This document shows, in pieces, positions 1 to 64,000 of a stretch of 64,000 nucleotides of DNA; positions within the stretch are counted from its first letter, which is position 1, and the number at the start of each line of letters is the position of its first letter. Where the stretch lies: assembly GCF_947387515.1 (NCBI RefSeq), contig NZ_CANDOB010000005.1:1-64000 (forward strand). The letters run 5' to 3'. The notes beneath the pieces are model-generated. The model was given only the letters and a program-made list of their open reading frames with translations. It searched no databases and was not told the origin of the DNA. The position numbers and the translations under genes were made by a program. Source of the stretch: Alkalihalobacillus sp. CinArs1 (GTDB lineage: Bacteria; Bacillota; Bacilli; Bacillales; Guptibacillaceae).

Positions 1-111
1 TCTAGCTTTAAAACAATGTTTGTTTCCGTAGAAACAAGTTCTTGCATGGCGTTTCGTTCAGTTTTCAAAGATCGATTTGTTTCTTTCAATGTCGTTTTCA
101 GCGACTTTATT
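1..111 (-). other. Leader region of a leftward rRNA operon (16S gene lies outside the window)
   Basis: Read on the minus strand, this stretch follows two strong tandem promoters and contains the GATCTTTGAAAACTGAAC motif (56-73), which is typical of Bacillus 16S rRNA leaders and resembles boxA. A short inverted repeat TGTTTC/GAAACA (about 21-36) may belong to the 16S processing stalk. The 16S gene itself would begin beyond position 1. The assignment rests on the promoter pair and the leader motif, not on rRNA sequence. Confidence 0.75.
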
Positions 112-141
112 AATGTAACACATTAACTCGTTCGAAGTCAA
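112..141 (-). promoter_or_regulatory. rRNA operon promoter P2 (sigma-A)
   Basis: On the minus strand the -35 is TTGACT (136-141) and the -10 is TACATT (112-117), with an 18-base spacer. It is the downstream member of a tandem pair, as in Bacillus rrn operons. Confidence 0.75.
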
Positions 142-196
142 CAACATTTTTGAAAGTTTTTGTTTGCCGCGTTGCTTTCTTGCGGCGACAAGTAAT

Positions 197-225
197 AATA
201 TATCACGGGGTAAAAATATGGTCAA
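197..225 (-). promoter_or_regulatory. rRNA operon promoter P1 (sigma-A)
   Basis: On the minus strand the -35 is TTGACC (220-225) and the -10 is TATATT (197-202), with a 17-base spacer. It lies about 85 bases upstream of P2. Confidence 0.75.
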
Positions 226-263
226 CCCTTTTTATAATATTTTCCCCCGTTTATTTTAAATTG

Positions 264-1130
264 CTATTTTGCTCGATACTGACGACTATAAATTCCATTA
301 CCTTTTGTTTCAGATAGTAGAACTTCAATTAGTTCTTTCTCTACCATATACTCTAGAAGAGCGCCTAGGTCGATTCCATACTCTTTTAACTGATCGTTCT
401 CCAAGAGCTCCTGATAAGTCCAAACTCCATCGCGCTCATTCATAACCTTCCTTATATGAAGAGTAGCGTTGAAAGATTTAGATGAAAGTGAAAAGTCATT
501 AGCAAGAAGGAGCAATTCAAGGCGTTTATCAAGAGGATCCTCACCAGTGAGAAGCTCAGTATACAACTTAAAGATTTCAGGTTCAATATGTTTCACTTGA
601 TTCCAAACGGTGATTTCTGGATGAAAACCATGCTCGATGACAGATAAACGTGCTAGATGATGCAAAGCATGCAAAATAAAATTGTAAGCATCCATATATT
701 GTTTTGAAGCAAACAGTTCCTTACCATCCATATACCTTCTGATGAGTTTAGCGAATTCAACTCCGATCTTGCGAGTACGTTCCTCTAATGGAAATTCACG
801 AATACGCTCTTTCAATCCTGCTATGTATTCATTTCGATCAAAAATGATCTTTCCGTTAACAAGCCATGCCACTAGACGACGATGGCTTCCTGTAAGCAAC
901 CAATCATGAACTTGTTGTTCAGAAACAACATGCATCGCTGCTTTCTTGTCCTCAAATTCATAATGCTTAACAAGCCATGGCTTTTGATTATTATTAACGA
1001 TGATCAATAAAACGACATCAAAGTTATCAGTCAATGGATGATGTGGTTTTGTTTTTTCAATTACAATAACTCCAAGGGTTTCGGGGTGACTTGCTCTTTC
1101 CTGGTAAATCGGCCTTAAAAGGTTTTCCAT
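264..1130 (-). CDS. ygxA: YgxA-type nucleotidyltransferase-like protein
   Basis: The 288-residue product beginning MENLLRPIYQERASHPETLG matches the YgxA family, annotated as nucleotidyltransferase-like and of unknown substrate. No signal peptide or membrane segment is visible, so it should be cytosolic. I start it at 1130 because GGAGGAAA sits 8 bases upstream; the frame stays open for 21 more codons but without a ribosome site. The C-terminal part (around residues 230-285) looks like a small winged-helix-type region, which is inference. It lies between ygzB-perR and an rRNA operon, the B. subtilis arrangement. The true biochemical role is not known to me. Confidence 0.85.
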   Translation of the reverse strand: MENLLRPIYQERASHPETLGVIVIEKTKPHHPLTDNFDVVLLIIVNNNQKPWLVKHYEFEDKKAAMHVVSEQQVHDWLLTGSHRRLVAWLVNGKIIFDRNEYIAGLKERIREFPLEERTRKIGVEFAKLIRRYMDGKELFASKQYMDAYNFILHALHHLARLSVIEHGFHPEITVWNQVKHIEPEIFKLYTELLTGEDPLDKRLELLLLANDFSLSSKSFNATLHIRKVMNERDGVWTYQELLENDQLKEYGIDLGALLEYMVEKELIEVLLSETKGNGIYSRQYRAK

Positions 1131-1314
1131 CTGACTTTCCTCCAGCAGTACTTTTTTATTCTTGGACCCGTACCTGTCTAAACAATTCAACATTCAATAT
1201 TATAAATCCTGTTATAAATTAAGCAATCCTAATTTTGAACTTTTTATGGAAGATGGTAAGGAAAGTGCTTACAGATAATCCATATGCTATACTTGGTTGC
1301 AGGAGGGACAAGTG

Positions 1315-1674
1315 ATGCAATTAAAGTATACAAACAAAATAAATAGAATTCGTACGTTCGCACTGAGCTTAGTCTTTATCGGAATTGGTATAATGTATAT
1401 AGGTATTTTCTTTAAAACATCCGTCTTCTTAATGACGTTGTTTATGATTATTGGTTTCTTAGCAACGATTGCTAGTGCTGTTGTGTATTTCTGGATTGGG
1501 ATGCTATCGACCAAAGCTGTCCAGGTCACCTGTCCTAATTGCGAGAGAACCACGAAAGTTCTTGGGCGAGTGGATGCTTGTATGTACTGCAAACAGCCAT
1601 TGACGATGGATCCAAGCTTAGAGGGTGTCGAGTTCGACGAGAAATATAATAGTAAAAAGACTAAAAATAAATAA
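1315..1674 (+). CDS. ygzB: UPF0295 membrane protein YgzB
   Basis: A 119-residue protein with two N-terminal membrane segments (about residues 12-30 and 36-62) followed by a zinc-ribbon-like cytosolic tail: C-P-N-C ([10 protein letters not shown]) and C-M-Y-C (CMYCKQPL). This fits the UPF0295/YgzB family, whose function is unknown. The start at 1315 is preceded by AGGAGGG with 7 bases of spacing; an in-frame GTG one codon upstream is less well placed. It is divergent from ygxA and convergent with perR, with its own terminator directly downstream. The paired cysteines suggest metal binding (inference). Confidence 0.85.
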
Positions 1675-1696
1675 GGAGCCGCTGTGCTCCTTTTTT
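1675..1696 (+). terminator. Terminator of ygzB
   Basis: GGAGC/GCTCC stem followed by a run of six T, beginning directly after the ygzB stop codon. Confidence 0.7.
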
Positions 1697-1704
1697 GTTA
1701 ACAC

Positions 1705-1737
1705 AAAAAAAGCTCGCCATTTGAGGCGAGTTTTTTT
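1705..1737 (-). terminator. Terminator of perR (probably bidirectional)
   Basis: CTCGCC (1713-1718) pairs with GGCGAG (1725-1730). It is flanked by A and T runs on both sides, so it can act in both directions between convergent ygzB and perR. Confidence 0.8.
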
Positions 1738-2170
1738 AGTGTTTATTCTTTTGACACTCCGGACATGAACCGTATATTTCCATCCTGTGGTCGCCAACTT
1801 TGAAGCCTGTGACTTGCTCAGCTAGCGTTTCAACTTCATCTAATCCGGGATAATGGAAGTCTACAATTTTCCCACATTCATCACAGATAATATGGTAATG
1901 ATCAGTCGTAACACAGTCGAATCTGCTTGAAGAATCTCCATATGTTAATTCTTTAACGAGTCCAATTTCCTTAAACACTCTTAAATTATTGTAGACAGTG
2001 GCTACACTCATATTAGGGAATTTTCCTTCAAGCGACTTATATATTTCATCTGCTGTAGGATGGGCCATTGATTGGATCAAATGTTCCAATATGGCATGAC
2101 GTTGAGGGGTAATACGCACACCCGAGCTTTTCATTGCTTCTATCGCTCCATGCAGTTTTTCTTCAGCCAT
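1736..2170 (-). CDS. perR: Peroxide-responsive repressor PerR (Fur family)
   Basis: The 144-residue protein has every residue needed for PerR rather than Fur: regulatory metal ligands H37, D85, H91, H93 and D104, and a structural zinc site made of C96-x2-C99 and C136-x2-C139. In B. subtilis, H37 and H91 are oxidised by peroxide in the iron form, releasing DNA. The N-terminal winged helix spans about residues 10-80 ([24 protein letters not shown]). A good ribosome site (AGAGGTG) precedes the ATG. A Per box lies about 37 bases upstream, so the gene is probably autoregulated. The identification is firm. Confidence 0.96.
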
Positions 2171-2206
2171 TCGTCATGCACCTCTCTTCCAACAAGCATT
2201 CTTACA

Positions 2207-2221
2207 TTATAATGTTTATAA
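2207..2221 (-). promoter_or_regulatory. Per box upstream of perR
   Basis: TTATAAT-G-TTTATAA is a 7-1-7 inverted repeat that matches the PerR consensus TTATAATnATTATAA at all but one position. It overlaps a TATAAT that could serve as the perR -10. The arrangement implies autorepression. Confidence 0.75.
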
Positions 2222-2276
2222 TTAGTGTACATGGTAGAGCCATCAATTGTCAATGATCTACTACTCGTGCAAGGAA

Positions 2277-2834
2277 TCACTTCTTTTCATCATGCAAAAT
2301 AGATTCCTTTTCTCCCATATGATAATTAATATAACGTGCAGCTACGAATAGAAAATCAGACAAGCGATTTAGAAATGAAAGAACGAGCGGATTGACCCCA
2401 TCTACTAAAGTTGCATTTCGTTCTGCTCTTCGTACGATCGTCCTTGAAACATGTAAACCTGCACCGGCTTGATGTCCACCTGGCAGAATAAAGTTTTTCA
2501 AAGGATCAAGTTGTTTCTCCCAAACATCGATCTGAGCTTCCATCTCTTCAATATGAGAAGCTTCTATTTTCCACCCAACATTTTTACCATCAGGAGTGGC
2601 TAGTTCTGCACCCACATGAAAAAGCCACGTTTGGATTTTGTGAAAAATATCATCCCAATTCTCTTTTCCATCGAATCGGGCGTTTGAGACATAGCTGAGC
2701 GCAAGTCCAATCTGAGAATTCGCTTCATCACAAGTCCCGTAAGCTTCTACTCTAATATCATTTTTTGGGACACGCTTCCCGTAGATTAATGACGTCTCAC
2801 CTTTATCACCCGTTTTAGTATAGATCTTCATCAT
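2277..2834 (-). CDS. pduO: PduO-type ATP:cob(I)alamin adenosyltransferase
   Basis: A 185-residue cytosolic enzyme that transfers the adenosyl group of ATP to cob(I)alamin, producing adenosylcobalamin. The ATP-binding N-terminus TKTGDKGETSL (residues 6-16), the motif RTIVRRAER (131-139) and the conserved helix NRLSDFLFVAAR (156-167) are all present. Length is normal for the family. Two adjacent ATG codons are possible; the first overlaps the stop codon of the upstream dehydrogenase (TAATG), and AGGGGG lies just before it, so translation is probably coupled. No cobalamin-dependent enzyme or B12 riboswitch is visible nearby. Confidence 0.9.
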   Translation of the reverse strand: MMKIYTKTGDKGETSLIYGKRVPKNDIRVEAYGTCDEANSQIGLALSYVSNARFDGKENWDDIFHKIQTWLFHVGAELATPDGKNVGWKIEASHIEEMEAQIDVWEKQLDPLKNFILPGGHQAGAGLHVSRTIVRRAERNATLVDGVNPLVLSFLNRLSDFLFVAARYINYHMGEKESILHDEKK

Positions 2835-3784
2835 TAATACCCCCTATCTAGATTAATATTATTTTGAAAATCGTTCGTACCGTTCATGTATTCGTTCAAG
2901 TTTCTTTTGAAAATCTCGATTGCACGAGGCTGATAATTCGGTGATACTCCTGAGTGATGTGGTGTTACAGTAACGTTAGGCATTTCCCAAAAAGGGTGTT
3001 CCTTATCGAGCGGCTCGGTTTCAAAAACATCCAAGACAGCATGGTGGATCTCTTCATTGTGTAGTGCACTCACCAAAGCATTTTCATCTACAGTATCGCC
3101 TCTTCCAATATTTATAAAAACGGATGTGTCTTTCATCGCACGGAAGTGTTGGCCTTTAAAGAACTGATACGTATCAGGAGTGCTTGGAAGTACGTTGACG
3201 ACAGTGTCACACTTCGGAAGCATATCCATCACTTTGTCATTAGAATACATGTGATCGAAATATGCAGATGGCTCCCCTTTACGATTCACTCCAATCGTAG
3301 TCATATTGAATGCTTTTGCTATTCGACCTATTTCGCCACCAATAGCTCCAGTACCGATTACACCGAGAGTTGATCCAGATATCTCATTTAATGGCATCCT
3401 CTTGTTCCACGTATTAGAAGCTTCATTCGCAAGAAGTTCTTTTGTATTACGAGCCGTCATCAGCATCGCCCAAACCGTATATTCTGCCATTTGGATACGA
3501 TGAATTCCTCTTGCATTCGTAACGAATATCCCTCTCTCTTTTATCGTATTAAAAGGTAACAACTCTACCCCTGCTGATAAGACCATGATCCACTTCAGCT
3601 TTTTCGCTTTATAGATATGCTCCTCTTGAACGTCCTCACCATATGTAACCAGTACGTCTGCATCATGTAGGTGTTCCTCTGCTTCACTCATAGAAGGATA
3701 AAACTGAAATGTAACTTCTGGGTATTCACTTATCAAATCGCTTTTAATTTGTGATTTAAGTTTTGCTGTAGATACAATGTTCAT
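2834..3784 (-). CDS. D-2-hydroxyacid dehydrogenase (NAD-dependent)
   Basis: A 316-residue member of the D-isomer-specific 2-hydroxyacid dehydrogenase family. The Rossmann dinucleotide motif is GVIGTGAIGGEIG (141-153). The catalytic residues typical of the family are present: R228 in NIGRGD, E257 in the DVFETEP motif and H276 in TPHHSG. The substrate cannot be told from sequence; family members act on phosphoglycerate, glyoxylate or branched 2-keto acids, and this one is shorter than serA products and lacks an ACT domain. It is the first gene of a two-gene unit with the adenosyltransferase, joined by a TAATG overlap. Confidence 0.88.
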   Translation of the reverse strand: MNIVSTAKLKSQIKSDLISEYPEVTFQFYPSMSEAEEHLHDADVLVTYGEDVQEEHIYKAKKLKWIMVLSAGVELLPFNTIKERGIFVTNARGIHRIQMAEYTVWAMLMTARNTKELLANEASNTWNKRMPLNEISGSTLGVIGTGAIGGEIGRIAKAFNMTTIGVNRKGEPSAYFDHMYSNDKVMDMLPKCDTVVNVLPSTPDTYQFFKGQHFRAMKDTSVFINIGRGDTVDENALVSALHNEEIHHAVLDVFETEPLDKEHPFWEMPNVTVTPHHSGVSPNYQPRAIEIFKRNLNEYMNGTNDFQNNINLDRGY

Positions 3785-3883
3785 AGTTTCACCTCAGGGA
3801 ATTATTATGATTCAAGTATAGCTGATTTATGTTGACCCTTTAAACGAAAACCCTTGAGTTAAGAGAATTTTCCGAATAAACAC

Positions 3884-3909
3884 AATAAAAAAGAGCGCTA
3901 TTTGCGCTC
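3884..3909 (-). terminator. Terminator of bcp and the small ORF after it
   Basis: GAGCGC (3893-3898) pairs with GCGCTC (3904-3909). On the minus strand it is followed by a T run. The stop codon of the 25-residue ORF falls in the stem-loop. Confidence 0.8.
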
Positions 3910-3975
3910 AAAACTGAAGATATGATCTTCTGATAGACTATGCATATCGACTAGATCTGGATAGTCTTTTGCCAT
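3898..3975 (-). CDS. Candidate 25-residue small protein after bcp
   Basis: A 26-codon frame begins 15 bases after the bcp stop codon. It has a well-placed ribosome site (AAGGTGAT, 6 bases before ATG) and starts MAKDYPDLVDMHSL. The peptide is acidic in its first half and has no membrane segment. Its stop codon lies inside the terminator hairpin, so termination of translation and transcription would be nearly coincident. I do not recognise a family. The evidence is the ribosome site, operon position and clean termination; conservation in relatives is not known to me. Confidence 0.4.
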   Translation of the reverse strand: MAKDYPDLVDMHSLSEDHIFSFERK

Positions 3976-3989
3976 TAAAGCATCACCTT

Positions 3990-4460
3990 TTAGCCTAGGT
4001 ATTCTTTAATATAGTTTAGTGCTGTTTCCACATGTTCTTTCACTCTGACTTTGCGCCATTCTTTTACAAGATTGCCTTCCTTATCGATAACGAACGTGGA
4101 TCGCACGATTCCCATGTACTCCTTACCAAAGTTCTTCTTCAGCTGCCATACGTCATACGCTTCAGCTACTTGATGATCTTCGTCAGCTAGAAGAAGGAAA
4201 GGAAGTTCATATTTATCGATGAACTTTTTATGTTTCTCAACAGGGTCTGGGCTAACGCCTAGAATAACTGTATCGAGCTCTTCGAAACCTTCGATATGAT
4301 CTCTGAAATCACACGCTTCAGTCGTACAGCCAGGTGTCATATCCTTAGGATAAAAATAAAGAACGACGTTTTTACCTTTGTAGTCTGATAGGGATACTGT
4401 TTCTCCAGTACTTGCTTCTAATTTAAAATCAGGTGCTTTTTGACCAACTTCAACACTCAT
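3990..4460 (-). CDS. bcp: Thiol peroxiredoxin Bcp
   Basis: A 156-residue atypical 2-Cys peroxiredoxin of the BCP/PrxQ type that reduces hydrogen peroxide and organic peroxides using thioredoxin. The peroxidatic cysteine is C45 and the resolving cysteine C50 in the motif TPGCTTEAC. The fold-typical KNVVLYFYPKDMTPG and the conserved arginine region GIVRSTFVID are intact. In B. subtilis the homologue is ygaF, also close to perR. I found only a half-site resembling a Per box in its upstream region, so PerR control is not supported by sequence. Confidence 0.93.
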   Translation of the reverse strand: MSVEVGQKAPDFKLEASTGETVSLSDYKGKNVVLYFYPKDMTPGCTTEACDFRDHIEGFEELDTVILGVSPDPVEKHKKFIDKYELPFLLLADEDHQVAEAYDVWQLKKNFGKEYMGIVRSTFVIDKEGNLVKEWRKVRVKEHVETALNYIKEYLG

Positions 4461-4522
4461 CGTTACGCCTCCTTATAATTACTTCTAAAGTAAGCGTACC
4501 GAAATACGAAGAAACTTACAAC

Positions 4523-4951
4523 TCATGACCCCTCTTTGTAATGGACGATCGTCGTCACAAAGAATGCTGCTGGCATTAAGTATCCTATCAAAGCTTCGAG
4601 TATAGCGATCCAGCGCCCTACCCCGATTGGGGTGATGTCACCATATCCAACTGATAAAAGTGTCACTGCACTAAAATAAAGAACGGATTGCACCCTAGTC
4701 AACGCATCCATAGGAATTAAGGAAATATCAATACTACCTTCTCTTAATACAGGAATTTCAAGAATGATTAGCCCTAGATAGATGCAGGCAAAAGCTGTAA
4801 TCATCGTAAAATATACGATAAATAATAGTACTAGCTTGTAAACGGAGAGAAGACTTCCTGGTATACGCGTCCTCTTCATTAGTGAGACTAGACTTTTCCC
4901 AATTCCTAAAGTAGCGATTATCATTGCTAGAATTATCAATCCAATGATCAT
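4523..4951 (-). CDS. Two-TM potassium channel-like protein
   Basis: A 142-residue membrane protein with an N-terminal hydrophobic helix (1-20), a helix at about 37-66, a pore loop with the selectivity filter TLLSVGYGDITP (97-108) and a final helix (113-137). The SVGYGD filter points to K+. There is no RCK/TrkA-N regulatory domain, unlike YugO-type channels. It is single-gene, with GAGGTGG 6 bases before the ATG. The ribosome site sits inside a hairpin (4959-4979). Confidence 0.85.
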   Translation of the reverse strand: MIIGLIILAMIIATLGIGKSLVSLMKRTRIPGSLLSVYKLVLLFIVYFTMITAFACIYLGLIILEIPVLREGSIDISLIPMDALTRVQSVLYFSAVTLLSVGYGDITPIGVGRWIAILEALIGYLMPAAFFVTTIVHYKEGS

Positions 4952-4958
4952 TGAACCA

Positions 4959-4979
4959 CCTCATAATCACTTTATGAGG
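4959..4979 (-). promoter_or_regulatory. Hairpin covering the Shine-Dalgarno of the channel gene
   Basis: On the minus strand CCTCAT pairs with ATGAGG across a 9-base loop, and GAGG of the ribosome site GAGGTGG is in the 3' arm. The stem is six pairs, so it could only modulate initiation weakly. Confidence 0.4.
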
Positions 4980-5000
4980 ATTATTACGAAATAGGACAAA

Positions 5001-5606
5001 CTAATGCGAAGATAGCACGGTATAGACGACCATCCGCTCTTCGTGCGTACCGGCACTTCGATTGAAAGTCCCTGTGCAGGTAATAAGGTTTAATCGTGGT
5101 TTATTACTCATACCAAAAATCTTCTCTAGCGGGGCATCATTTCTTGGATATGAAGATGTGCTCTCGACTGTAAACTCATAGGATTTTCCGATATTGCTCG
5201 TTACGGTTAGGACATCGCCTGGTTTAAGATCGCCTAGATGAAAGAATACTGCAGGCCCAGTTTTATTATCTACGTGTCCAGCAATTACAGCATTTCCAGC
5301 TTCCCCAGGCTCAGCGCCTAATTCATACCACCCTACGTTCTGATCATCTTTTGGCACATCCATTTGACCATTAGGTAACTGACCAACATGTTCAACCTTT
5401 GCATCTACATCTATTTCTGGGATCGACAATCGTTCTGGTACAACCCCTTCATATATTGGTGTCTTTGCTTCTGATTTACTTTCATAAGTAACAGCCACTT
5501 CTGCACTCTCAGTAACTGGCATCGCCTCTGGCTCAGTATTATCAGAAGAGGAGCAGCCCATGGCTGCCCCTAAAAGAATGATACTGAACACCTTCTTTAG
5601 TGACAT
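5001..5606 (-). CDS. Sortase, predicted lipoprotein (class F/D-like)
   Basis: A 201-residue transpeptidase. The sortase triad is H111 (AGHVD), C177 (LITCTGTF) and R191 (EERMVVY). Instead of the usual single N-terminal anchor it has a short signal sequence with a lipobox, LGAAMGC, so C18 may be lipidated. An acidic linker (20-50) precedes the catalytic barrel (about 57-200). It ends 23 bases downstream of a DUF4397 protein carrying an MPQTG sorting signal, the obvious substrate. Class assignment is approximate; enzymes of this size beside DUF4397 proteins are usually labelled class F or D. Confidence 0.88.
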   Translation of the reverse strand: MSLKKVFSIILLGAAMGCSSSDNTEPEAMPVTESAEVAVTYESKSEAKTPIYEGVVPERLSIPEIDVDAKVEHVGQLPNGQMDVPKDDQNVGWYELGAEPGEAGNAVIAGHVDNKTGPAVFFHLGDLKPGDVLTVTSNIGKSYEFTVESTSSYPRNDAPLEKIFGMSNKPRLNLITCTGTFNRSAGTHEERMVVYTVLSSH

Positions 5607-5629
5607 CGCTGCTCCTCCTCTTTAATGAA

Positions 5630-6439
5630 TTATGCTGTTACCTTTTTACGAATAAAGATGATTGTTCCAGCTGCTAGAATTCCAGCACCTAACAATGTCC
5701 AAGCAATCATATTGTTTCCTTGATCAGCCGTACCACCCATTCCTGTCTGAGGCATATCAGAAGGCATGTTTGAAGAATCTACAAGCGGCCAAGCTTCTAA
5801 AGGTTGTTCTCCTTCAACAAGTCCGATTGCATATACAGAATAGACATATCCTTCTTTAAGTTCTACTCCAGGGATTTCAAGTACAACGTCTTCAGAACCA
5901 GCTGGACGAACTTCTAAATCAACCGTCATAGGATCAACTTCAGCATAGTCAGATGTGGATTTAAAAGCAACATCTGAGAAAAGAACATCTCCATCTTTTA
6001 CTGCTACATCAACGTTAGGAGCATCCGGGGAAGCATGTACAACTCTTACTTTCGCTTTTCCTTCAGAAGCTTTCGCGTCATCACCTAGCGCCCAAAGAGA
6101 AATTCCATCAAGTTTACCAACTGCAGCTGCAGAATATTTCATTCCTTCTTCAAGTGTTACGTTCTGAATGATAACTGGGTCACCTTCACCGTTTTCACCT
6201 GCAGGGAAAACTTCGATCTTGTGGTCTCCAGCAGGTAGAGCCATATAATCTGTCGCTTGCTTATACTCAGCACCTTCCACAACCGCTTCTCCATCAACAT
6301 AAACATCTACTGCCGGTGCATCAGGTGATGCATGAATAACGCGAACCATCGCTTCGTGATCATCCGCAAAAGCCTGAGTACCGATAAGACCAAACATCAT
6401 AACTAGTGCAACTGCGGACGCCATAAATTTCTTCAACAT
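5630..6439 (-). CDS. DUF4397 surface protein with MPQTG sorting signal
   Basis: A 269-residue secreted protein. The signal peptide is residues 1-25 (cut after AFA). Two DUF4397 repeats each begin with V-R-V-[IV]-H-A-S-P-D-A-P (32-42 and 131-141) and cover about 31-115 and 130-220. A C-terminal cell-wall sorting signal follows: MPQTG (229-233), a hydrophobic stretch (245-263) and RKK (264-266). It should be anchored to peptidoglycan by the sortase encoded just downstream. The first position is M instead of L, a mild variant of LPxTG. Role unknown; DUF4397 domains are thought to be extracellular binding modules. Confidence 0.9.
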   Translation of the reverse strand: MLKKFMASAVALVMMFGLIGTQAFADDHEAMVRVIHASPDAPAVDVYVDGEAVVEGAEYKQATDYMALPAGDHKIEVFPAGENGEGDPVIIQNVTLEEGMKYSAAAVGKLDGISLWALGDDAKASEGKAKVRVVHASPDAPNVDVAVKDGDVLFSDVAFKSTSDYAEVDPMTVDLEVRPAGSEDVVLEIPGVELKEGYVYSVYAIGLVEGEQPLEAWPLVDSSNMPSDMPQTGMGGTADQGNNMIAWTLLGAGILAAGTIIFIRKKVTA

Positions 6440-6465
6440 GCTTCCACTCCTCTTGTTTTGTTTTT

Positions 6466-6493
6466 GTTATACTTTTGTATAACCTATGTTCAA
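6466..6493 (-). promoter_or_regulatory. Promoter with 18-bp palindrome before the DUF4397-sortase operon
   Basis: On the minus strand TTGAAC (6488-6493) and TATAAC (6466-6471), separated by 16 bases, look like a sigma-A promoter. A perfect inverted repeat GTTATAC-TTTT-GTATAAC (6466-6483) overlaps the -10 and could be an operator. Confidence 0.55.
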
Positions 6494-6608
6494 CTATTAA
6501 TACGACAAAAAGAGTGTGAATGGATCACTTTTTTTAAAGTTAATTTGTTTTTATTTCGAAACAAGGGGAATAAACCTACTAAATTAACTAGAGAGGGAGT
6601 TGCGTAAC

Positions 6609-7160
6609 GTGAAGAAAGAAAACTTCGCGATCGGTTACTGGAGCTCGAATAATGAGGAGCTGTTCCAGAGGTTTTGTTACGAAAATCAACAGACGCTGAT
6701 CAACATCGCACGTCGTATCGTCAATGATCAACAAATTGCTGAAGAGGTCGTTCAAGATGTGTACATGGAGGTCTGGAATAAGCGCAATCAATTCGATCCT
6801 AGTAAAGGAAAACTTTCTTCATGGGTGAATCAGATTACGAAGAATCGTGCCATCGATCGAATCAAAAAGGAACAGCGCAGCTTCCAAGAAACGGTGATGG
6901 AGGATTTTCGTGCTGTGAACGAAACAGCTTATACACATGATCATATAGAAGATAACCATGTGATCGATCAGGCATTAACGACATTGACGCATGAACAGCA
7001 AGAAATCATGAGACTTATTTATTTTGAAGGGTACTCACAATCAGAAGTGGCGACTAGAAAGAAAATTCCACTCGGTACAGTTAAAAGCCGCGTTCGGTTA
7101 GGAATTAAAAAACTCAAAGAAAATCTTGCGCTGTCTCAACTTGGCTTAGCTTCTAAATAA
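6609..7160 (+). CDS. ECF-like RNA polymerase sigma factor
   Basis: A 183-residue sigma-70 family protein with only regions 2 and 4. Region 2 spans about residues 17-80 (RRIVNDQQIAEEVVQDVYMEV, then KGKLSSWVNQITKNRAIDR). Region 4 spans about 115-170, with the recognition helix near SQSEVATRKKIPLGTVKSRV. I start it at the GTG at 6609, about 9 bases after GGGAG; a TTG nine bases earlier would sit almost on the ribosome site. No anti-sigma gene follows. It is divergent from the DUF4397-sortase operon across a 170-bp region, which suggests that this operon is its target (inference). Confidence 0.88.
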   Translation: MKKENFAIGYWSSNNEELFQRFCYENQQTLINIARRIVNDQQIAEEVVQDVYMEVWNKRNQFDPSKGKLSSWVNQITKNRAIDRIKKEQRSFQETVMEDFRAVNETAYTHDHIEDNHVIDQALTTLTHEQQEIMRLIYFEGYSQSEVATRKKIPLGTVKSRVRLGIKKLKENLALSQLGLASK

Positions 7161-7185
7161 AAAAACCAGAGGGAGTCCCTCTGGT
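7157..7185 (-). terminator. Terminator between sigma gene and ABC-2 permease
   Basis: ACCAGAGGGA and TCCCTCTGGT form a near-perfect hairpin. The T run is on the minus strand, so it mainly ends the ABC operon; it may also stop the convergent sigma gene. Confidence 0.8.
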
Positions 7186-7188
7186 CGA

Positions 7189-7974
7189 TCAATTACCTGC
7201 GCCTCGATATTTAGTTACACCGATGTTCCACATGAATATGGCGAAACCGAAGAAAGCAAAACCGATTACTGGTGTAAGAAATGCATAGCCGTACCATTCT
7301 TCACGGCCTAGAAAATAAGCGGAAGGATAGACACCAACGAATGCAAACGGAAGAATCCATGTTAGGATAAAGCGAATAACTTTATTGTAGATATCGACTG
7401 GATATCTTCCATAGTTTCCGATATTGTACATCATCGGCATAATGCTTGTTCTGCTATCAGACCAGAAGCTAATACTAGCAAGAAGAACGAAGATTCCTGC
7501 ATAAACAAATGCCCCTCCGATCACCATCATAAGAAAAACAAACGGATCATACCAAGATAGAGTTAAATCCAACCTGCTTCCTGCGTAAACCATAACCGCT
7601 ATCCCCGTAATCATTCCAAACAATGATTCTAGTTCCATTCGTTCAAGGATGATCTGAAACAAACTGTGAACCGGCCGAGTAAGGATACGATCCATTTCTC
7701 CTTTAACGATGTACCTTTCATTAAAATCCCAAATGTTAAAGAAGGCACCGAAGATAGCGAACGGAACGAGGAAAAAGCCATAGATAAAGATGATTTCATC
7801 CCTCGACCAACCACTCAGCATATTAGTGTGTCCGAATACCACAAGGATAAAGATTAGATTTACAGCTTGAAACAATAGGTCAGACATGATTTCCATCGCC
7901 ATATCAACGCGATATGTTAATCTCGTTTTCATATATTGTGAAACATATAGAAAGAAAATAGTTGCGTGCTTCAT
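7189..7974 (-). CDS. ABC-2 type permease (second subunit)
   Basis: A 261-residue integral membrane protein with about six hydrophobic segments and no enzymatic motif. It belongs to the ABC-2 permeases often annotated DUF990, which occur as pairs with one ATPase. It follows the first permease by 3 bases, with GGGAGGG in the end of that gene as its ribosome site. The three-gene unit (ATPase, permease, permease) is an exporter of unknown substrate. The product would form a heterodimeric channel with the preceding permease (inference from family). Confidence 0.85.
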   Translation of the reverse strand: MKHATIFFLYVSQYMKTRLTYRVDMAMEIMSDLLFQAVNLIFILVVFGHTNMLSGWSRDEIIFIYGFFLVPFAIFGAFFNIWDFNERYIVKGEMDRILTRPVHSLFQIILERMELESLFGMITGIAVMVYAGSRLDLTLSWYDPFVFLMMVIGGAFVYAGIFVLLASISFWSDSRTSIMPMMYNIGNYGRYPVDIYNKVIRFILTWILPFAFVGVYPSAYFLGREEWYGYAFLTPVIGFAFFGFAIFMWNIGVTKYRGAGN

Positions 7975-7977
7975 ATA

Positions 7978-8769
7978 TTACCCTCCCTGCACGATCAGTT
8001 GTTTTTTTGCGATGATCCAGAGAGCTTGAATCGGAATAATTAAAATCGCTGCCCATACCACTTGAAAAAGAAGTGCTTCATAAACGGCAGCACCTTGGAA
8101 ACCTTCAGTAAAGATCATACTTGGAATATAGCTGATCGCCTGAAATGGTAAAAAGTCCATTACCTGTTGCGCCCACCCGGGATAAAAACTGATCGGCAGC
8201 AGTAGTCCAGAGAATAGATCGATAACAACGCGTTTCGCTCGAATAAGGCCGTCGTTGTTAAAGAAAAAGAATGTAAGGACGCCGGTTAACAAATTGATCT
8301 GAGTATTGACGATAAAACTAAGAATAATTGCTAGCGTAAAGAAAAGCCACGTTGAGGCTGCTGCTGAAAACTCGATAGGAAAGATTAAGCTAACGATGAA
8401 CATGCCCGGTATTGAAAAGAAACTCAAACGGAAGATGCCCTCTCCTAATCCTTGCATCGTCTTCATCATTAAATAATGATACGGTCGAATAAACTCTACA
8501 GCTACTTTTCCTTCTTTAATTTCTTGAGCGATTTCTCTGTCGATATTATTAAAGTAAAATGCCCGAGCCATCCAGGCCACTGCGATGTAAGTCGTCATCT
8601 GAATAACGGATAGGCCTTCGATCTCTCCTTTGTTCCCATAGATCGCACTCCACAAAAAATAGTAGGCCCCAATGTTGATGCTGTAGATCAAGATACCACT
8701 ATAATAATTGGTACGATAAGCAAGCATCATGAGGAAACGAATTCGAATCATCTCAATATACTTACCCAT
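7978..8769 (-). CDS. ABC-2 type permease (first subunit)
   Basis: Starting at 8769 (MGKYIEMIRIRFLMML) the product has 263 residues and about six membrane helices. I chose this ATG because it overlaps the ATPase stop by 8 bases and has GAGGGAA in front; the frame remains open for 18 codons upstream but only inside the ATPase gene. Hydrophobic segments lie near residues 25-45, 55-75, 103-130, 140-170, 180-200 and 230-255. It pairs with the downstream permease and the upstream ATPase. Confidence 0.85.
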   Translation of the reverse strand: MGKYIEMIRIRFLMMLAYRTNYYSGILIYSINIGAYYFLWSAIYGNKGEIEGLSVIQMTTYIAVAWMARAFYFNNIDREIAQEIKEGKVAVEFIRPYHYLMMKTMQGLGEGIFRLSFFSIPGMFIVSLIFPIEFSAAASTWLFFTLAIILSFIVNTQINLLTGVLTFFFFNNDGLIRAKRVVIDLFSGLLLPISFYPGWAQQVMDFLPFQAISYIPSMIFTEGFQGAAVYEALLFQVVWAAILIIPIQALWIIAKKQLIVQGG

Positions 8770-9775
8770 TGAGCATTCCCTCTTCATAGATGTTACGTAT
8801 AATCTCTTCAGTCGAAATCTCATGAATCTTAATATCTGTAATACGATGAGCCGCCACGACCCTACCGATCACTTCAGAAATAACGTGCTCTTCATTCACA
8901 ACGTTTGCAACAAAGACATTTGGGCGATCACCTATCGTCCATTCTGCTTCAAGCTCATTCAATAACGGAACAAGCTTTTCTTTGTTAACATCCTCACCAA
9001 ACTGAAACTCGATCTGTTTTCCTTCTCCCCAATTCGAACGAAGTTTCGCAAGTTTACCATCATAGATGATTTGTCCCTCATCGAGCATGACCACTCGATC
9101 GCATAGTGCTTCTATATCAGTTAAATCATGCGTTGTAAGTAAAATAGTCGTTTTGTACTTTTCATTAATTTCTTTTAAGAAATTACGAATCTTAAGTTTT
9201 ACTAATACATCAAGTCCAATTGTAGGCTCATCTAGAAACAATAGTTTAGGATTGTGAAGTAGTGCTGCTGCGAGTTCACACCTCATGCGCTGACCAAGTG
9301 AGAGTTTTCTAACCGGTTTATCTAATAAAGGGCCAATGTCGAGTGATTCGATCACATGGTTCATGTGTTCGTTATACACATCATCTGGAACGTTATATAC
9401 TTTTTTAAGTAAGCGAAAGGACTCCTGAACAGCAATATCCCACCACAGTTGAGATCGCTGACCAAACACAACACCGATCGAACGAACGAATTTCTCTCTT
9501 TCTTTATGGGGATCCATTCCATTGACGCGAACTGTACCTGACGTCGGAGTCAAAATGCCAGTCAACATTTTGATACTCGTTGATTTTCCCGCTCCGTTCT
9601 CTCCAATATATCCAACCATTTCACCTTCATTAACGGTGAACGAAATATCTTTAACAGCTGAAATCACTTTGTAGTTCCTTGTAAACAAATCTCGAAAAGC
9701 TCCTTTAAGTCCAGAGCGGCTCGAGTGTGATTTAAAGTCTTTGCGCAGTGACTGCACATCGATGACTTTTTCCAT
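8762..9775 (-). CDS. ABC exporter ATP-binding protein
   Basis: A 337-residue nucleotide-binding subunit. Walker A is GENGAGKST (about 58-66), the signature is LSLGQRMRCE, Walker B is LLFLDEPTIGLD and the H-loop is TTHD. The extra C-terminal region (about 235-337) is typical of ATPases serving ABC-2 pairs annotated with daunorubicin/NatA-like names. It is the first gene of the three-gene operon. Substrate unknown. Confidence 0.9.
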   Translation of the reverse strand: MEKVIDVQSLRKDFKSHSSRSGLKGAFRDLFTRNYKVISAVKDISFTVNEGEMVGYIGENGAGKSTSIKMLTGILTPTSGTVRVNGMDPHKEREKFVRSIGVVFGQRSQLWWDIAVQESFRLLKKVYNVPDDVYNEHMNHVIESLDIGPLLDKPVRKLSLGQRMRCELAAALLHNPKLLFLDEPTIGLDVLVKLKIRNFLKEINEKYKTTILLTTHDLTDIEALCDRVVMLDEGQIIYDGKLAKLRSNWGEGKQIEFQFGEDVNKEKLVPLLNELEAEWTIGDRPNVFVANVVNEEHVISEVIGRVVAAHRITDIKIHEISTEEIIRNIYEEGMLNG

Positions 9776-9907
9776 TTGCCTTCCTCCTTTTTACACATAC
9801 CAATTTAGTTTACAAGAGGCTTTATAAATGTACAATCAATGAGCTTGTTTCTTCCTATATATATCATGCTACAATGAAACAGGAATTAGTTTTAGAAGGA
9901 GGCAATT

Positions 9908-11203
9908 ATGAACATTTCAAAATCAGAACAACATCATAAAGAATCACTAGAAATTATGCTGGGCGGAGTCAATAGTCCTTCCCGCTCTTATAAAGGTGTT
10001 GGAGGCGGCACCCCGATATTTATGGAGAAAGCTCGCGGTCCTTATTTCTGGGACGTAGACGGAAATAAGTACATAGATTATCTAGCTGCTTACGGTCCTA
10101 TCATCACAGGACATGCACATCCACATATCACTCAAGCGATTACGCACGCGGCAGAAAACGGCGTTTTGTACGGTACGCCTACCGTACTTGAGAACCGTTT
10201 TGGAAAGATGCTTCAAGATGCAATTCCATCTTTAGAGCGTGTGCGCTTCGTGAACTCGGGTACAGAGGCTGTCATGACGACGATCCGTGTTGCTCGTGCT
10301 TATACAGGCCGAAATAAAATCGTTAAATTTGCTGGCTGCTACCACGGACATTCTGATCTTGTTCTTGTGGCAGCTGGTTCTGGTCCAGCAACACTTGGTA
10401 GCCCGGACTCTGCTGGTGTACCGGCGAGTATTGCGAAAGAAGTCATTACAGTCCCTTTCAATGATATTGAGGCATATAAAGAAGCGATGAATAAGTGGGG
10501 CGATGAGGTCGCTGGCGTTCTTGTCGAACCAATCGTGGGTAACTTTGGCATCGTAGAACCGAAAGAAGGTTTCCTTGAACAAGTGAATGAGATTACTCAT
10601 GATTACGGGGCACTCGTTATCTACGATGAAGTCATCACCGCATTCCGTTTTATGTACGGCGGAGCTCAAAACCTAGTCGGCGTTGAACCAGATATGACAG
10701 CATTAGGTAAGATCATCGGTGGTGGTTTGCCGATCGGGGCATACGGTGGTAAGAGAGAGATCATGGAAAGCGTCGCACCACTTGGACCAGCGTATCAGGC
10801 AGGTACGATGGCAGGAAATCCAGCTTCCATTTCAGCTGGTATCGCTTGTTTAGAAGTTTTACAACAAGATGGTGTGTACGAACACCTGGATGAGATGGGA
10901 GCTAGACTTGAAACGGGTATTCATAAGCTTGCAGAAGAGAACAACATCCAGATTACAATCAACCGACTGAAAGGTGCCTTAACTGTCTACTTTACAGAAG
11001 AGGAAGTCGTAAACTATGAGCAAGCAGAAAATACGGATGGAGAGAAATTCTCAACGTTCTTCAAACTTATGCTAAAGGAAGGAATCAATCTGGCACCTTC
11101 CAAATATGAAGCATGGTTCCTTACAACGGAACATACGACCAAAGATATCGATGACACACTTGATGCTGTCGGACGAGTCTTCCAACAGATGAGCAACATT
11201 TAG
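9908..11203 (+). CDS. gsaB: Glutamate-1-semialdehyde 2,1-aminomutase (GsaB)
   Basis: A 431-residue PLP enzyme that converts glutamate-1-semialdehyde to 5-aminolevulinate for haem synthesis. The PLP lysine is K268 in [19 protein letters not shown]240 in [10 protein letters not shown] binds the pyridine nitrogen. The family motif [15 protein letters not shown] (19-33) is present. It stands alone outside any hem operon, at the same place as the second aminomutase gsaB of B. subtilis, so it is most likely the paralogue of hemL. AGAAGGAGG lies 6 bases before the start. Confidence 0.92.
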
Positions 11204-11216
11204 TATAGATTAGAGA

Positions 11217-11246
11217 GGCAGAATAAACGCTATTCTGTCTTTCTTT
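11217..11246 (+). terminator. Terminator of gsaB
   Basis: GGCAGAATA (11217-11225) pairs with TATTCTGTC (11231-11239), followed by a T-rich tract. Confidence 0.7.
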
Positions 11247-11371
11247 TAGTAAAAATAGGGCTTGCTATCTTTCTCATTCCATTGTATAACTAGTACATTC
11301 TGTAATGTTTAAAAGTGGTAAGACAGGATAATCACTATACTAAAAGCTATTCATGAAAGGATCTATCAAAA

Positions 11372-12454
11372 ATGAAGTTTGGTGCCCGGATTTTTAAAAC
11401 AGGGCTAGCGATTACGATCGCTCTTTATATTGCTACTTGGCTAGAACTAGACCCACCCTCTTTTGCAGGAGTTGCAGCTCTTTTTGCGATCCAGCCGTCT
11501 ATTTATCGATCATATCAATCAGTAATTGAACAAATCCAATCAAATATCATTGGAGCTATTCTAGCAGTAGTGCTTGTACTTGTATTTGGAAATCAGCCTA
11601 TCGTCATCGGACTCGGTGCGATCTTACTCATTGCGATCAACATTAAACTTAAGATCGAAAGCACGATTCCTCTTGCAATCGTGACGCTCATTTTGATTAT
11701 GAACGCACCTCAAGAAGAATTTATTTCGTTCGCAACCAACCGTTTCCTTGTTATCATGGTCGGGGTGATCAGTTCATTTTTCGTAAACTTGATTTTTCTC
11801 CCTCCAAAATACGAAACGAAGTTGTTTCATAAAATCGTACGGAACACAGAATACATTTCGCAATGGATTCGCCTCGCAACTAGAAATGATGCGGAGCATA
11901 AGGTATTGAAGGAAAATTTAAACCAGCTTAAAGAAGATACGGTGAAAAGTGATCAGTACTTCCTCCTATATAAGGAAGAACGAACATACTTTAAGAAAAG
12001 AGATTATGTAAAAGCACGCAAGTTGGTTCTCTTTCGACAGATGATCGCCACTACTGAAAAATCTTTTGCGATCTTGAAAATGTTAGATCAGCTTGATGTG
12101 AAAATATTGATTATGCCTGACGAGGTAAGAAAACTCATTCAGACGCACTTAGACGAATTAACAAACTACCATGAACGTATACATCTGAAATACATTGGTA
12201 AAGTACGACACCAATCACCTGAAGAGATGTTAAATATAGTAGATAATGGAGAGTCTTCGTTGACGGAAAGGTACGTAGATTTATATGAAGGCGGAGAGTG
12301 TAATCGTGACCTATGGATGACGATCTTCCCATTGATCGGTATGATTATCGATTACCATGATCATCTTGAACATTTAGATCTACTCGTAGACAGCTTCCAC
12401 TCCTACCACCAAGAAGATAACGAAGTCGACATACAAGAGTTACACGCAAAATAA
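11372..12454 (+). CDS. ygaE: Aromatic acid exporter family protein YgaE
   Basis: A 360-residue inner-membrane protein. The first 150 residues carry four to six hydrophobic helices (about 10-22, 28-45, 60-78, 82-110, 122-145) typical of the FUSC/ArAE family; the rest is a long, mostly helical cytosolic domain (150-360). B. subtilis YgaE has the same size and sits next to gsaB, which supports the symbol. Substrate unknown. It is a single gene with a bidirectional terminator shared with the app operon. Confidence 0.85.
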   Translation: MKFGARIFKTGLAITIALYIATWLELDPPSFAGVAALFAIQPSIYRSYQSVIEQIQSNIIGAILAVVLVLVFGNQPIVIGLGAILLIAINIKLKIESTIPLAIVTLILIMNAPQEEFISFATNRFLVIMVGVISSFFVNLIFLPPKYETKLFHKIVRNTEYISQWIRLATRNDAEHKVLKENLNQLKEDTVKSDQYFLLYKEERTYFKKRDYVKARKLVLFRQMIATTEKSFAILKMLDQLDVKILIMPDEVRKLIQTHLDELTNYHERIHLKYIGKVRHQSPEEMLNIVDNGESSLTERYVDLYEGGECNRDLWMTIFPLIGMIIDYHDHLEHLDLLVDSFHSYHQEDNEVDIQELHAK

Positions 12455-12484
12455 AAAAAATCAGCCAAACGGCTGATTTTTTTA
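12453..12484. terminator. Bidirectional terminator between ygaE and appC
   Basis: TCAGCC (12461-12466) pairs with GGCTGA (12471-12476), flanked by A8 and T runs. Confidence 0.8.
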
Positions 12485-13381
12485 TTTCTTCATTTTCGGA
12501 TCGAGTGCATCCCTTAACCCATCTCCTAATAAGTTGAATCCTAGAACGGTCAACATGATTGCGAGACCAGGGAAGAAAACGGTCCAAGGTGCTTGGATGA
12601 TATATTGTCTAGAGTCTGCAAGCATTTTACCCCACTCTGGCTGAGGTGCTTGTGCCCCAAGACCCAAGAAACTCAGCGCCGCCGCTTCGAGGATCGCTGT
12701 TGCAATCGCGAGCGTTCCTTGAACGATGATAGGGGCTAACGAGTTCGGAAGTACATGAGAGAAGATGATCCGTGTATCCCTCATCCCTACGGCTCGTGCA
12801 GCCATCACATACTCTTCTTGCTTTACACTCAATACCCTTGACCGTACCAACCGCCCAAAGTTCGGGATGTTGATGATTGCGATCGCGATCAAAGCATTTC
12901 GAAGTGATGGTCCAAGTACTGCTACTACAGCGATTGCTAGTAGAATACTAGGGAATGCAAGCATGATATCGAAAATACGTGAAATGATCGTATCGACCCA
13001 GCGGCCATAATAGCCAGCAATCATTCCTAGTAAACTTCCAATTGCAGCTGAACCTAGTACAGCAAAAAACCCTACCCATAATGAGATCCTTGCTCCGTAA
13101 ATAATACGTGATAAAATATCTCTTCCGAAGTCATCGGTTCCGAACCAGTGACTCGCTGAAGGCGATTGTAGACGCTCGGATAATTTTTGTTCATTGATAC
13201 CTTCCGGAGCAATCACTCCGGCAAAAATGGCAAGAAGAATGAAGAAGAGAACAATACCCATGCCGACCATTGCCAGCTTATTTCTCCTGAACCCTTTCCA
13301 GGCTTCGCGCCATGGTGAGATTACTTCTTCGTCTGGTTGTTTTGGTACATTTGTTTGCTTCTGCGGAGCAATTTCAGCCAT
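12482..13381 (-). CDS. appC: Oligopeptide ABC transporter permease (AppC/OppC type)
   Basis: A 299-residue binding-protein-dependent permease with about six membrane helices. The N-terminus (1-30) is cytosolic and includes SPWREAWKGFRRNKLAMVG, typical of OppC/DppC; the ATPase-contacting EAA loop lies at about EEYVMAARAVGMRDTRIIFSH. It is the last gene of a five-gene peptide importer in the order ATPase, ATPase, binding protein, permease, permease, as in the B. subtilis app operon. The 12-base gap to the preceding permease holds AAGGGGG as ribosome site. Confidence 0.85.
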   Translation of the reverse strand: MAEIAPQKQTNVPKQPDEEVISPWREAWKGFRRNKLAMVGMGIVLFFILLAIFAGVIAPEGINEQKLSERLQSPSASHWFGTDDFGRDILSRIIYGARISLWVGFFAVLGSAAIGSLLGMIAGYYGRWVDTIISRIFDIMLAFPSILLAIAVVAVLGPSLRNALIAIAIINIPNFGRLVRSRVLSVKQEEYVMAARAVGMRDTRIIFSHVLPNSLAPIIVQGTLAIATAILEAAALSFLGLGAQAPQPEWGKMLADSRQYIIQAPWTVFFPGLAIMLTVLGFNLLGDGLRDALDPKMKK

Positions 13382-13393
13382 CTTGAAGCCCCC

Positions 13394-14398
13394 TTAGTTG
13401 TATTTGATTCGAGGATCAATTGCAGCATAGAGCAGATCGACAATTAAGTTGATGAATACGAAAATAACAGCGACAACAAGGATACCTGATTGAATTACAG
13501 GATAATCTCTAAAGTTGATCGCATCGTAAATATACCTTCCGATTCCCGGCCAACCGAAGATCGTTTCTGTTAGGATAGCGCCCCCTAGTAGAAGCCCCAT
13601 CTGTAGACCGATTACCGTTAAAACAGGAATAAATGCGTTTTTCAAAGAGTGTTTGTATACTACCCAGAACATTCTCGTTCCTTTAGCACGTGCAGTACGA
13701 ACAAAATCAGAGCGCATGACTTCAAGCATACTCGACCTTGTCATTCGTGCAATGATTGCCATCGGAATCGTTCCGAGTGCAATCCCTGGTAAGATCAAAT
13801 GTTTCACTACTTCTCCGAATTGATCCATACGACCTTGGATAAGGGTATCGACAAGGTAGAGATGGGTGATCGCATCGACCGGATTTCTTACATTTTCTCG
13901 ACCAGTGGACGGAAGCCAGCCTAATTCAAGAGAAAATGCCCACTGTTCCATTAGTCCAAGCCAGAAAACTGGCATCGAAACACCCACTAGAGCAAGTACC
14001 ATCGCCGTGTAGTCAAACCAGGAGTTTTGAAACCATGCACTGATGATTCCAGCATTTACTCCAATGAAAATTGCAATGACCATCGCTACAAGAGATAGCT
14101 CAAGCGTAGCTGCAAGGTACGGCCAAATTTCACCGCTAATTTCTGAACTTGTGCGTAATGATGTTCCAAGGTCTCCAGTAAACAAACCTTTAATGTAGTC
14201 AACATATTGTATGTACCATGGCTGATCGAGCCCTAATCGTTTGGTGAGACTTTCGATCGCTTCCTCTGTAGCCTGTTGACCAAGTATGACTTGCGCAGGG
14301 TCTCCAGGAATAGCTCTTATCATAAAAAACACGATCAACGTCATTCCAAATAGAACAGGTATAAGCATTAACAGCCGTCTAATTGTATATGCAAGCAT
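13394..14398 (-). CDS. appB: Oligopeptide ABC transporter permease (AppB/OppB type)
   Basis: A 334-residue permease beginning MLAYTIRRLLMLIPVLFGM, the classic OppB/DppB start, with helices near 9-30, 98-122, 134-160, 200-220, 255-280 and 300-325. The EAA loop is near SDFVRTARAKGTRMFWVVYKH. GAGGTGAG precedes the ATG. A strong GC-rich hairpin separates it from the binding-protein gene upstream, probably setting their relative expression. Confidence 0.87.
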   Translation of the reverse strand: MLAYTIRRLLMLIPVLFGMTLIVFFMIRAIPGDPAQVILGQQATEEAIESLTKRLGLDQPWYIQYVDYIKGLFTGDLGTSLRTSSEISGEIWPYLAATLELSLVAMVIAIFIGVNAGIISAWFQNSWFDYTAMVLALVGVSMPVFWLGLMEQWAFSLELGWLPSTGRENVRNPVDAITHLYLVDTLIQGRMDQFGEVVKHLILPGIALGTIPMAIIARMTRSSMLEVMRSDFVRTARAKGTRMFWVVYKHSLKNAFIPVLTVIGLQMGLLLGGAILTETIFGWPGIGRYIYDAINFRDYPVIQSGILVVAVIFVFINLIVDLLYAAIDPRIKYN

Positions 14399-14462
14399 AT
14401 ACTCACCTCTTCTTCCTTATGTACGATTCATGATTGCATCTCCGTCTTTAACCGAATAGTAA

Positions 14463-14483
14463 GGGGGAGTGCTCCACTCCCCC
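14463..14483 (-). other. Intercistronic hairpin between appA and appB
   Basis: GGGGGAGTG (14463-14471) pairs perfectly with CACTCCCCC (14475-14483) over a 3-base loop. On the minus strand it is not followed by a T run, so it is more likely an mRNA-stabilising or processing hairpin than a terminator. Confidence 0.65.
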
Positions 14484-14494
14484 CTGTTTTTCAT

Positions 14495-16114
14495 TTATTG
14501 TTCAACAGTAACTTTCGTCAACGTATCAGATCCTGTCGGATGTGGAGAGAATCCTTTTACTCTCTCAGATCCACCAAGTGCTGGTTTAGAATGCACTAGA
14601 GGGATCCACGGTGCATCTTCATGGATGATTTCTTGAGCTTTCTTATAAAGCTCTTCACGCTTCGCTTCGTCAGGAGTAGACTGCGCTTCGATCAAGATGT
14701 CATGAAGCTCATCGTTAGAATAGTACGTGTAGTTGTTGCTTCCAATATTGTCTTTGTCTAGTAGAACGTAAAGGAAGTTATCAGCATCACCATTATCACC
14801 AGTCCAACCAAGTAGGAAGCTGTCAGCTTCACCATTACGAGCTTTTTCTAGGTAAGTTGCCCATTCATAAGATTTGATTTCAGCATTAACGCCGATTTCA
14901 GCAAAACTACTTTGAATAACTTCAGCTACTTTTTGACCATCTGGCATATATGGACGAGGTACAGGCATTGCCCATAGCTCCATATCGAATCCATCTTCGT
15001 AACCAGCTTCTTTTAGAAGTGCTTTCGCTTTATCAAGGTCATACTCATATGGTTCGATATCATCGTTATACCCACTGATTACAGGTGGCATTGGGTTTTT
15101 AGCTGGCTCTGCTTGTCCAGCATAGAATGCATCGATGATCGCTTGCTTATCCACTGCATGATTCAAAGCTTGACGTACTTTCTTGTTATTTAGAGGTTCA
15201 CGGTTAGATGTTAATCCTAGGTACCCAACGTTCATAGAAGGACGGAAAAACGTTTGAAGGTTTTCATCATCTTCAACTTGTTGTACGTCAGAAGGATTTA
15301 ATCCATCCATCAAATCGATTTCTCCAGCCATCAACGCATTCAATCTAGCAGAGTTATCTGGAATAGCTCTGAAAATAACGCGCTCAAGTTTTGGATAACC
15401 ATCCATCCAGTAATCTTCGTTTTTCGTTACAACGATCTTGTCATTACGGCTCCACTGATCAAATACGAAAGGACCAGTACCTACAGGGTTTTCACCAAAC
15501 TTATCTCCATGCTTTTCAACAGCATCAGGACTTGCAATTGCGAATGGAGACATCGCTAGGTTCTTCAAGAATGGAGCTTGAGGTCTTTTCAATTTAATTT
15601 CAACTGTTTTCTCATCTGTTGCAGTTACGCTTTCGATTACGTGACCTTCATCACCTTTAAATCCACCAAACATAGATTTATAGTAATAAAAAGATTCTTC
15701 ACTACCATTCATCCAGCGGTCGAAGTTAAACACAACAGCATCAGCGTTGAAGTCAGTACCATCGTGGAACTTTACGCCTTCACGAAGCATCAGTGTATAT
15801 GTTTTACCATCTTCAGAAACTTCCCAGTCTTCAGCTAGACCTGGATTTACCTCTGTATCTTGTTCACCATAAGTAAGCAACGTATCAAAGATATTCTTTG
15901 TTACTTTGAAAGACTCACCATCTGTTACAGCTGCTGGGTCTAGTGCAACAGAGTCACCGCCACGTCCGAAGATTAGCGTTCCTCCATCAGCAGATTCGCC
16001 ACCGTCGGAGTCTCCCCCACCGTTGCCGTTGGTTTCATTAGATCCGCCACAGCCGGCTAATCCAATGGAAAGCAACATCACAAAAACTAATGATAAAATG
16101 TACTTTTTCTTCAT
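14495..16114 (-). CDS. appA: Peptide-binding lipoprotein of the ABC importer (AppA type)
   Basis: A 539-residue family-5 solute-binding protein. The lipobox SIGLAGC places the lipidated cysteine at C22, followed by a Gly/Asn/Asp-rich linker (23-45). The family-5 signature region is around 77-130 (NPGLAEDWEVSEDGKTYTLM, FHDGTDFNADAVVFNFDR). It captures peptides outside the membrane for AppBC. The binding preference (di-, oligopeptide, glutathione) cannot be told from sequence alone. The name follows operon order; DppA/OppA-like is the safe reading. Confidence 0.88.
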   Translation of the reverse strand: MKKKYILSLVFVMLLSIGLAGCGGSNETNGNGGGDSDGGESADGGTLIFGRGGDSVALDPAAVTDGESFKVTKNIFDTLLTYGEQDTEVNPGLAEDWEVSEDGKTYTLMLREGVKFHDGTDFNADAVVFNFDRWMNGSEESFYYYKSMFGGFKGDEGHVIESVTATDEKTVEIKLKRPQAPFLKNLAMSPFAIASPDAVEKHGDKFGENPVGTGPFVFDQWSRNDKIVVTKNEDYWMDGYPKLERVIFRAIPDNSARLNALMAGEIDLMDGLNPSDVQQVEDDENLQTFFRPSMNVGYLGLTSNREPLNNKKVRQALNHAVDKQAIIDAFYAGQAEPAKNPMPPVISGYNDDIEPYEYDLDKAKALLKEAGYEDGFDMELWAMPVPRPYMPDGQKVAEVIQSSFAEIGVNAEIKSYEWATYLEKARNGEADSFLLGWTGDNGDADNFLYVLLDKDNIGSNNYTYYSNDELHDILIEAQSTPDEAKREELYKKAQEIIHEDAPWIPLVHSKPALGGSERVKGFSPHPTGSDTLTKVTVEQ

Positions 16115-16141
16115 CGTTTTCCCCCTAGATTATGAATTTAT

Positions 16142-17122
16142 TTATACCTGGTCTTCTTCATAAAGATGGCACGCAGTGTAATGCCCCTGTTCGATTTCCC
16201 TGAATTCCGGAACGACCGTGCTACACACATCCATTGCTTTTGGACATCGTGTATGGAATGGACATCCCGAAGGTGGTTTCGCTGGACTTGGCACATCGCC
16301 ACTTAAAATAACGCGATCCTTTCCATATTCAGGGTCAGGTACTGGCACCGCTGAAAGAAGAGCCTGAGTATACGGATGTTTTGGTTCTAGATAAAGCTTT
16401 TCACTATCAGCCATTTCGACTACTCGACCTAAGTACATCACGCCAACCCTGTCACTGATGTGACGTACTACCCCAAGGTCATGTGCGATAAATAAATATG
16501 TTAGACCAAGCTCTTTTTGTAAATCTTCGAGGAGATTTAACACCTGAGCTTGAATGGATACATCGAGTGCAGATACTGGCTCATCCGCAATAATTAGCTT
16601 TGGATTAACCGCGAGTGCACGCGCAATTCCAATCCGCTGCCTCTGCCCCCCACTAAATTGGTGAGGATACCTTCTCGCATGATAGGGACTCAGCCCTACG
16701 ATATCTAACAATTCCTTCACACGCTTTTTACGTTCAGCCTTATTCCCAAGTCCGTGAACGATAAGCGGTTCTTCAATGATCTTCTCAACGGTGTGTCGCG
16801 GGTTAAGTGAAGCAAACGGGTCTTGGAAAACCATCTGAATATCTTTACGAAGGTTTCTCATCTTGCTCTTGTTTAGAGAAAGAATGTTCTCGCCATTAAA
16901 GATGACTTCTCCTTCACTCGGTTCTAGAAGCCTCATAAGCATTCTTCCAGTTGTTGATTTCCCGCAACCACTTTCACCAACAAGGCCAAACGTTTCTCCT
17001 TTATGTAGCTTGAACGATACACCGTCTACGGCTTTTACAGTACCAACCTGCTGTTTGAGCACGCCGCCTTCTATCGGAAAATGCTTCTTAAGCTGTTTTA
17101 CTTCGAGCAATGCTTCTTGCAA
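16142..17122 (-). CDS. appF: Oligopeptide ABC transporter ATPase (AppF/OppF type)
   Basis: A 326-residue ATPase. Walker A is GESGCGKST (49-57), the signature is [15 protein letters not shown], Walker B is [12 protein letters not shown] and the C-terminal oligopeptide domain has the cysteine-rich sequence [15 protein letters not shown], which binds an iron-sulfur cluster in some relatives. The predicted start is TTG, preceded by a G6 tract. It follows AppD and together they energise AppBC. Confidence 0.9.
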
Positions 17123-17136
17123 ATTAGGTGCCCCCC

Positions 17137-18141
17137 TTAGCTTTCTACCCTCTCTAACAAGGTTGCTTTCTCTTTGTCTTCATGAAGCCAGCATCTTGCC
17201 ATCTGACCATTACCAGCATCGATTAACTCAGGTGTAACCTCTGTACATTTGTCAAAAGCAAACTTACAACGAGGGGCAAAATGACACCCTGTTTTAATTG
17301 AGCCTGGCTTTGGTACGTTACCTGGAATCGAATATAGCCTCTCTTTTCGAGTTCGAACGTCAGGGACCGATTCGATCAGGCCGATTGTATACGGGTGTTT
17401 TGGAGATTCAAAAATCTCTTTCGTTGTACCCTGTTCAACGATTTTGCCTGAGTACATAACTACGATTCGATCGCACATCTCCGCAACAACCCCAAGGTCG
17501 TGCGTAATCATGATGATGGAAGTATCCGTATCATCGTTAAGTTTTTTCATCAGTTCAAGTATTTGTGCTTGAATCGTTACATCGAGTGCTGTTGTCGGTT
17601 CATCAGCAATAAGAACATCAGGTTCACAAGCCATCGCCATCGCAATCATCACCCGCTGCCTCATACCGCCTGATAACTGATGAGGATACTCGTTCATCAG
17701 TTCTTCAGCTCTTGGCAGACCTACCAGCTTCAAAAACTTAATCGCGTGAGCCCAAGAATCCTTTTTGTTCCACTTCTTATGTATTCGAATTCCTTCTACG
17801 AGCTGATTCCCGATCTTGAAAACAGGATTAAGAGACGTCATCGGTTCTTGGAAAATCATGCCGATTTCATTCCCTCGAATCTTTCTCATTTCTTTTTCAG
17901 ATTTTGATAGGAGATTCTCGCCCTTATACGAAATTTCACCACCTACAACTTTTCCAGGTGCTGAAATAAGCTGCATGATGGATAGGGACGTAACACTCTT
18001 TCCAGATCCAGACTCTCCTACTATTCCTAACACTTCACCTTTGTTGACATGAAAGTCAACTGAATCTACTGCAGGAATTTCACCATCATCGGTAAAAAAG
18101 TGAGTTTCTAACCCGCTGACTTTTAACACTGGTTGTTCCAC
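17137..18141 (-). CDS. appD: Oligopeptide ABC transporter ATPase (AppD/OppD type)
   Basis: A 334-residue ATPase, first gene of the importer operon. Walker [10 protein letters not shown], signature [19 protein letters not shown], Walker [13 protein letters not shown] and the C-terminal [14 protein letters not shown] motif are all present. I place the start at the GTG at 18141, which follows AAGGGGTGAGA; a TTG seven codons earlier lacks a proper ribosome site. Upstream (18163-18295) is AT-rich with no riboswitch that I can recognise. Confidence 0.88.
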
Positions 18142-18290
18142 TCTCTCACCCCTTTCAACCAATTCTGAATTTTTTAATTAAACTAAAATCTGTTTATAAT
18201 TATTACATTAAATCGAAAACTTGGCAATGAGAGATAAAAAATTTTCTGTCATCTTTTGACGCTTTTACGCAAATATGTGCAAATAAACAC

Positions 18291-18314
18291 AAAAAAGCAC
18301 CCGATTTGGGTGCT
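18291..18314 (-). terminator. Terminator of ygaD
   Basis: AGCACCC (18296-18302) pairs with GGGTGCT (18308-18314); a T6 run follows on the minus strand, just after the ygaD stop. Confidence 0.85.
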
Positions 18315-18327
18315 ATTGTTGTTAATA

Positions 18328-20070
18328 TCACAAGTTTTGAACTTGGAATAACTGGTGATAGGAACCTTTCAATTCCATCAATTCACTATGGTTTCCAATT
18401 TCTGATATATTTCCATTTTCAATAACGACGATGCGATCAGCATGCGTAATCGTAGCTAAGCGGTGGGCAACGATGAAAGTGGTTCGGTCTTTTGCAAGAT
18501 CTCCTAACGCTTCTTGTATAAGGTGTTCACTTTCTAAGTCGAGTGCAGATGTTGCTTCATCTAAAATCAGAATAGCTGGGTTCTTCAAGAATACTCTTGC
18601 AATAGCAACCCGTTGCTTCTGTCCACCAGAAAGCTTAACCCCTCGTTCACCAACAGGTGTGTCATAGCCTTGAGGAAGATCTTTAATAAATTCATGAGCA
18701 TTCGCTGCTTTAGCAGCAGCAATAACTTCTTCTTCCGTTGCATCTGGATTCCCCATCTTTATGTTCATACGCACTGATTCACTGAAGAGTATATTATCCT
18801 GTAGAACCATACCGATATTATTTCTAACACTTCTTGCATGATAGTCACGAATATCAGTGCCATCAATTTCGATTTTACCGCCCGTCACATCGTAGAAACG
18901 CGGAATCAAACTGACAAGAGAAGACTTCCCTCCACCGCTCATGCCGACAAGGGCGATGGTTTCACCAGCTCGGACACGAAGATCGATCCCTTTTAAAACC
19001 GGAAGATCTTCATCGTTATATTTGAAGTAGACATCACTAAAATTCACATCACCTCGAACATTTTTCAACTCTCGAGCATCTTCACGGTCTACGATATCGT
19101 ACTTTTCATCCACAAACTCAAAGACTCGGTCCATTGAAGCGATTGACTGAGTGAGTGTTGTAGAAGAGTTAACCAAACGCCTAAGAGGGTTATACAACCG
19201 ATCCATATAAGTTACAAATGCTACCATCTCACCAATTTTTAGGTCCCCAGAAATAACGAGGTATGCTGAAAATGCAATAACGATGAGTGGCGCCACATCT
19301 GTGATCGTATTAACGGTCGCAAACGTTTTAGCGTTCCATTTCGTATGATCGATTGCACGAGAAAGGAAATTTGTATTTCTCTTATCAAACTGTTTTTGCT
19401 CATAATCTTCAAGAGCGAAACTTCTTATAACCGGCATTCCCTGTACGCGTTCATGAAGATGACCCTGAACTTCAGCAAGAGCCTGAGACCGGTTCTTCGT
19501 TAAATCGCGTAATCGTTTATAAAAGTATTTAACTGCAAAACCATACAATGGTAAAAGAATAATTGCTGCAACCGTTAACCATACGTTCATGAATGACAAG
19601 ATTACAATAATGATCACGATTGTGATCATATCTAGCCATACATTCATAAGCCCGGTAATCACGAACGTTTTCGTTTGCTCAACGTCATGAATCACTCTCG
19701 AAATAATCTCTCCAGCTTTATTGTTCGAGTAGAACTTTAAACTGAGCTGCTGAATATGAGAGAAAAGCTTATCTCGAATATCATAGAGGATTTTACTTCC
19801 GATCCATTGTGCAAAATACTGCCTGAAGTATTCTACTGGTGGTCTTACAATTACAAATAGAAAGAACGCCCCTCCCATTAACCACAGCAACTGTTCATAT
19901 TTCTCACCACTCGTCATACCATTTGCATTTATGATATCGTCGATCACATACTTCAGAATCAACGGAAGCAAAAGTGGTATTCCAAACTTCAATATCCCTA
20001 TACCGATCGTAATTCCAATCTGCTTTCGGTATGGTCTAACAAATCGCATATATCTCTTGATACTGCCCAG
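18328..20070 (-). CDS. ygaD: ABC transporter YgaD (permease-ATPase fusion)
   Basis: A half-transporter of about 580 residues: six membrane helices (about 15-290) fused to a nucleotide-binding domain with Walker [10 protein letters not shown], signature LSGGQKQR and Walker [13 protein letters not shown]. It exports an unknown, probably hydrophobic, substrate as a homodimer. The first ATG (20049) has no ribosome site. In the same frame, seven codons upstream, a CTG at 20070 follows AAAGGGTGAT with 5 bases spacing and yields [14 protein letters not shown], which restores similarity to the start of B. subtilis YgaD as I remember it. A rare CTG start is therefore likely. Confidence 0.9.
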
Positions 20071-20135
20071 ATGACATCACCCTTTGTTTCATTACCTCTT
20101 GCATCGTTGTGCTAACAGGTTCATTTCTATCATGC

Positions 20136-20165
20136 AAAAACCTGTTGAAAATGATTCAACAGGTT
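20136..20165 (-). terminator. Terminator of ntdP
   Basis: AACCTGTTGAA (20139-20149) pairs with TTCAACAGGTT (20155-20165), with a T run on the minus strand. Confidence 0.85.
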
Positions 20166-20168
20166 TTC

Positions 20169-20696
20169 TCACCTATATTGTAAAAATTGTTCATACCATT
20201 GATCGACAAAACCTGGTGCGAACGGTCCTTTTCGTTGATGTATCCAATTCATCAGTTCTTTAACGTTTTCCTTAACGATATGGTCGATTGCATCTGGATA
20301 ATTCATTTCTTTCTTATGAGCTTCATACTCATCTTCATCTAAAAGTTTATAAGTCATATCGGGATATATCTTAATATCAAGATCGTAATCAATATACTTT
20401 AGTGCTTCCTCATCGTACGTAAACGGTGTACCAAGGTTACAATAATAGTAAATTCCGTCAGTTCTCAACATGCCGATAACGTTGAACCAGTGATTAGCAC
20501 TAAAATAACAAATGGCTGGCTCACGAGTTCTCCACTGTCTACCGTCTGATTCAGTGACGAGAATACGATCGTTTCCCCCGATGATTTCTTTCGATGACCC
20601 TTTAAGTACGATACTCTCTTCCCATGTTCTGTGTAGAGTACCACGGTGTTTATAGCTTTGAATTTGAATTCTCGTTCCGGTCGTTGGGAAACTCAT
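20169..20696 (-). CDS. ntdP: Nucleoside tri-/diphosphatase (DUF402, YgaC)
   Basis: A 175-residue cytosolic protein of the DUF402 family, the same size as B. subtilis YgaC. S. aureus Ntdp, a family member, hydrolyses nucleoside tri- and diphosphates with divalent metal. Conserved stretches include [15 protein letters not shown] (9-23), [18 protein letters not shown] (57-74) and the acidic [12 protein letters not shown] (101-112). It is followed by ygaD, as in B. subtilis. GGAGAAGGAG precedes the ATG. Confidence 0.9.
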
Positions 20697-20851
20697 CTCC
20701 TTCTCCTTTCTAAGAAATTCCGGAAAACGATGAATGCCTCACGTAAGGCAGACTCACAGCATCCTTCTTTCCTTCCGATCACTACAAAGTTTATCAATCG
20801 TCTCTTCCTATTAATTCCCCTCTATTATAACGCTTAACATCCGAAAGTTAA

Positions 20852-20878
20852 AACAAAAGCGCCATTCGAATGAATGGC
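20852..20878 (-). terminator. Terminator of ygaB
   Basis: GCCATTC (20861-20867) pairs with GAATGGC (20872-20878), with TTTTGTTTT following on the minus strand. Confidence 0.75.
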
Positions 20879-20893
20879 ACTCCATGTAGTCCA

Positions 20894-21112
20894 TTAAACT
20901 GACGTCTTTTCAAACGTAGAGATCACTTCGGTAATCAAATTATTAAAGTCTTCTTCCATTCTCAACAGCTCTTGTTTCTGTTTTACTAACGCTCCCTGCT
21001 CTAACGTGGATGCAGATAACATCTCTTCTTTTGATTGTATTTCCTTCTTCGTATGAATCATCTTATCGGCAAGTTGAAGCTGTAATTGAATAAGTTCATC
21101 GAATCGATCCAT
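20894..21112 (-). CDS. ygaB: YgaB family small protein
   Basis: A 72-residue, highly charged protein predicted to be one long alpha helix or coiled coil: heptad-like leucines run through residues 5-35 (ELIQLQLQLADKMI) and 40-65. Its size, coiled-coil character and position between ntdP and sspE match YgaB. Function unknown. A ribosome site is present (GGAGAAATTG). It has its own terminator. Confidence 0.75.
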   Translation of the reverse strand: MDRFDELIQLQLQLADKMIHTKKEIQSKEEMLSASTLEQGALVKQKQELLRMEEDFNNLITEVISTFEKTSV

Positions 21113-21209
21113 TCAATTTCTCCTTCCCATTCATACTGTCTACGAAAAAGAATTCAATAGGAAAAAGAAATTTCCTTTCTCAATATGTGTTGAGATATAG
21201 GAACTTTTG

Positions 21210-21884
21210 TCATATCTCTTCTATCGGAAGAACGCATGTCTCATCTTCATTCTTAGGCGAATTAACATGGGTGGAAACTTCATACGCATTCATTTTGTCA
21301 CTAGGATACGATACCATCATATCTTTCAAGATGTTGAAATCTTCAATAGATGGATCCAGCCAGTCATGCTCTTGCTCTTTTGGCAATATAACTGGCATTC
21401 TGTTATGTATCTCTTTCATCATGTCGTTTGCCTCAGTAGTTAAGATCGTGCATGTGTAGATCGATTTTTCTCCTTCTTTCCACTGTTCCCATAATCCAGC
21501 CATTGCAAACGGTTCACCTTTGTTTACTTGTATTCTCATTGGAACTTTTCGATCTTTATCCTTTTTCCATTCGTAGAACCCATCTGACAATATGATACAT
21601 CTGCGTTTTTTTAAAGCATGTTTAAAACTTGCCTTTTCAGCTGCTGTTTCACTACGTGCATTGATCAACTTATTCGCAATTGATGCATCTTTGGCCCAAA
21701 AGGGAATTAACCCCCACCTCAGCGTACCTAATCGGTTTTCATCATTCGCTCGAATGATGGTTGGCACTTGTTGCGAAGGTGCTATATTATAGCGAACAGA
21801 ATAATCATCAATTGTAATTTGATCGATTTGAAATCGTTCGATCAAAGCATCTAACTCGGCTGTAAGCGAAAAGCGTCCACACAT
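21210..21884 (-). CDS. SOS response-associated peptidase (SRAP; YedK/HMCES family)
   Basis: A 224-residue protein starting MCGRFSL. C2, exposed after Met removal, is the residue that forms a stable thiazolidine crosslink with abasic sites in single-stranded DNA in YedK/HMCES. Other family motifs are NIAPSQQVPTI, RWGLIPFWAKD, INARSETAAEK and the catalytic-site segment RCIILSDGFYEWKK, plus a late histidine in EIHNRMPVIL. The start at 21884 is fixed by GGGAGGG in front and by the need for C2; 31 extra codons upstream are not used. Single gene. Confidence 0.92.
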   Translation of the reverse strand: MCGRFSLTAELDALIERFQIDQITIDDYSVRYNIAPSQQVPTIIRANDENRLGTLRWGLIPFWAKDASIANKLINARSETAAEKASFKHALKKRRCIILSDGFYEWKKDKDRKVPMRIQVNKGEPFAMAGLWEQWKEGEKSIYTCTILTTEANDMMKEIHNRMPVILPKEQEHDWLDPSIEDFNILKDMMVSYPSDKMNAYEVSTHVNSPKNEDETCVLPIEEI

Positions 21885-21964
21885 AACCATTCCCTCCCTA
21901 ATGACATTTTCTTCGTTGAATGCCCTTATTCCTTTGCTCAATAAAATTATATTAAAATAATGAA

Positions 21965-21989
21965 ACGGGGCTGACATGGTCAGCCCCGT
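21965..21989 (-). terminator. Terminator of sspE
   Basis: ACGGGGCTGA (21965-21974) pairs with TCAGCCCCGT (21980-21989), 11 bases after the sspE stop on the minus strand. The downstream tract is only moderately T-rich. Confidence 0.7.
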
Positions 21990-22000
21990 TAGGGAAGCAA

Positions 22001-22234
22001 TTATTGTTGTTGCTGGTTTGGTTTTTGAGCAGGCTGAGCTTGACGAGCTTTTGCTTGCTGTTGAGCTTGCTGCTGAGCTTGTTGCTGAGCTTGCTGAGCT
22101 CCCATTTCTTGACCAAATTCAGCACCGTACTGCTGCTGATTAGCTTGACCAGCAGAACCTTTGCTCTGTTGGTTTTGTTGTTTCACGTGTTGAATGCTTG
22201 TACCAGCTTGTGTTTGTCCTGGTTTCTTTGCCAT
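22001..22234 (-). CDS. sspE: Gamma-type small acid-soluble spore protein
   Basis: A 77-residue Gln/Ala-rich protein with no tryptophan and almost no hydrophobic residues, as expected for gamma-type SASP, the amino-acid store of the spore core. The GPR-protease-like site is in YGAEFGQEMGA (36-46). The C-terminal half is a QQA repeat (QQAQQQAQQQAQQQA). B. subtilis SspE has two copies of the repeat unit; here there is one long unit. GGGAGGTGAT precedes the ATG. I could not find a convincing sigma-G promoter in front of it. Confidence 0.9.
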   Translation of the reverse strand: MAKKPGQTQAGTSIQHVKQQNQQSKGSAGQANQQQYGAEFGQEMGAQQAQQQAQQQAQQQAKARQAQPAQKPNQQQQ

Positions 22235-22392
22235 GGCTTATCACCTCCCACAAACAATAGAATATCCAGATAAAAAATAGATATGTACGTAATGAGATAA
22301 ATTTTTTAGGATAGTTTTCCATTGTTTCCACCCCCTTTTTTGATAGCTTTTTCTCACCTGTTGCACACTAACTAACGAAAGGGGGTTCATCG

Positions 22393-22587
22393 ATGGATCA
22401 CAAGCGAGATATGACTGAACTATCCATGATGCCTAAAAGTGACTGGGAGAATGGTGAGCTTGCCTTTTTTCATCACAGCTTGCAACAGATTGCTCCTTAT
22501 CTAAATAGTGAAGGCGTAGCCATCCATAGGGAGATCATCAAAGAAATCGAACATCGTGGAGGATTGTCTTTTGGGGGAAAGAGGTAA
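22393..22587 (+). CDS. Small cytosolic protein, YfhS-like by position
   Basis: A 64-residue protein starting MDHKRDMTELSMMPKSD, with no signal or membrane segment and a C-terminal region EIEHRGGLSFGGKR. AAGGGGG lies 7 bases before the ATG, which supports translation. It is divergent from sspE and sits where B. subtilis has the small gene yfhS; I cannot confirm homology from memory. Function unknown. About 250 bases downstream is a T-run terminator in the same direction, with a dispersed repeat in between. Confidence 0.65.
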   Translation: MDHKRDMTELSMMPKSDWENGELAFFHHSLQQIAPYLNSEGVAIHREIIKEIEHRGGLSFGGKR

Positions 22588-22637
22588 GTTTAACTAACAA
22601 GATGTTGGTTTTGGCGCTCCGAATATCGTAGGAATTT

Positions 22638-22746
22638 GAATACCGTTTGCTTTCCTGCGGAAGAACGCCCGGATTTCCTCCCGGACAAACAACGTCCGGT
22701 CCGGGGTTTTGGTAGCCCGTTCTACCGCGGGAGTCAAGCGGTATTC
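22638..22746. repeat. Dispersed structured repeat, copy A
   Basis: A GC-rich element bounded by GAATACCG (22638-22645) and CGGTATTC (22739-22746), continuing inwards with further imperfect pairing (TGCGG with CCGCG). Its core (CTTTCCTGCGG...GAACG...GCCCGTTCTACCGC.GGAGTC) matches copy B at 55928-56025. Similar 'TTTCCGCGG...GCAGGAGTC' elements are known as frequent intergenic repeats in Bacillaceae genomes. Confidence 0.75.
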
Positions 22747-22835
22747 ACTTCTACTAGAAAGAGCAAAATTCAAGTGAATTTTCCCTTCAATTTGTTTTAA
22801 CTCATTCAGCTACACTTTTAGTGCAGCGCGAATAC

Positions 22836-22867
22836 ACTTCCTGTATTCCGATACAGGAAGTTTTTTT
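22836..22867 (+). terminator. Terminator, plus strand, before the SDR gene
   Basis: ACTTCCTGTAT (22836-22846) pairs with ATACAGGAAGT (22851-22861), followed by T7. It is downstream of the 64-residue gene and the repeat; it could also act weakly on the convergent SDR gene. Confidence 0.8.
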
Positions 22868-22870
22868 CGT

Positions 22871-23632
22871 CTAAAAGTTTGACCGAGATTGACCACCATC
22901 AACGTTTAAGGTAGCTCCAGAGATCCAAGATGCTCTTTCTGATGCTAGGAACACTACAGCGTCAGCAACTTCTTCAGGTGTCCCAAATCTACCGCCTGGT
23001 ATTTCACGATCAACAAAAGCATTGATTTTTTCAGGGTTCTCATCTAGCCTCTTCTGCCAGTTTCCGGTCGGATGAAGAATAGCCCCTGGCGCAACGCCAT
23101 TCACACGGACTCCTGAACGAATCACTTCATCTGCCATCGCTTTGGTAAAGCTGATCAACGCAGACTTCGCGTTGTTGTAGGTCGGTTTTCCACCAGACTC
23201 TCTACCGAATATGGAAGAGATATTGACGATTGAACCGTAACCCTTCTCCTGCATTTCTTTAGCCGCAAGTTGACTCAAGTGAACAGCTGAATAAAAATTT
23301 AGTTCCATTGCTTTATGGAACTGATTAACATCCGTTTCCATAATCGTTGTTCCGCTACTGCCTCCCGCATTATTAACGAGGATATCGATCGATCCAAACT
23401 CTAATAAAAACGAATCGATAAGATGCACGCGTTTATGATCATCAGTAATATCCGCTTCAAAAATCGCGATGTTGTTATTTAGTTCAGCTTTTGTTTCCTC
23501 AAGTTCCTCACGGTTCCTCGCACAAATGCCTACGTTTGCTCCCTCATGATAAAATGCAGAAGCGATTGCCTTTCCAATCCCTTTCGAACCTCCTGTTATT
23601 AAAACATTACGCCCTTTTAAGTTTAATTCCAT
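22871..23632 (-). CDS. Short-chain dehydrogenase/reductase (SDR)
   Basis: A 253-residue classical SDR. The cofactor motif is TGGSKGIGKAIA (14-25), followed by NNAG (89-92); the catalytic residues are the serine of NISSIFG and the tyrosine and lysine of YNNAK. The C-terminus ISGATLNVDGG is usual for the FabG-like group. It occupies the place of fabL in B. subtilis, but the sequence is not FabL-like, so I do not use that symbol. Substrate unknown. It follows mutY by 4 bases, so the two are probably cotranscribed. Confidence 0.85.
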   Translation of the reverse strand: MELNLKGRNVLITGGSKGIGKAIASAFYHEGANVGICARNREELEETKAELNNNIAIFEADITDDHKRVHLIDSFLLEFGSIDILVNNAGGSSGTTIMETDVNQFHKAMELNFYSAVHLSQLAAKEMQEKGYGSIVNISSIFGRESGGKPTYNNAKSALISFTKAMADEVIRSGVRVNGVAPGAILHPTGNWQKRLDENPEKINAFVDREIPGGRFGTPEEVADAVVFLASERASWISGATLNVDGGQSRSNF

Positions 23633-23636
23633 TACG

Positions 23637-24725
23637 CTATTCTCCTTTCACGATTTGTTTAACAATCTTTTGATGTGCAACTGGAAATGCGAATTTTTCA
23701 AGTTCACTCTCATTTACAAAACGAACGGTTTCAGTTTCGTTAATTCCATCAACTTCACCTTTATAAACTGTTAAATACCACTTAATATGACTGAACACGT
23801 GGGTGAATGTTGTCAATTCATCTTGAATAGTGGCTGTTCCACCGTATTCATCACGAATATGAGTGATCAATTGTTTTTCTTTTAACCCGCCCTCTGTAAG
23901 CTCAACATTTACAAATTCCCATAGTCCAGCTAACAATCCATCTTCTGGACGCTTTCTAATCAAGTACCTCCCACTTGAATTTTGAAAAACAGCTACCGCT
24001 ATAGGTACTGGTCGAGGCGCTTTTTTCTTTGATTTGATCGGAAGCTCTTCTTGAGAACCTTCATGGAATGCTCTGCAGTGAGATTGGACTGGACAAAGTA
24101 AGCAAGAAGGCGATTTAGGCGTACATATGATTGCTCCTAATTCCATTAAGCCCTGATTAAAAGAAGAAGGGTCTTCTTTTGAGATAATTTCTCTGATGAC
24201 TTCTTCAAAGATTTTTCTTGTTGAAGGTTTTGCAATATCTTCCCAGATGCCTATTATTCTTGAAATCACCCTCATCACGTTGCCGTCTACAGCAGGTTCA
24301 GGAACACCATACGCTATGCTTAAGATCGCTCCTGCAGTATAAGGTCCAACACCTTTAAGCTTTGAAATTTCGCTTGGTGTATTTGGAACCACCCCACCAT
24401 ATGTTTCTGCCACTTCTTTTACCGCAGCTTGTAAATTCCTTGCTCGCGAGTAATAACCGAGGCCTTCCCATGCTTTTAATACCTCTTCTTGTGGAGCATT
24501 CGCAAGGTCTTCAACAGTAGGGAATTTCTCTAGAAAATGATGAAAATACGGGATGACCGTATCCACCCTTGTTTGTTGTAACATAATTTCGGAAACCCAT
24601 ACGCGATAAGGGTCTTTATTTTCTCTCCATGGCAGTATCCTTTGTTCACTTCTGAACCAATCGATTAAATCATTTTGAAATTGTTCTTCTTCAAATGAGT
24701 GTAGAAGTTCCTTTACATTCGTCAT
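23637..24725 (-). CDS. mutY: A/G-specific adenine glycosylase MutY
   Basis: A 362-residue DNA repair enzyme that removes adenine mispaired with 8-oxoguanine. Catalytic E46 ([13 protein letters not shown]) and D147 (AVDGNV), the helix-hairpin-helix [11 protein letters not shown] (123-133) and the [4Fe-4S] ligands C201, C208, C211 and C217 are visible. The C-terminal MutT-like 8-oxoG recognition domain spans about 230-360. It equals B. subtilis yfhQ in location. Confidence 0.96.
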
Positions 24726-24933
24726 TGTTCAACTCTCCGATACTTTAATTGCTTTGTTCTTCCTCTTCGCTTAATTAATACATATAATATCGTACCTTAT
24801 CATTTCCAAACAGCATTTAACTTTTCACACAAACGATTATTGGGTATAACTAAACTATAGACTATATAAAACCAAAGCTTTCTATTTAGAAAATAAGGCA
24901 TAAACGCTTTTTACTAAGGAGGATCTTTACCAT

Positions 24934-25914
24934 ATGGATACTGGGACACATGTGGTCATGGGATTGGGGCTAGGAGCTCTCGCAACACTAGATCCAGCAG
25001 TAGCTCAAGATCCCATCACCGCTCAGAGCGTTCTAATCGGAGCGCTGATTGGATCTCAGGCCCCAGACTTTGATACCGTGCTCAAGTTAAAAAACAATGC
25101 TGTATACATCAGACACCATAGAGGAATAACGCATTCGATCCCAGCCGTCTTACTTTGGCCAATTTTGATAAGCAGTGGCATCATGCTGTTTTACCCAGAA
25201 ACAAATTGGCTCCACCTTTGGCTTTGGACGTTTTTAGCAGTGTTTATTCATGTGTTTGTAGATATCTTTAATGCTTATGGTACACAAGCGTTAAGACCCT
25301 TCTCCAACCGATGGGTAGCTCTTGGTGTGATCAACATTTTTGACCCGTTCATCTTTTTAAGTCATATAGCTGGACTTGTACTATGGTATATAGGTGCAAA
25401 TCCTGGTTATACCTTTTTAACCATCTACGGTATATTAGTGCTCTATTATTTATGGAGAATATACGAACAGCGTAAGTTGATCAATGCTGTTAAAGAACGT
25501 ATACCAGATGCAGTCGAAGTCATCGTATCACCTACGATCAGGTGGAGTAGGTGGCACATTGCCATTAAATCTGAAACCCAGTTTTTTGTAGCGAGGGGTG
25601 AAGGCACTACGATTCATATTCAAGATGAATTCGACCGTGTTCCTGTGCCTGAAACACCAGTACTAGAAACTGCAAAAGAAGACCCTAACCTGAGCGCATT
25701 TCTTTCGTTCTCTCCTGTATATAGATGGGAGATTGAAGAGACAGAAGAGGGATATGAAGTGAGGTTCATCGACCTTCGATACCGCAGCAAAGGTCATTAC
25801 CCATTCGTTGCAGTTGTTCAAATGGAAGATCAGTTAGAAATCAAAAGCTCATATACAGGCTGGGTGTATAGTGAAGACACGCTTAGGAAGAAATTGGACC
25901 CTGCCATTGATTAA
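24934..25914 (+). CDS. yfhP: Membrane metal-dependent hydrolase YfhP
   Basis: A 326-residue protein of the YdjM/YfhP family (predicted membrane-bound, metal-dependent hydrolase). Metal-ligand type residues appear in MDTGTHVVMGLGLG, SQAPDFDTV, RHHRGITHS (67-75) and HVFVDIFNAYG. Membrane segments lie about 25-45, 74-92, 98-118, 132-155 and 160-180; a soluble C-terminal domain follows from about 190. AAGGAGG lies before the ATG. It is divergent from mutY, as yfhP is from yfhQ in B. subtilis. Substrate unknown. Confidence 0.85.
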   Translation: MDTGTHVVMGLGLGALATLDPAVAQDPITAQSVLIGALIGSQAPDFDTVLKLKNNAVYIRHHRGITHSIPAVLLWPILISSGIMLFYPETNWLHLWLWTFLAVFIHVFVDIFNAYGTQALRPFSNRWVALGVINIFDPFIFLSHIAGLVLWYIGANPGYTFLTIYGILVLYYLWRIYEQRKLINAVKERIPDAVEVIVSPTIRWSRWHIAIKSETQFFVARGEGTTIHIQDEFDRVPVPETPVLETAKEDPNLSAFLSFSPVYRWEIEETEEGYEVRFIDLRYRSKGHYPFVAVVQMEDQLEIKSSYTGWVYSEDTLRKKLDPAID

Positions 25915-25924
25915 TTCCATATGA

Positions 25925-25950
25925 AAACCGGCTGATATGTCAGCCGGTTT
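25925..25950. terminator. Bidirectional terminator between yfhP and yfhJ
   Basis: AAACCGGCTGA (25925-25935) pairs with TCAGCCGGTTT (25940-25950). The convergent genes end 11 and 10 bases away. Confidence 0.8.
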
Positions 25951-25959
25951 CTTTATCGT

Positions 25960-26229
25960 TTAATGCTTAATGCTTCGATCGTCATCAAAATACCCTTTAT
26001 ATTTCGGATTATTTTCCATGAAATCGTGTAAAACTGGACCGTAATAGTCGATCCATTGTTGAACGATCTTTTCTGTAACGTCTACGCCTTTATACTCTCT
26101 TCCAGCTTTTGCTCTGGATGATTCGAAATCTTCCCAGAGTAGTTCAACCATCGTTCTGGCCTGACCATATGACAACTGGTCATTCTTTTCAAGTAAGTTA
26201 TGAGCAAGCCTTTCAAATAAATCTTCCAT
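25960..26229 (-). CDS. yfhJ: YfhJ (WVELL-type) small protein
   Basis: An 89-residue cytosolic protein. The motif TMVELLWEDFESSRAKAG corresponds to the conserved W/M-VELLW segment of the YfhJ family. I start at the ATG at 26229 because AAGGAGGATG precedes it by the right distance; an upstream ATG ten codons earlier is inside this ribosome site region. Function unknown. In B. subtilis yfhJ lies in the same block. It is divergent from sspK. Confidence 0.8.
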   Translation of the reverse strand: MEDLFERLAHNLLEKNDQLSYGQARTMVELLWEDFESSRAKAGREYKGVDVTEKIVQQWIDYYGPVLHDFMENNPKYKGYFDDDRSIKH

Positions 26230-26288
26230 AAGGCATCCTCCTTTCATGTTGTCTTCCAACGGTTTCCGTTCATTCTGTATCTTTTCTT

Positions 26289-26319
26289 CACATAACGCCT
26301 GTTAGCTAATCACATACTA
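26289..26319 (+). promoter_or_regulatory. Sigma-G-like promoter for sspK
   Basis: CACATA (26289-26294) and CATACTA (26313-26319), separated by 18 bases. The -10 fits the forespore sigma-G consensus exactly, the -35 at four of six positions. It lies 48 bases upstream of sspK. Confidence 0.5.
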
Positions 26320-26366
26320 ACATTGTGCCTGTTTAGACAAAAACTGTCGAAAAGGGAGGCGATGAA

Positions 26367-26522
26367 ATGCGTAAGAAGGTCTCTAAATATCCAGATCTTA
26401 AATTCTCAGGCGAACCTCGCGCGAAGGAAGAATTTTCTTCAAAACGCGCGGACGGAACGACAAACACGCAACCTCAGGAACGCATGAAAGCTTCTAACCA
26501 AACTAACAATCGACATGGTTAA
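26367..26522 (+). CDS. sspK: Small acid-soluble spore protein K
   Basis: A 51-residue basic protein whose sequence [20 protein letters not shown] and the later EFSSKRADG and QPQERMKAS segments match the SspK family of minor SASPs, made in the forespore. AAGGGAGGCGATGAA is the ribosome-site region, with the ATG at 26367. The upstream sigma-G-like promoter agrees with forespore expression. It is followed after 28 bases by a YpzG-like gene and they share a terminator. Confidence 0.88.
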
Positions 26523-26550
26523 TTCTCACATACGATAGGAGGCGCAAACA

Positions 26551-26709
26551 ATGGGTAAAGACAATCGTGATAGGCTACATCCGAAATATAAAGATCCATT
26601 TCAATCACCCAGTGCTAATCCGAAGCATGCTCACCACCAGGTGAATGGAGAAACTCAGCAGGCATATAATGATATCGTTTTGCAGATTCAAACCCGCAAA
26701 CGTTCTTAA
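26551..26709 (+). CDS. YpzG-like small protein
   Basis: A 52-residue hydrophilic protein. The segments DPFQSPSANPKHAHHQVNGET (residues 15-35) and the C-terminal QTRKRS resemble the YpzG family of small proteins of sporulating bacilli. ATAGGAGG lies 9 bases before the ATG. It is cotranscribed with sspK, so probably also expressed in the forespore (inference). Function unknown. Confidence 0.75.
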   Translation: MGKDNRDRLHPKYKDPFQSPSANPKHAHHQVNGETQQAYNDIVLQIQTRKRS

Positions 26710-26721
26710 AAAAGCTTAAGC

Positions 26722-26745
26722 AAGAGCAGCGTTATTGCTGCTCTT
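26722..26745. terminator. Bidirectional terminator, sspK operon / yfhH
   Basis: AAGAGCAGC (26722-26730) pairs with GCTGCTCTT (26737-26745). The yfhH stop codon lies in the loop. Confidence 0.75.
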
Positions 26746-27052
26746 TCTCAATTAACATTGAAATCGGAAATGCTTCTATAGTTTCGCTTCCTTTACGAAA
26801 ACCCCATGCGAACGTTCCGTTCATGTAATCGATAACGAACGAGGAACCTGGGTCACCTTCTAGTTCATATGTTTTTCCGGGAGTAAAATCGTCCGGGTTT
26901 AATAAATAAGACTTCGCAAGAGCGATTCTTCGTTCATGTACTGCAAACTCATTTACCATACCCATTTGCTCAGCTCTTCTAGCTTTCTCACTGAGCTGTG
27001 CGATTGAAGTTCGTAATTCTTCTTTATTCATTTCACTGAACCGTTTATCCAT
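26732..27052 (-). CDS. yfhH: YfhH family protein (DUF1811)
   Basis: A 106-residue cytosolic protein: an N-terminal helical hairpin (about 1-50, NKEELRTSIAQLSEKARRAEQ) and a C-terminal small beta-barrel (about 53-100, PGKTYELEGDPGSSFVIDYM). This matches the DUF1811 family and the 104-residue B. subtilis YfhH. I start at 27052 (MDKRFSEMN), which has GGAGGT 5 bases upstream; the frame is open for 15 more codons. Function unknown. Confidence 0.85.
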   Translation of the reverse strand: MDKRFSEMNKEELRTSIAQLSEKARRAEQMGMVNEFAVHERRIALAKSYLLNPDDFTPGKTYELEGDPGSSFVIDYMNGTFAWGFRKGSETIEAFPISMLIEKEQQ

Positions 27053-27150
27053 GACAACCTCCATAAAACTGTTCCTAATGTCTTCAGTATAGTTCATTTC
27101 ACAATGTATGACAAAAATATGCTACGCTTTCAAAATAGGAGGTATGTAAT

Positions 27151-27822
27151 ATGAAAAGTATTGTAATCACTGGTGGAGGATCAGGTCTCGGAGCTGAGCT
27201 TGCCAAAAGGTGGGCAAGTTTAGATAAGCACGTTATTTTGGTTGGTCGCACGAAAGAAAAACTTGAGACTATTTGCACTGAGATCCAAGAACAGGGTGGA
27301 TCCTGTTCATCATATACGTGTGACATTTCAAACTACACAGACGCTAAAGAACTGTATACGAAAATCACCAATGATGGTCATACCATCGAGATGCTTGTAA
27401 ACAATGCTGGGGCAGGAGCATTTGGCTCCCTAGAGGACATAGAAGAAGAAGCGATACATAGCGTCATCGACACGAATGTAAAAGGGGCCATTTTTCTAAC
27501 TAAAATCTTTCTTCCTGTTTTAAAACAAGCAGAAGGACGAATCATGAACATTATTTCAACAGCAGGTTTAAAAGGGAAAAAACATGAAACGGTTTATGTG
27601 GCATCCAAATATGCGGTAAGAGGATTTACTGAGAGTCTCTGGAAGGAACTAGAGGGAACCGGGGTAAGTGCAACTGCAGTGTACATGGGAGGTATGGACA
27701 CTCCGTTCTGGCACTCCACAGATCACATTAAAGATACTTCCAGATTGAAATCCCCAGCAGAAAAAGCAAAGCAAATTATCGATCAAGATGAAGGACAACA
27801 AGAAATTTTCATTGATCGATAA
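27151..27822 (+). CDS. Short-chain dehydrogenase/reductase
   Basis: A 223-residue SDR. Cofactor motif TGGGSGLGAELA (7-18), NNAG (89-92) and catalytic Y-x3-K in VYVASKYAVRGF; the preceding serine is in NIISTAG. The C-terminal part is shorter than in FabG-like enzymes and ends with QEIFIDR. A ribosome site, AGGAGG, lies before the ATG. Its last 14 bases overlap the convergent recX gene. Substrate unknown. Confidence 0.85.
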   Translation: MKSIVITGGGSGLGAELAKRWASLDKHVILVGRTKEKLETICTEIQEQGGSCSSYTCDISNYTDAKELYTKITNDGHTIEMLVNNAGAGAFGSLEDIEEEAIHSVIDTNVKGAIFLTKIFLPVLKQAEGRIMNIISTAGLKGKKHETVYVASKYAVRGFTESLWKELEGTGVSATAVYMGGMDTPFWHSTDHIKDTSRLKSPAEKAKQIIDQDEGQQEIFIDR

Positions 27823-28615
27823 ATTCTTCTAAATAGTGATTGATCAATGAAAACGGAAAGCCTTTACGGTATAAAAATTGTTTCATTTTATATTTGTACT
27901 CTTTACTATCCAATTTTGAGAAACGGCGTTCGGCTTTTTGTGCTTGAAGCAGGAGTGCTTCCCACTCCTCTTCATGATTTTTATGATCGATCTCATTCAT
28001 GACTTCTTGAATGATTTCTCTTTCAAAGCCTTTACTCGTAAGCGCCTGTCCAAGCTTTTGTTTCAGTTCAGTCGATGAGACGTTTTTAAGCTTCTTCACT
28101 TTTTTCAAAGCAAACTCTTCGGCACGTTCAAATTGACGTTCATATGGATATTCTTCAAGAGCCTTTTCGATCGTATCTTGTGAAACGCCTTTTTGAATCA
28201 ACTCTTGATGGATGATGTAGGGTCCTTTCCCCCCTGCGTTCACCTTCGTTCTAACAAAAGCGCGTGCAAATTCAAGATCATTCACATATCCATAGCGCTT
28301 TAATTTACTAATGATAGAAGAGAAAGCTGCCTCCTCGATCTCTTTCGTTGCGAGGTGATCTATAATTTCTTTCTCAGATCGCATTCGATAAGACAAATAA
28401 TGAAGCGCCAAGTTGAAACCTTTTTTTATGTGGTCTTCAAACTGTATCTCATCTAGAGTTTCCTGATTTAGTTCGATTCCTTTTCTAAGACCGAACCGAA
28501 TCAGCACATCCTGATCCACACCGAACCCAAATTCTTCTCCATTCCCTTCATCTATAAAAATCGAAAACCGTTCACTGTTGTTCTTTTGTGTTGTGATACG
28601 TGTAATTTTAACCAA
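27809..28615 (-). CDS. recX: Recombination regulator RecX
   Basis: A 268-residue helical protein that modulates RecA filaments. RecX repeats are recognisable: RMRSEKEIIDHLATKEI, YVNDLEFARAFVRTKVN, GPYIIHQELIQKGVSQDTIEKAL and the later GQALTSKGFEREIIQEVMNE. Length fits the long Bacillus form. The start is probably the TTG at 28615, preceded by AGAGGTGAG; two ATG codons seven and six codons upstream have no ribosome site. It corresponds to B. subtilis yfhG. Confidence 0.9.
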   Translation of the reverse strand: MVKITRITTQKNNSERFSIFIDEGNGEEFGFGVDQDVLIRFGLRKGIELNQETLDEIQFEDHIKKGFNLALHYLSYRMRSEKEIIDHLATKEIEEAAFSSIISKLKRYGYVNDLEFARAFVRTKVNAGGKGPYIIHQELIQKGVSQDTIEKALEEYPYERQFERAEEFALKKVKKLKNVSSTELKQKLGQALTSKGFEREIIQEVMNEIDHKNHEEEWEALLLQAQKAERRFSKLDSKEYKYKMKQFLYRKGFPFSLINHYLEEFIDQ

Positions 28616-28678
28616 TACGCTCACCTCTCTCATCACATTGTATCATTTTCAAAAAAATAGTATGAACCTAGAGCATTG

Positions 28679-28704
28679 GATTAAAGGATTCTCTTTACGG
28701 GTAA
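28679..28704 (+). promoter_or_regulatory. Possible sigma-B promoter before yfhF
   Basis: GATTAA (28679-28684), 14 bases, then GGGTAA (28699-28704). The consensus is GTTTAA-N14-GGGTAT. The match is partial. Confidence 0.3.
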
Positions 28705-28750
28705 AGAAATAATTACTATAAGAAATGGATTAACTAGGAGGAACCACGTT

Positions 28751-29653
28751 ATGAACATAGCGATTGCTGGTGGTACTGGTTTCGTTGGGAATGCTCTCAC
28801 TGAATCATTCGTTAATGATGGACACCACGTCTACATCTTAACTCGAAACCCAAACAACAAACCTGCCCAAACAGGTGTAACGTATGTTAAATGGCTCAAA
28901 GATGATGCAGAACCAGAGAAAGATCTACAAAATCTGAATGCCATTATCAACCTTGCAGGAGAATCGATCAATAGCGGCCGATGGACGGAAGACAAGAAAG
29001 AAAGAATATTGAACAGCCGTATCTCCGCAACTCGAGAGATCGTTTCGATTATAGAAAAACTTGACCATAAACCACGTGTACTCGTTAATGCATCTGCCAC
29101 AGGATTCTATGGCTCTTCTCTCGACAAGTCCTTTACGGAGAACGACACGAACCCGGGGTCTGATTTTCTTGCTGATGTGACATATAAATGGGAAAAAGAA
29201 GCGATGCGTGCCCAAAATTACGGTGTACGCACAGTGCTGACTAGATTTGGGCTCATCTTAGGTGAAGAAGGCGCACTCCCTCTTATGGTACTGCCTTATA
29301 AATTCTATATGGGCGGCAAGCTCGGAGATGGAAGACAGTGGTATTCTTGGGTTCATATTAAAGACGTGGTCGGTATGATACGATTTGCTGTCGATCATGA
29401 TTCTGTTCAAGGACCACTGAACGTGACAGCACCAGAACCAAAACGAATGAACGAATTTGGTAGAACGTTAGCAGAAGTACTGAATAAACCTCACTGGATT
29501 CCTGTTCCTGAAGCACCTGTGCAGCTCGCTCTTGGCGAAAAGAGCGGCGTTGTTCTGAAGGGACAATGTGTATTGCCTCAAAAAGCGAAGGAACTCGGCT
29601 ATCCTTTCCGATATTTAAAACTTAAAGATGCTCTTGAGAATCTGCTGGCTTAA
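28751..29653 (+). CDS. yfhF: YfhF-like nucleoside-diphosphate-sugar epimerase family protein
   Basis: A 300-residue extended SDR of the TIGR01777 group. The cofactor motif is GGTGFVGNAL (8-17); the family-specific NLAGESINSGRW and NASATGFYG stretches are present, as is the C-terminal DUF1731-type region (about 250-300, with KSGVVLKGQCVLPQKAKELG). The true substrate of this group is not known. It lies next to recX, as yfhF does in B. subtilis. CTAGGAGG precedes the ATG. Confidence 0.88.
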   Translation: MNIAIAGGTGFVGNALTESFVNDGHHVYILTRNPNNKPAQTGVTYVKWLKDDAEPEKDLQNLNAIINLAGESINSGRWTEDKKERILNSRISATREIVSIIEKLDHKPRVLVNASATGFYGSSLDKSFTENDTNPGSDFLADVTYKWEKEAMRAQNYGVRTVLTRFGLILGEEGALPLMVLPYKFYMGGKLGDGRQWYSWVHIKDVVGMIRFAVDHDSVQGPLNVTAPEPKRMNEFGRTLAEVLNKPHWIPVPEAPVQLALGEKSGVVLKGQCVLPQKAKELGYPFRYLKLKDALENLLA

Positions 29654-29670
29654 TTCCAGCAGATTTTTTT
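29641..29670 (+). terminator. Terminator of yfhF
   Basis: TCTGCTGG (29641-29648) pairs with CCAGCAGA (29656-29663), followed by T7. The stem begins in the last codons of yfhF. Confidence 0.85.
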
Positions 29671-29756
29671 CAAACTCGTATTAATTCATGTTTTTCATAC
29701 CTATAATATAGTAGCTACTCTTTCTTTGTACCTAACTTGAAATAAGGTGATAAATC

Positions 29757-30878
29757 ATGACAATTTTAATTAAGAACGCCCGTGTATACCCGATAAGCAG
29801 CGCGATTTTAGATCAAGCAGATGTTCTAGTACGAGACGGCTTGATCGAGAGAGTCGCCACTTCAATTGAAGAAAAACCTGACATGACGGTCGTAGATGGA
29901 AGTGGAGCGCATCTTCTTCCCGGATTGATCGATGCGCATACGCATGTAGGTCTATATGATGAGGGAACAGGTTGGGCAGGTAACGATGCCAACGAAACAG
30001 TAGAAGCACTCACCCCTCATGTTCGTGCCCTAGATGGGGTCAATCCTCTTGATCTTGCATTCAAGGACGCCATTTCATTTGGAGTAACTTCTGTGCAAGT
30101 GATGCCAGGTAGTTCGAATATTATCGGAGGCACTACCACAGTCTTAAAGACATATGGAAAGAATGTTGAGAAAATGATCGTTCGAAAAACGGCAGGGCTT
30201 AAGGTTGCATTAGGTGAAAACCCAAAAAGGGTTCATAGTCAATCAAACAACGAGTCCATTACAAGAATGGGAATTACCGGACTGTTGCGCGAAGCATTTT
30301 ACAACGCCAGCAAATCTCAGCCCTCAGAGCACCCTAGAGTCGCTCCGATCATCGCAGCCTTAAAAAGAGAGATACCTGTACGAATCCATGCTCATCGAGC
30401 AGATGATATTTTAACAGCACTACGTTTTGCAAGAGAATTTAATTTAGATGTACGAATCGAACATTGTACTGAAGGACATCTAATCGCAGATGAACTAAGC
30501 GGACAGAACCTTCGGGTCACCGTTGGACCCTCAATGACGAGACGTTCTAAGATTGAACTCAAAAACAAGACCTGGGCTACTTATGGCATTCTAAATAATC
30601 ACGGTATTGAAGTTTCGATCACTACCGATCATCCGTATGTTCCGATTCAATACTTGAATATATGTGCGGCCCTTGCAGTAAGAGAAGGTTTAAGTGAAGA
30701 AAAAGCACTAGAGGGAATTACGCTAAATCCTGCAAAGAGCCTAGGCGTAGAGGAGCGTATCGGTAGTATCGAAGAAGGGAAAGATGCTGATTTAGTCTTA
30801 TGGTCCCACCACCCATTCCACTTTGAAGCACGTCCACATTGGACCATGATAAATGGAAAAATTATTCATAGAAATTAG
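29757..30878 (+). CDS. Amidohydrolase family protein
   Basis: A 373-residue metal-dependent hydrolase with a split beta-sandwich and TIM barrel. Metal ligands are visible as H-T-H (IDAHTHVGL, about 61-63), the histidines of RIHAHRADD and IEHCTEGHL, and an aspartate in ITTDHPYVP. The C-terminal end GSIEEGKDADLVLW is the usual return to the sandwich domain. It resembles the imidazolonepropionase-like/dipeptidase group. Substrate not predictable. A moderate ribosome site (AAGGTGAT) precedes the ATG. Confidence 0.85.
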   Translation: MTILIKNARVYPISSAILDQADVLVRDGLIERVATSIEEKPDMTVVDGSGAHLLPGLIDAHTHVGLYDEGTGWAGNDANETVEALTPHVRALDGVNPLDLAFKDAISFGVTSVQVMPGSSNIIGGTTTVLKTYGKNVEKMIVRKTAGLKVALGENPKRVHSQSNNESITRMGITGLLREAFYNASKSQPSEHPRVAPIIAALKREIPVRIHAHRADDILTALRFAREFNLDVRIEHCTEGHLIADELSGQNLRVTVGPSMTRRSKIELKNKTWATYGILNNHGIEVSITTDHPYVPIQYLNICAALAVREGLSEEKALEGITLNPAKSLGVEERIGSIEEGKDADLVLWSHHPFHFEARPHWTMINGKIIHRN

Positions 30879-30960
30879 TGATATTTACAGTATCATTTTC
30901 TTAACAAATCGAGTATGATACTTTTGAAGCCAAAATAAACTAAATACAACTTCATAATTT

Positions 30961-31031
30961 GAAATGGGAAGGCAATTGGTGCGCCACCAGCAAAGTGACT
31001 GGTCCTAGTGGGTTCGATTCCCACCCCGAAT
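30961..31031 (+). ncRNA. tRNA-like domain in the leader of the GNAT gene
   Basis: Arms in canonical tRNA order: D-arm GGC/GCC (30971-30973, 30983-30985) with a 9-base loop containing TTGGT; anticodon-like arm ACCAG/CTGGT (30986-30990, 30999-31003) with an 8-base loop; 4-base variable region; T-arm GTGGG/CCCAC (31008-31012, 31020-31024) with loop TTCGATT, which fits TTCRANY. The acceptor stem is poor: only TGGG (30965-30968) against CCCG (31025-31028). There is no CCA end. It cannot be an ordinary tRNA and lies in the sense direction in front of the GNAT gene. Confidence 0.7.
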
Positions 31032-31088
31032 AATAATTCAACATACTATTATTCGAGGGTGGGGTGAAATCTGCCCTCGACAGGAGGG
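31020..31088 (+). promoter_or_regulatory. Switching hairpins between the tRNA-like domain and the GNAT start
   Basis: Three helices compete in series. (1) 31020-31035 pairs with 31047-31063, 16 pairs with one bulged A, and uses the 3' strand of the T-arm. (2) CGAGGG (31054-31059) pairs with CCCTCG (31074-31079). (3) CCCTC (31074-31078) pairs with GAGGG (31084-31088), which contains most of the Shine-Dalgarno CAGGAGGG. Helices 1 and 2 exclude each other, and 2 and 3 exclude each other. No T run follows, so control would be on translation. Confidence 0.6.
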
Positions 31089-31094
31089 AAACTC

Positions 31095-31649
31095 ATGATT
31101 AAAAATCGTGACCTGTCGGAATGTCATGTTCTCTTTGACTTGATGGTTGACCCAGCTGTCTTCCCATTCGTACGTCATAAAGCAAATTCATATGAAGAAT
31201 ACTTGTTTTTAACAAAACAAACGATAGAAGCTGAAGAACAAGGCGAGCTCATCTCAAGAACAATCCTTGATGAATGGGGAGCACCGATCGGTACTATTAA
31301 TTTGTTCGATATTCAAAATCAAGCAGGCTTTCTAGGCACATGGATTGGAACGCCTTATCATGGAAAAGGCTATAATCAAATCGCAAAAGACGCGTTTTTT
31401 AAAGAACTTTTTTACGAAAAGCAAATTCAAACCATTTTTCTTCGAATCAATCGAGACAATGTTCGCTCGCAGAAAGCTGCTGAAAAAATCCCTTACGTTG
31501 AACTGGCGAACGAGAAATGGCCAGGTGTCTATCAGCAAATCAACAGTGGTGAAAAATCGTATCACCTTTATGAGATCGAAAGAGATAATTATTTATTGCA
31601 TACAATGCGTGATCGTACAGAGACAATTGAAGTTCAGCTAGAAGCTTAG
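31095..31649 (+). CDS. GNAT family N-acetyltransferase
   Basis: A 184-residue acetyltransferase of the RimJ/RimL-like type. The acetyl-CoA region is around WIGTPYHGKGYNQIAKDAFF (residues 87-106), with the late IFLRINRDNVRSQKAAEKI motif (113-132). Start: SD CAGGAGGG is 6 bases before the ATG at 31095. The C-terminal 30 residues are family-atypical. The acceptor is unknown. What is special is its 5' leader, which carries a tRNA-like domain and competing hairpins. It is a single gene with its own terminator. Confidence 0.85.
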   Translation: MIKNRDLSECHVLFDLMVDPAVFPFVRHKANSYEEYLFLTKQTIEAEEQGELISRTILDEWGAPIGTINLFDIQNQAGFLGTWIGTPYHGKGYNQIAKDAFFKELFYEKQIQTIFLRINRDNVRSQKAAEKIPYVELANEKWPGVYQQINSGEKSYHLYEIERDNYLLHTMRDRTETIEVQLEA

Positions 31650-31671
31650 TTCCTTTTTAGGAACTTTTTTT
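31648..31671 (+). terminator. Terminator of the GNAT gene
   Basis: AGTTCC (31648-31653) pairs with GGAACT (31660-31665), followed by T6. It overlaps the stop codon. Confidence 0.8.
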
Positions 31672-31733
31672 GTTTTAGATCGTTTTTTACATGGCAATGC
31701 TAATACCATCCTAAAGAAAAGGGTGATGTGAGC

Positions 31734-31850
31734 TTGGATAAGAAAAAAGGAAGAGAAAACAAAGAATCAAAAATGTCTCTTACAAAAACACAAGATGTAT
31801 TGTTTGGAAAAGCATTTAAAAGAGCAGACCGAGCTGGTCAAAAACCGTAA
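31734..31850 (+). CDS. YfhE-like small protein
   Basis: A 38-residue basic protein starting at TTG (31734), with GGGTGAT upstream; a GTG two codons earlier is also possible. The sequence SLTKTQDVLFGKAFKRADRA resembles the YfhE family, small proteins of unknown function in sporulating bacilli, and the gene lies in the yfh block. No signal or membrane segment. Confidence 0.6.
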   Translation: MDKKKGRENKESKMSLTKTQDVLFGKAFKRADRAGQKP

Positions 31851-31854
31851 TCGA

Positions 31855-31885
31855 TGAATAAGATTCACTGTTTTAAACCATTATA
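31855..31885 (+). promoter_or_regulatory. Sigma-G-like promoter for the YfhD-like gene
   Basis: TGAATA (31855-31860), 18 bases, then CATTATA (31879-31885). The -35 fits the sigma-G consensus exactly; the -10 differs at one or two positions from CATAMTA. Confidence 0.45.
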
Positions 31886-31934
31886 ATGAGTGGAGAAACC
31901 CTTCTCCAAACTTACTAACAGGAGCTGATTTCAA

Positions 31935-32102
31935 ATGGCAAAACGTCCAAACAAGGAAAACAAGCAACAGCGTCAAGCTCAGAACAACCCTGCACAAGCT
32001 CAAAACCAAGATGCAGAATTCGCTAACGAATTCGCTGCTGATCAAAAAGCAGCTGAAAGAGCTAGACAAGCTAACCAACGCGAAAAAAGAGACCAGCAGT
32101 AA
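31935..32102 (+). CDS. YfhD/gamma-SASP-like small protein
   Basis: A 55-residue hydrophilic protein, rich in Gln, Ala, Asn and Arg and without Cys or Trp, beginning MAKRPNKENKQQRQAQ. The core DAEFANEFAADQKAAERARQ recalls both YfhD and the protease-site region of gamma-type SASP. The sigma-G-like promoter upstream supports a spore role (inference). AGGAG lies 10 bases before the ATG, a long spacing. The exact family is uncertain. Confidence 0.65.
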   Translation: MAKRPNKENKQQRQAQNNPAQAQNQDAEFANEFAADQKAAERARQANQREKRDQQ

Positions 32103-32107
32103 TTGAT

Positions 32108-32133
32108 AAAAGGGACCTCAACAGGTCCCTTTT
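32108..32133 (+). terminator. Terminator of the YfhD-like gene
   Basis: AAAAGGGACCT (32108-32118) pairs with AGGTCCCTTTT (32123-32133). Confidence 0.8.
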
Positions 32134-32150
32134 CTCTTTGTGGAAACAAC

Positions 32151-32312
32151 TTATCAACAGGTTGTTAACAATGTGTATAAGTTCCACCATCATCTAGTGT
32201 GCTCAATAAAATTTATAAACAATTTACATTGTGGATGAACACCGGTTCGCTTGTGGATAATGTGTATAAATATGTGTATAACGCATGAAATAACCTTTTG
32301 TGATGTGCATAA
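32151..32312. repeat. DnaA-box cluster
   Basis: Seven 9-mers match the DnaA box (TTATCCACA / TGTGGATAA) with at most one mismatch: 32151-32159, 32172-32180, 32230-32238, 32252-32260 (perfect), 32261-32269, 32273-32281 and 32304-32312. Three boxes stand almost head to tail (32252-32281). The stretch between the YfhD-like terminator and the rlmD terminator contains no gene. It resembles the DnaA-box clusters found outside oriC in B. subtilis. Confidence 0.65.
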
Positions 32313-32362
32313 CTCTGTGGAAAGTGTTGATTACTCATAGAAGGTATCATAAGCAAAATGAA

Positions 32363-32391
32363 AACGATTCCGCTAAAGAAAGGGAATCGTT
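32363..32391 (-). terminator. Terminator of rlmD
   Basis: AACGATTCC (32363-32371) pairs with GGAATCGTT (32383-32391), 10 bases after the rlmD stop; a short T4 run follows on the minus strand. Confidence 0.65.
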
Positions 32392-32400
32392 CTACTAAAT

Positions 32401-33786
32401 TTATTTCTTACTTTTTTCGAAAACTGCGACAACTTCTACGTGTGCGGTATGTGAAAACATATCGACAGGTTGCAACTTGCCTACTTCATATCCCCTCTTT
32501 TGAAGGAAATCGGCATTTTTAGCTAATGTGGATGGATTACAAGACACATAAACGATTCGTTCAGGTTTTGCTTTCACCATTGTGGATAACAGTTTATCGT
32601 CACAGCCAGTACGAGGCGGATCGACAACGATCACATCTGGCTTGAATCCACCTTTGATCCATCTAGGCACAAGATCTTCTGCTTTACCCACATCGTACTT
32701 CATTTTATTCGCAAAACCATGCTTCTTCGCATTCTCCCTTGCATCATCAATCGATTCTTTGATGACGTCCATCCCTCTTACTTCCTTTGCTTCATCCACA
32801 AGCCACAAACCAATCGTGCCTACACCACAATATGCATCGATGACATTTTCACGTCCTGATAGCTTTGCTGCTTTTTTTACTTCATCGTACAATTTCACGG
32901 TTTGAATGGGATTTAATTGAAAGAATGCTCGTGCAGATAGTTCAAAGTTTAAATCCCCTAATGATTCCTGTATCACTTCTTCACCATCAAGAAGATTTGT
33001 ATCATCTCCAAAAATAAGAGACGTCTTCTTGCCATTCACATTTTGCATGATCGAGACAATATCCGGCAGTCTCTTTTTGATTTCCTTAACGAGTAAGGAC
33101 TGTCTTGGGATCTTTTCTTCAGACGTAACGAGAACAAGCTGTACTTGTCCTGTTTGGAATCCTACCCTTGTTACAATCGTCCGTACAAGTCCTTTTTTGC
33201 CATTATAGATGGAGATATTTAGATCTTCTAAAACCTTCACAACCTGTTTTGTCACACGATTCGTTTCTGGGTGTTGCACGAGGCAGTTCGTTAATTCGAC
33301 TAGCTCATGAGACCCAGCGCCATAGAGGCCAGCGATGACTTTCCCTTTTTGTTTTCTAACTTGAAGCTGACTTTTATTTCTGTAGTTCCATGGATCTTCC
33401 ATCCCAATGACTGGGTTAACAGTTAGTTTTGAGTTGTTTTTCGAATAGCGCTCAAACGCTTGAACAACAACGTCTCTCTTCTCTTTCAATTGGCCGCTAT
33501 AACTTAAATGCTGAAGCTGGCATCCACCACATTCTTCATAAACGGGACAAGGGGCCGCGACACGCTCAGGAGACTTTTTCCTTAAGCGTTTGATTCTTGC
33601 CTCAGCACGATTAGGAAAAACGCGTGTGATTTCAGCAGTGATCTCTTCATTCGGAAGAGCACCGGGAACAAATACCACCGTTCGCTTAAAAAAGCCAATT
33701 CCTTCTCCATTAATTCCTAATCGTTTTATTGTAAGAGGAACAGTTTGCCCTTTTGTAAGAGCTGTCCCTTCTGTTTTATTCTTCAA
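32401..33786 (-). CDS. rlmD: 23S rRNA (uracil-5-)-methyltransferase RlmD family
   Basis: A 461-residue SAM-dependent RNA m5U methyltransferase. An N-terminal TRAM domain spans about 10-68; an iron-sulfur cluster is bound by C80, C86, C89 ([10 protein letters not shown]) and C168; the SAM site is [12 protein letters not shown] and the catalytic cysteine lies in YVSCNPSTL. It corresponds to B. subtilis yfjO, which is also adjacent to the yfjP glycosylase; a second paralogue (RlmCD) probably exists elsewhere. The exact uridine modified is not certain. Confidence 0.88.
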
Positions 33787-33804
33787 TCGAACCTCTCCTT
33801 ATAT

Positions 33805-34710
33805 CTATCCGCTCAAACTCTCCCATAAGTACATCGAAACATAGCTCGAGTATGGGGACCATCTCTTATTATACTCATAAAGCTCTTCTTTTGAAGGCTT
33901 TGTATCTAGATCAAATAGCTTCTTCATGGCATTCTGGATACCGACATCACCAGCTGGCAGAACATCTTTTCTCCCTAGTCCAAATAAAAGGACGCATTCG
34001 ATCGTCCATGGACCAACACCTCTAAGAGGCAATAATGTCTCATACACTTCTTGGTTCGTAAGTTCATTCAACCGATGGAGATCTAGGGTTCCATCCTGAA
34101 TGTTCTTTGCGATACCGATCAGATATTCTGCTTTTCTATTACTGAACTGGAGCTCTCGCAATTCTTCTACTCGAAGTTTACTAACGACATCAGGAGTAGG
34201 ATAAAACCAAGCCCCATCTTTTTGTTCTCCATATTTTGTTACAAACCGATAGGTGAGCGTGTATGCAAATTTCATATTTAACTGTTGATGAACAATATTT
34301 TTCATGAGGGCACTGTAAGCATCTGGCTCACAAATGATCGGCATCCCTACATATTTTTCTACAAGACCCTGTAGTTCCGTGCCTTCAAAGTGCCTCTTGA
34401 TTCTTTCTGTGTCCATGTTCAGATCAAACATCTCGGTTACTTTTCTTATTGATACTGGTTTAAGATCCTCTATTTCCCCACTAATGTGAAAGGAAGGATC
34501 GAGTTCATCTCCAACAGCTTTTATCGTGAGTACCTCTTTTGTTCGATCGATTGTAATTGGTACCTTAATCTCATTCGAATTAATCGCTTGAAGCGGATCC
34601 ATGCGTAGCCGACCGAACAACCGATCAATAGCATATGGAGCTTCTGGACGTACGACTTCTGACCACATGAAATTCCTCCAGTCTTTTATTAGCTTCATTA
34701 TCGCAGACAA
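33805..34710 (-). CDS. AlkA-type DNA-3-methyladenine glycosylase (YfjP)
   Basis: A 301-residue base-excision repair enzyme. The helix-hairpin-helix is LLPLRGVGPWTIECVLLFG, followed by the catalytic aspartate of LPAGDVGIQ. An AlkA-like N-terminal domain (about 1-110) precedes. There is no iron-sulfur cluster. It matches the yfjP position in B. subtilis, 19 bases upstream of rlmD in the same direction, so the two are probably cotranscribed. Confidence 0.88.
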   Translation of the reverse strand: MSAIMKLIKDWRNFMWSEVVRPEAPYAIDRLFGRLRMDPLQAINSNEIKVPITIDRTKEVLTIKAVGDELDPSFHISGEIEDLKPVSIRKVTEMFDLNMDTERIKRHFEGTELQGLVEKYVGMPIICEPDAYSALMKNIVHQQLNMKFAYTLTYRFVTKYGEQKDGAWFYPTPDVVSKLRVEELRELQFSNRKAEYLIGIAKNIQDGTLDLHRLNELTNQEVYETLLPLRGVGPWTIECVLLFGLGRKDVLPAGDVGIQNAMKKLFDLDTKPSKEELYEYNKRWSPYSSYVSMYLWESLSG

Positions 34711-34741
34711 AAGGAATCAATACCACCTACCAAGATAAAAC

Positions 34742-34768
34742 AAAAAAAGCTACCCTACTGGCAGCTTT
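34742..34768 (-). terminator. Terminator of pdaA
   Basis: An imperfect stem (AAAGCT with AGCTTT plus CC/GG) overlaps the pdaA stop and is followed by T7 on the minus strand. Confidence 0.7.
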
Positions 34769-35555
34769 AAGGTGCTAATAAGCTAGGTAGTGTCCGTTTA
34801 AACACTAATTCATCCAAGCTCTTAAAGGTATAGCCTTCTTTCTTAAGATCTTTAATCACACTCTCTAACGCTTCTGCATTGTCTTTTGAAACAGAATGGA
34901 GGAGAAGAATGGCTCCAGGGTGTACTTGCTTCATGATGGAATCATACGCATATTGACTACCCTTTTGCCTGTTTGTTTCCCAGTCTTTATAGGCAAGTGA
35001 CCAAAAAACATTGATATAACCTTCATCACGAGAAATAGCGAGTGACCTTTCGCTAAAAACACCACGTGGTGGTCTTAAATAAAGCATCGTTTTATCTCCG
35101 GTGATGCGCGTGTATTCTTCCTTCACTCGCTTCAGTTCTTTCTTTACTCGCTCATCAGGGATCTTCGTCATGTCTGGATGATTCCATGAGTGATTCCCGA
35201 CAATGTGCCCTTCTTTCACCATTCGTTTAATAAGATCGGGTTGATCTTCTAAATAGTATCCTGTTACGAAAAAAGCAGCAGGGACTTTTTCTCTCTTCAA
35301 TACATCCAGCACTTGAATGGTATAGCCATTCTCATAGCCATTATCAAATGTAACGTAAAGCTCTTTCTTGTCTGTATCCCCGATAAAGTACCCTCCATAC
35401 TTTTTCAGCATCTGTTCGAACTCAGGTTCAGTTGTTGCTGGAGCATGGTCTTTACTTTTCTTAAAGTACCAGTCATGTGATTGATTATCGATTGCTGATG
35501 CTTCTGAAGAAATGAAGACAAACACAAGTGCTAATATAGCCGCAATAGTTTTCAT
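34767..35555 (-). CDS. pdaA: Delta-lactam-biosynthetic peptidoglycan deacetylase PdaA
   Basis: A 262-residue secreted NodB-type deacetylase needed in B. subtilis for muramic-delta-lactam formation in the spore cortex. Signal peptide 1-21 (SEASA). The catalytic motif is TFDNGYENG with D71 and the PdaA-typical N72 instead of a second Asp; metal histidines H122 and H126 are in GNHSWNHPDMT. LRPPRGVFSE supplies the conserved arginine. It follows yfjO/yfjP as in B. subtilis (yfjS). Probably sporulation controlled, but I identified no sigma-G promoter. Confidence 0.95.
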   Translation of the reverse strand: MKTIAAILALVFVFISSEASAIDNQSHDWYFKKSKDHAPATTEPEFEQMLKKYGGYFIGDTDKKELYVTFDNGYENGYTIQVLDVLKREKVPAAFFVTGYYLEDQPDLIKRMVKEGHIVGNHSWNHPDMTKIPDERVKKELKRVKEEYTRITGDKTMLYLRPPRGVFSERSLAISRDEGYINVFWSLAYKDWETNRQKGSQYAYDSIMKQVHPGAILLLHSVSKDNAEALESVIKDLKKEGYTFKSLDELVFKRTLPSLLAP

Positions 35556-35619
35556 GTTACCCTCCTTTTGTGCGCTTTTCTATAGTTTGCTTGGACATCA
35601 CGATTCTATTCTGTAAAAA

Positions 35620-35639
35620 AACCAGCATTTCTGCTGGTT
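35620..35639 (-). terminator. Terminator of yfkD
   Basis: AACCAGC (35620-35626) pairs with GCTGGTT (35633-35639); T7 follows on the minus strand. The stem includes the last base pairs of the coding region. Confidence 0.8.
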
Positions 35640-36432
35640 ATTTTTGCGTATTAAACTCAAAGCTTAAATAATCTTGAACCGGAATCCATGCCCCGATCCC
35701 TTGCTGGGTTACGTTCCTTACCTCAATGCCTTTCTCACTACCTTTTAGTACAAGGTACACTTCTCCATACGTTACTTTTCCTTTTTCGTTTACAGCAGGC
35801 ACATAACTCGAGAGCGTACCGTAATGGAGAGGAGCTATGTTATAAACGTTTGTTTTCCTCGTACCTTTTCCAATGATAGTTTGAAAAGCGAGAGAAAGCT
35901 TGGTTTTTTCTGATGCCTTCATGAGCATCATTTTTTTAACATCATCACTGGACGGGATCGATGCCGTTAACCCTCCACTCACACTCTTCTCCTCTTCTTG
36001 ACGATACGACATTTTTGCGGTGCCTTTTCCACCTCTATTGTCGTAGCGGTTAACGTTCGCTTGCTTGTACTGCCAATTAACATTTGTTTCTTGTGAATCA
36101 TACATCAAAGGCCATTTCCCTAAATAAATACTTGCACGATACCCGATCGCGACTTTGGACGGAGAGATATGTGAATCATTTAGAATTTGAATAAGCTGAG
36201 GGTTCTCGATTTTGATATCAGTGGAATCAATTAACTCTCTTGTCAGCTCACTCGGTTGAAGTGTTGGTTGATCTTGTGTCGGATTTGGATAAGTGTTTTC
36301 TTTAGAGATATTCACTACCGAATCCGGTATTTGAATCGCATGTTTTTTAGAAACTTGTGTCGCTTCCTTCGCCATCGCATTCATTGGTAAGATGACTGTA
36401 AGAAGGATAATCATAAGAGCTATTTTCTTCAT
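35638..36432 (-). CDS. yfkD: YfkD family secreted protein
   Basis: A 264-residue protein with a signal peptide (1-21, cut near AMA) and no membrane anchor after it. The mature part has no known catalytic motif; the length and sequence are consistent with the YfkD family of Bacillus. Conserved-looking stretches are SKVAIGYRASIYLGKWPL and NWQYKQANVNRYDNRGG. Single gene with AAGGAGA upstream of the ATG. Function unknown. Confidence 0.8.
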   Translation of the reverse strand: MKKIALMIILLTVILPMNAMAKEATQVSKKHAIQIPDSVVNISKENTYPNPTQDQPTLQPSELTRELIDSTDIKIENPQLIQILNDSHISPSKVAIGYRASIYLGKWPLMYDSQETNVNWQYKQANVNRYDNRGGKGTAKMSYRQEEEKSVSGGLTASIPSSDDVKKMMLMKASEKTKLSLAFQTIIGKGTRKTNVYNIAPLHYGTLSSYVPAVNEKGKVTYGEVYLVLKGSEKGIEVRNVTQQGIGAWIPVQDYLSFEFNTQK

Positions 36433-36553
36433 TTCTAGATTCTCCTTTTATCTGTATCTTTTTATACAGCAGACTCTTATGAGTATTTTTTTCAAGTTGT
36501 TGTCCTTTTATCCAACATCACATAAATCTTCTCCCCCATACACTACCAAAAAA

Positions 36554-36574
36554 AGCCGCCGATGCTCGGCAGCT
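36554..36574 (-). terminator. Terminator of the MATE gene
   Basis: AGCCGCCGA (36554-36562) pairs with TCGGCAGCT (36566-36574) with one G-T pair; T7 follows on the minus strand. Confidence 0.75.
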
Positions 36575-36578
36575 TACG

Positions 36579-37928
36579 TTACTTTTCAACTTCCTGTTCA
36601 AAAATCTCAATATCTCTCCACTTCCCGTACTTATAATACCCAATGGCAAAGATGCTCGATAAAACGAAGCTGATTCCGATGCCATAAGCGATCCCTTCTT
36701 CTCCAAGCCAATCAGATAATAGATAGGTTAACGGTACTCTTAAGATCCAGAACGATATGATGTTTAATACCAATACTTGGACCATCGCACCTGCAGCTTT
36801 TACTACCCCATTCAAAACGAAATTAATACCTAGAAACGGGTAAAAAAACGCAATCGTTTTTAAATATGTCGTTCCGAATGCGATCGTTTCTGCATCATTA
36901 ATAAAGAGTGAGACAAGGGTTTCTGCACTAAAGAAGATGATTGCACTAATCGTAAACGAGACACTTAGAATAAGGATGATACCATTTCTTGCTATTTCAG
37001 AAACACGATCCCACAACCCTGAACCAATGTTCTGACCAGCCATACTGTTAACGGCTGCTCCAAGTGTAAACGCAGGAAGCATGATTACCCTGTCTAATCT
37101 TTGTGCTGCTCCAAACCCAGCTACAACTTGAGTACCGAAACTTGCAACGATTGCCATTATGGCGGTTACTCCCGCTGAGATCGTCATCATTTGCAGACCT
37201 GCAGGCACACCAAGCTTCGTGATTCGCTTCGTCTCTTTACCATCAGGCCAATGCGGCACTGTAAAAGGCACTTTGGATTTCCAAACTGAATAGATCACAC
37301 CATAAAGGAATGCTGCTCCTTGAGCAATGATGGTTGCATATGCAGCACCTTCGATCCCCCAGTCAAAATAATAAATAAACAAAGGGTCTAATCCCGCGTT
37401 TAAAATGACAGCAGCAAGTACAAATCGAATTGGCGTCTTACTATCTCCTAATGCTCGAAGCACTGTCCCAATAAAATTGTATCCAAATAAAAAAAGTATC
37501 CCTAAGAAGTTGATACGCAAATACAGCTTCGTCGTCTCAAATATATCCTCAGGAGTTCCTAAGAATGTTAATATCGCGTCTGTAAATATAAAACCAATGA
37601 TTCCAAACGTCACAGATAACACTGTGAGAACAACTACAAAAGCATTTAATGATTCGATTAACCCTTCGTCGTCACCTGATCCTTTTCTTTGAGATAACAC
37701 AGTAAGCGTTGCACTGTTAACACCGATAATAAAAGATAAAACGGTAAAGATTACAGGAGCTGCGAGTGAGATTGCTCCAAGCGCATCTGAACCGAGTAAA
37801 TTCCCAACCCAGAGACTATCAATAAATTGGTAGGATGTTTGTAGCATGTTGGTAAAAAATATGGGGAGCGAGAAAAAAATCATCTGTTTCGTGATGTTCC
37901 CCTGAGTAAAATCATAGGTGTTATTCAT
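36579..37928 (-). CDS. MATE family efflux transporter
   Basis: A 449-residue transporter with 12 predicted membrane helices in two halves, beginning MNNTYDFTQGNITKQMIFFSLPIFF. Helix 1 and helix 7 start regions show the MATE pattern (LPIFFTNMLQTSYQFIDSLWVG; LGVPAGLQMMTISAGVTAIM). It exports organic cations or drugs by Na+ or H+ antiport; specificity unknown. Single gene with its own terminator. Confidence 0.88.
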   Translation of the reverse strand: MNNTYDFTQGNITKQMIFFSLPIFFTNMLQTSYQFIDSLWVGNLLGSDALGAISLAAPVIFTVLSFIIGVNSATLTVLSQRKGSGDDEGLIESLNAFVVVLTVLSVTFGIIGFIFTDAILTFLGTPEDIFETTKLYLRINFLGILFLFGYNFIGTVLRALGDSKTPIRFVLAAVILNAGLDPLFIYYFDWGIEGAAYATIIAQGAAFLYGVIYSVWKSKVPFTVPHWPDGKETKRITKLGVPAGLQMMTISAGVTAIMAIVASFGTQVVAGFGAAQRLDRVIMLPAFTLGAAVNSMAGQNIGSGLWDRVSEIARNGIILILSVSFTISAIIFFSAETLVSLFINDAETIAFGTTYLKTIAFFYPFLGINFVLNGVVKAAGAMVQVLVLNIISFWILRVPLTYLLSDWLGEEGIAYGIGISFVLSSIFAIGYYKYGKWRDIEIFEQEVEK

Positions 37929-38094
37929 TTTTATTACCTTCTTTGATTTGAATTAAGTCTCTTTATGGTATACCCCTGGAGCGTCATTGAAAAACAGAAT
38001 GGCACACTTTGCAAATAATGGCATATTATCTTGTTTTAGAATTGCTCAATAAAGGAAGATTAAGATTAGCGTTGATATTGAAAGGAGAATGATG

Positions 38095-38523
38095 ATGACG
38101 ATGACTCAAACAGAATTGAAGGACAAAGTGTTAGAAATTCTAGAATCTCACCATGTAGGCACACTCAGTACGATAAAGGATAACAAACCCCACTCTCGCT
38201 TCATGACATTCTTTAATGACGATCTTACATTGATGACTCCGACAAGCAAAGAAACACATAAAGTAGAAGATATTGAAGAAAACCATAATGTACATGTATT
38301 ACTTGGATATGACGGTGAAGGTTGGCATGACCGTTATGTAGAAATTCAAGGAACCGTTAAGATCGATGACTCAAAAGAAACAAAGGAAAAAATCTGGGGA
38401 GATACGCTTAAAAGATGGTTTGATTCTCCCGAAGACCCTAACTACATCGTGTTAAGAATTACTCCAGAAACCATTCGTCTTATGAATGAAGGAGAAAATA
38501 CGCCAGAGACGCTAGAGCTATAA
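38095..38523 (+). CDS. Pyridoxamine 5'-phosphate oxidase-like general stress protein
   Basis: A 142-residue flavin-binding split-barrel protein of the general stress protein 26 type. The N-terminal HVGTLSTIKDNKPHSRFMTF is characteristic. It lacks the residues that mark true PdxH, so the substrate is unknown; such proteins bind FMN/FAD or F420. Three ATG codons in frame precede it; the third (38095) has the best spacing (6 bases) from GGAGA. B. subtilis YdaG is a close relative in type and is a stress protein. Confidence 0.82.
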   Translation: MTMTQTELKDKVLEILESHHVGTLSTIKDNKPHSRFMTFFNDDLTLMTPTSKETHKVEDIEENHNVHVLLGYDGEGWHDRYVEIQGTVKIDDSKETKEKIWGDTLKRWFDSPEDPNYIVLRITPETIRLMNEGENTPETLEL

Positions 38524-38530
38524 CAATAAA

Positions 38531-38556
38531 AGTGACACCAGAAACCTGGTGTCACT
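38531..38556. terminator. Bidirectional terminator, PNPOx-like gene / OsmC gene
   Basis: AGTGACACCAG (38531-38541) pairs with CTGGTGTCACT (38546-38556) between two convergent genes. Confidence 0.75.
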
Positions 38557-38938
38557 TCTTAATTTCAAATGTCTCTTCAAGCTCGATGCTATCGATTACG
38601 GATTGAGCCATCGAACAATGTTTTTTCGTTAATTCAAGAGCTTTTTCAACCTTTTGCTCATCAAGATCTCCTTCTAACGTGAAATGAAGGTGAATCTTCT
38701 CTACTCGGTTCGCTTTTTCTTCATTACGCGTAACATCAGCACTGATGTGGATATCTTCATATTTCATGCGTTTTTTATCTAAAATTTGACGAAGCACTCC
38801 ACCACTACATACTGCGATCGAAGAAACGAGAAGTTGATATGGTCTAAAACCGGACTGCTCATCACCAGAAATATGTAATGTTCCGTATTCGAAGTCCGCT
38901 GTAAAACCAGTCTCTTCTTTTTTCATATTGAATTCCAT
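38552..38938 (-). CDS. OsmC/Ohr family protein
   Basis: A 128-residue protein with the OsmC fold. The two redox cysteines lie in SIAVCSGGVL (about position 50) and KKHCSMAQSV (about position 109), as in peroxidases of this family. I start at 38938 (MEFNMKKEE), preceded by AAAGGGAGTGG; the frame extends 34 codons upstream without a ribosome site. It probably reduces organic hydroperoxides, but many OsmC-like proteins are uncharacterised. Divergent from an MFS gene. Confidence 0.82.
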   Translation of the reverse strand: MEFNMKKEETGFTADFEYGTLHISGDEQSGFRPYQLLVSSIAVCSGGVLRQILDKKRMKYEDIHISADVTRNEEKANRVEKIHLHFTLEGDLDEQKVEKALELTKKHCSMAQSVIDSIELEETFEIKK

Positions 38939-39071
38939 CTTTTCCACTCCCTTTGCGTTCAATATCTTTATTTTAAATGAGAGTCCGCCGAAATGCGAAT
39001 GGTGGTTCTTTTCTGCCTTATCCATTATAATGGCACTCATATGATCGTCTTGACGGAGTGTGAAGAAGTTG

Positions 39072-40244
39072 ATGAATCAATACCGGTACAGATTTTTAAT
39101 ATTGATTACAATCGTTTTTATATCTGGCTATTCTCAAGGCATGCTTTTACCGCTCTTATCGATTTTACTTGAAGAAGCTGGCGTTTCATCGAGCATGAAC
39201 GGTCTAAATGCATCAGCCCTCTATATAGGAATACTTTTTGCCTCACCTTTTATCGAAAAACCGGTTAGGAAATATGGATATAAGCCAGCCACCTCGTTCG
39301 GATTAGTGTTAGTAGCAATTTCTATCACCCTTATCCCGATCTGGCAAGCCTTCTGGTTTTGGTTTATCCTTCGAGTGATTGTTGGCATAGGAGACAACCT
39401 CCTACATTTCGCTACTCAGCTATGGATTACAACGAGCACTCCAAAAGAAAAGCGCGGAAGAAACATCGCGATTTATGGCTCTTCGTTTGGGCTTGGCTTT
39501 GCTGCTGGCCCGCTTTCAACAAGGTTAGTCGATCTATCGATTTACCTTCCGTTCTTACTTGCATCAGGGCTTGCACTCTTAACCTGGGGACTGTTAATTA
39601 GAATACGTAACGAATTTCCAGATTCCATCGATACGGGTTCAGATCGGGTTCTGATAAAGTATTGGAATGTCCTGAAAATTGGATGGGCAGCTTTACTCCC
39701 TTCATTCGGATACGGATTTTTAGAAGCGTCCTTGCATGGAAACTTTCCGGTATATGCGTTACGTATTGGACTTGATGTTAATGCAGTCTCCATCCTTCTT
39801 CCTTCGTTTGTTGTGGGAAGCTTAGTTTTTCAAATGCCGCTCGGAATATTAAGTGATAAATATGGACGAAAAAACGTTCTGTTAATAAGTATCTTCTGTG
39901 GATGGCTCTGTCTATCTGGTGCGATTTTCACAACGTCACTATCGATGCTATTCATCTTACTATTCATCTCTGGGATGACGGTTGGATCGCTTTTTTCACT
40001 GAGCATCACGTACTTAGCCGACCTCCTCCCTACTGACCTCTTACCAACTGGCAATATTTTAGCTGGTATTTTCTTTGGAGTCGGTAGTATCCTCGGTCCT
40101 TTTCTCGGTGGGATGTTTATCGACCTTTTGGAAAAGGGAAGTATCTTCTATGTGATCAGCGGAATGCTAATCGTCTTATTCTTAGGAATTGCACTTCATA
40201 CGACTACTCAACAAAACGAACCGCGTTATTCGACTAATTTATGA
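39072..40244 (+). CDS. MFS transporter
   Basis: About 390 residues with 12 predicted membrane helices. The loop 2-3 MFS motif is weakly kept (FIEKPVRKYGYKPATS) and the 8-9 loop GILSDKYGRKNVLL is typical. The start is uncertain: GTG (39060), TTG (39069) and ATG (39072) are all in frame after GGAG (39055-39058). Resembles the multidrug/sugar efflux type. Substrate unknown. Confidence 0.82.
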   Translation: MNQYRYRFLILITIVFISGYSQGMLLPLLSILLEEAGVSSSMNGLNASALYIGILFASPFIEKPVRKYGYKPATSFGLVLVAISITLIPIWQAFWFWFILRVIVGIGDNLLHFATQLWITTSTPKEKRGRNIAIYGSSFGLGFAAGPLSTRLVDLSIYLPFLLASGLALLTWGLLIRIRNEFPDSIDTGSDRVLIKYWNVLKIGWAALLPSFGYGFLEASLHGNFPVYALRIGLDVNAVSILLPSFVVGSLVFQMPLGILSDKYGRKNVLLISIFCGWLCLSGAIFTTSLSMLFILLFISGMTVGSLFSLSITYLADLLPTDLLPTGNILAGIFFGVGSILGPFLGGMFIDLLEKGSIFYVISGMLIVLFLGIALHTTTQQNEPRYSTNL

Positions 40245-40295
40245 GTAAACTGAAACTTTTAAAGCCACTTTAATAGTATATAGAAAGCGTCGTTA

Positions 40296-40354
40296 TTGAC
40301 TTATCATATGAATATACTATAATGATAATTGTGATTAACTAATAATTATTATAA
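40296..40354 (+). promoter_or_regulatory. Sigma-A promoter with Per box before the redoxin gene
   Basis: TTGACT (40296-40301), 16 bases, TATAAT (40318-40323): a strong promoter. Just downstream, TAATAAT-T-ATTATAA (40340-40354) matches the Per box consensus TTATAATnATTATAA at 13 of 14 defined positions. A repressor there would cover the transcription start. Confidence 0.6.
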
Positions 40355-40385
40355 ACAAATTACAATAAAAGGAGTCGATCCCCTT

Positions 40386-40844
40386 ATGAAACTACGCGAA
40401 GAAATGCCAGAACTTGAAGGTGCTAAAACCTGGTTTAATGGAGAAGTTTCCAAAAGTGATTTAGTAGGAGACAAGCCTCTAACCCTCATCCATTTCTGGT
40501 CCATCAGCTGTGGGCTATGTAAAGAAGCGATGCCAATGGTGAATGAATTCCGTGATGAATATGCAGAAGACATGAACGTTATTGCTGTTCATATGCCTCG
40601 TTCTGAAAAAGACCTTGATCTAGATGAAATCAAACAGGTGGCTGATCAGCACGATATCTCTCAACCAATCTTTGTCGATAGTGATCATAAATTAACAGAT
40701 GCTTTTGATAATCAATATGTACCTGCATACTATGTGTTTGATTCAGAAGGTAAACTCCGTCATTTCCAAGCTGGAGGCGAAGGACGCAAAATGCTAACGA
40801 AGCGTATCACGAAGCTTCTAGACAAAGCGAAAAAAGCAGAATAA
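40386..40844 (+). CDS. TlpA-like thiol-disulfide redoxin (CGLC)
   Basis: A 152-residue thioredoxin-fold protein of the TlpA/AhpC-TSA type. The active site is WSISCGLCKEAMP (C at about 42 and 45) and the cis-proline loop NQYVPAYYVF. There is no signal peptide or anchor, so unlike ResA-type proteins it should work in the cytosol. The upstream Per-box-like operator suggests peroxide induction (inference). AAGGAGTC precedes the ATG with a rather long gap. Single gene. Confidence 0.85.
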   Translation: MKLREEMPELEGAKTWFNGEVSKSDLVGDKPLTLIHFWSISCGLCKEAMPMVNEFRDEYAEDMNVIAVHMPRSEKDLDLDEIKQVADQHDISQPIFVDSDHKLTDAFDNQYVPAYYVFDSEGKLRHFQAGGEGRKMLTKRITKLLDKAKKAE

Positions 40845-40850
40845 ATGACG

Positions 40851-40877
40851 AAAGGCAGCTTACAATAAGCTGCCTTT
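40851..40877. terminator. Bidirectional terminator, redoxin / VanZ genes
   Basis: AAAGGCAGCTT (40851-40861) pairs with AAGCTGCCTTT (40867-40877) between convergent genes. Confidence 0.85.
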
Positions 40878-41339
40878 TTATTTTCTCTTTAATTTTTTGT
40901 AGAAAAAGAAACATATCTTGTATACGCCATACCCTACTACAGCACCGAAACCATTCAATAAAATATCATCGATATCGAATATTCGTTGCGCAGCAAGGTA
41001 TTGAAGCAGTTCGATACTCGTACTGATCAATAACCCGATTAACGTTATGACAATAACGGACCTACACTTTCGGTGCACAAGAGGCACGAGAAAGCCCAGT
41101 GGCATAAAGAGTAGAACGTTTCCTATTATGTTCTTAATGATCAGCCAGTAACTCCCACTCTCCCACATCAACTTAATGCTATCGAACAATACAAGATTGA
41201 CGGATTTTCCATATGGATAGTAATTGTAAATAAATAGAGTCGTGTAAAAGAGAGTGAGCAAATAGATAAAGAGTGCGAACGTTCCGCCCCTTCTCATCCA
41301 CTTGTTATCTGTTTGAATGTCTTCGTTTTTGGTTTGCAT
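40878..41339 (-). CDS. VanZ family membrane protein
   Basis: A 153-residue protein with four membrane helices (about 15-35, 60-80, 88-112, 125-145). The FMPLGFLVPLVHRKCRSV and LLQYLAAQRIFDIDDILLNG stretches are the VanZ hallmarks. VanZ proteins raise teicoplanin tolerance in enterococci, but most Bacillus homologues have unknown roles. Single gene with a terminator shared with the redoxin. Confidence 0.85.
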   Translation of the reverse strand: MQTKNEDIQTDNKWMRRGGTFALFIYLLTLFYTTLFIYNYYPYGKSVNLVLFDSIKLMWESGSYWLIIKNIIGNVLLFMPLGFLVPLVHRKCRSVIVITLIGLLISTSIELLQYLAAQRIFDIDDILLNGFGAVVGYGVYKICFFFYKKLKRK

Positions 41340-41440
41340 AATTCCTATATCTCTCCCTATCCTCCATATGCTTACGAGCGACCGTTATGCTATAGTATTC
41401 TATACAAACTAAGTTCATGTAACTAAATTGAGGTGGTAAG

Positions 41441-42613
41441 ATGCCCAACACATTAACAAGCACAGTGCTTACCCTATCATCAGCACTAGACGATCAAGCA
41501 ATTCCCTATTTCTATATAAACCAAACCGCTTTATGGCTGCAAGGTGTATTAGATGATTGTAATTCTATAACTGTTTCGGTACAGTGGGACAATTTTGAGT
41601 CCGTAATTTCTTATTTCAATAACCATTATGGGCAAGCTACACCGAAACATACGGATGAAAAGTCCATGGCGACTTACGAAATAGATGGGAATCCAGTAAC
41701 CATCGAATGTGAATATAACACGGTTATCCGAACGAATCCCTATTTAATAGATGTTCCTCTAAATAACAGAACGGTTCCCGCTCTATCCCTTTATCACTAT
41801 CAACGCTCCGTAGAATGGGCACCGCTGATCAACGATCATCTAAGAAAGGTACAACAGAGAATAACGGAACAAAACGAGCAAGCCTGGAACCAGCAAAACT
41901 ACGAAGCCTTACTAAATAGGCATGGAACTCCCGAGCAGGTAGCAGACAAACTCAAGGCAAATCCTAATGGAAAACTAAGATCTCTCCTTCCTTACTTGCC
42001 AGATCTAAAGGGGAAACGTATTGCTAACCTGATGGGCTCTCATGGAATGAAAGCAACTGCCATGGGTTTATTAGGTGCAGATGTCACAGTGATCGACTTC
42101 TCTTATGAAAATGAGCGCTACGCAAAAGAACTTGCAGATGCAGCCTCGGTTGATCTGACCTATTACCTTTCAGATATTTTAAGATTAGGGACCGAGCATC
42201 ATAGCAAATACGATATCGTGGTTATGGAACTTGGTATCCTTCACTACTTCCTGGATCTACATCCACTATTTCGAATCGTACATCACATTCTCAAACCTGG
42301 AGGTCAATTTATTCTTCAAGAGTTTCACCCGATCTCAACTAAATTGATTACATCGAAGGGTAAAAAGCATAAAGTAGATGGGAACTACTTTGATCCAACG
42401 ATTCAAGAAACGAATGTTGCTTACAAAAAGCACTTGAACGAACAACAAAATACCAACGCCGTTCTTCAAAGAAAGTGGACGCTTGGAGAAGTGCTAACGA
42501 GTATTGCAGATGAAGACCTCATCATAAAACAAGTCGTAGAAGAACCTAATATCAAGGTCAACGATCGTGGTATCCCTAAGCTTTTCACTGTAAAAGCAGA
42601 ACGGTTAAATTAG
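41441..42613 (+). CDS. Two-domain protein: degenerate nucleotidyltransferase-like plus SAM methyltransferase
   Basis: A 390-residue cytosolic protein. Residues 1-140 resemble a nucleotidyltransferase-like fold (YFYINQTALWLQGVLDDCNSI, TVECEYN-type strands) but lack a clear GSxxxxDxD motif. Residues about 180-330 form a class I methyltransferase: motif I is GKRIANLMGSHGMKATAMGLLG (irregular, with GSHG in place of GxGxG), an acidic residue follows in VTVIDFSYEN, and motif IV is IVVMELGILHYF. A C-terminal HPIST...KRKWTLGE segment follows. Substrate unknown. Confidence 0.7.
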   Translation: MPNTLTSTVLTLSSALDDQAIPYFYINQTALWLQGVLDDCNSITVSVQWDNFESVISYFNNHYGQATPKHTDEKSMATYEIDGNPVTIECEYNTVIRTNPYLIDVPLNNRTVPALSLYHYQRSVEWAPLINDHLRKVQQRITEQNEQAWNQQNYEALLNRHGTPEQVADKLKANPNGKLRSLLPYLPDLKGKRIANLMGSHGMKATAMGLLGADVTVIDFSYENERYAKELADAASVDLTYYLSDILRLGTEHHSKYDIVVMELGILHYFLDLHPLFRIVHHILKPGGQFILQEFHPISTKLITSKGKKHKVDGNYFDPTIQETNVAYKKHLNEQQNTNAVLQRKWTLGEVLTSIADEDLIIKQVVEEPNIKVNDRGIPKLFTVKAERLN

Positions 42614-42639
42614 AAAAAGCACCTTCAGAGGTGCTTTTT
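42614..42639. terminator. Bidirectional terminator, methyltransferase / VLRF1 genes
   Basis: AAAAAGCACCT (42614-42624) pairs with AGGTGCTTTTT (42629-42639). Confidence 0.85.
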
Positions 42640-42650
42640 CTTACGTCTTA

Positions 42651-43448
42651 TTACGAAACGAGCGATTCTAGTACTTCGTCATCTCGTTTATCGGAGAAGT
42701 TCTTGCCTACAATTTCCGTTTGTTTATTCATCAGATTAGCTAGTTCTTCTGCTTCCTCTTTTTCACCAGCTACAAAAATCTTTTGCCACTCGCGCTTTTT
42801 GGACTTTTTATCTAGTTTGGATGCCATCGATTTGTACCATCTTTCTCGATTGGCTTTAATTCTGTCTTCATATAGCTCTCTTTGTGCAGTACTTCCGTTA
42901 CCAGGCGTGTTCTCGCTTCCAGTCGTACCTTCATAAATTCTCCAATTATCTTCATCCGGGTCCCACGCGTATTCCTCACTCTTCGTTAAGAAACCAAGTT
43001 CCGTTTCTAAAATACGTACATAATCATAATGCACAAGAATGATTCCAGTGTTTGGATAATCATTACTTAATTGTTCGAGTTGGTCAAGCTGTGGTTCTTC
43101 TTCCCAATAAAGATTCGTCTTAACCGGTACCTGAGTACGTTCAACGAACCAGATTTGATCATCAGATGAAGCGATGATCACGAGACCCCGTTTTAAATCA
43201 TTTTCAATCGAATTGATTTCATCCTGTACTTTTTGTTTTACCTTTTCAAAGTTCTCTTGCTCATCTTTATTGCCACTTTCTTTTAAGTAATCTTCAAAGT
43301 TTCGGAAACCATTCTTTAATTGAATCTTCCACTCACCATGTTGACGGTCTGGATCACGTCGGTCTGTATTTAAGTATAGAGTAAACACCTTATCTGGCTT
43401 TTGTACTTGAGCTCGTTTAATTTGATCTAGTTTTTCAGTTAATAGCAT
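42651..43448 (-). CDS. VLRF1-family, aeRF1-type release-factor-like protein
   Basis: A 265-residue cytosolic protein of the family annotated as VLRF1/aeRF1-type release factor, related to the central and C-terminal domains of archaeal and eukaryotic peptide release factor 1. An N-terminal strand FTLYLNTDRRDPDR (22-35) and GLVIIASSDDQIWFVERT (about 88-105) are characteristic. The loop where release factors carry GGQ reads GNGSTAQREL here, so G and Q are present but GGQ itself is not. It may act in ribosome rescue or quality control (inference). Confidence 0.75.
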   Translation of the reverse strand: MLLTEKLDQIKRAQVQKPDKVFTLYLNTDRRDPDRQHGEWKIQLKNGFRNFEDYLKESGNKDEQENFEKVKQKVQDEINSIENDLKRGLVIIASSDDQIWFVERTQVPVKTNLYWEEEPQLDQLEQLSNDYPNTGIILVHYDYVRILETELGFLTKSEEYAWDPDEDNWRIYEGTTGSENTPGNGSTAQRELYEDRIKANRERWYKSMASKLDKKSKKREWQKIFVAGEKEEAEELANLMNKQTEIVGKNFSDKRDDEVLESLVS

Positions 43449-43594
43449 GTCATCGTGTCCTCCTTCACTTTTTGTTACTTATAAAATGGATTCCCTGTTT
43501 TTTGTAAGGATTAAACATAAAAATATGTAGCATATTTCATTTCTTTATGATAGTAACGATGAAGACTTTGTGATAGAATAAAATCATTAAAAGA

Positions 43595-43609
43595 TAATAA
43601 TAATTCTAA
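43595..43609 (+). promoter_or_regulatory. Per box upstream of zosA
   Basis: TAATAAT-A-ATTCTAA matches the PerR consensus TTATAATnATTATAA with two mismatches. It lies 143 bases before the zosA start and overlaps GATAAT, a plausible -10. Confidence 0.5.
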
Positions 43610-43746
43610 TTTAATGAAATGCATTCTCATTTAGAAGTTATGAAAACCGTCTTTTCGGGCTTCAAACGATCTTTCTTAGCATGAAATGAGACCTATAAGA
43701 ACGCTGAGTATGAATATCTTTCTCAATTAGAAATTAACAAGGAGGA

Positions 43747-45660
43747 ATGATGATGCAACAGTTGAATGTTCAAAACAGTACTTATACCACTCAAACTTCC
43801 TTTTGGCGGAATTCTTTCAAACGACATAGCGAGTTACTTGCTGCCTTGGTAAGTGGCTTGATCATTGCTTTCACGTGGTTGATGGAGGGCGAATTTTCTT
43901 CATCCATAGAAGCTGGGCTTTATATAACTGCTTTTATTATTGGGGGATTCGCGAAAGCAAAAGAAGGCATTGAGGATTCGCTAGAAGATAAAGATGTGAA
44001 CGTGGAATTATTAATGATTATTGCTGCAATTGGTGCCGGCTCCATTGGATATTGGACAGAAGGGGCCATTCTAATCTTTATCTTTGCAGTCAGTGGTGCA
44101 CTTGAAACATATACGTTAAATAAGAGTGAACGGGAACTTCAGTCACTAATGGACATACAACCCGAAACAGCTACCATCGTAGAGGATGGAATCGAGAAAG
44201 TTGTTCAAGCTTCGGAGCTAACGATCGATAGTACAATACTAATTAAACCAGGCGAACGCGTTCCTGCTGACGGAGTGATCTTGAAAGGTCAAACGTCACT
44301 CGATCAATCAGCAATTACTGGTGAATCTATTCCAGTGATCAAGCGGATCGATGATGAAGTGTTTGCTGGTACGCTTAATATATCCGGCCATCTAACGATT
44401 CGAATGACGAAACGGAACGAAGATACCGTTTTCCAAAAAATTATCGCTCTCGTTCAAGAAGCACAAGATCAAAAAGCTCCTTCACAATTGTTCATCGAAC
44501 GATTAGAAGGCTGGTACGTTAAGATCGTATTACTTACGGGAGCTCTTCTTATGGTTCTCCCCCATTACCTCGTTGGGTGGACGTGGGAAGAAACGATCTA
44601 TAGAGCGATGGTTTTTCTAGTTGTAGCTTCCCCGTGTGCGCTCGTTGCTTCAATTATGCCGGCTACGCTGTCAGCTATTTCAGCTGGAGCAAGGAACGGG
44701 ATATTGTTTAAAGGTGGCATACATCTCGAACAGCTTAGTACCGTTCGAGCTGTTGCACTTGATAAAACCGGTACTCTAACTCAGGGAAATCCAGAAGTAA
44801 CAGATGTAATTACAAGGGAAGACATCGAAGAAGACAAATTGATCCGAAACGTCGCTTCGATTGAGAGACAATCAACGCATCCATTAGCGAAAGCGATCGT
44901 TCATTTTGCTGGGGAGACGAATTGGTTTTTACCAGACGAAATGGAAGACCATTCTGGATGGGGCGTTAAAGCAAAAATCTCTGGAGTACAGTGGAAAGTC
45001 GGTAAACGTGAATTTTTCTCAGATGCAATTGGTTTCGATCGTTTTGAACAACGTTACAAGCAACTTCAACAAGAAGGTAAGACGATCGTACTTGCAGCTG
45101 ATGAAGCAGGTATTGCTGGAATGATCGCGCTAAAGGATCAAGTAAGAGCAGAATCCTCTAAGCTTGTGAGAGAATTAAAGAAACTAGGCATCGAACCTGT
45201 CATGATTACTGGAGACAGTGAAGAAACGGCTAGAGCGATCGCCAATGAAGTAGGAATTGAAAAATACTATGCAAACTGTTTACCTGAAGATAAAGTAACA
45301 AGGATCAAACAGTTAAAAGAAGAATGCGGCTCTGTTGGAATGATTGGAGACGGCATCAACGATGCACCAGCTCTTGCTACAGCTGATGTTGGAATCGCTA
45401 TGGGTCAGGGGACTGATGTAGCATTAGACACAGCTGATGTTGTACTGATGAAGAACGACCTGTCTAAACTAACTCGTGCAGTAAGCTTATCAAATCGATT
45501 GAATGGTATCGTAAAACAAAATGTCACCTTTTCTATTGCAGTCATCCTCGTATTGATCTTATCTAACTTCTTCCAGTTCCTAACGCTGCCTCTAGGTGTG
45601 CTAGGTCATGAAGGAAGCACCATCCTCGTTATATTGAACGGCTTACGTTTATTAAAATAA
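43747..45660 (+). CDS. zosA: Heavy-metal P1B-type ATPase, ZosA-like
   Basis: A 637-residue transport ATPase, the same length as B. subtilis ZosA. It has no N-terminal metal-binding domain. The transmembrane metal motif is S-P-C (VASPCALVAS), the phosphorylated aspartate is in DKTGTLT, TGES and GDGINDAPAL are intact, and the nucleotide-binding QSTHPLAKAI contains the conserved HP. ZosA is PerR-regulated and has been linked to zinc uptake under peroxide stress. The Per-box-like site supports the same control here. GGAGG lies before several ATG codons; 43747 or one of the next two is used. Confidence 0.88.
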   Translation: MMMQQLNVQNSTYTTQTSFWRNSFKRHSELLAALVSGLIIAFTWLMEGEFSSSIEAGLYITAFIIGGFAKAKEGIEDSLEDKDVNVELLMIIAAIGAGSIGYWTEGAILIFIFAVSGALETYTLNKSERELQSLMDIQPETATIVEDGIEKVVQASELTIDSTILIKPGERVPADGVILKGQTSLDQSAITGESIPVIKRIDDEVFAGTLNISGHLTIRMTKRNEDTVFQKIIALVQEAQDQKAPSQLFIERLEGWYVKIVLLTGALLMVLPHYLVGWTWEETIYRAMVFLVVASPCALVASIMPATLSAISAGARNGILFKGGIHLEQLSTVRAVALDKTGTLTQGNPEVTDVITREDIEEDKLIRNVASIERQSTHPLAKAIVHFAGETNWFLPDEMEDHSGWGVKAKISGVQWKVGKREFFSDAIGFDRFEQRYKQLQQEGKTIVLAADEAGIAGMIALKDQVRAESSKLVRELKKLGIEPVMITGDSEETARAIANEVGIEKYYANCLPEDKVTRIKQLKEECGSVGMIGDGINDAPALATADVGIAMGQGTDVALDTADVVLMKNDLSKLTRAVSLSNRLNGIVKQNVTFSIAVILVLILSNFFQFLTLPLGVLGHEGSTILVILNGLRLLK

Positions 45661-45665
45661 TAAGT

Positions 45666-45694
45666 AAAAACAGCAGTCACAGACTGCTGTTTTT
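45666..45694. terminator. Bidirectional terminator, zosA / yfkH
   Basis: AAAAACAGCAGT (45666-45677) pairs with ACTGCTGTTTTT (45683-45694). Confidence 0.85.
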
Positions 45695-45696
45695 AT

Positions 45697-46527
45697 TTAT
45701 GTAGACTTATTCCTCCTGAAGTAGTTGGAAGTGGCGTTTATTTCTCCTCCTACAACAATGACGAGGCCAGTTAAGTAAAACCATAGCATCAATGCGATTA
45801 CGCCACCTAAACTACCGTAAGTTGCAGAGTAGTTCCCAAAGTTATTTATGTAATATGAAAAACCAAAAGAAACGGACTGCCATAACACCGAGGCTGTAAT
45901 TGAACCTATGATCACATCTTTATAGTGCAAACGCTTATTAGGTGCGTAATAGTAAATAAACATGAAAACGATAATCATGATCGTGAGACTCAACAACCAG
46001 CGAATCAGTGAAAACATAAAGCTAAAGGTCTCTGGAATCATAAAGAAATCAACGAAAAATCGCCATAGCATTTCTCCAAAAACAGGCAATATCAATGCAA
46101 CGACGATGACGAAGATCATTGCTAGTGACAATAAAATCGACAGCCCTCTTGCAAGAAGGAAATTTCTGCTTTCATCCACGTTATAAGCTCGGTTGAGTGA
46201 CTTAATTATGGCATTGATGGCATTTGAAGCTGACCAAATCGTAGCGATGATTCCAAACGAAAGTAATCCCTTTCGTGCGCCGTCCTCAAGAATGAGATTT
46301 TCTTGTATTGTAATAAGAGACTCTGATGGAGCATATTGAGAAATCAGATCAAGAATTTGATCCTTAGAGAAATCAAAATGAGCCAGAAGGGTAATGGCGA
46401 AAATGAGGAAAGGAAAAAGCGACAGTAAGAAATAGTACGCGAGCTGCGCAGCTAAATCTGTCACCTGATGTTCCTTTATACTCGAGAAAAGCTGCTTACT
46501 AAAACTAACTAGAGATAAGTTCACCAT
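45697..46527 (-). CDS. yfkH: YihY/BrkB family membrane protein (YfkH)
   Basis: A 276-residue integral membrane protein with about six helices. Family motifs: LAAQLAYYFLLSLFPFLIFA (24-43), a region AAATIWSASNAINAIIKSLNRAY-like and GSLGGVIALMLWFYLTGLVIVVGGEIN near the end. It has the YfkH position, next to YtxH-like and yfkJ genes. Despite the old name ribonuclease BN this family is a transporter-like membrane protein of unknown role. Confidence 0.86.
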   Translation of the reverse strand: MVNLSLVSFSKQLFSSIKEHQVTDLAAQLAYYFLLSLFPFLIFAITLLAHFDFSKDQILDLISQYAPSESLITIQENLILEDGARKGLLSFGIIATIWSASNAINAIIKSLNRAYNVDESRNFLLARGLSILLSLAMIFVIVVALILPVFGEMLWRFFVDFFMIPETFSFMFSLIRWLLSLTIMIIVFMFIYYYAPNKRLHYKDVIIGSITASVLWQSVSFGFSYYINNFGNYSATYGSLGGVIALMLWFYLTGLVIVVGGEINATSNYFRRNKST

Positions 46528-46545
46528 ATACCCTCCTGAAGTAAT

Positions 46546-46947
46546 CTAGTGCGTGATCTCGCGGTTATGGTCTTTCGTTAATTCTTCACCTGCTTCTACA
46601 ACCCTAGAACCAATTTCTTTAATATCTTTTTGCGTTTCTTTCACAATGTTAAGTGCTTCGACCGAGCTTTCTTTTAAACCGCTGAACTTCTTAGAAAGTG
46701 TCGTGATGTCATCCTGGACCTCTTTCATCAAATCACCAGCATCTTCAACCGTTTGTCTTACCTTATTCGAATAATAAGAAGGGTTGTTCTTAACTTCTCG
46801 AAGAACCTCTCCAGTACGCTTCGATCCTTCTTTGATCGATTGCCTTGTCCCTCGATCTAAAAGAGAAATAAGAGCCCCCGCTAGACCACCGATTAGGACA
46901 GCTTTAAAAAGTTTATTTTCACTCTTCTTCTGATATGTCTCATTCAT
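46546..46947 (-). CDS. YtxH-like general stress protein (YfkI-like by position)
   Basis: A 133-residue protein with one short hydrophobic segment near the start (KAVLIGGLAGALISLL, about 15-30) followed by a long charged helix (35-125) with repeated KEVQDDITTLSKKFSG-type heptads. This is the plan of YtxH-domain stress proteins. It is the gene before yfkH, with 18 bases between, and a sigma-B-like promoter lies upstream. AAAGGAGG precedes the ATG. Function unknown. Confidence 0.75.
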   Translation of the reverse strand: MNETYQKKSENKLFKAVLIGGLAGALISLLDRGTRQSIKEGSKRTGEVLREVKNNPSYYSNKVRQTVEDAGDLMKEVQDDITTLSKKFSGLKESSVEALNIVKETQKDIKEIGSRVVEAGEELTKDHNREITH

Positions 46948-46986
46948 TGAAAATTGCCTCCTTTAATTTCACAAAGTTGCGATTAT

Positions 46987-47012
46987 TTTCCCTATAATAG
47001 GTGCGCTCAAAC
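46987..47012 (-). promoter_or_regulatory. Possible sigma-B promoter before the YtxH-like gene
   Basis: On the minus strand GTTTGA (47007-47012), 14 bases, GGGAAA (46987-46992). Consensus GTTTAA-N14-GGGTAT; nine of twelve positions fit. Confidence 0.4.
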
Positions 47013-47876
47013 CTAACGAGCAGTGGTGTAGCGGCGAAGAATTCGGTCTACCGCACTTCCATAGCTTTCCCCAAATATCACAAGATGAACAAGAAGATAA
47101 TAAAGCTGATAAATCGGAAAACGATCTTTGTATCCATCCTCTAATGGGTATTCTTCTTCATATCTTCTATAGAAAGCTTCTGAGTACCCTCCGAATAAAT
47201 ATGTAAATGCGATATCCACTTCCCGATCGCCATAGTATACCGCAGGATCTATCAAGACAGGTCCTTCTTTACTACTTATCCAGTTTCCTCCCCAAAGGTC
47301 ACCATGCAGCAATGAGTTTTTTGGAGTATGGTTCAGGATAGAGTGAAGATTGTCTCTAAGCTTCGTCAGAAGTCGATTACGTTCTTTCGTGAGGACTCCT
47401 TTTTCTTCAGCTAAGGATTGTAAGAAGCCTATCCGTTGATCACGATAAAACTGTACCCAATCATTCCGTTCGTTTGTTTGTGGGAGTTCCCCTATAAAGT
47501 TATTATGTTCTAAACCCGCCTTTTTACTATAGTGGGTATGCATATTCGCAACGACACTACCTAGTTCTTTATCAGCTTCACCGCTTACAAAGGGAGGAAT
47601 CCATTCTAATAAAAGGACGTTATTTCCTACTCCACCATCATGATGATAAAGAGGTTTAGGTACAGGGACCCCATTTTCTCCTAAAAGTGTAAGCCCATTT
47701 ACTTCTGCCTGAAAAAACTCGTGACCAGCTGAAGGGTTGTACTTAACAAAATAGTCCCTTTCACTCGTTTTTGCATAAAACGTATGGTTGATGGAGCCAC
47801 CTGTAACACGATCCCACTGATCGATCTTCCCATCATCTCCATAAGCTTGAAGGGCGGACCGCACTTGAGAAATCAT
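47013..47876 (-). CDS. Fructosamine kinase family protein
   Basis: A 287-residue APH-like kinase. Catalytic motif LHGDLWGGNW with the metal-binding IDPAVYYGDREVD after it; the ATP-binding lysine is in DYFVKYNPS. Family members phosphorylate ketoamines (fructosamines, ribulosamines) so that the sugar falls off glycated amines. It overlaps the stop of the phosphatase gene yfkJ by 4 bases (ATGA-type), so the two are translationally coupled, an arrangement also known for these two families elsewhere. Confidence 0.88.
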   Translation of the reverse strand: MISQVRSALQAYGDDGKIDQWDRVTGGSINHTFYAKTSERDYFVKYNPSAGHEFFQAEVNGLTLLGENGVPVPKPLYHHDGGVGNNVLLLEWIPPFVSGEADKELGSVVANMHTHYSKKAGLEHNNFIGELPQTNERNDWVQFYRDQRIGFLQSLAEEKGVLTKERNRLLTKLRDNLHSILNHTPKNSLLHGDLWGGNWISSKEGPVLIDPAVYYGDREVDIAFTYLFGGYSEAFYRRYEEEYPLEDGYKDRFPIYQLYYLLVHLVIFGESYGSAVDRILRRYTTAR

Positions 47877-48343
47877 AGCCCGCTTTCTTCTCTAATGTGT
47901 TGAAGTAACTGATCGCAGCCCTTTTCTACCATCTCATAAACCTCATCAAAATTACCTGTGAAATACGGATCAGGAACATCTTCAATTTCAAAATCTTCTA
48001 CGTAGTCCATCAGCCTAGAGATTGAACTCGTATTCGTCAGACCCGCCAGTTTATGCAATTCACCTAAATTTCCTGCATCCATTGCGACGATATATTGGAA
48101 TTCCTCTAGATCACTCTTTTTGACTTGACGTGCCTGCATCCCATCCATACGAATGTTCTTCTTATTTAAAAGGTCTGCAGTCCCTTCGTGCGGAGGCTCT
48201 CCGATGTGCCAATCACCAGTACCTGCCGAGTCGACGCTAATCATATCTGAAAGACCAGCATGTGCAACCTTATCTCGAAAGACCGCTTCAGCCATTGGAG
48301 ATCTGCAAATATTACCGAGACAGACAAACAATACTCGAATCAT
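47873..48343 (-). CDS. yfkJ: Low-molecular-weight protein tyrosine phosphatase YfkJ
   Basis: A 156-residue phosphatase. The P-loop CLGNICRS has nucleophile C8 and R14; the general acid aspartate is in DVPDPYFTGNFDEVYEM. Length and loops match LMW-PTP. In B. subtilis yfkJ is a general stress gene in an operon with yfkI and yfkH; here the fructosamine kinase gene is inserted after it. It follows yjbQ by 2 bases and is probably cotranscribed. Confidence 0.92.
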   Translation of the reverse strand: MIRVLFVCLGNICRSPMAEAVFRDKVAHAGLSDMISVDSAGTGDWHIGEPPHEGTADLLNKKNIRMDGMQARQVKKSDLEEFQYIVAMDAGNLGELHKLAGLTNTSSISRLMDYVEDFEIEDVPDPYFTGNFDEVYEMVEKGCDQLLQHIREESGL

Positions 48344-48345
48344 AC

Positions 48346-48747
48346 TTATCCCTCCATCGTTTTGATGTACACAGTTCGGTTTCGTGGGCCATCAAATTCA
48401 CAAAAATAAATCCCCTGCCATGTACCAAGAATCATTTTTCCGTCTTGAATTAAAATCGTTTGTGAAGCTCCTACAGTACTCGTCTTCAAATGAGAAGCAG
48501 AATTTCCTTCTGCATGCCGATATTTCGGATGTTCCCATGGATATACTTCATCAAGCCTCATCAACATGTCATGTTTGACGTCAGGATCTGCATTTTCATT
48601 AATCGTTATTCCAGCCGTAGTGTGCGCTGAAAACACCACTACCATTCCATTTTTGATTCCTTCTTCTTCAATGGCGTTCTGTACAGTTGACGTAATATCG
48701 ATCATTTCGTCTCGCTGTGTTGTGTTAACGGTCGTTTTCTTTAACAT
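48346..48747 (-). CDS. YjbQ/UPF0047 family protein (secondary thiamine-phosphate synthase-like)
   Basis: A 133-residue protein. Motifs: [16 protein letters not shown] (42-57), [14 protein letters not shown] and [15 protein letters not shown], diagnostic for the YjbQ family. The E. coli member can replace thiamine-phosphate synthase when overproduced, but the physiological role is unclear. AGGAGGGC precedes the ATG. The gene lies 30 bases after the EAL gene and 2 bases before yfkJ. Confidence 0.88.
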
Positions 48748-48777
48748 CTCTGAGCCCTCCTAGTGATTTTTAAAATC

Positions 48778-49992
48778 TCAATGATGGTCTCGATCGTACA
48801 AATACAAATAAGGAATATCAAGAAACAAATAATGCGTCTCGTTAATAGGGTACGAATATGTCCTTATCAATTCATTTGTTTCGATATCACTGTACATATC
48901 TGAGAGGTTCCCTATCCCTTCATGTTTCATTCTCATAATGTTTTCTAAGAAATACGGTCTCCAACTCCAGTTGTTCCCCACATACTCTGGTTGAAGTTCC
49001 CAGCTCCCATCATCGTTACGGTAGTAGTTCGAGGACACCTGATTCCCATCCTCATTGCATATATAACCTCTAAAGCAAGCGTCATTCAAGGATCTTGAAG
49101 CTTGTGAGACAATGTCATCCCAATCGTTTTGCTTCATCATCTTAACCTGTTTTTGTAGATGCTCATTAAACCTTTTGGATAAATGATAAAGCGATAGAAG
49201 CCGATTTTGTTCATGATTGATAAACTGATGAAACTCCTTAGAAAGCAGTGGTTTGAATTGATCTCTTTCTAAAAATTCTGGACCTGGTTCTTTAATGTAA
49301 TCACCTTGATAATAGCGACCACCGTTTTCCCAAGCATACTTCATCTGACCATGTCCTTCGATTCCTTCAAACAGTAAGGTAGCACCAATTTTACGCCCAA
49401 GCATCGATAATGCGTAAAGCACATCTCGATATTCTTGAGGCATGCCTTTATCTTTAAGACTAAAAAGATTTACTTTAATAATATTTGGATTTAAAATCGC
49501 AATCTTTTCGATATTGCTCATCTTATTTCCAGAATGGCTAACAGCTATTTGCACGCCGAGACTTCTATAATAAGTTAGAAGATGTTGAAGCTTCTTTAAA
49601 TCACTTTCATCCACATCATAATCAGACACCTCTAACGCGATTCGCTCATATGGAATTCCGAGATTAGCATATCCCTCTAATGATGACGTGATCGTCTCTC
49701 CTCGATCAAACAACAAATGACTGGCATTGCAGTTAAAAAACAAACATTCACCTGTCCCATAATTACTGTAATACTCGATCGCTAAATCTCGAACAATCGT
49801 ATCGATTTCCAATATGTACTCTTCTGGTATCGAAGTATCTTCAAAGAAGAAACTAAGGTCTTCAGCACCTTTTTCTGTTTGGATTCTTCCCAATACTTCA
49901 TATCCAATAATTTGTTTTTTATCAGCGCTGATGATCGGTTGAAAATATGGAAACACGTTCTCTTTATTGCCCATGACATCTAGTGCATCCAC
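48778..49992 (-). CDS. Degenerate EAL domain protein, YkuI type
   Basis: A 404-residue cytosolic protein: EAL domain (about 12-245) and a C-terminal PAS-like domain (about 260-400), the layout and length of B. subtilis YkuI. E32 (YEVLGR), N87/N89, E121, K173 and E209 remain, as does QGDYIKEP, but the metal-binding D-D-x-G is V151-S152-H153-S154-G155, so both aspartates are lost. It probably binds but does not hydrolyse c-di-GMP (inference). No diguanylate cyclase is visible in the window. Confidence 0.85.
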   Translation of the reverse strand: MDALDVMGNKENVFPYFQPIISADKKQIIGYEVLGRIQTEKGAEDLSFFFEDTSIPEEYILEIDTIVRDLAIEYYSNYGTGECLFFNCNASHLLFDRGETITSSLEGYANLGIPYERIALEVSDYDVDESDLKKLQHLLTYYRSLGVQIAVSHSGNKMSNIEKIAILNPNIIKVNLFSLKDKGMPQEYRDVLYALSMLGRKIGATLLFEGIEGHGQMKYAWENGGRYYQGDYIKEPGPEFLERDQFKPLLSKEFHQFINHEQNRLLSLYHLSKRFNEHLQKQVKMMKQNDWDDIVSQASRSLNDACFRGYICNEDGNQVSSNYYRNDDGSWELQPEYVGNNWSWRPYFLENIMRMKHEGIGNLSDMYSDIETNELIRTYSYPINETHYLFLDIPYLYLYDRDHH

Positions 49993-50134
49993 CGCTTATC
50001 CCCCTCTCCTATGTCGATTTAAATACTATTATTATAGCATGAACATCTAACTTTTTTAGAGGCTTGTCCCCTCCCAATTATGTCAGTTACTCTCTTAATT
50101 CTAAGCATAAATCCTATGAATAATTGGTTAATTA

Positions 50135-50163
50135 TTGGTTTTTATGAGTTTGAGATTTATACT
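50135..50163 (+). promoter_or_regulatory. Putative sigma-A promoter of ytvA
   Basis: TTGGTT (50135-50140), 17 bases, TATACT (50158-50163), 67 bases before the ytvA ATG. Confidence 0.5.
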
Positions 50164-50198
50164 AGTAGTAACAATTAGTATAAAAGGTGATGATTTGA

Positions 50199-50240
50199 AT
50201 GAGGGAAAGACAGACACGGGGCGAACAAAATGAGAGCTAA
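50199..50240 (+). CDS. Candidate 13-residue leader peptide overlapping ytvA
   Basis: A 14-codon frame, MRERQTRGEQNES, starts 7 bases after AAGGTGAT, a much better ribosome site than the one before ytvA. It ends 8 bases inside ytvA in another frame, overlapping its ATG. The ytvA start has only GGGG upstream, so it may be translated by coupling to this frame. Confidence 0.35.
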   Translation: MRERQTRGEQNES

Positions 50241-51018
50241 TAAAGAACAAATCAAACGAATGAAGAAAAATGAATTCATCAGAACTGCGATTGAGTACGT
50301 CGATACAGGAGTCGTCATCACAGACCCTGAACTACCTGACAACCCCATCATATATACGAATAAAGGCTTTGAGCAATTGAGCGGATACACAGCAGAAGAG
50401 GTCATCGGGTTTAACTGCCGGTTCCTTCAGGGCGAAGACACGGACAGAACAGTATTAAATCAGATTAAGTCTGCCATTCAGAAGAAAGAAAAAATGAAAG
50501 TAGAAGTAAAAAACTATCGTAAAAACGGAGAACCATTTTGGAACGAGCTGCAAATTTTCCCCGTTTACATTGAAAGTGAAAAGCAGTCCTATTTTGTAGG
50601 TGTCCAACAGGACGTAACGAAACGTAAATATGCGGAAGAACGTTCCAATCATTATTTACAACAAGTAAAAGCACTATCTACTCCGATCGTTCCGATCGAT
50701 AGAGGTGTTTCGATCGTACCACTAGTCGGTGAAATCGATGATGAGCGACTAGAGCTTCTGCATCACAACGTGAGTAGACACATTCAAAAAAGCGGTGATC
50801 AGTATTTGATCCTAGACCTTTCTGGAGTGAGTCACTTTACAACTCAACTTCACAACGGTATTTATCAACTCGATCAGCTCATCAAATTAATGGGAGCTAC
50901 GCTAATGATGTCTGGGGTTCGGCCAGAATTTGTTCTTGAAAGTGTACGTTCGGATTTAACATTGTCATCGATTCAAAGCTTTCCATCTGTTAAACAAGCC
51001 TTGAAAACAATTCAATAA
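50230..51018 (+). CDS. ytvA: Blue-light receptor YtvA (LOV-STAS)
   Basis: A 262-residue protein. The LOV (PAS) domain spans about 18-130, with the flavin-cysteinyl motif GFNCRFLQ (60-67; photoactive C63), and a J-alpha linker to a STAS domain (about 150-260). In B. subtilis YtvA joins the stressosome and activates sigma-B in blue light. In the STAS domain, the position matching the phosphorylated T171 of RsbR is T205, whereas B. subtilis YtvA has Glu there (from memory). Weak ribosome site, see the leader peptide. Confidence 0.92.
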   Translation: MRANKEQIKRMKKNEFIRTAIEYVDTGVVITDPELPDNPIIYTNKGFEQLSGYTAEEVIGFNCRFLQGEDTDRTVLNQIKSAIQKKEKMKVEVKNYRKNGEPFWNELQIFPVYIESEKQSYFVGVQQDVTKRKYAEERSNHYLQQVKALSTPIVPIDRGVSIVPLVGEIDDERLELLHHNVSRHIQKSGDQYLILDLSGVSHFTTQLHNGIYQLDQLIKLMGATLMMSGVRPEFVLESVRSDLTLSSIQSFPSVKQALKTIQ

Positions 51019-51028
51019 GAATAGGAAA

Positions 51029-51060
51029 AAAGCTTTCGAGATTGTTTTCTCGAAAGCTTT
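51029..51060. terminator. Bidirectional terminator, ytvA / flavodoxin-like gene
   Basis: AAAGCTTTCGAG (51029-51040) pairs with CTCGAAAGCTTT (51049-51060). Confidence 0.85.
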
Positions 51061-51069
51061 TTAGCAGAC

Positions 51070-51621
51070 TTACTTAAGTCTTTCTTTTATAGATGCATTC
51101 AATGACTTCGCATCTGAGAGCGCTCTGTGGTCTTCCTCTATCTCACCAGGCTTAACAGCTTGACCGATGATGTAATCGACCATTTTCATTCCGAGAAAGT
51201 CGCATATGTATTGAAATTGCTGAATAAGAGGCAATCCTTTGATTCTTGGATTGTCGCCGCCACATGACACCACATAAACTTCTTTATCTGCTAGCTTACT
51301 CTTTAAATCAAACCGTTCATCGCGCATTGCCTGCGAAAATCGATCGACCATATTCTTCATCGTCCCTGACATGCCGTACCAATAAATTGGCGTGGAGAAA
51401 ACGAGAATATCGCTGTTGATAATCTCCTCAATCAAGTTATCGTGATCATCGTATACGCGTGTGAAACCACCTTCTGCATGACGTTGGTCATGAATGGGGC
51501 GGATAGATAATTGCCTTAAGTAAACCTTTGCATGGTCGATGTCATCCAGTACATGGTTTGTTAAAGTTTCTGTGTTTCCATCGGGTCTTTGACTGCCGTC
51601 TAATACAAGTATCCTCTTCAT
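51070..51621 (-). CDS. Flavodoxin-like NAD(P)H-dependent FMN reductase
   Basis: A 183-residue flavoprotein. The phosphate-binding GSQRPDGNTETL (9-20) and FSTPIYWYGMSGTMKNMVDRF are characteristic of the NADPH-dependent FMN reductase/WrbA group. Start at 51621, after AAAGGAGAATGAT; eight extra codons upstream are unlikely. Substrate unknown, probably quinone or flavin. Convergent with ytvA. Confidence 0.85.
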   Translation of the reverse strand: MKRILVLDGSQRPDGNTETLTNHVLDDIDHAKVYLRQLSIRPIHDQRHAEGGFTRVYDDHDNLIEEIINSDILVFSTPIYWYGMSGTMKNMVDRFSQAMRDERFDLKSKLADKEVYVVSCGGDNPRIKGLPLIQQFQYICDFLGMKMVDYIIGQAVKPGEIEEDHRALSDAKSLNASIKERLK

Positions 51622-51706
51622 ATCATTCTCCTTTCTTTCGCACATATTTATTTTAACGATTACACAGTTCCTTTTACACTGTTTTGCTTAAAAAGGAGGA
51701 GGCATT

Positions 51707-52429
51707 TTGCAGAATTATTTAACCTGGTCGGTAAATGAGACCTTTTCACTCTTCTCACTACCTCACCTACTTGTACTAGTCACCTTAACGGGATTGCTAG
51801 TCCTTACCTACCTATTCAGAAAAATGCTACGAACAAAACGATATAACAGAGCGTTTCGCTTTATTTTGATCTTTTTATTAATCCTGTCAGAAACGAGCTT
51901 TCATGCTTGGTTTAGTTATCACGATGAATGGCATGTCACGACAACGCTCCCACTGCAATTAAGTAGCATCTCCCTATTTCTCGCTTTGTTTTTGTTACTT
52001 TTAAAACGGCAGTTTCTGTTTGAGATAACGTATTTCGTAGGTTCGAGCAGTGCGCTTCTCGCAATGGTTACACCTGAACTTAGTTATGCCTATCCGCATT
52101 TTCGTTTCTATCACTTTTTTGTTGCCCATGGCGGAATCGTTCTGACAGCGTGGTTTATGATCGTGGTTGAAGGATACAAACCAAGTTATTCTTCCATTTG
52201 GAGAGCATTTATCTTTCTCAATGTGTATACAGCGTTTATTTTCCTACTGAACTTTCTTATTGACTCGAATTATATGTTTCTAATGGAGAAGCCGATGAGC
52301 AATACCATCTATGCCTACCTAGGCAATTGGCCATGGTATTTAGTAACGTTAGAAGTGATCGCCATTTCATTGTTTCACCTTTTATACTTGCCATTTGCCA
52401 TGATTAATCGAAAAGAGAGGTCCGTTTAA
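51707..52429 (+). CDS. TIGR02206-type membrane protein (YwaF-like)
   Basis: A 240-residue integral membrane protein with seven predicted helices, starting at TTG (51707) after GGAGGAGG. The family-type sequence is SLPHLLVLVTLTGLLVL near the N-terminus, DEWHVTTTLPLQLSSIS around 70-87 and FRFYHFFVAHGGIVLTAWFM around 135-155. Function unknown. Codirectional with acyP (55 bases). Confidence 0.82.
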   Translation: MQNYLTWSVNETFSLFSLPHLLVLVTLTGLLVLTYLFRKMLRTKRYNRAFRFILIFLLILSETSFHAWFSYHDEWHVTTTLPLQLSSISLFLALFLLLLKRQFLFEITYFVGSSSALLAMVTPELSYAYPHFRFYHFFVAHGGIVLTAWFMIVVEGYKPSYSSIWRAFIFLNVYTAFIFLLNFLIDSNYMFLMEKPMSNTIYAYLGNWPWYLVTLEVIAISLFHLLYLPFAMINRKERSV

Positions 52430-52484
52430 ACAGTCCTAAAACAGGTAAATGACTATAAAACAGATCTTTGAAAGGATGAATATC

Positions 52485-52757
52485 ATGAAACGTTATCACC
52501 TTATCGTAAGCGGGCAGGTTCAAGGTGTTGGATTCAGAGCATTCACACAGCAAAAAGCAGCAAAATACAATCTAAGTGGCTATGTGAAAAATAACACGGA
52601 TGGTTCTGTAGAGATCGAAGCTCAGGGAGATGAAACACAGATTAAGCAATTTATTTCTTCGATTGAAAAAGGCAGCGCTTTTTCTTCTGTAGATAAGATC
52701 AATGCGAATGAAGAGGAAGTAAAGCAGGAAGAAGAGTCTTTTTCAATACGTTATTAA
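52485..52757 (+). CDS. acyP: Acylphosphatase
   Basis: A 90-residue enzyme that hydrolyses carboxyl-phosphate bonds such as in acetyl phosphate. The signature GQVQGVGFR (10-18, catalytic R18) and GYVKNNTDGSVEIEAQG (catalytic N36) are intact. Start at 52485, 8 bases after AAAGGATG; the open frame extends 12 codons upstream. The counterpart in B. subtilis is yflL. Confidence 0.93.
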   Translation: MKRYHLIVSGQVQGVGFRAFTQQKAAKYNLSGYVKNNTDGSVEIEAQGDETQIKQFISSIEKGSAFSSVDKINANEEEVKQEEESFSIRY

Positions 52758-52827
52758 TGTTCAATCATCGCTTCTTACTCTATAATACTAGTAGATTTAA
52801 AATCGAATAAGTCGGAGGAAGCGGATT

Positions 52828-53628
52828 GTGACAAGTAACTCGTTTTTTGAAAATAATGAAACGATCAGAGTGCTAAATAGTATTGGGGACAATATCTTTG
52901 TATGTGATACAAGTTTTACCATCGCTTGGTATAATGAGCAGGCTGAAGATCTTTTGCAATCGATCATCGATTATCTTCCCGTCGATTCACCTTCACAATT
53001 AATCGGAAGAAGCATACATGACTTTCATAAGAATCCTGCCCATCAAAAAAATATTCTATTACATCATTTGCCTTATCAAAGTACGATCACTCTTTTCAAT
53101 AAGTTTGCTGCCAATATCGTTATTTCAGAATATAGAAACGAAGACGGCGAAAAAGTGGGATACATACTTGTCTGGCGAGATGTAACTGAAAAGGAAAAAG
53201 AGATCGATGAAAACAGGAAACTTGTGGAGGAGTATTCGAATACGATCCTTCCTACTGTTCTTGAGAATGCTATTCTGCTTCCATTGATCGGCACGCTGAC
53301 TGTAAACCGTTCAGAAAAATTGATTAGAAATGTACTCAGCTATTGCGCTAAAACGAAGACAGATTATGTTCTGATCGACTTTTCTGGACTAACAAATCTC
53401 ACAGATCGTTCAGCCAATATAATAATTGAAACGATGACAAAGTCTCTTAGTCTGATGGGGATTCAAGTGGTTTATGTGGGGATTACATCACGAATTGTAA
53501 GATGGCTAATCGATCTTGACTTAGATTCGTCTATCCCTACCTATGCAACGTTTAGACAAGGAATCCGAGCGGTCATGAAAAATGAAGGATACGAACTTAA
53601 GAGGATCAATGAAAAGATCAAAAGCTGA
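52828..53628 (+). CDS. PAS-STAS protein of the RsbR/stressosome type
   Basis: A 266-residue protein with GTG start after GGAGG. The N-terminal PAS-like domain spans about 10-120 (DNIFVCDTSFTIAWYNEQAEDLL, GYILVWRDVTEKE) and lacks the LOV cysteine; a linker helix (120-145) leads to a STAS domain (about 150-255). It is probably an accessory stressosome subunit. At the position of RsbR T171 it carries D193 and at T205 a tryptophan (W226), so it cannot be phosphorylated there. Only 1.8 kb from ytvA. Confidence 0.8.
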   Translation: MTSNSFFENNETIRVLNSIGDNIFVCDTSFTIAWYNEQAEDLLQSIIDYLPVDSPSQLIGRSIHDFHKNPAHQKNILLHHLPYQSTITLFNKFAANIVISEYRNEDGEKVGYILVWRDVTEKEKEIDENRKLVEEYSNTILPTVLENAILLPLIGTLTVNRSEKLIRNVLSYCAKTKTDYVLIDFSGLTNLTDRSANIIIETMTKSLSLMGIQVVYVGITSRIVRWLIDLDLDSSIPTYATFRQGIRAVMKNEGYELKRINEKIKS

Positions 53629-53648
53629 AGAGCACACTCTTCAGCTTT
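53621..53648 (+). terminator. Terminator of the PAS-STAS gene
   Basis: AAAGCTGAAGAG (53621-53632) pairs with CTCTTCAGCTTT (53637-53648). The stop codon lies in the stem. Probably bidirectional with the convergent hydroxylase gene. Confidence 0.85.
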
Positions 53649-53655
53649 TTTTATA

Positions 53656-54960
53656 TTACATCTGTTTACTTGAAAACTGCTGAAACACCGTGTTTGTCTT
53701 GATTGGAAAAATTTCTTCCCCTGCTACAGTGTTCAATATCCGTTTATTTCTTTCTACAGATAGCGCAAGGTTTGTTGCCCCCGCACCGTGAGAATGTTCA
53801 AGATTTGTGAGGGTAAAGAAATGGTTTTCTCTCCCATCTTTGAAAACGAGTTGCTGGTTTAATGTGACTTTATACCTCTTTTCATCCTCCCACTCAATTT
53901 CATCGTGCATTCTCGTAAACCATTCAGGAAAATGAGGCTTGTAACCTGTAGCTAACAACACCTTCTCAGAATCTACCGTAAACGAATGGTCTTCTTGCCA
54001 CTGTCTACATGCTAATCGGTAAACTCCGTCCACTTTCTCAACACCGTTCACCTCTGTCATCGGCTGTATCGTGGCTTCAGGGTAATTCCCTTCAGCTGAT
54101 CGATGGTAGAGCAAATCATAAATGGCTTTCAAGGTTTCTGGATCGATTCCTTTTCTTAACGGACCTAACGTTGAGAGCGCCTCTTCTCGCTCCTCGTATG
54201 AAAGTCGATGAAAGTAAGAAATATAGTCTGGAGAGAAAACTTCCTGACCTAGCTTCGCCGACTCTAATTGGAAGAACCCAGCTGACCTTGTAAACCAATT
54301 CAACTTGTACTTATAGTGCCTCTGGTCGTTCAGTAGATCATAAAAAAGTTCTGCTGCGCTTTGCCCAGAGCCGATCACAGTGACAGAATCAGACTGCTTT
54401 AACTGTTTCTCATGATAGAGATAATGATTTGAATGGAGCACGTCTTCTATTGGATACTTATCAAAACCTTCTGGAACATTTGGTAGACTGCCTGTACCTA
54501 ACACAACGTGTTTTGCTTTCACTTTATGAGTCTCAGATCTTTTAATATCTTCAATGATCACTTCATAGTATCGCTCTTCTTTATGATACGTTACATCGAT
54601 TACTTTCTTCCCAAATTGACAGTTAGAAAGTTTTGAAGCCACCCACCGCGTATATGCATTGTATTCCTTTCTCGGAATATCGAGTTTATTAAAAAAATAA
54701 AATTGATAAAGTCTGTCGTTCTCATGCAAATAATTAATAAACGTGTATGGACTCTTTGGGTTAGCAATCGTTACAAGGTCCGCTAAAAATGGCACCTGTA
54801 AATCTGCTCCCTCAATCAACATACCTGGATGCCAATTAAACTCTTCTTTCTGATCAAAATAAATCGCTTCTATGTCTAAATCCTCAGCGAGCGCCGCCAT
54901 TCCGAGATTGAATGGTCCGATTCCTATTCCAACTAAGTCATACATCATTTGATCGTTCAT
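53656..54960 (-). CDS. SidA/IucD/PvdA-type lysine/ornithine N-monooxygenase
   Basis: A 434-residue flavoprotein that hydroxylates the side-chain amine of lysine or ornithine for hydroxamate siderophores. FAD motif GIGIGPFNLGMAAL, NADPH motif GSGQSAAELF and the late ATGYKPHFP motif are present; WHPGMLIEGADLQVPFLADL is typical. Start chosen at 54960 (MNDQMM) after AAAAAGGA; a GTG 8 codons upstream is possible. No siderophore synthetase, transporter or Fur box is nearby, so it is an orphan in this window. Confidence 0.88.
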   Translation of the reverse strand: MNDQMMYDLVGIGIGPFNLGMAALAEDLDIEAIYFDQKEEFNWHPGMLIEGADLQVPFLADLVTIANPKSPYTFINYLHENDRLYQFYFFNKLDIPRKEYNAYTRWVASKLSNCQFGKKVIDVTYHKEERYYEVIIEDIKRSETHKVKAKHVVLGTGSLPNVPEGFDKYPIEDVLHSNHYLYHEKQLKQSDSVTVIGSGQSAAELFYDLLNDQRHYKYKLNWFTRSAGFFQLESAKLGQEVFSPDYISYFHRLSYEEREEALSTLGPLRKGIDPETLKAIYDLLYHRSAEGNYPEATIQPMTEVNGVEKVDGVYRLACRQWQEDHSFTVDSEKVLLATGYKPHFPEWFTRMHDEIEWEDEKRYKVTLNQQLVFKDGRENHFFTLTNLEHSHGAGATNLALSVERNKRILNTVAGEEIFPIKTNTVFQQFSSKQM

Positions 54961-55089
54961 TATCGTCACGTCCTTTTTCTCCACTTAAACAGTTCCATAT
55001 CTTGTTTTACCCTAATCAACATGATTCTAAATCTATATGCAGATAAACTCTGATACAATTATGGTGAGGAAATAAATGGGAGGTACATC

Positions 55090-55848
55090 ATGACAAATGA
55101 TTTGTTTACTTTTTACTTGAGCGAGATTGAAAAGCCATTTTCAGGTTGGGACTTTTCTTATATTCAAGATACAGGACGTATTCATAGTGAGCGCTTGCCG
55201 TGGTGCTATACTTCAGAGGTTCTACCCATATTTAAGAATACAAGGAGTGTTTTAGATATGGGTACAGGTGGCGGAGAATTTCTAGAGAAGCTTCAACCTT
55301 TCCCAGAAATGCTAGCTGCAACTGAAGGATATCCTCCAAATGTTCCGATTGCTAAGAACCGCTTGGAACCACTAGGGGTGTCTGTTCATGCATTCGAAGA
55401 GGATGATCATCTTCCTTTCTCGGATGACCAATTTGAGTTCATCATGAATAAACATGAGGCTTATTCTCCTACTGAATTAAAAAGAATTCTGACTTCAGAT
55501 GGAAAGTTTATCACACAACAGGTAGGAGGCTCCGACATGCTTGAACTCAATCGACTTCTTGGAGCATCCACTGAAACAGAATTTGAGCATTGGAACCTCG
55601 CTTATGCAGTGAACGAATTAGAGGATGCAGGATTCGAAGTGTTCGGTCAGGAAGCATTTCCAGAAACACGCTTTTATGATGTAGGGGCGATTATCTATTA
55701 TTTAAAAGCCATACCGTGGCAAATACCAGATTTCTCAGTAGAACGTTATCGAGATGCGCTGTTTAAGATACACCTGAAGATTCAAGAAGAAGGCTATCTT
55801 GATATTCCTTCAAGCCGATTTATTATTAAGGCTAGGCTTAAAGGTTAA
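55090..55848 (+). CDS. Class I SAM-dependent methyltransferase
   Basis: A 252-residue cytosolic enzyme. Motif I is VLDMGTGGGEFLEKL (about 54-68); the acidic residue of motif II is in AATEGYPPNV; motif IV is FEFIMNKHEAY, which lacks the usual D/N-PP(F/Y). The substrate cannot be told. GGGAGGT precedes the ATG. Single gene divergent from the N-monooxygenase. Confidence 0.82.
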   Translation: MTNDLFTFYLSEIEKPFSGWDFSYIQDTGRIHSERLPWCYTSEVLPIFKNTRSVLDMGTGGGEFLEKLQPFPEMLAATEGYPPNVPIAKNRLEPLGVSVHAFEEDDHLPFSDDQFEFIMNKHEAYSPTELKRILTSDGKFITQQVGGSDMLELNRLLGASTETEFEHWNLAYAVNELEDAGFEVFGQEAFPETRFYDVGAIIYYLKAIPWQIPDFSVERYRDALFKIHLKIQEEGYLDIPSSRFIIKARLKG

Positions 55849-55927
55849 TTTGAACCCGCATACGGCGAGTTCTCAGCTTGTCGAGAAACCTATGTCATTA
55901 TTCAGTGCTCCCTATGCCGTAGTCGAT

Positions 55928-56025
55928 GACGATCGCATGCTTTCCGCGGACGAACGTCCAAGCCCGAGGTGAAACCCGCACCCCGGTCTCGGCCGCCCGT
56001 ACGACCGCAGGAGTCCGCGATCGTC
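55928..56025. repeat. Dispersed structured repeat, copy B
   Basis: Bounded by GACGATCGC (55928-55936) and GCGATCGTC (56017-56025). The core CTTTCCGCGGACGAACG...GCCCGTACGACCGCAGGAGTC corresponds to copy A at 22638-22746, while the terminal stem has a different sequence in each copy and is self-complementary in both. Confidence 0.75.
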
Positions 56026-56181
56026 TCTCCTACTTGAAGGAATAAATCCAAAGTCAACACTCCGTCCCAATAGTTTAACAGTCGAATATGGCAATTCTGA
56101 CCTTCTTTTTATCCATCAACGTTATTTGGAAAGAGGAAAGAATCAACTACTCTTTTTGAACACCGAGTACCCTTTAAAAAA

Positions 56182-56206
56182 ACACTCATCCAACCTGGAT
56201 GAGTGT
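56182..56206 (-). terminator. Terminator of the ABC-2 exporter operon
   Basis: ACACTCATCC (56182-56191) pairs with GGATGAGTGT (56197-56206). On the minus strand a T run follows. Confidence 0.8.
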
Positions 56207-56275
56207 CAGCTTGTATAGAAACCCCAATTCGTTCCTCTACAAGCTTTAAACCGCATACGGCGGGTTCTTTTTTGA

Positions 56276-57061
56276 TTAATCTGCACTAACAGCTTTCGAG
56301 GCACTGATGGCGGAAAATGTAATGGTTACTGCGCATAGCAACGCGATGACAAGGAATCCTTTAGCGAGGGGCCAGAATTCCCATCCGTCAATAAAAACAG
56401 AGCGCATCGCCTCAAATAAATACGTTGTAGGGTTTATGACGGTTGCGATTTTTAACCAATTTGCTTCAATAAGTTCGTATGGAACGAATGTGGTACTTAG
56501 GAAGATAAGAGGGAAAAAGATGAAGGTCCCGGCCTGAGCTGACTGAGCATTCTTCGTTCGTAGTGCTATTCCAACAGAATAACCAGCAAAAGCCAGCCCC
56601 CATCCGAGCGTTAGCAATAACACAATCAAGATCCCACCAAATCCTGCAGCTATTTCAAGACCAAGGAAATAGGCGATGATTAGAATCAGGATGGTTTGAA
56701 TCAAGAGCTGAAGCATACCAGCTATGATCGGACCAAGTACGATTGCAAGTCGAGAAGACGGAGTTAACAGCAGCCTCGAGAAAAAACCTGTCTCGAGATC
56801 ATTCACTAACGCCTGTCCAGCACCACCGGCACCCCCGATCGCAGCAGAGACAATCGACACAGGAAGTATGAAAGCTAAGTAATTAGCTCCATCAAATGCT
56901 GGAAGCTCTGAAATCCCACTAAGCCCACCTTCATATACCAACAAGAAAAAAAGACTAATAAATAGGTTCGGAATAAATATGAAAGGATTTCTAAGAATCG
57001 TAATGATACTTCTCTTGGAGTAGATCAACGTGTCCAGGAAGAAAGAACTCTTCATTTTCAC
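56276..57061 (-). CDS. ABC-2 type permease (daunorubicin-type exporter)
   Basis: A 261-residue permease with six membrane helices (about 28-45, 60-82, 108-135, 142-165, 175-195, 235-255), and the ABC-2 signature around FFSRLLLTPSSRLAIVLGPI and FLSTTFVPYELIEANWLKI. It overlaps the ATPase stop by 4 bases, so the two are coupled. Resembles DrrB. Substrate unknown. Confidence 0.88.
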   Translation of the reverse strand: MKMKSSFFLDTLIYSKRSIITILRNPFIFIPNLFISLFFLLVYEGGLSGISELPAFDGANYLAFILPVSIVSAAIGGAGGAGQALVNDLETGFFSRLLLTPSSRLAIVLGPIIAGMLQLLIQTILILIIAYFLGLEIAAGFGGILIVLLLTLGWGLAFAGYSVGIALRTKNAQSAQAGTFIFFPLIFLSTTFVPYELIEANWLKIATVINPTTYLFEAMRSVFIDGWEFWPLAKGFLVIALLCAVTITFSAISASKAVSAD

Positions 57062-58002
57062 ACCCTCTCCTTTTTCTTATGCGTGACATTGATAAATACG
57101 TCATCTAAAGATGGAGGCTTTACATTGAGGGTTTTCGGAGACAGATTTTCTTCATCTAAATTCCTTACAAGTTCAGAAAGGAGTTTCGTGCCGTTTTCTG
57201 TATAGATCGTTACTTCATGTTTCGTTTGCTCTATGTTTTCACCGAGTCCATCTAAAACCTTGCTCGCATGATCTGCTTCCTCAAGGTTTTCAAATGTCAG
57301 CTGGATCGCATCGAACCCAAGCGTTCTTTTCAATTCTTCAGCACTTCCTGAGGCCACGATCTTCCCCTCATTGATAATACTGATTCGATCTGCTAACTGA
57401 TCGGCTTCTTCAAGGTATTGTGTCGTTAGGAAAATCGTTGTACCTTCCTCTTTGTTCAATCGTTTGATCTCTTTCCAGATCGCCTGTCGGTTCATTGGAT
57501 CTAAACCTGTTGTCGGCTCATCTAAAAATAAAATTTTTGGATTATGAACGAGCGTCATCGCAAGATCTAACCTTCTGCGCATACCTCCAGAATACTTTCC
57601 TGAAGGACGGTCTGCATCCCCAGTTAAGTCAACGAGGTTTAACAACTCAACTGCCCTTGCCTTTGCTTCTTTCTTCGAAAAGCCGAATAATCTTGCTTGC
57701 ATTTCAATCAGTTCACGACCAGTCAAAACCGAGTCGATCCCTGTTTCCTGAAGCGCAACACCGATGTTCCTTCTCACACTCTCAGGATTCTCTTTAACAT
57801 TTATACCTCCAACGAGAATTTCGCCTTCTGTTGGCTTAACTAATGTTGTAAGGATTTGAACAGTCGTCGATTTCCCTGCACCATTCGGCCCAAGAAAAGC
57901 AAAGAACTCCCCTTCTTTTACTTCAAAGCTTACACCTTGTACAGCTTTAACCTCTCCTTTATACGTTTTTACGAGCTCATTCACCTTTATTGATCCATCC
58001 AT
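57058..58002 (-). CDS. ABC transporter ATPase (DrrA type)
   Basis: A 314-residue ATPase with Walker A GPNGAGKST, signature YSGGMRRRLDLAMTL, Walker B ILFLDEPTTGLD and the DrrA-type C-terminal extension (about 230-310, ending PPSLDDVFINVTHKK). AAGGGGGTTGAG precedes the ATG. The pair should export a drug-like or lipid substrate, not predictable. Confidence 0.9.
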   Translation of the reverse strand: MDGSIKVNELVKTYKGEVKAVQGVSFEVKEGEFFAFLGPNGAGKSTTVQILTTLVKPTEGEILVGGINVKENPESVRRNIGVALQETGIDSVLTGRELIEMQARLFGFSKKEAKARAVELLNLVDLTGDADRPSGKYSGGMRRRLDLAMTLVHNPKILFLDEPTTGLDPMNRQAIWKEIKRLNKEEGTTIFLTTQYLEEADQLADRISIINEGKIVASGSAEELKRTLGFDAIQLTFENLEEADHASKVLDGLGENIEQTKHEVTIYTENGTKLLSELVRNLDEENLSPKTLNVKPPSLDDVFINVTHKKKERV

Positions 58003-58030
58003 ATCTCAACCCCCTTTTTGATAAAAAAAT

Positions 58031-58057
58031 ACACTTATCATGCGCTGCGATAAGTGT
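58031..58057 (-). terminator. Terminator of the DUF1992 gene
   Basis: ACACTTATC (58031-58039) pairs with GATAAGTGT (58049-58057); T7 follows on the minus strand. Confidence 0.8.
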
Positions 58058-58060
58058 TCA

Positions 58061-58423
58061 TCATGTTAGTCTTCTTCTTATTTTTTCCTCGTATTCTGGT
58101 GCTTGCTTCGATAACCTTTCCGTCATGAGCTGATCATATTTCAGTTGTTTTGCAGAGATCTTTTGCTTTATATGCAACCTGTCTTCCTTATCATTACAAT
58201 TTTCTAGAATTTCTTCTAATGTTAAAAGCTCCTTCTTTAATTGTGTTTCCTCAGGAAGATAGCCACTGTTTTTTAGTATTTTGTATGCAATTCGTAACTC
58301 CTCAGGAATACTGGATAGATCCTCAAGCTTCTGCCGCTTTCCTTTTCCGGGTAAATCGTTAAACTCCCCATTCTTGATAGCAGTTCTGATTTTATCCTCC
58401 GCTATGAGCCAGGCTATATCCAA
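58061..58423 (-). CDS. DUF1992 (DnaJ-C28-like) protein
   Basis: A 120-residue helical protein. The DUF1992 hallmark is AEDKIRTAIKNGEFNDLPGKGKRQKLED (residues 8-35), shared with the conserved domain of human DNAJC28 but without a J domain. AAGGAGGAATG precedes the ATG. Role unknown. Confidence 0.85.
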   Translation of the reverse strand: MDIAWLIAEDKIRTAIKNGEFNDLPGKGKRQKLEDLSSIPEELRIAYKILKNSGYLPEETQLKKELLTLEEILENCNDKEDRLHIKQKISAKQLKYDQLMTERLSKQAPEYEEKIRRRLT

Positions 58424-58613
58424 GATCCATTCCTCCTTTCATTCATTATCTATTTTTTCAGACGTTTTGTCATGAGTAATGCGTTATAAATTTCTCGAAT
58501 CGAATTTCTAAAAATCCCTTTTCAGATAAAACACATGATGTTACCATAGTCATCGATTGGGATTTGAAAATGACTCCTTAAACGAAATACTATATAGAGA
58601 AAGGATGTTTCAC

Positions 58614-58739
58614 ATGCATATCGATAGCAAAGGTTGGTACGTTGAACAACTTAAAAAGCAAGATGTACGTTACATCGAAGGACGTAAGATTGAGAAGTAC
58701 AAGAAGCACATTCTTAGAAGTCGCCTAGAGCAAGAATAG
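58614..58739 (+). CDS. yflJ: YflJ-like small protein (DUF2639)
   Basis: A 41-residue basic protein, MHIDSKGWYVEQLKKQDVRY and a helix ending KYKKHILRSRL. The SKGWYV..LK motif and EGRK(I/L)E match the YflJ/DUF2639 family. I start at 58614, 8 bases after AAAGGA; an ATG three codons upstream overlaps that site. Function unknown. Confidence 0.8.
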   Translation: MHIDSKGWYVEQLKKQDVRYIEGRKIEKYKKHILRSRLEQE

Positions 58740-58742
58740 AAC

Positions 58743-58766
58743 AAAACGGGGGACTTCCCCCGTTTT
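58743..58766. terminator. Bidirectional terminator, yflJ / FG-GAP gene
   Basis: AAAACGGGGG (58743-58752) pairs with CCCCCGTTTT (58757-58766). Confidence 0.85.
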
Positions 58767-58771
58767 ACATA

Positions 58772-59464
58772 CTAATAGATACAAAGGGTTTGATACATAG
58801 GTACAAATTGATCACTCCGCCATTGGAGCGGGGTGGAGAGAACCCCTAACCCATCCGCGTTATACCTTCCAACAACTCGTTGATAGACGAGCAATTCATC
58901 GATGCCATCCCTTTGGTAATCGATCGGATACACACCACCAGGTGGATTAACATACCCACTGATCGGTTCTTTTAACTTCCCATCCGAATTATAAATTTCT
59001 GCTAGATACTCCTGACCTTTATACAATAAGCTTACGATATATGTCTTATCTAACGTTTCATTTCTAATTTCCGCTTGATAGTAGTCTAAATAGTTTACTT
59101 TGTAAGTGAAAGCATTCGTAAAACTTTCATTATCAAATAGCAATCTTAAATTCTGTTGGTAATAGGAGTAAAGAAAATCGTACGTAATTCCTCCGCTTCC
59201 ACCTGAATCCGTTCTTACGAGTATTTCTTTTACATTCTTATCAGTGAATCTGCCAAGGTATAAAGTTGGGTTATACCCACTACTGCCAGGTAACGAAAAC
59301 GAGACTTCATTGGATGTTTGCCCATCTTTAATCGAGAGCACCACCTGATCAATTAACGGAGAATCCGGATAAGGTTTCGATCCTATCAGACTCACGACAT
59401 CTGGATACCCATCACCTGTCACGTCTCCTACCTGTTGGTCGATTAACATCCTATTCCTATACAC
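58772..59464 (-). CDS. FG-GAP/VCBS-repeat-like protein
   Basis: A 230-residue protein with a calcium-binding-type loop GDVTGDGYPDVV near the N-terminus and similar loops later (TDSGGSGGITYD; DYQRDGIDELLV), as in beta-propeller FG-GAP/VCBS proteins. There is no signal peptide, so it is either cytosolic or exported otherwise. The start is a GTG after GGAGGGG with 5 bases spacing; ATG at codon 6 is an alternative. I do not recognise the family precisely; a spore-surface role would be speculation. Confidence 0.65.
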   Translation of the reverse strand: MYRNRMLIDQQVGDVTGDGYPDVVSLIGSKPYPDSPLIDQVVLSIKDGQTSNEVSFSLPGSSGYNPTLYLGRFTDKNVKEILVRTDSGGSGGITYDFLYSYYQQNLRLLFDNESFTNAFTYKVNYLDYYQAEIRNETLDKTYIVSLLYKGQEYLAEIYNSDGKLKEPISGYVNPPGGVYPIDYQRDGIDELLVYQRVVGRYNADGLGVLSTPLQWRSDQFVPMYQTLCIY

Positions 59465-59575
59465 TCGATCCCCTCCCCATCCACCTCATATATATGCAAG
59501 CCTTCCAGTTTCTTTTCGTTGTAATCATATGGAAATAGATATAAACTAAATCAATCAAGGGAAGTGGGGGAAGCT

Positions 59576-60520
59576 ATGAAGTCTGATTTTAATAAAGAAC
59601 AAGCGATAGGTATCATGAGTGGTGCCGGCGCATATCTTCTTTGGGGAATTCTCCCTCTATATTGGAAGCTTGTTTCTGAGGTACCTTCTGAAGTTGTACT
59701 CGCCCATCGCATCATTTGGTCATTTGCATTCATGATCGTTATTTTGCTTATGTTAGGAAAAGCCTCTACTTTATGGAAAGACCTCATTACAATCATAAAA
59801 CAACCCAAAAAGATGACATCGATCACGTTTGCATCCCTCTTTATCTCGATAAATTGGTTTGCATTCATATGGGCGGTAAACCACGATCATGTGATTCAAA
59901 CAAGCCTTGGATACTATATCAATCCTTTGATAAGTGTACTTTTAGGCATCTTGTTTCTAAAAGAACGCCTATCATTCTGGCAGTTCATCTCCGTTCTACT
60001 TGCTACAATAGGGGTATTAAATCTTGTTTTTCAATTTGGAGAAATACCGTGGGTCTCGTTGATCCTGGCGGTGAGTTTTGGTCTTTACGGACTTTTGAAG
60101 AAAACGGCTAGACTTGGAGCCATGATAGGGCTCACCATCGAAACGTTGTTGATCACACCTTTTGCGATCGGTTACCTCGTTTTTACTTATAACAGCTTGC
60201 CAGAAGCTTTCTATGCAAGTAACACAACAACAATGCTTTTACTTCTAGGTGCCGGGGTCGTTACTGCGATACCGCTCTTATTATTTGCTACTGGGGCAAA
60301 CCGCATCTCTCTTTCGATGATTGGCTTTCTTCAATACATCGCCCCAACACTGATGCTTATTCAAGGAATCTTCTTATACGGAGAATCATTTACTTCTCAC
60401 CATGCAGTAAGCTTCACATTAATATGGGTGGCACTATTGATCTTCACGCTTTCTAGAACGAAACTGTTTCGTCGCATACAGCCAGGTGGGCTTCAGCGGA
60501 AACATTCATACGAATCATAA
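59576..60520 (+). CDS. rarD: EamA-family transporter RarD
   Basis: A 314-residue protein with ten membrane helices and two EamA halves. IMSGAGAYLLWGILPLYWKLV and LAHRIIWSFAFM are typical of RarD (B. subtilis YojE-like); the second half contains NRISLSMIGFLQYIAPTLMLIQGIF. I start at the ATG at 59576 after GTGGGGGA; a GTG four codons upstream is possible. Probably a drug/metabolite exporter; substrate unknown. Confidence 0.88.
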   Translation: MKSDFNKEQAIGIMSGAGAYLLWGILPLYWKLVSEVPSEVVLAHRIIWSFAFMIVILLMLGKASTLWKDLITIIKQPKKMTSITFASLFISINWFAFIWAVNHDHVIQTSLGYYINPLISVLLGILFLKERLSFWQFISVLLATIGVLNLVFQFGEIPWVSLILAVSFGLYGLLKKTARLGAMIGLTIETLLITPFAIGYLVFTYNSLPEAFYASNTTTMLLLLGAGVVTAIPLLLFATGANRISLSMIGFLQYIAPTLMLIQGIFLYGESFTSHHAVSFTLIWVALLIFTLSRTKLFRRIQPGGLQRKHSYES

Positions 60521-60550
60521 AAAGATCCCCCTCACACGAAGGGGGATTTT
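60521..60550. terminator. Bidirectional terminator, rarD / DUF2071 gene
   Basis: AAAGATCCCCCT (60521-60532) pairs with AGGGGGATTTT (60540-60550). Confidence 0.8.
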
Positions 60551-61253
60551 ACGTATCTGAAACCTTTTTGAACGGCCATAAATGTGTTGTAACAGTCTTA
60601 GAAAAGTGAGCGAGTACTCTTTCTTCCTTAAAGAAATAATCATCAGAAAGCGTATCTTCTAAAATCATGAACGCTGCTTTTTGCAACGGCCACTTTTCAT
60701 GCTTGATATCACCCTGAAAGACGTTGCCATTATGAACCACGAAGAGACGCTCTCTTTCCGTTAACCAAAAATCAAGATTTTCCTTTTCTGATTGATACGG
60801 TTCACCTATAGGACGGTAGCTGACCTGAAACTTACTTTGTTTGACGCCTCTATGTGTACGAACACCATTAAAGTAAAACGTTCCATCACGCTCACTCTTC
60901 GTTAAACGCGCACGAAAATATGGCAGACGAAAAAAATTTCTGGCGATCCACACTCCTAAATTGTGATTAGCATCAAGGCTAAAGAAGTGTACCCCTCTTT
61001 TGTCACCAAACTTAACATACGTTCTTACATTTAATTCGAGTAATGTTGAAGCAAAAGGTACAGAAGGCATTCCTCTAAATCGAATTCCACTCATTTCAAA
61101 CGGGACAATTCCAATCCACGCTTCACCGTCAAATGTATCTACATCCAATTCCTCTGGAAGGAGTGTCTTTAACCAAGATGGGTCCACTGGCCAATGAAGA
61201 AATAGTAGGTCGCTCCAGGTTTGCTTCATGATCCAACCGTTACTGTTACTCAT
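60549..61253 (-). CDS. DUF2071 family protein (YqjF-like)
   Basis: A 234-residue soluble protein of the DUF2071/YqjF family. Characteristic stretches: WSDLLFLHWPVDPSWLKTLLPEEL (about 14-37), WIGIVPFEMSGIRFRG and ELNVRTYVKFGDKRGVHFFSLD. Fold resembles acetoacetate decarboxylase-like barrels, activity unknown. I start at 61253 after GGAGGAGATCTC; 26 additional codons upstream are without support. Confidence 0.87.
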   Translation of the reverse strand: MSNSNGWIMKQTWSDLLFLHWPVDPSWLKTLLPEELDVDTFDGEAWIGIVPFEMSGIRFRGMPSVPFASTLLELNVRTYVKFGDKRGVHFFSLDANHNLGVWIARNFFRLPYFRARLTKSERDGTFYFNGVRTHRGVKQSKFQVSYRPIGEPYQSEKENLDFWLTERERLFVVHNGNVFQGDIKHEKWPLQKAAFMILEDTLSDDYFFKEERVLAHFSKTVTTHLWPFKKVSDT

Positions 61254-61427
61254 GAGATCTCCTCCTGCTCTATTTACTAGCTTACCCCATATGATGTGAA
61301 GCTTTCCATTCATAAACAGCCTCCATAACACATCGAAAGCAAAAACGTTGTATTACGATCCAACGATGTGGTAACGTTCAAATAGAATAATGAATGACCA
61401 TTCAATCAATTTTTGGAGGGATGACTA

Positions 61428-62459
61428 ATGGCGACACAAAAGCAAATTCAACTAGCGAAACGACCTGAAGGTATGCCATCTGATGAGCATTTTAACTTCG
61501 TAGAAACAGAGGTTCCATCACCGAACACTGGAGAAGTACTCTTAAAGACCCTTTATCTAACTGTTGACCCATATATGAGAGGAAGGATGACGGATGCTAA
61601 ATCTTACGTCGCGCCTTTTCAACTTGATGAACCGATCGATGGTGGCGTGATCGCAGAAGTCATTGAAACACAGTCAGAGAAGTTTAACAAAGGGGATATT
61701 GTCATCGGGCATCTAGGCTGGCAAGAATACTCTGTTGCAGCAGAGGACAACTTACGTAAGATCGATCCCGAAGCTGCCCCTGTAAGCACCCATCTAGGTG
61801 TTCTTGGAATGCCTGGTCTTACTGCTTATTTCGGCTTACTCGACATCGGTCAGCCAAAAGAAGGTGAAACCGTCGTCGTATCTGGAGCAGCTGGAGCAGT
61901 AGGTTCTGTCGTAGGACAGATTGCGAAGATCAAAGGCTGTAGAGTTGTCGGAATTGCTGGTTCAGATGAGAAAGTACAGTATCTAACGAATACGTTAGGC
62001 TTTGATGAAGGAATCAATTATAAGACATCAAACGTCTATGAAGCTCTAAAAAGCGCATGTCCTGATGGTATCGACGTGTACTACGAAAACGTTGGCGGCG
62101 AAATTGGAGATGCAGCGTTCAGTTTACTCAATAAGTTCGCCCGTATTCCGGTTTGTGGTGCAATCTCTTCTTACAATAAAACTGAGAAAGATCTTGGACC
62201 ACGCGTACAGACGAAGCTCATCAAATCGAGTGCACTTATGCAAGGGTTCGTTGTGAATGATTTTGCAAAACGTTTCCAAGAAGGTGCAGAAGCACTTGGT
62301 AAGTGGGTTAAAGAAGGACAGTTAACTTACGAAGAAACGATCGTGGAAGGATTCGAACGCATTCCTGAAGCCTTCATCGGACTCTTCGAAGGGAAGAACC
62401 TCGGAAAGCAAATTGTAAAGGTAGCTGAGCCAGACATCGCTGTATTGCCTCATAATTAA
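61428..62459 (+). CDS. yfmJ: NADP-dependent oxidoreductase, MDR family (YfmJ)
   Basis: A 343-residue zinc-independent medium-chain reductase of the leukotriene B4 dehydrogenase / 2-alkenal reductase type. VDPYMRGRM (46-54), the nucleotide motif GAAGAVGSVVGQIAK and YYENVGGEIGD are diagnostic. It reduces alpha,beta-unsaturated aldehydes or ketones with NADPH. B. subtilis YfmJ has the same features. TTGGAGGGATGACTA precedes the ATG. Confidence 0.9.
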   Translation: MATQKQIQLAKRPEGMPSDEHFNFVETEVPSPNTGEVLLKTLYLTVDPYMRGRMTDAKSYVAPFQLDEPIDGGVIAEVIETQSEKFNKGDIVIGHLGWQEYSVAAEDNLRKIDPEAAPVSTHLGVLGMPGLTAYFGLLDIGQPKEGETVVVSGAAGAVGSVVGQIAKIKGCRVVGIAGSDEKVQYLTNTLGFDEGINYKTSNVYEALKSACPDGIDVYYENVGGEIGDAAFSLLNKFARIPVCGAISSYNKTEKDLGPRVQTKLIKSSALMQGFVVNDFAKRFQEGAEALGKWVKEGQLTYEETIVEGFERIPEAFIGLFEGKNLGKQIVKVAEPDIAVLPHN

Positions 62460-62468
62460 GTAAAAGTC

Positions 62469-62493
62469 GCCCGCTTTCGTAGAGAAAGCGGGC
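62469..62493 (+). terminator. Terminator of yfmJ
   Basis: GCCCGCTTTC (62469-62478) pairs with GAAAGCGGGC (62484-62493), followed by a T-rich tract. Confidence 0.85.
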
Positions 62494-62595
62494 TGATTTT
62501 TATTATTCTTTTTGTCCACGAACCTATCATATTGGTTATCTGTCCTTTTTTCGAGGAATAGTATTAACAACAGACTACTATTTAGGAGGACAACG

Positions 62596-63324
62596 ATGAT
62601 AAAATTACTCCTTAATATTCTTGCCTACCTACTTGTTATCACTGTGAATGCACTAGCAAATATCCTACCGCTCAACGGACAGACTACTGGAGAAATTTCA
62701 AACAAGCTTGACGTACTGTTCACTCCAGCAGGGTATGTCTTCAGCATCTGGAGCCTCATCTATCTACTGCTAGGGTTATGGATCCTTCGTCAATTTCCTA
62801 AAGATCGTCGCAACTTACCCATCTATCAAGAAACAAGTGGACTGTTTGTTTTAAGCTGCTTATTGAATAGCCTCTGGATCTTCATGTGGCATTATGAGTA
62901 TTTTGGAGCTTCCGTGCTCGTAATGATCTTATTACTTCTCACGCTCATCCGACTTTATGTGAAGGCAAAAGCGGCAGACGCCTCGTTTCTCGACCTCTTA
63001 CCTTTCTCTGTTTATCTCGGATGGATCAGTGTTGCCACCATCGCAAACATCAGCTACTTCTTAACGTATATCGATTGGAATGGATTTGGTCTTTCAGCAT
63101 CATTTTGGACAATTCTACTTATGATCGTCGCTTCGCTTCTGGCTCTTTATTTCCTGAAATACGAAAACGATTGGGTGTATTCGCTTGTGATCGTATGGGC
63201 ATTGATCGGGATCGGTGTTCGTAATCAAGGCGATGTACCAGCAGTTGTTTTCACAGCTTATAGTCTTGCGATCGTAATCGCACTATTCACGTTTATCTAC
63301 TTGGTGAGAAAAGTTAGGAAATAA
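62596..63324 (+). CDS. TspO/MBR-related tryptophan-rich membrane protein
   Basis: A 242-residue protein with about seven hydrophobic helices. The segment LFTPAGYVFSIWSLIYLLLG (43-62) and FVLSCLLNSLWIFMWHYEYFGAS (about 84-106) resemble TspO/MBR proteins, but this branch is longer than the 5-helix TspO (about 155 residues). Function unknown; TspO proteins bind porphyrins or sterols. Start at 62596 fixed by AGGAGG at 6 bases; the open frame continues 28 codons upstream. Confidence 0.8.
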   Translation: MIKLLLNILAYLLVITVNALANILPLNGQTTGEISNKLDVLFTPAGYVFSIWSLIYLLLGLWILRQFPKDRRNLPIYQETSGLFVLSCLLNSLWIFMWHYEYFGASVLVMILLLLTLIRLYVKAKAADASFLDLLPFSVYLGWISVATIANISYFLTYIDWNGFGLSASFWTILLMIVASLLALYFLKYENDWVYSLVIVWALIGIGVRNQGDVPAVVFTAYSLAIVIALFTFIYLVRKVRK

Positions 63325-63327
63325 ACG

Positions 63328-63356
63328 AATCCCCTTTCCGTTTTGGAAAGGGGATT
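63328..63356. terminator. Bidirectional terminator, TspO-like / YitT genes
   Basis: AATCCCCTTTCC (63328-63339) pairs with GGAAAGGGGATT (63345-63356). Confidence 0.85.
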
Positions 63357-63360
63357 TCTT

Positions 63361-64000
63361 TTATGCTAGAGATTTAAAGTCTTGTCCTAGTATTTCTTTC
63401 ATACTATGGACGGTAATAAACGCCTTATGATCAACACTGCCTACATGTTTCTTTAGCTTCAGTAGATCTTTTCTTCCTAGGATCGTCGTGATCACTTCTT
63501 TTTCATCTGAAGTAAATGCACCGCGTGCCGTATGAATCGTCGCGCCTTTTCCGATTTCATTAACGATGAACGTACGGATTTCTTCACTCTCTTTGCTAAT
63601 GATCACAATTTCTTTCTTAGCATCAAACATTTGAATTGTATAATCGATCACGAAACCATTCAGAATTACACCAAAGATCGCATACATACCAATTTCAGGA
63701 CCGAATAGGAAAATGGAAAGCATTGCAATTGAAATGTCCGAGATCAATACACCTTTACCAACATCGATTGAAAAGTACTTGTTGATGATCATCGCAATGA
63801 TATCTGTACCACCAGTGGAAGCTTTTTGATGAAAAACAAGTCCCATTCCAGCAGCAGCAATACACTGGCCAATGATAAGTTGAATCAGGATATCCTGACT
63901 AAATGGTTCCGTTATTGGAATGAATCGTTCAAGCAACCATACTGCTAAAGATAGAGCAAAGCTTGAATAAATCGTTTTTACTCCGAATTTGGGACCGAGA
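63361..64000 (-). CDS. YitT family membrane protein, 5' end outside the window
   Basis: Reading continues in frame from 63361 up to position 64000 (LGPKFGVKTIYSSFALSLAV before the internal LLERFIP), so the start lies beyond the window and at least 212 residues are seen. YitT features: helices with GMGLVFHQKASTGGTDIIAMI, LISDISIAMLSIFLFG, and a C-terminal DUF2179 domain (about the last 80 residues; KKEIVIISKESEEIRTFIV, GRKDLLKLKKHV). Function unknown. Confidence 0.85.
   Translation of the reverse strand, partial: LGPKFGVKTIYSSFALSLAVWLLERFIPITEPFSQDILIQLIIGQCIAAAGMGLVFHQKASTGGTDIIAMIINKYFSIDVGKGVLISDISIAMLSIFLFGPEIGMYAIFGVILNGFVIDYTIQMFDAKKEIVIISKESEEIRTFIVNEIGKGATIHTARGAFTSDEKEVITTILGRKDLLKLKKHVGSVDHKAFITVHSMKEILGQDFKSLA

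Follow-up and report, generated by a model that had tools for sequence, protein, structure and literature searches.

The leader of a GNAT acetyltransferase gene of Alkalihalobacillus sp. CinArs1, within the 64,000-nt stretch of DNA analysed here (the window), carries a tRNA-like cloverleaf that is real, widespread, mechanistically coherent and without a match in Rfam 15. Our preferred reading, to which we give a probability of about 0.6, is that the element is a cis-acting translational ON switch of the riboswitch type, built on a tRNA-like scaffold and an orphan candidate; the switch itself is proposed from structure prediction and the comparison of leaders, and we infer its sensing step. The closest known system is the yjdF riboswitch, from which the element differs in sequence, junction and gene. 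An earlier note on this DNA had interpreted the leader as a translational switch sensing the stability, modification or protein binding of a tRNA mimic, an interpretation that is partly supported by the results below.

The cloverleaf occupies positions 30966–31027 of the forward strand, which carries all features of the window described here, and is near-invariant in 102 distinct leaders drawn from 116 loci. Its acceptor-like stem has 3 pairs (GGG at 30966–30968 with CCC at 31025–31027), as against the 7 bp of a tRNA acceptor stem, and no CCA end follows; the stem is the same in 94/94 distinct sequences, so that zero variation leaves zero covariation. The acceptor and D stems are joined by AA in 98/99 aligned rows and by AAA in locus L300. 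In the D-like arm (30971–30985), GGC at 30971–30973 pairs with GCC at 30983–30985 around the loop AATTGGTGC, whose GG is constant in 99/99 aligned rows; two of the stem pairs are invariant, and the third, a G-C pair, is G-U in 2/94 sequences and broken in 1/94. The anticodon-like arm (30986–31003) pairs ACCAG at 30986–30990 with CTGGT at 30999–31003 and closes an 8-nt loop. This loop and the inner stem are variable, with 67 distinct inserts and loops of 3–9 nt among the 102 leaders, and a loop so free to vary reads no codon. The variable-loop-like linker, CCTA at 31004–31007, is TCTA in most leaders (TCTA 75, CCTA 17, CTTA 10; n = 102), and the T-arm (31008–31024) consists of GTGGG at 31008–31012, the loop TTCGATT at 31013–31019, again constant in 99/99 aligned rows, and CCCAC at 31020–31024. 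Thus the arms stand in cloverleaf order, the D-loop contains GG and the T-loop conforms to TTCRANY. The core departs from tRNA, with AA at what we take to be the usual U8-A9 positions and without the pair we would number R15-Y48. The arms in tRNA order, the D-loop GG, the 8-nt anticodon-like loop, the poor acceptor stem and the missing CCA had been described in the earlier note and are all seen in the sequence, as is every pairing it listed, position for position.

Downstream of the aptamer lie an A/T-rich hairpin (31028–31054) that is present in both predicted states and in which 7/10 consensus pairs are changed on both sides (alignment A1), a switching strand, GAGGGTGGG (31055–31063), an anti-SD strand, CTGCCCTCG (31071–31079), and the Shine-Dalgarno (SD) sequence GGAGGG (31083–31088). 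The GNAT gene (31095–31649) encodes 184 aa with an Acetyltransf_3 domain (Pfam PF13302, 4.4e-13). A terminator-like hairpin at its 3′ end (31648–31665) is a weak feature, 1 being found where 0.6 are expected in shuffles.

Sequence variation supports the T- and anticodon-like arms. Cloverleaf pairs hold in 99.7% of cells across the 94 distinct sequences, in an alignment that was fitted to the model and leans towards it; slid controls are 28–58% paired. Compensatory changes were found in 24 cells distributed over 5/16 pairs, compared with a shuffle mean of 1.6. Changes on both sides affect 3/5 pairs of the anticodon-like stem and 2/5 pairs of the T-stem, the latter being G-C to A-U replacements in six of the 94 sequences. 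The earlier note had asked for compensatory changes in all four helices and had named a lack of covariation as a sign against the switch: the T- and anticodon-like stems do show such changes, while the acceptor stem never varies and the D stem changes on one side only. A rival hairpin, TGGTG/CACCA, between the D-loop and the anticodon-like stem, is pairable in 99.1% of cells and has 0 both-side changes, as in shuffles, whereas the anticodon-like stem does have them. It is seen in the free-state fold of one leader (L070), would disrupt both the D-like and the anticodon-like arm, and may be a further element of the OFF state.

The likeness to tRNA extends to similarity searches with R2, a covariance model built on the cloverleaf alone. 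The next-best full-length matches to R2 are ARAGORN-called tRNA genes in 19/20 cases inspected, comprising 5/5 in the genome studied here, 12/13 picked from the class-sample list (one of the 12 being a less certain tRNA-SeC call) and 2/2 in genome G436. Three further R2 matches in the genome studied here cover the T-arm only, two of them within ARAGORN calls, and a tRNA-His gene of another genome (L231) has the very same T-arm, GTGGGTTCGATTCCCAC. ARAGORN called no tRNA at the leader. No Rfam 15 family matched anywhere in the window at gathering scores, and a search of 30850–31120 at E values up to 10 returned chance-level and T-arm-fragment matches only, with no tRNA, yjdF or T-box among them; these weak matches (pemK, E 1.1; T-arm fragments of tmRNA) were rejected as chance or as the shared T-arm. 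When 11 element-bearing loci were scanned with RF00005, the sole match lay elsewhere in its locus (L170, 2926–2996).

The element is common in the order and tightly linked to one gene. A GNAT protein search, from which the best 80 of the 300 confirmed loci were taken, reached across many genera of Bacillaceae and related groups; the leader lies directly upstream of GNAT in 80/80 of these loci and in the window. Applied to a class sample, R2 found the element in 34/398 Bacilli genomes at 79.9–95.2 bits, the next score among the matches listed being 31.6. In a phylum sample (398), the other matches below E 1e-6 were two tRNA-Asn gene copies at 40 bits. Within the order, 304/397 sampled genomes carry the element at E 1e-8 or better, all in single copy except G846, which has three; the large scans ran with stricter filtering, under which weak matches may be lost. 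Inspection of 83 model-found loci (L141–L171 including the window, L209–L211 and L264–L312) placed a GNAT orthologue directly downstream in 82, bearing out the expectation that hits of a covariance model would lie before GNAT genes. A free RNA without GNAT linkage, which had been held to point to a decayed tRNA gene instead, was mostly not borne out; one of the G846 copies of the element lacks a GNAT. That copy (L291, element at 1501–1566 on the minus strand) is followed by an unclassified ORF of 180 aa, 144 nt past an SD-like site; the two further copies in G846 both precede a GNAT gene. Apart from this orphan the element has a single gene context, and for that reason the gene association does not name a ligand.

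The gene is more widely distributed than the element. The class sample includes 38 genomes of the order: 27 with both element and GNAT, 0 with the element alone, 1 with GNAT alone (at 43% identity) and 10 with neither. GNAT matches at E 1e-20 or better occur in 107 genomes of the class sample, 6 of which hold weak relatives only; the element is present in 34 of the remaining 101 orthologue-bearing genomes and absent from 67. These 67 comprise 1 genome of the order, 9 of family f19, which also has seven genomes with the element, and 57 of other families. The f2/g3 genomes showed neither a strong match to the element nor a GNAT. In the window an amidohydrolase gene (PF01979, 29757–30878) lies upstream on the same strand as GNAT; such a gene is upstream in 64/80 loci (best 80 of 300), and a related gene is upstream in NZ_CP089998 too. 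A mobile or phage element was considered and rejected: two exact patterns gave zero matches in viral contigs, no phage match was found, and the single match among plasmid records (49% query coverage), on a 690-kb Cytobacillus replicon, sits in the same setting between amidohydrolase and GNAT genes.

Several other leaders precede the same GNAT orthologue, suggesting that the gene may be under several kinds of RNA control. In L196 (G022), a different leader begins 158 nt before the GNAT start (GGGTAGGC...CCTTACCCGTAAATTTTTT...AAAAAATTTATTAAGGTAGG); its competing-strand layout is similar, it has no recognisable tRNA arms and no R2 match, and it is possibly a remodelled relative of the element. 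Other very conserved leaders of about 100 nt, found in family f32 (L213–L216, L244–L263), carry GTTCGAAC or GGTTCAAAC together with GCGGTC; R2 had no match in L213–L216. A further type, AAACTAGCC..GGGTTTGAATTCC or close forms, occurs in family f19 (L206, L208, L219), and related sequences with a possible hairpin right before the ribosome site occur in family f20 (L199, L201, L217, L220). A Bacillus methanolicus RNA-seq study lists the acetyltransferase BMMGA3_15110 among very highly abundant transcripts (PMC4342826).

Folding predictions indicate that the cloverleaf competes with structures that close the ribosome site. The leader has a minimum free energy (MFE) of −48.9 kcal/mol (z = −3.6 against 200 dinucleotide shuffles), and its MFE structure is the predicted OFF state, in which the T-arm is broken, the switching strand pairs with 31020–31027 as part of a long hairpin (31020–31035 with 31047–31063, 16 pairs and one bulged A at 31056), and the anti-SD strand lies on the SD, 31074–31078 being complementary to 31084–31088. 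This agrees with the claim that the ribosome site would be closed without the tRNA-like fold. When the cloverleaf is enforced, the anti-SD strand is predicted to move to 31054–31062; the earlier note had paired 31054–31059 with 31074–31079, and the enforced structure extends this helix to 9 pairs (31054–31062 with 31071–31079). We then compared SD accessibility between free and cloverleaf-enforced ensembles of the 102 distinct leaders; for controls, the sequence separating the aptamer from the SD was shuffled. On average the SD is unpaired with a probability of 0.21 in the free ensemble and 0.58 in the enforced one (mean gain 0.37, compared with 0.01 in the controls), with an increase in 100/102 leaders; the gain exceeded 0.2 in 71/102, as against 10.7% of controls, and fell below it in 31/102. 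In a full relay, the switching strand pairs with the T-arm/acceptor strand in the free state and, in the ON state, with the strand that covers the SD in the free state. Such a relay is predicted in 62/102 leaders versus 0/408 shuffles, and is absent from 40/102. Invasion of the T-arm strand is predicted in 96/102 leaders versus 53/408 shuffles.

A second set of 41 distinct leaders, fetched later, behaved in the same direction and more weakly. The relay was predicted in 14/41 leaders versus 0/246 controls (absent from 27/41), T-arm invasion in 35/41 versus 27/246, and increased SD accessibility in 37/41 versus 104/246, with a mean gain of 0.16 (controls −0.01) that did not rise above 0.2 in 26/41. 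Direct pairing between the T-strand and the SD was not enriched in this set (1/41 versus 20/246 controls). One leader, L294, is a natural minimal form that has no relay and in which the complement of the T-strand is the SD itself. Enforcing the cloverleaf on the 102 leaders costs a mean of 9.2 kcal/mol in nearest-neighbour terms (0.8 to 20.8), which probably exceeds what a ligand alone repays; at such a cost the model calls for a decision during transcription or for tertiary contacts outside the energy calculation, and points to strong stabilisation by tertiary structure or ligand. The earlier note would have counted homologues without the competing helices against a switch; such homologues were mostly not encountered. 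The exceptions are L296 and L299, where holding the cloverleaf costs as little as 0.8 and 0.3, respectively, and the T-strand escapes invasion; the SD of L296 lies inside another hairpin in both states. An intrinsic terminator within the leader was also considered and rejected: in this genus (CGAATAATAATTC), as in several others, no U-run follows the aptamer, which makes transcription attenuation unlikely. Based on conservation, compensatory changes, GNAT linkage and folding controls, the proposed switch, in which the tRNA-like fold excludes the long hairpin and leaves the SD free, is supported.

The leader thus has the two parts by which a riboswitch is recognised, a conserved aptamer and a mutually exclusive expression platform, the latter by prediction. 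Without the cloverleaf, the 3′ strand of the T-arm and acceptor would take GAGGGTGGG, leaving CTGCCCTC to cover the SD and keep the gene off; with the cloverleaf held, GAGGGTGG would capture CTGCCCTC, the SD would be free and the gene on. A ligand would act by stabilising the tRNA-like fold during transcription of the leader. It would most likely be a small molecule bound in the remodelled core, formed by the AA between the acceptor and D stems, the D-loop and the linker, and the switch would raise the level of a GNAT that acetylates the ligand or a related compound. A small-molecule riboswitch of the yjdF kind is at least as likely as the sensing of stability, modification or a tRNA-binding protein.

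The best-surviving alternative, which we regard as unlikely, is that the tRNA mimic is sensed by a protein: the GNAT itself, or a protein that binds or modifies tRNA, would attach to the cloverleaf and so open the ribosome site. Some aminoacyl-tRNA synthetase mRNAs carry tRNA-like operators at which protein binding closes that site. In the E. coli thrS operator, which likewise places a tRNA-like structure at the ribosome site of an mRNA leader, the synthetase represses by binding via anticodon-like loops, whereas in the present leader the anticodon-like loop varies freely and the regulated gene encodes a GNAT. The invariant T-loop and the T-arm shared with a tRNA-His gene would suit proteins that bind the tRNA elbow, which might need both, and the tRNA genes that rank next to the element in the model searches also fit a protein partner. 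Set against these points are the 3-pair acceptor stem without CCA and the core positions that depart from tRNA and themselves vary hardly or not at all, suggesting a dedicated pocket. T-box leaders (RF00230) are a further case of tRNA-related leader control in Bacillota. They bind tRNA in trans, whereas the present mRNA is itself tRNA-shaped, and RF00230 had no match in the window at the gathering score or in 30850–31120 at E values up to 10.

We consider it improbable, more so than protein sensing, that the device works without a ligand of its own, either as a cis-acting tRNA-like translation enhancer or as a general sensor whose tRNA-like folding responds to ions, polyamines or temperature. 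In its favour, the excerpted account of yjdF reports that tRNA-like structures before the SD raise in vitro translation 2- to 6.3-fold (PMC9142559), but generic enhancement needs neither invariant loops nor a competing OFF chain. The polyamine version is tempting because spermidine acetyltransferases (SpeG) are the top Foldseek matches to the AlphaFold2 model of the GNAT (pLDDT 85.9), at 11–17% identity among the 50 matches listed. GNAT folds are widely alike, however, with 425 Foldseek matches at E 0.001 or better, and the SpeG ranking of this predicted structure does not settle the substrate. In sequence-profile comparison the neighbours are MccE (3.3e-6), RimJ/RimL-type enzymes and SpeG (7.5e-4), with MccE ahead of SpeG; a search with the sequence alone gave a GCN5-family enzyme as its best PDB match (1.9e-4), and PADLOC gave no match.

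A riboswitch binding a small molecule, as we prefer, might also be a diverged yjdF (azaaromatic) riboswitch (RF01764) moved to a GNAT gene, a reading we strongly disfavour. According to the excerpts of our main source (Trachman et al. 2022, PMC9142559), the yjdF riboswitch has a tRNA-like fold with a conserved GG in the D-like loop and a non-essential anticodon-like loop, sets its T-loop strand against the SD, and is ON with ligand. Shared features are therefore a cloverleaf aptamer whose D- and T-like loops are conserved and whose anticodon-like loop varies, an OFF state that uses the T-arm strand, and cis-acting translational control in which the tRNA-like fold is the ON state, here by prediction and with exceptions among the leaders; L210, when folded without constraint, pairs part of its SD with the T-arm region, as in yjdF. 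The same excerpts name acetyltransferases among yjdF-controlled genes, with identity to the present GNAT left unstated there (PMC9142559), while a second source, likewise in excerpt, describes genes other than yjdF as very rarely adjoining the riboswitch (PMC4793209). Against this shared logic and polarity, the element has the T-loop TTCGATT, a 3-bp acceptor stem and a 2-nt AA junction in place of the purine-rich extended J1/2 that forms the ligand site in yjdF. Most leaders with a predicted chain use a helix relay instead of direct T-loop/SD pairing, and the element precedes GNAT rather than the yjdF gene. RF01764 at E values up to 10 had no match in the window leader or in 11 element-bearing loci (L145, L147, L155, L158, L166, L168, L170, L209–L212), while recognising the yjdF locus of a relative, L223, at 91.7 bits; R2 in turn had no match in L223. 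RF01764 was found in 1/41 relatives (G803), a genome without the element.

A decayed tRNA gene or chance cloverleaf, suggested by the poor acceptor stem, the missing CCA and the negative ARAGORN result, is dismissed as having next to no probability, given near-invariance across many families, compensatory changes and the linkage to GNAT. The tRNA-Other of Bacillus cereus, mentioned in the earlier note, resembles the element in being tRNA-like within a longer Bacillus RNA; by the description in the portion of the paper used, it is a pseudo-tRNA with a Trp anticodon that adjoins a genomic island and forms part of a larger RNA having sigmaA, sigmaB and Fur sites, and the terms 'GNAT' and 'acetyltransferase' are absent from that main text (PMC3399842). 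This description lends no support to a relation between the two. Literature searches, and term searches in the main texts of PMC8632094, PMC11109978, PMC6429828 and PMC2864571, likewise brought up no tRNA-like motif linked to a GNAT gene; these sources leave aside the 224-motif survey of 2017, and an earlier description may exist.

In its most ambitious form our preferred reading would make the element a second, independent tRNA-shaped riboswitch, in which a real tRNA elbow is kept and the core is rebuilt as a sensor, serving one acetyltransferase across most of the order's sampled genomes; we put this forward tentatively, as a rather unlikely proposal. In its boldest version the aptamer would respond to aminoacylation inhibitors or intermediates, a tRNA mimic thereby reporting on poisons directed at tRNA. 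The idea arises because the GNAT is nearest, by profile, to MccE, and MccE acetylates aminoacyl-nucleotide toxins. The invariant loops, the free anticodon-like arm and the minimal natural variant lend themselves to easy mutational and structural tests. If the reading is correct, the leader would offer a well-bounded orphan riboswitch for ligand search and a pointer to the substrate of a widespread GNAT family. yjdF is the single riboswitch class described with a tRNA-like fold in the excerpted literature compared; a second class, unrelated to it by covariance model, strongly conserved and linked across the order to a single enzyme, would mean that the tRNA fold can serve repeatedly as a scaffold for RNA sensors.
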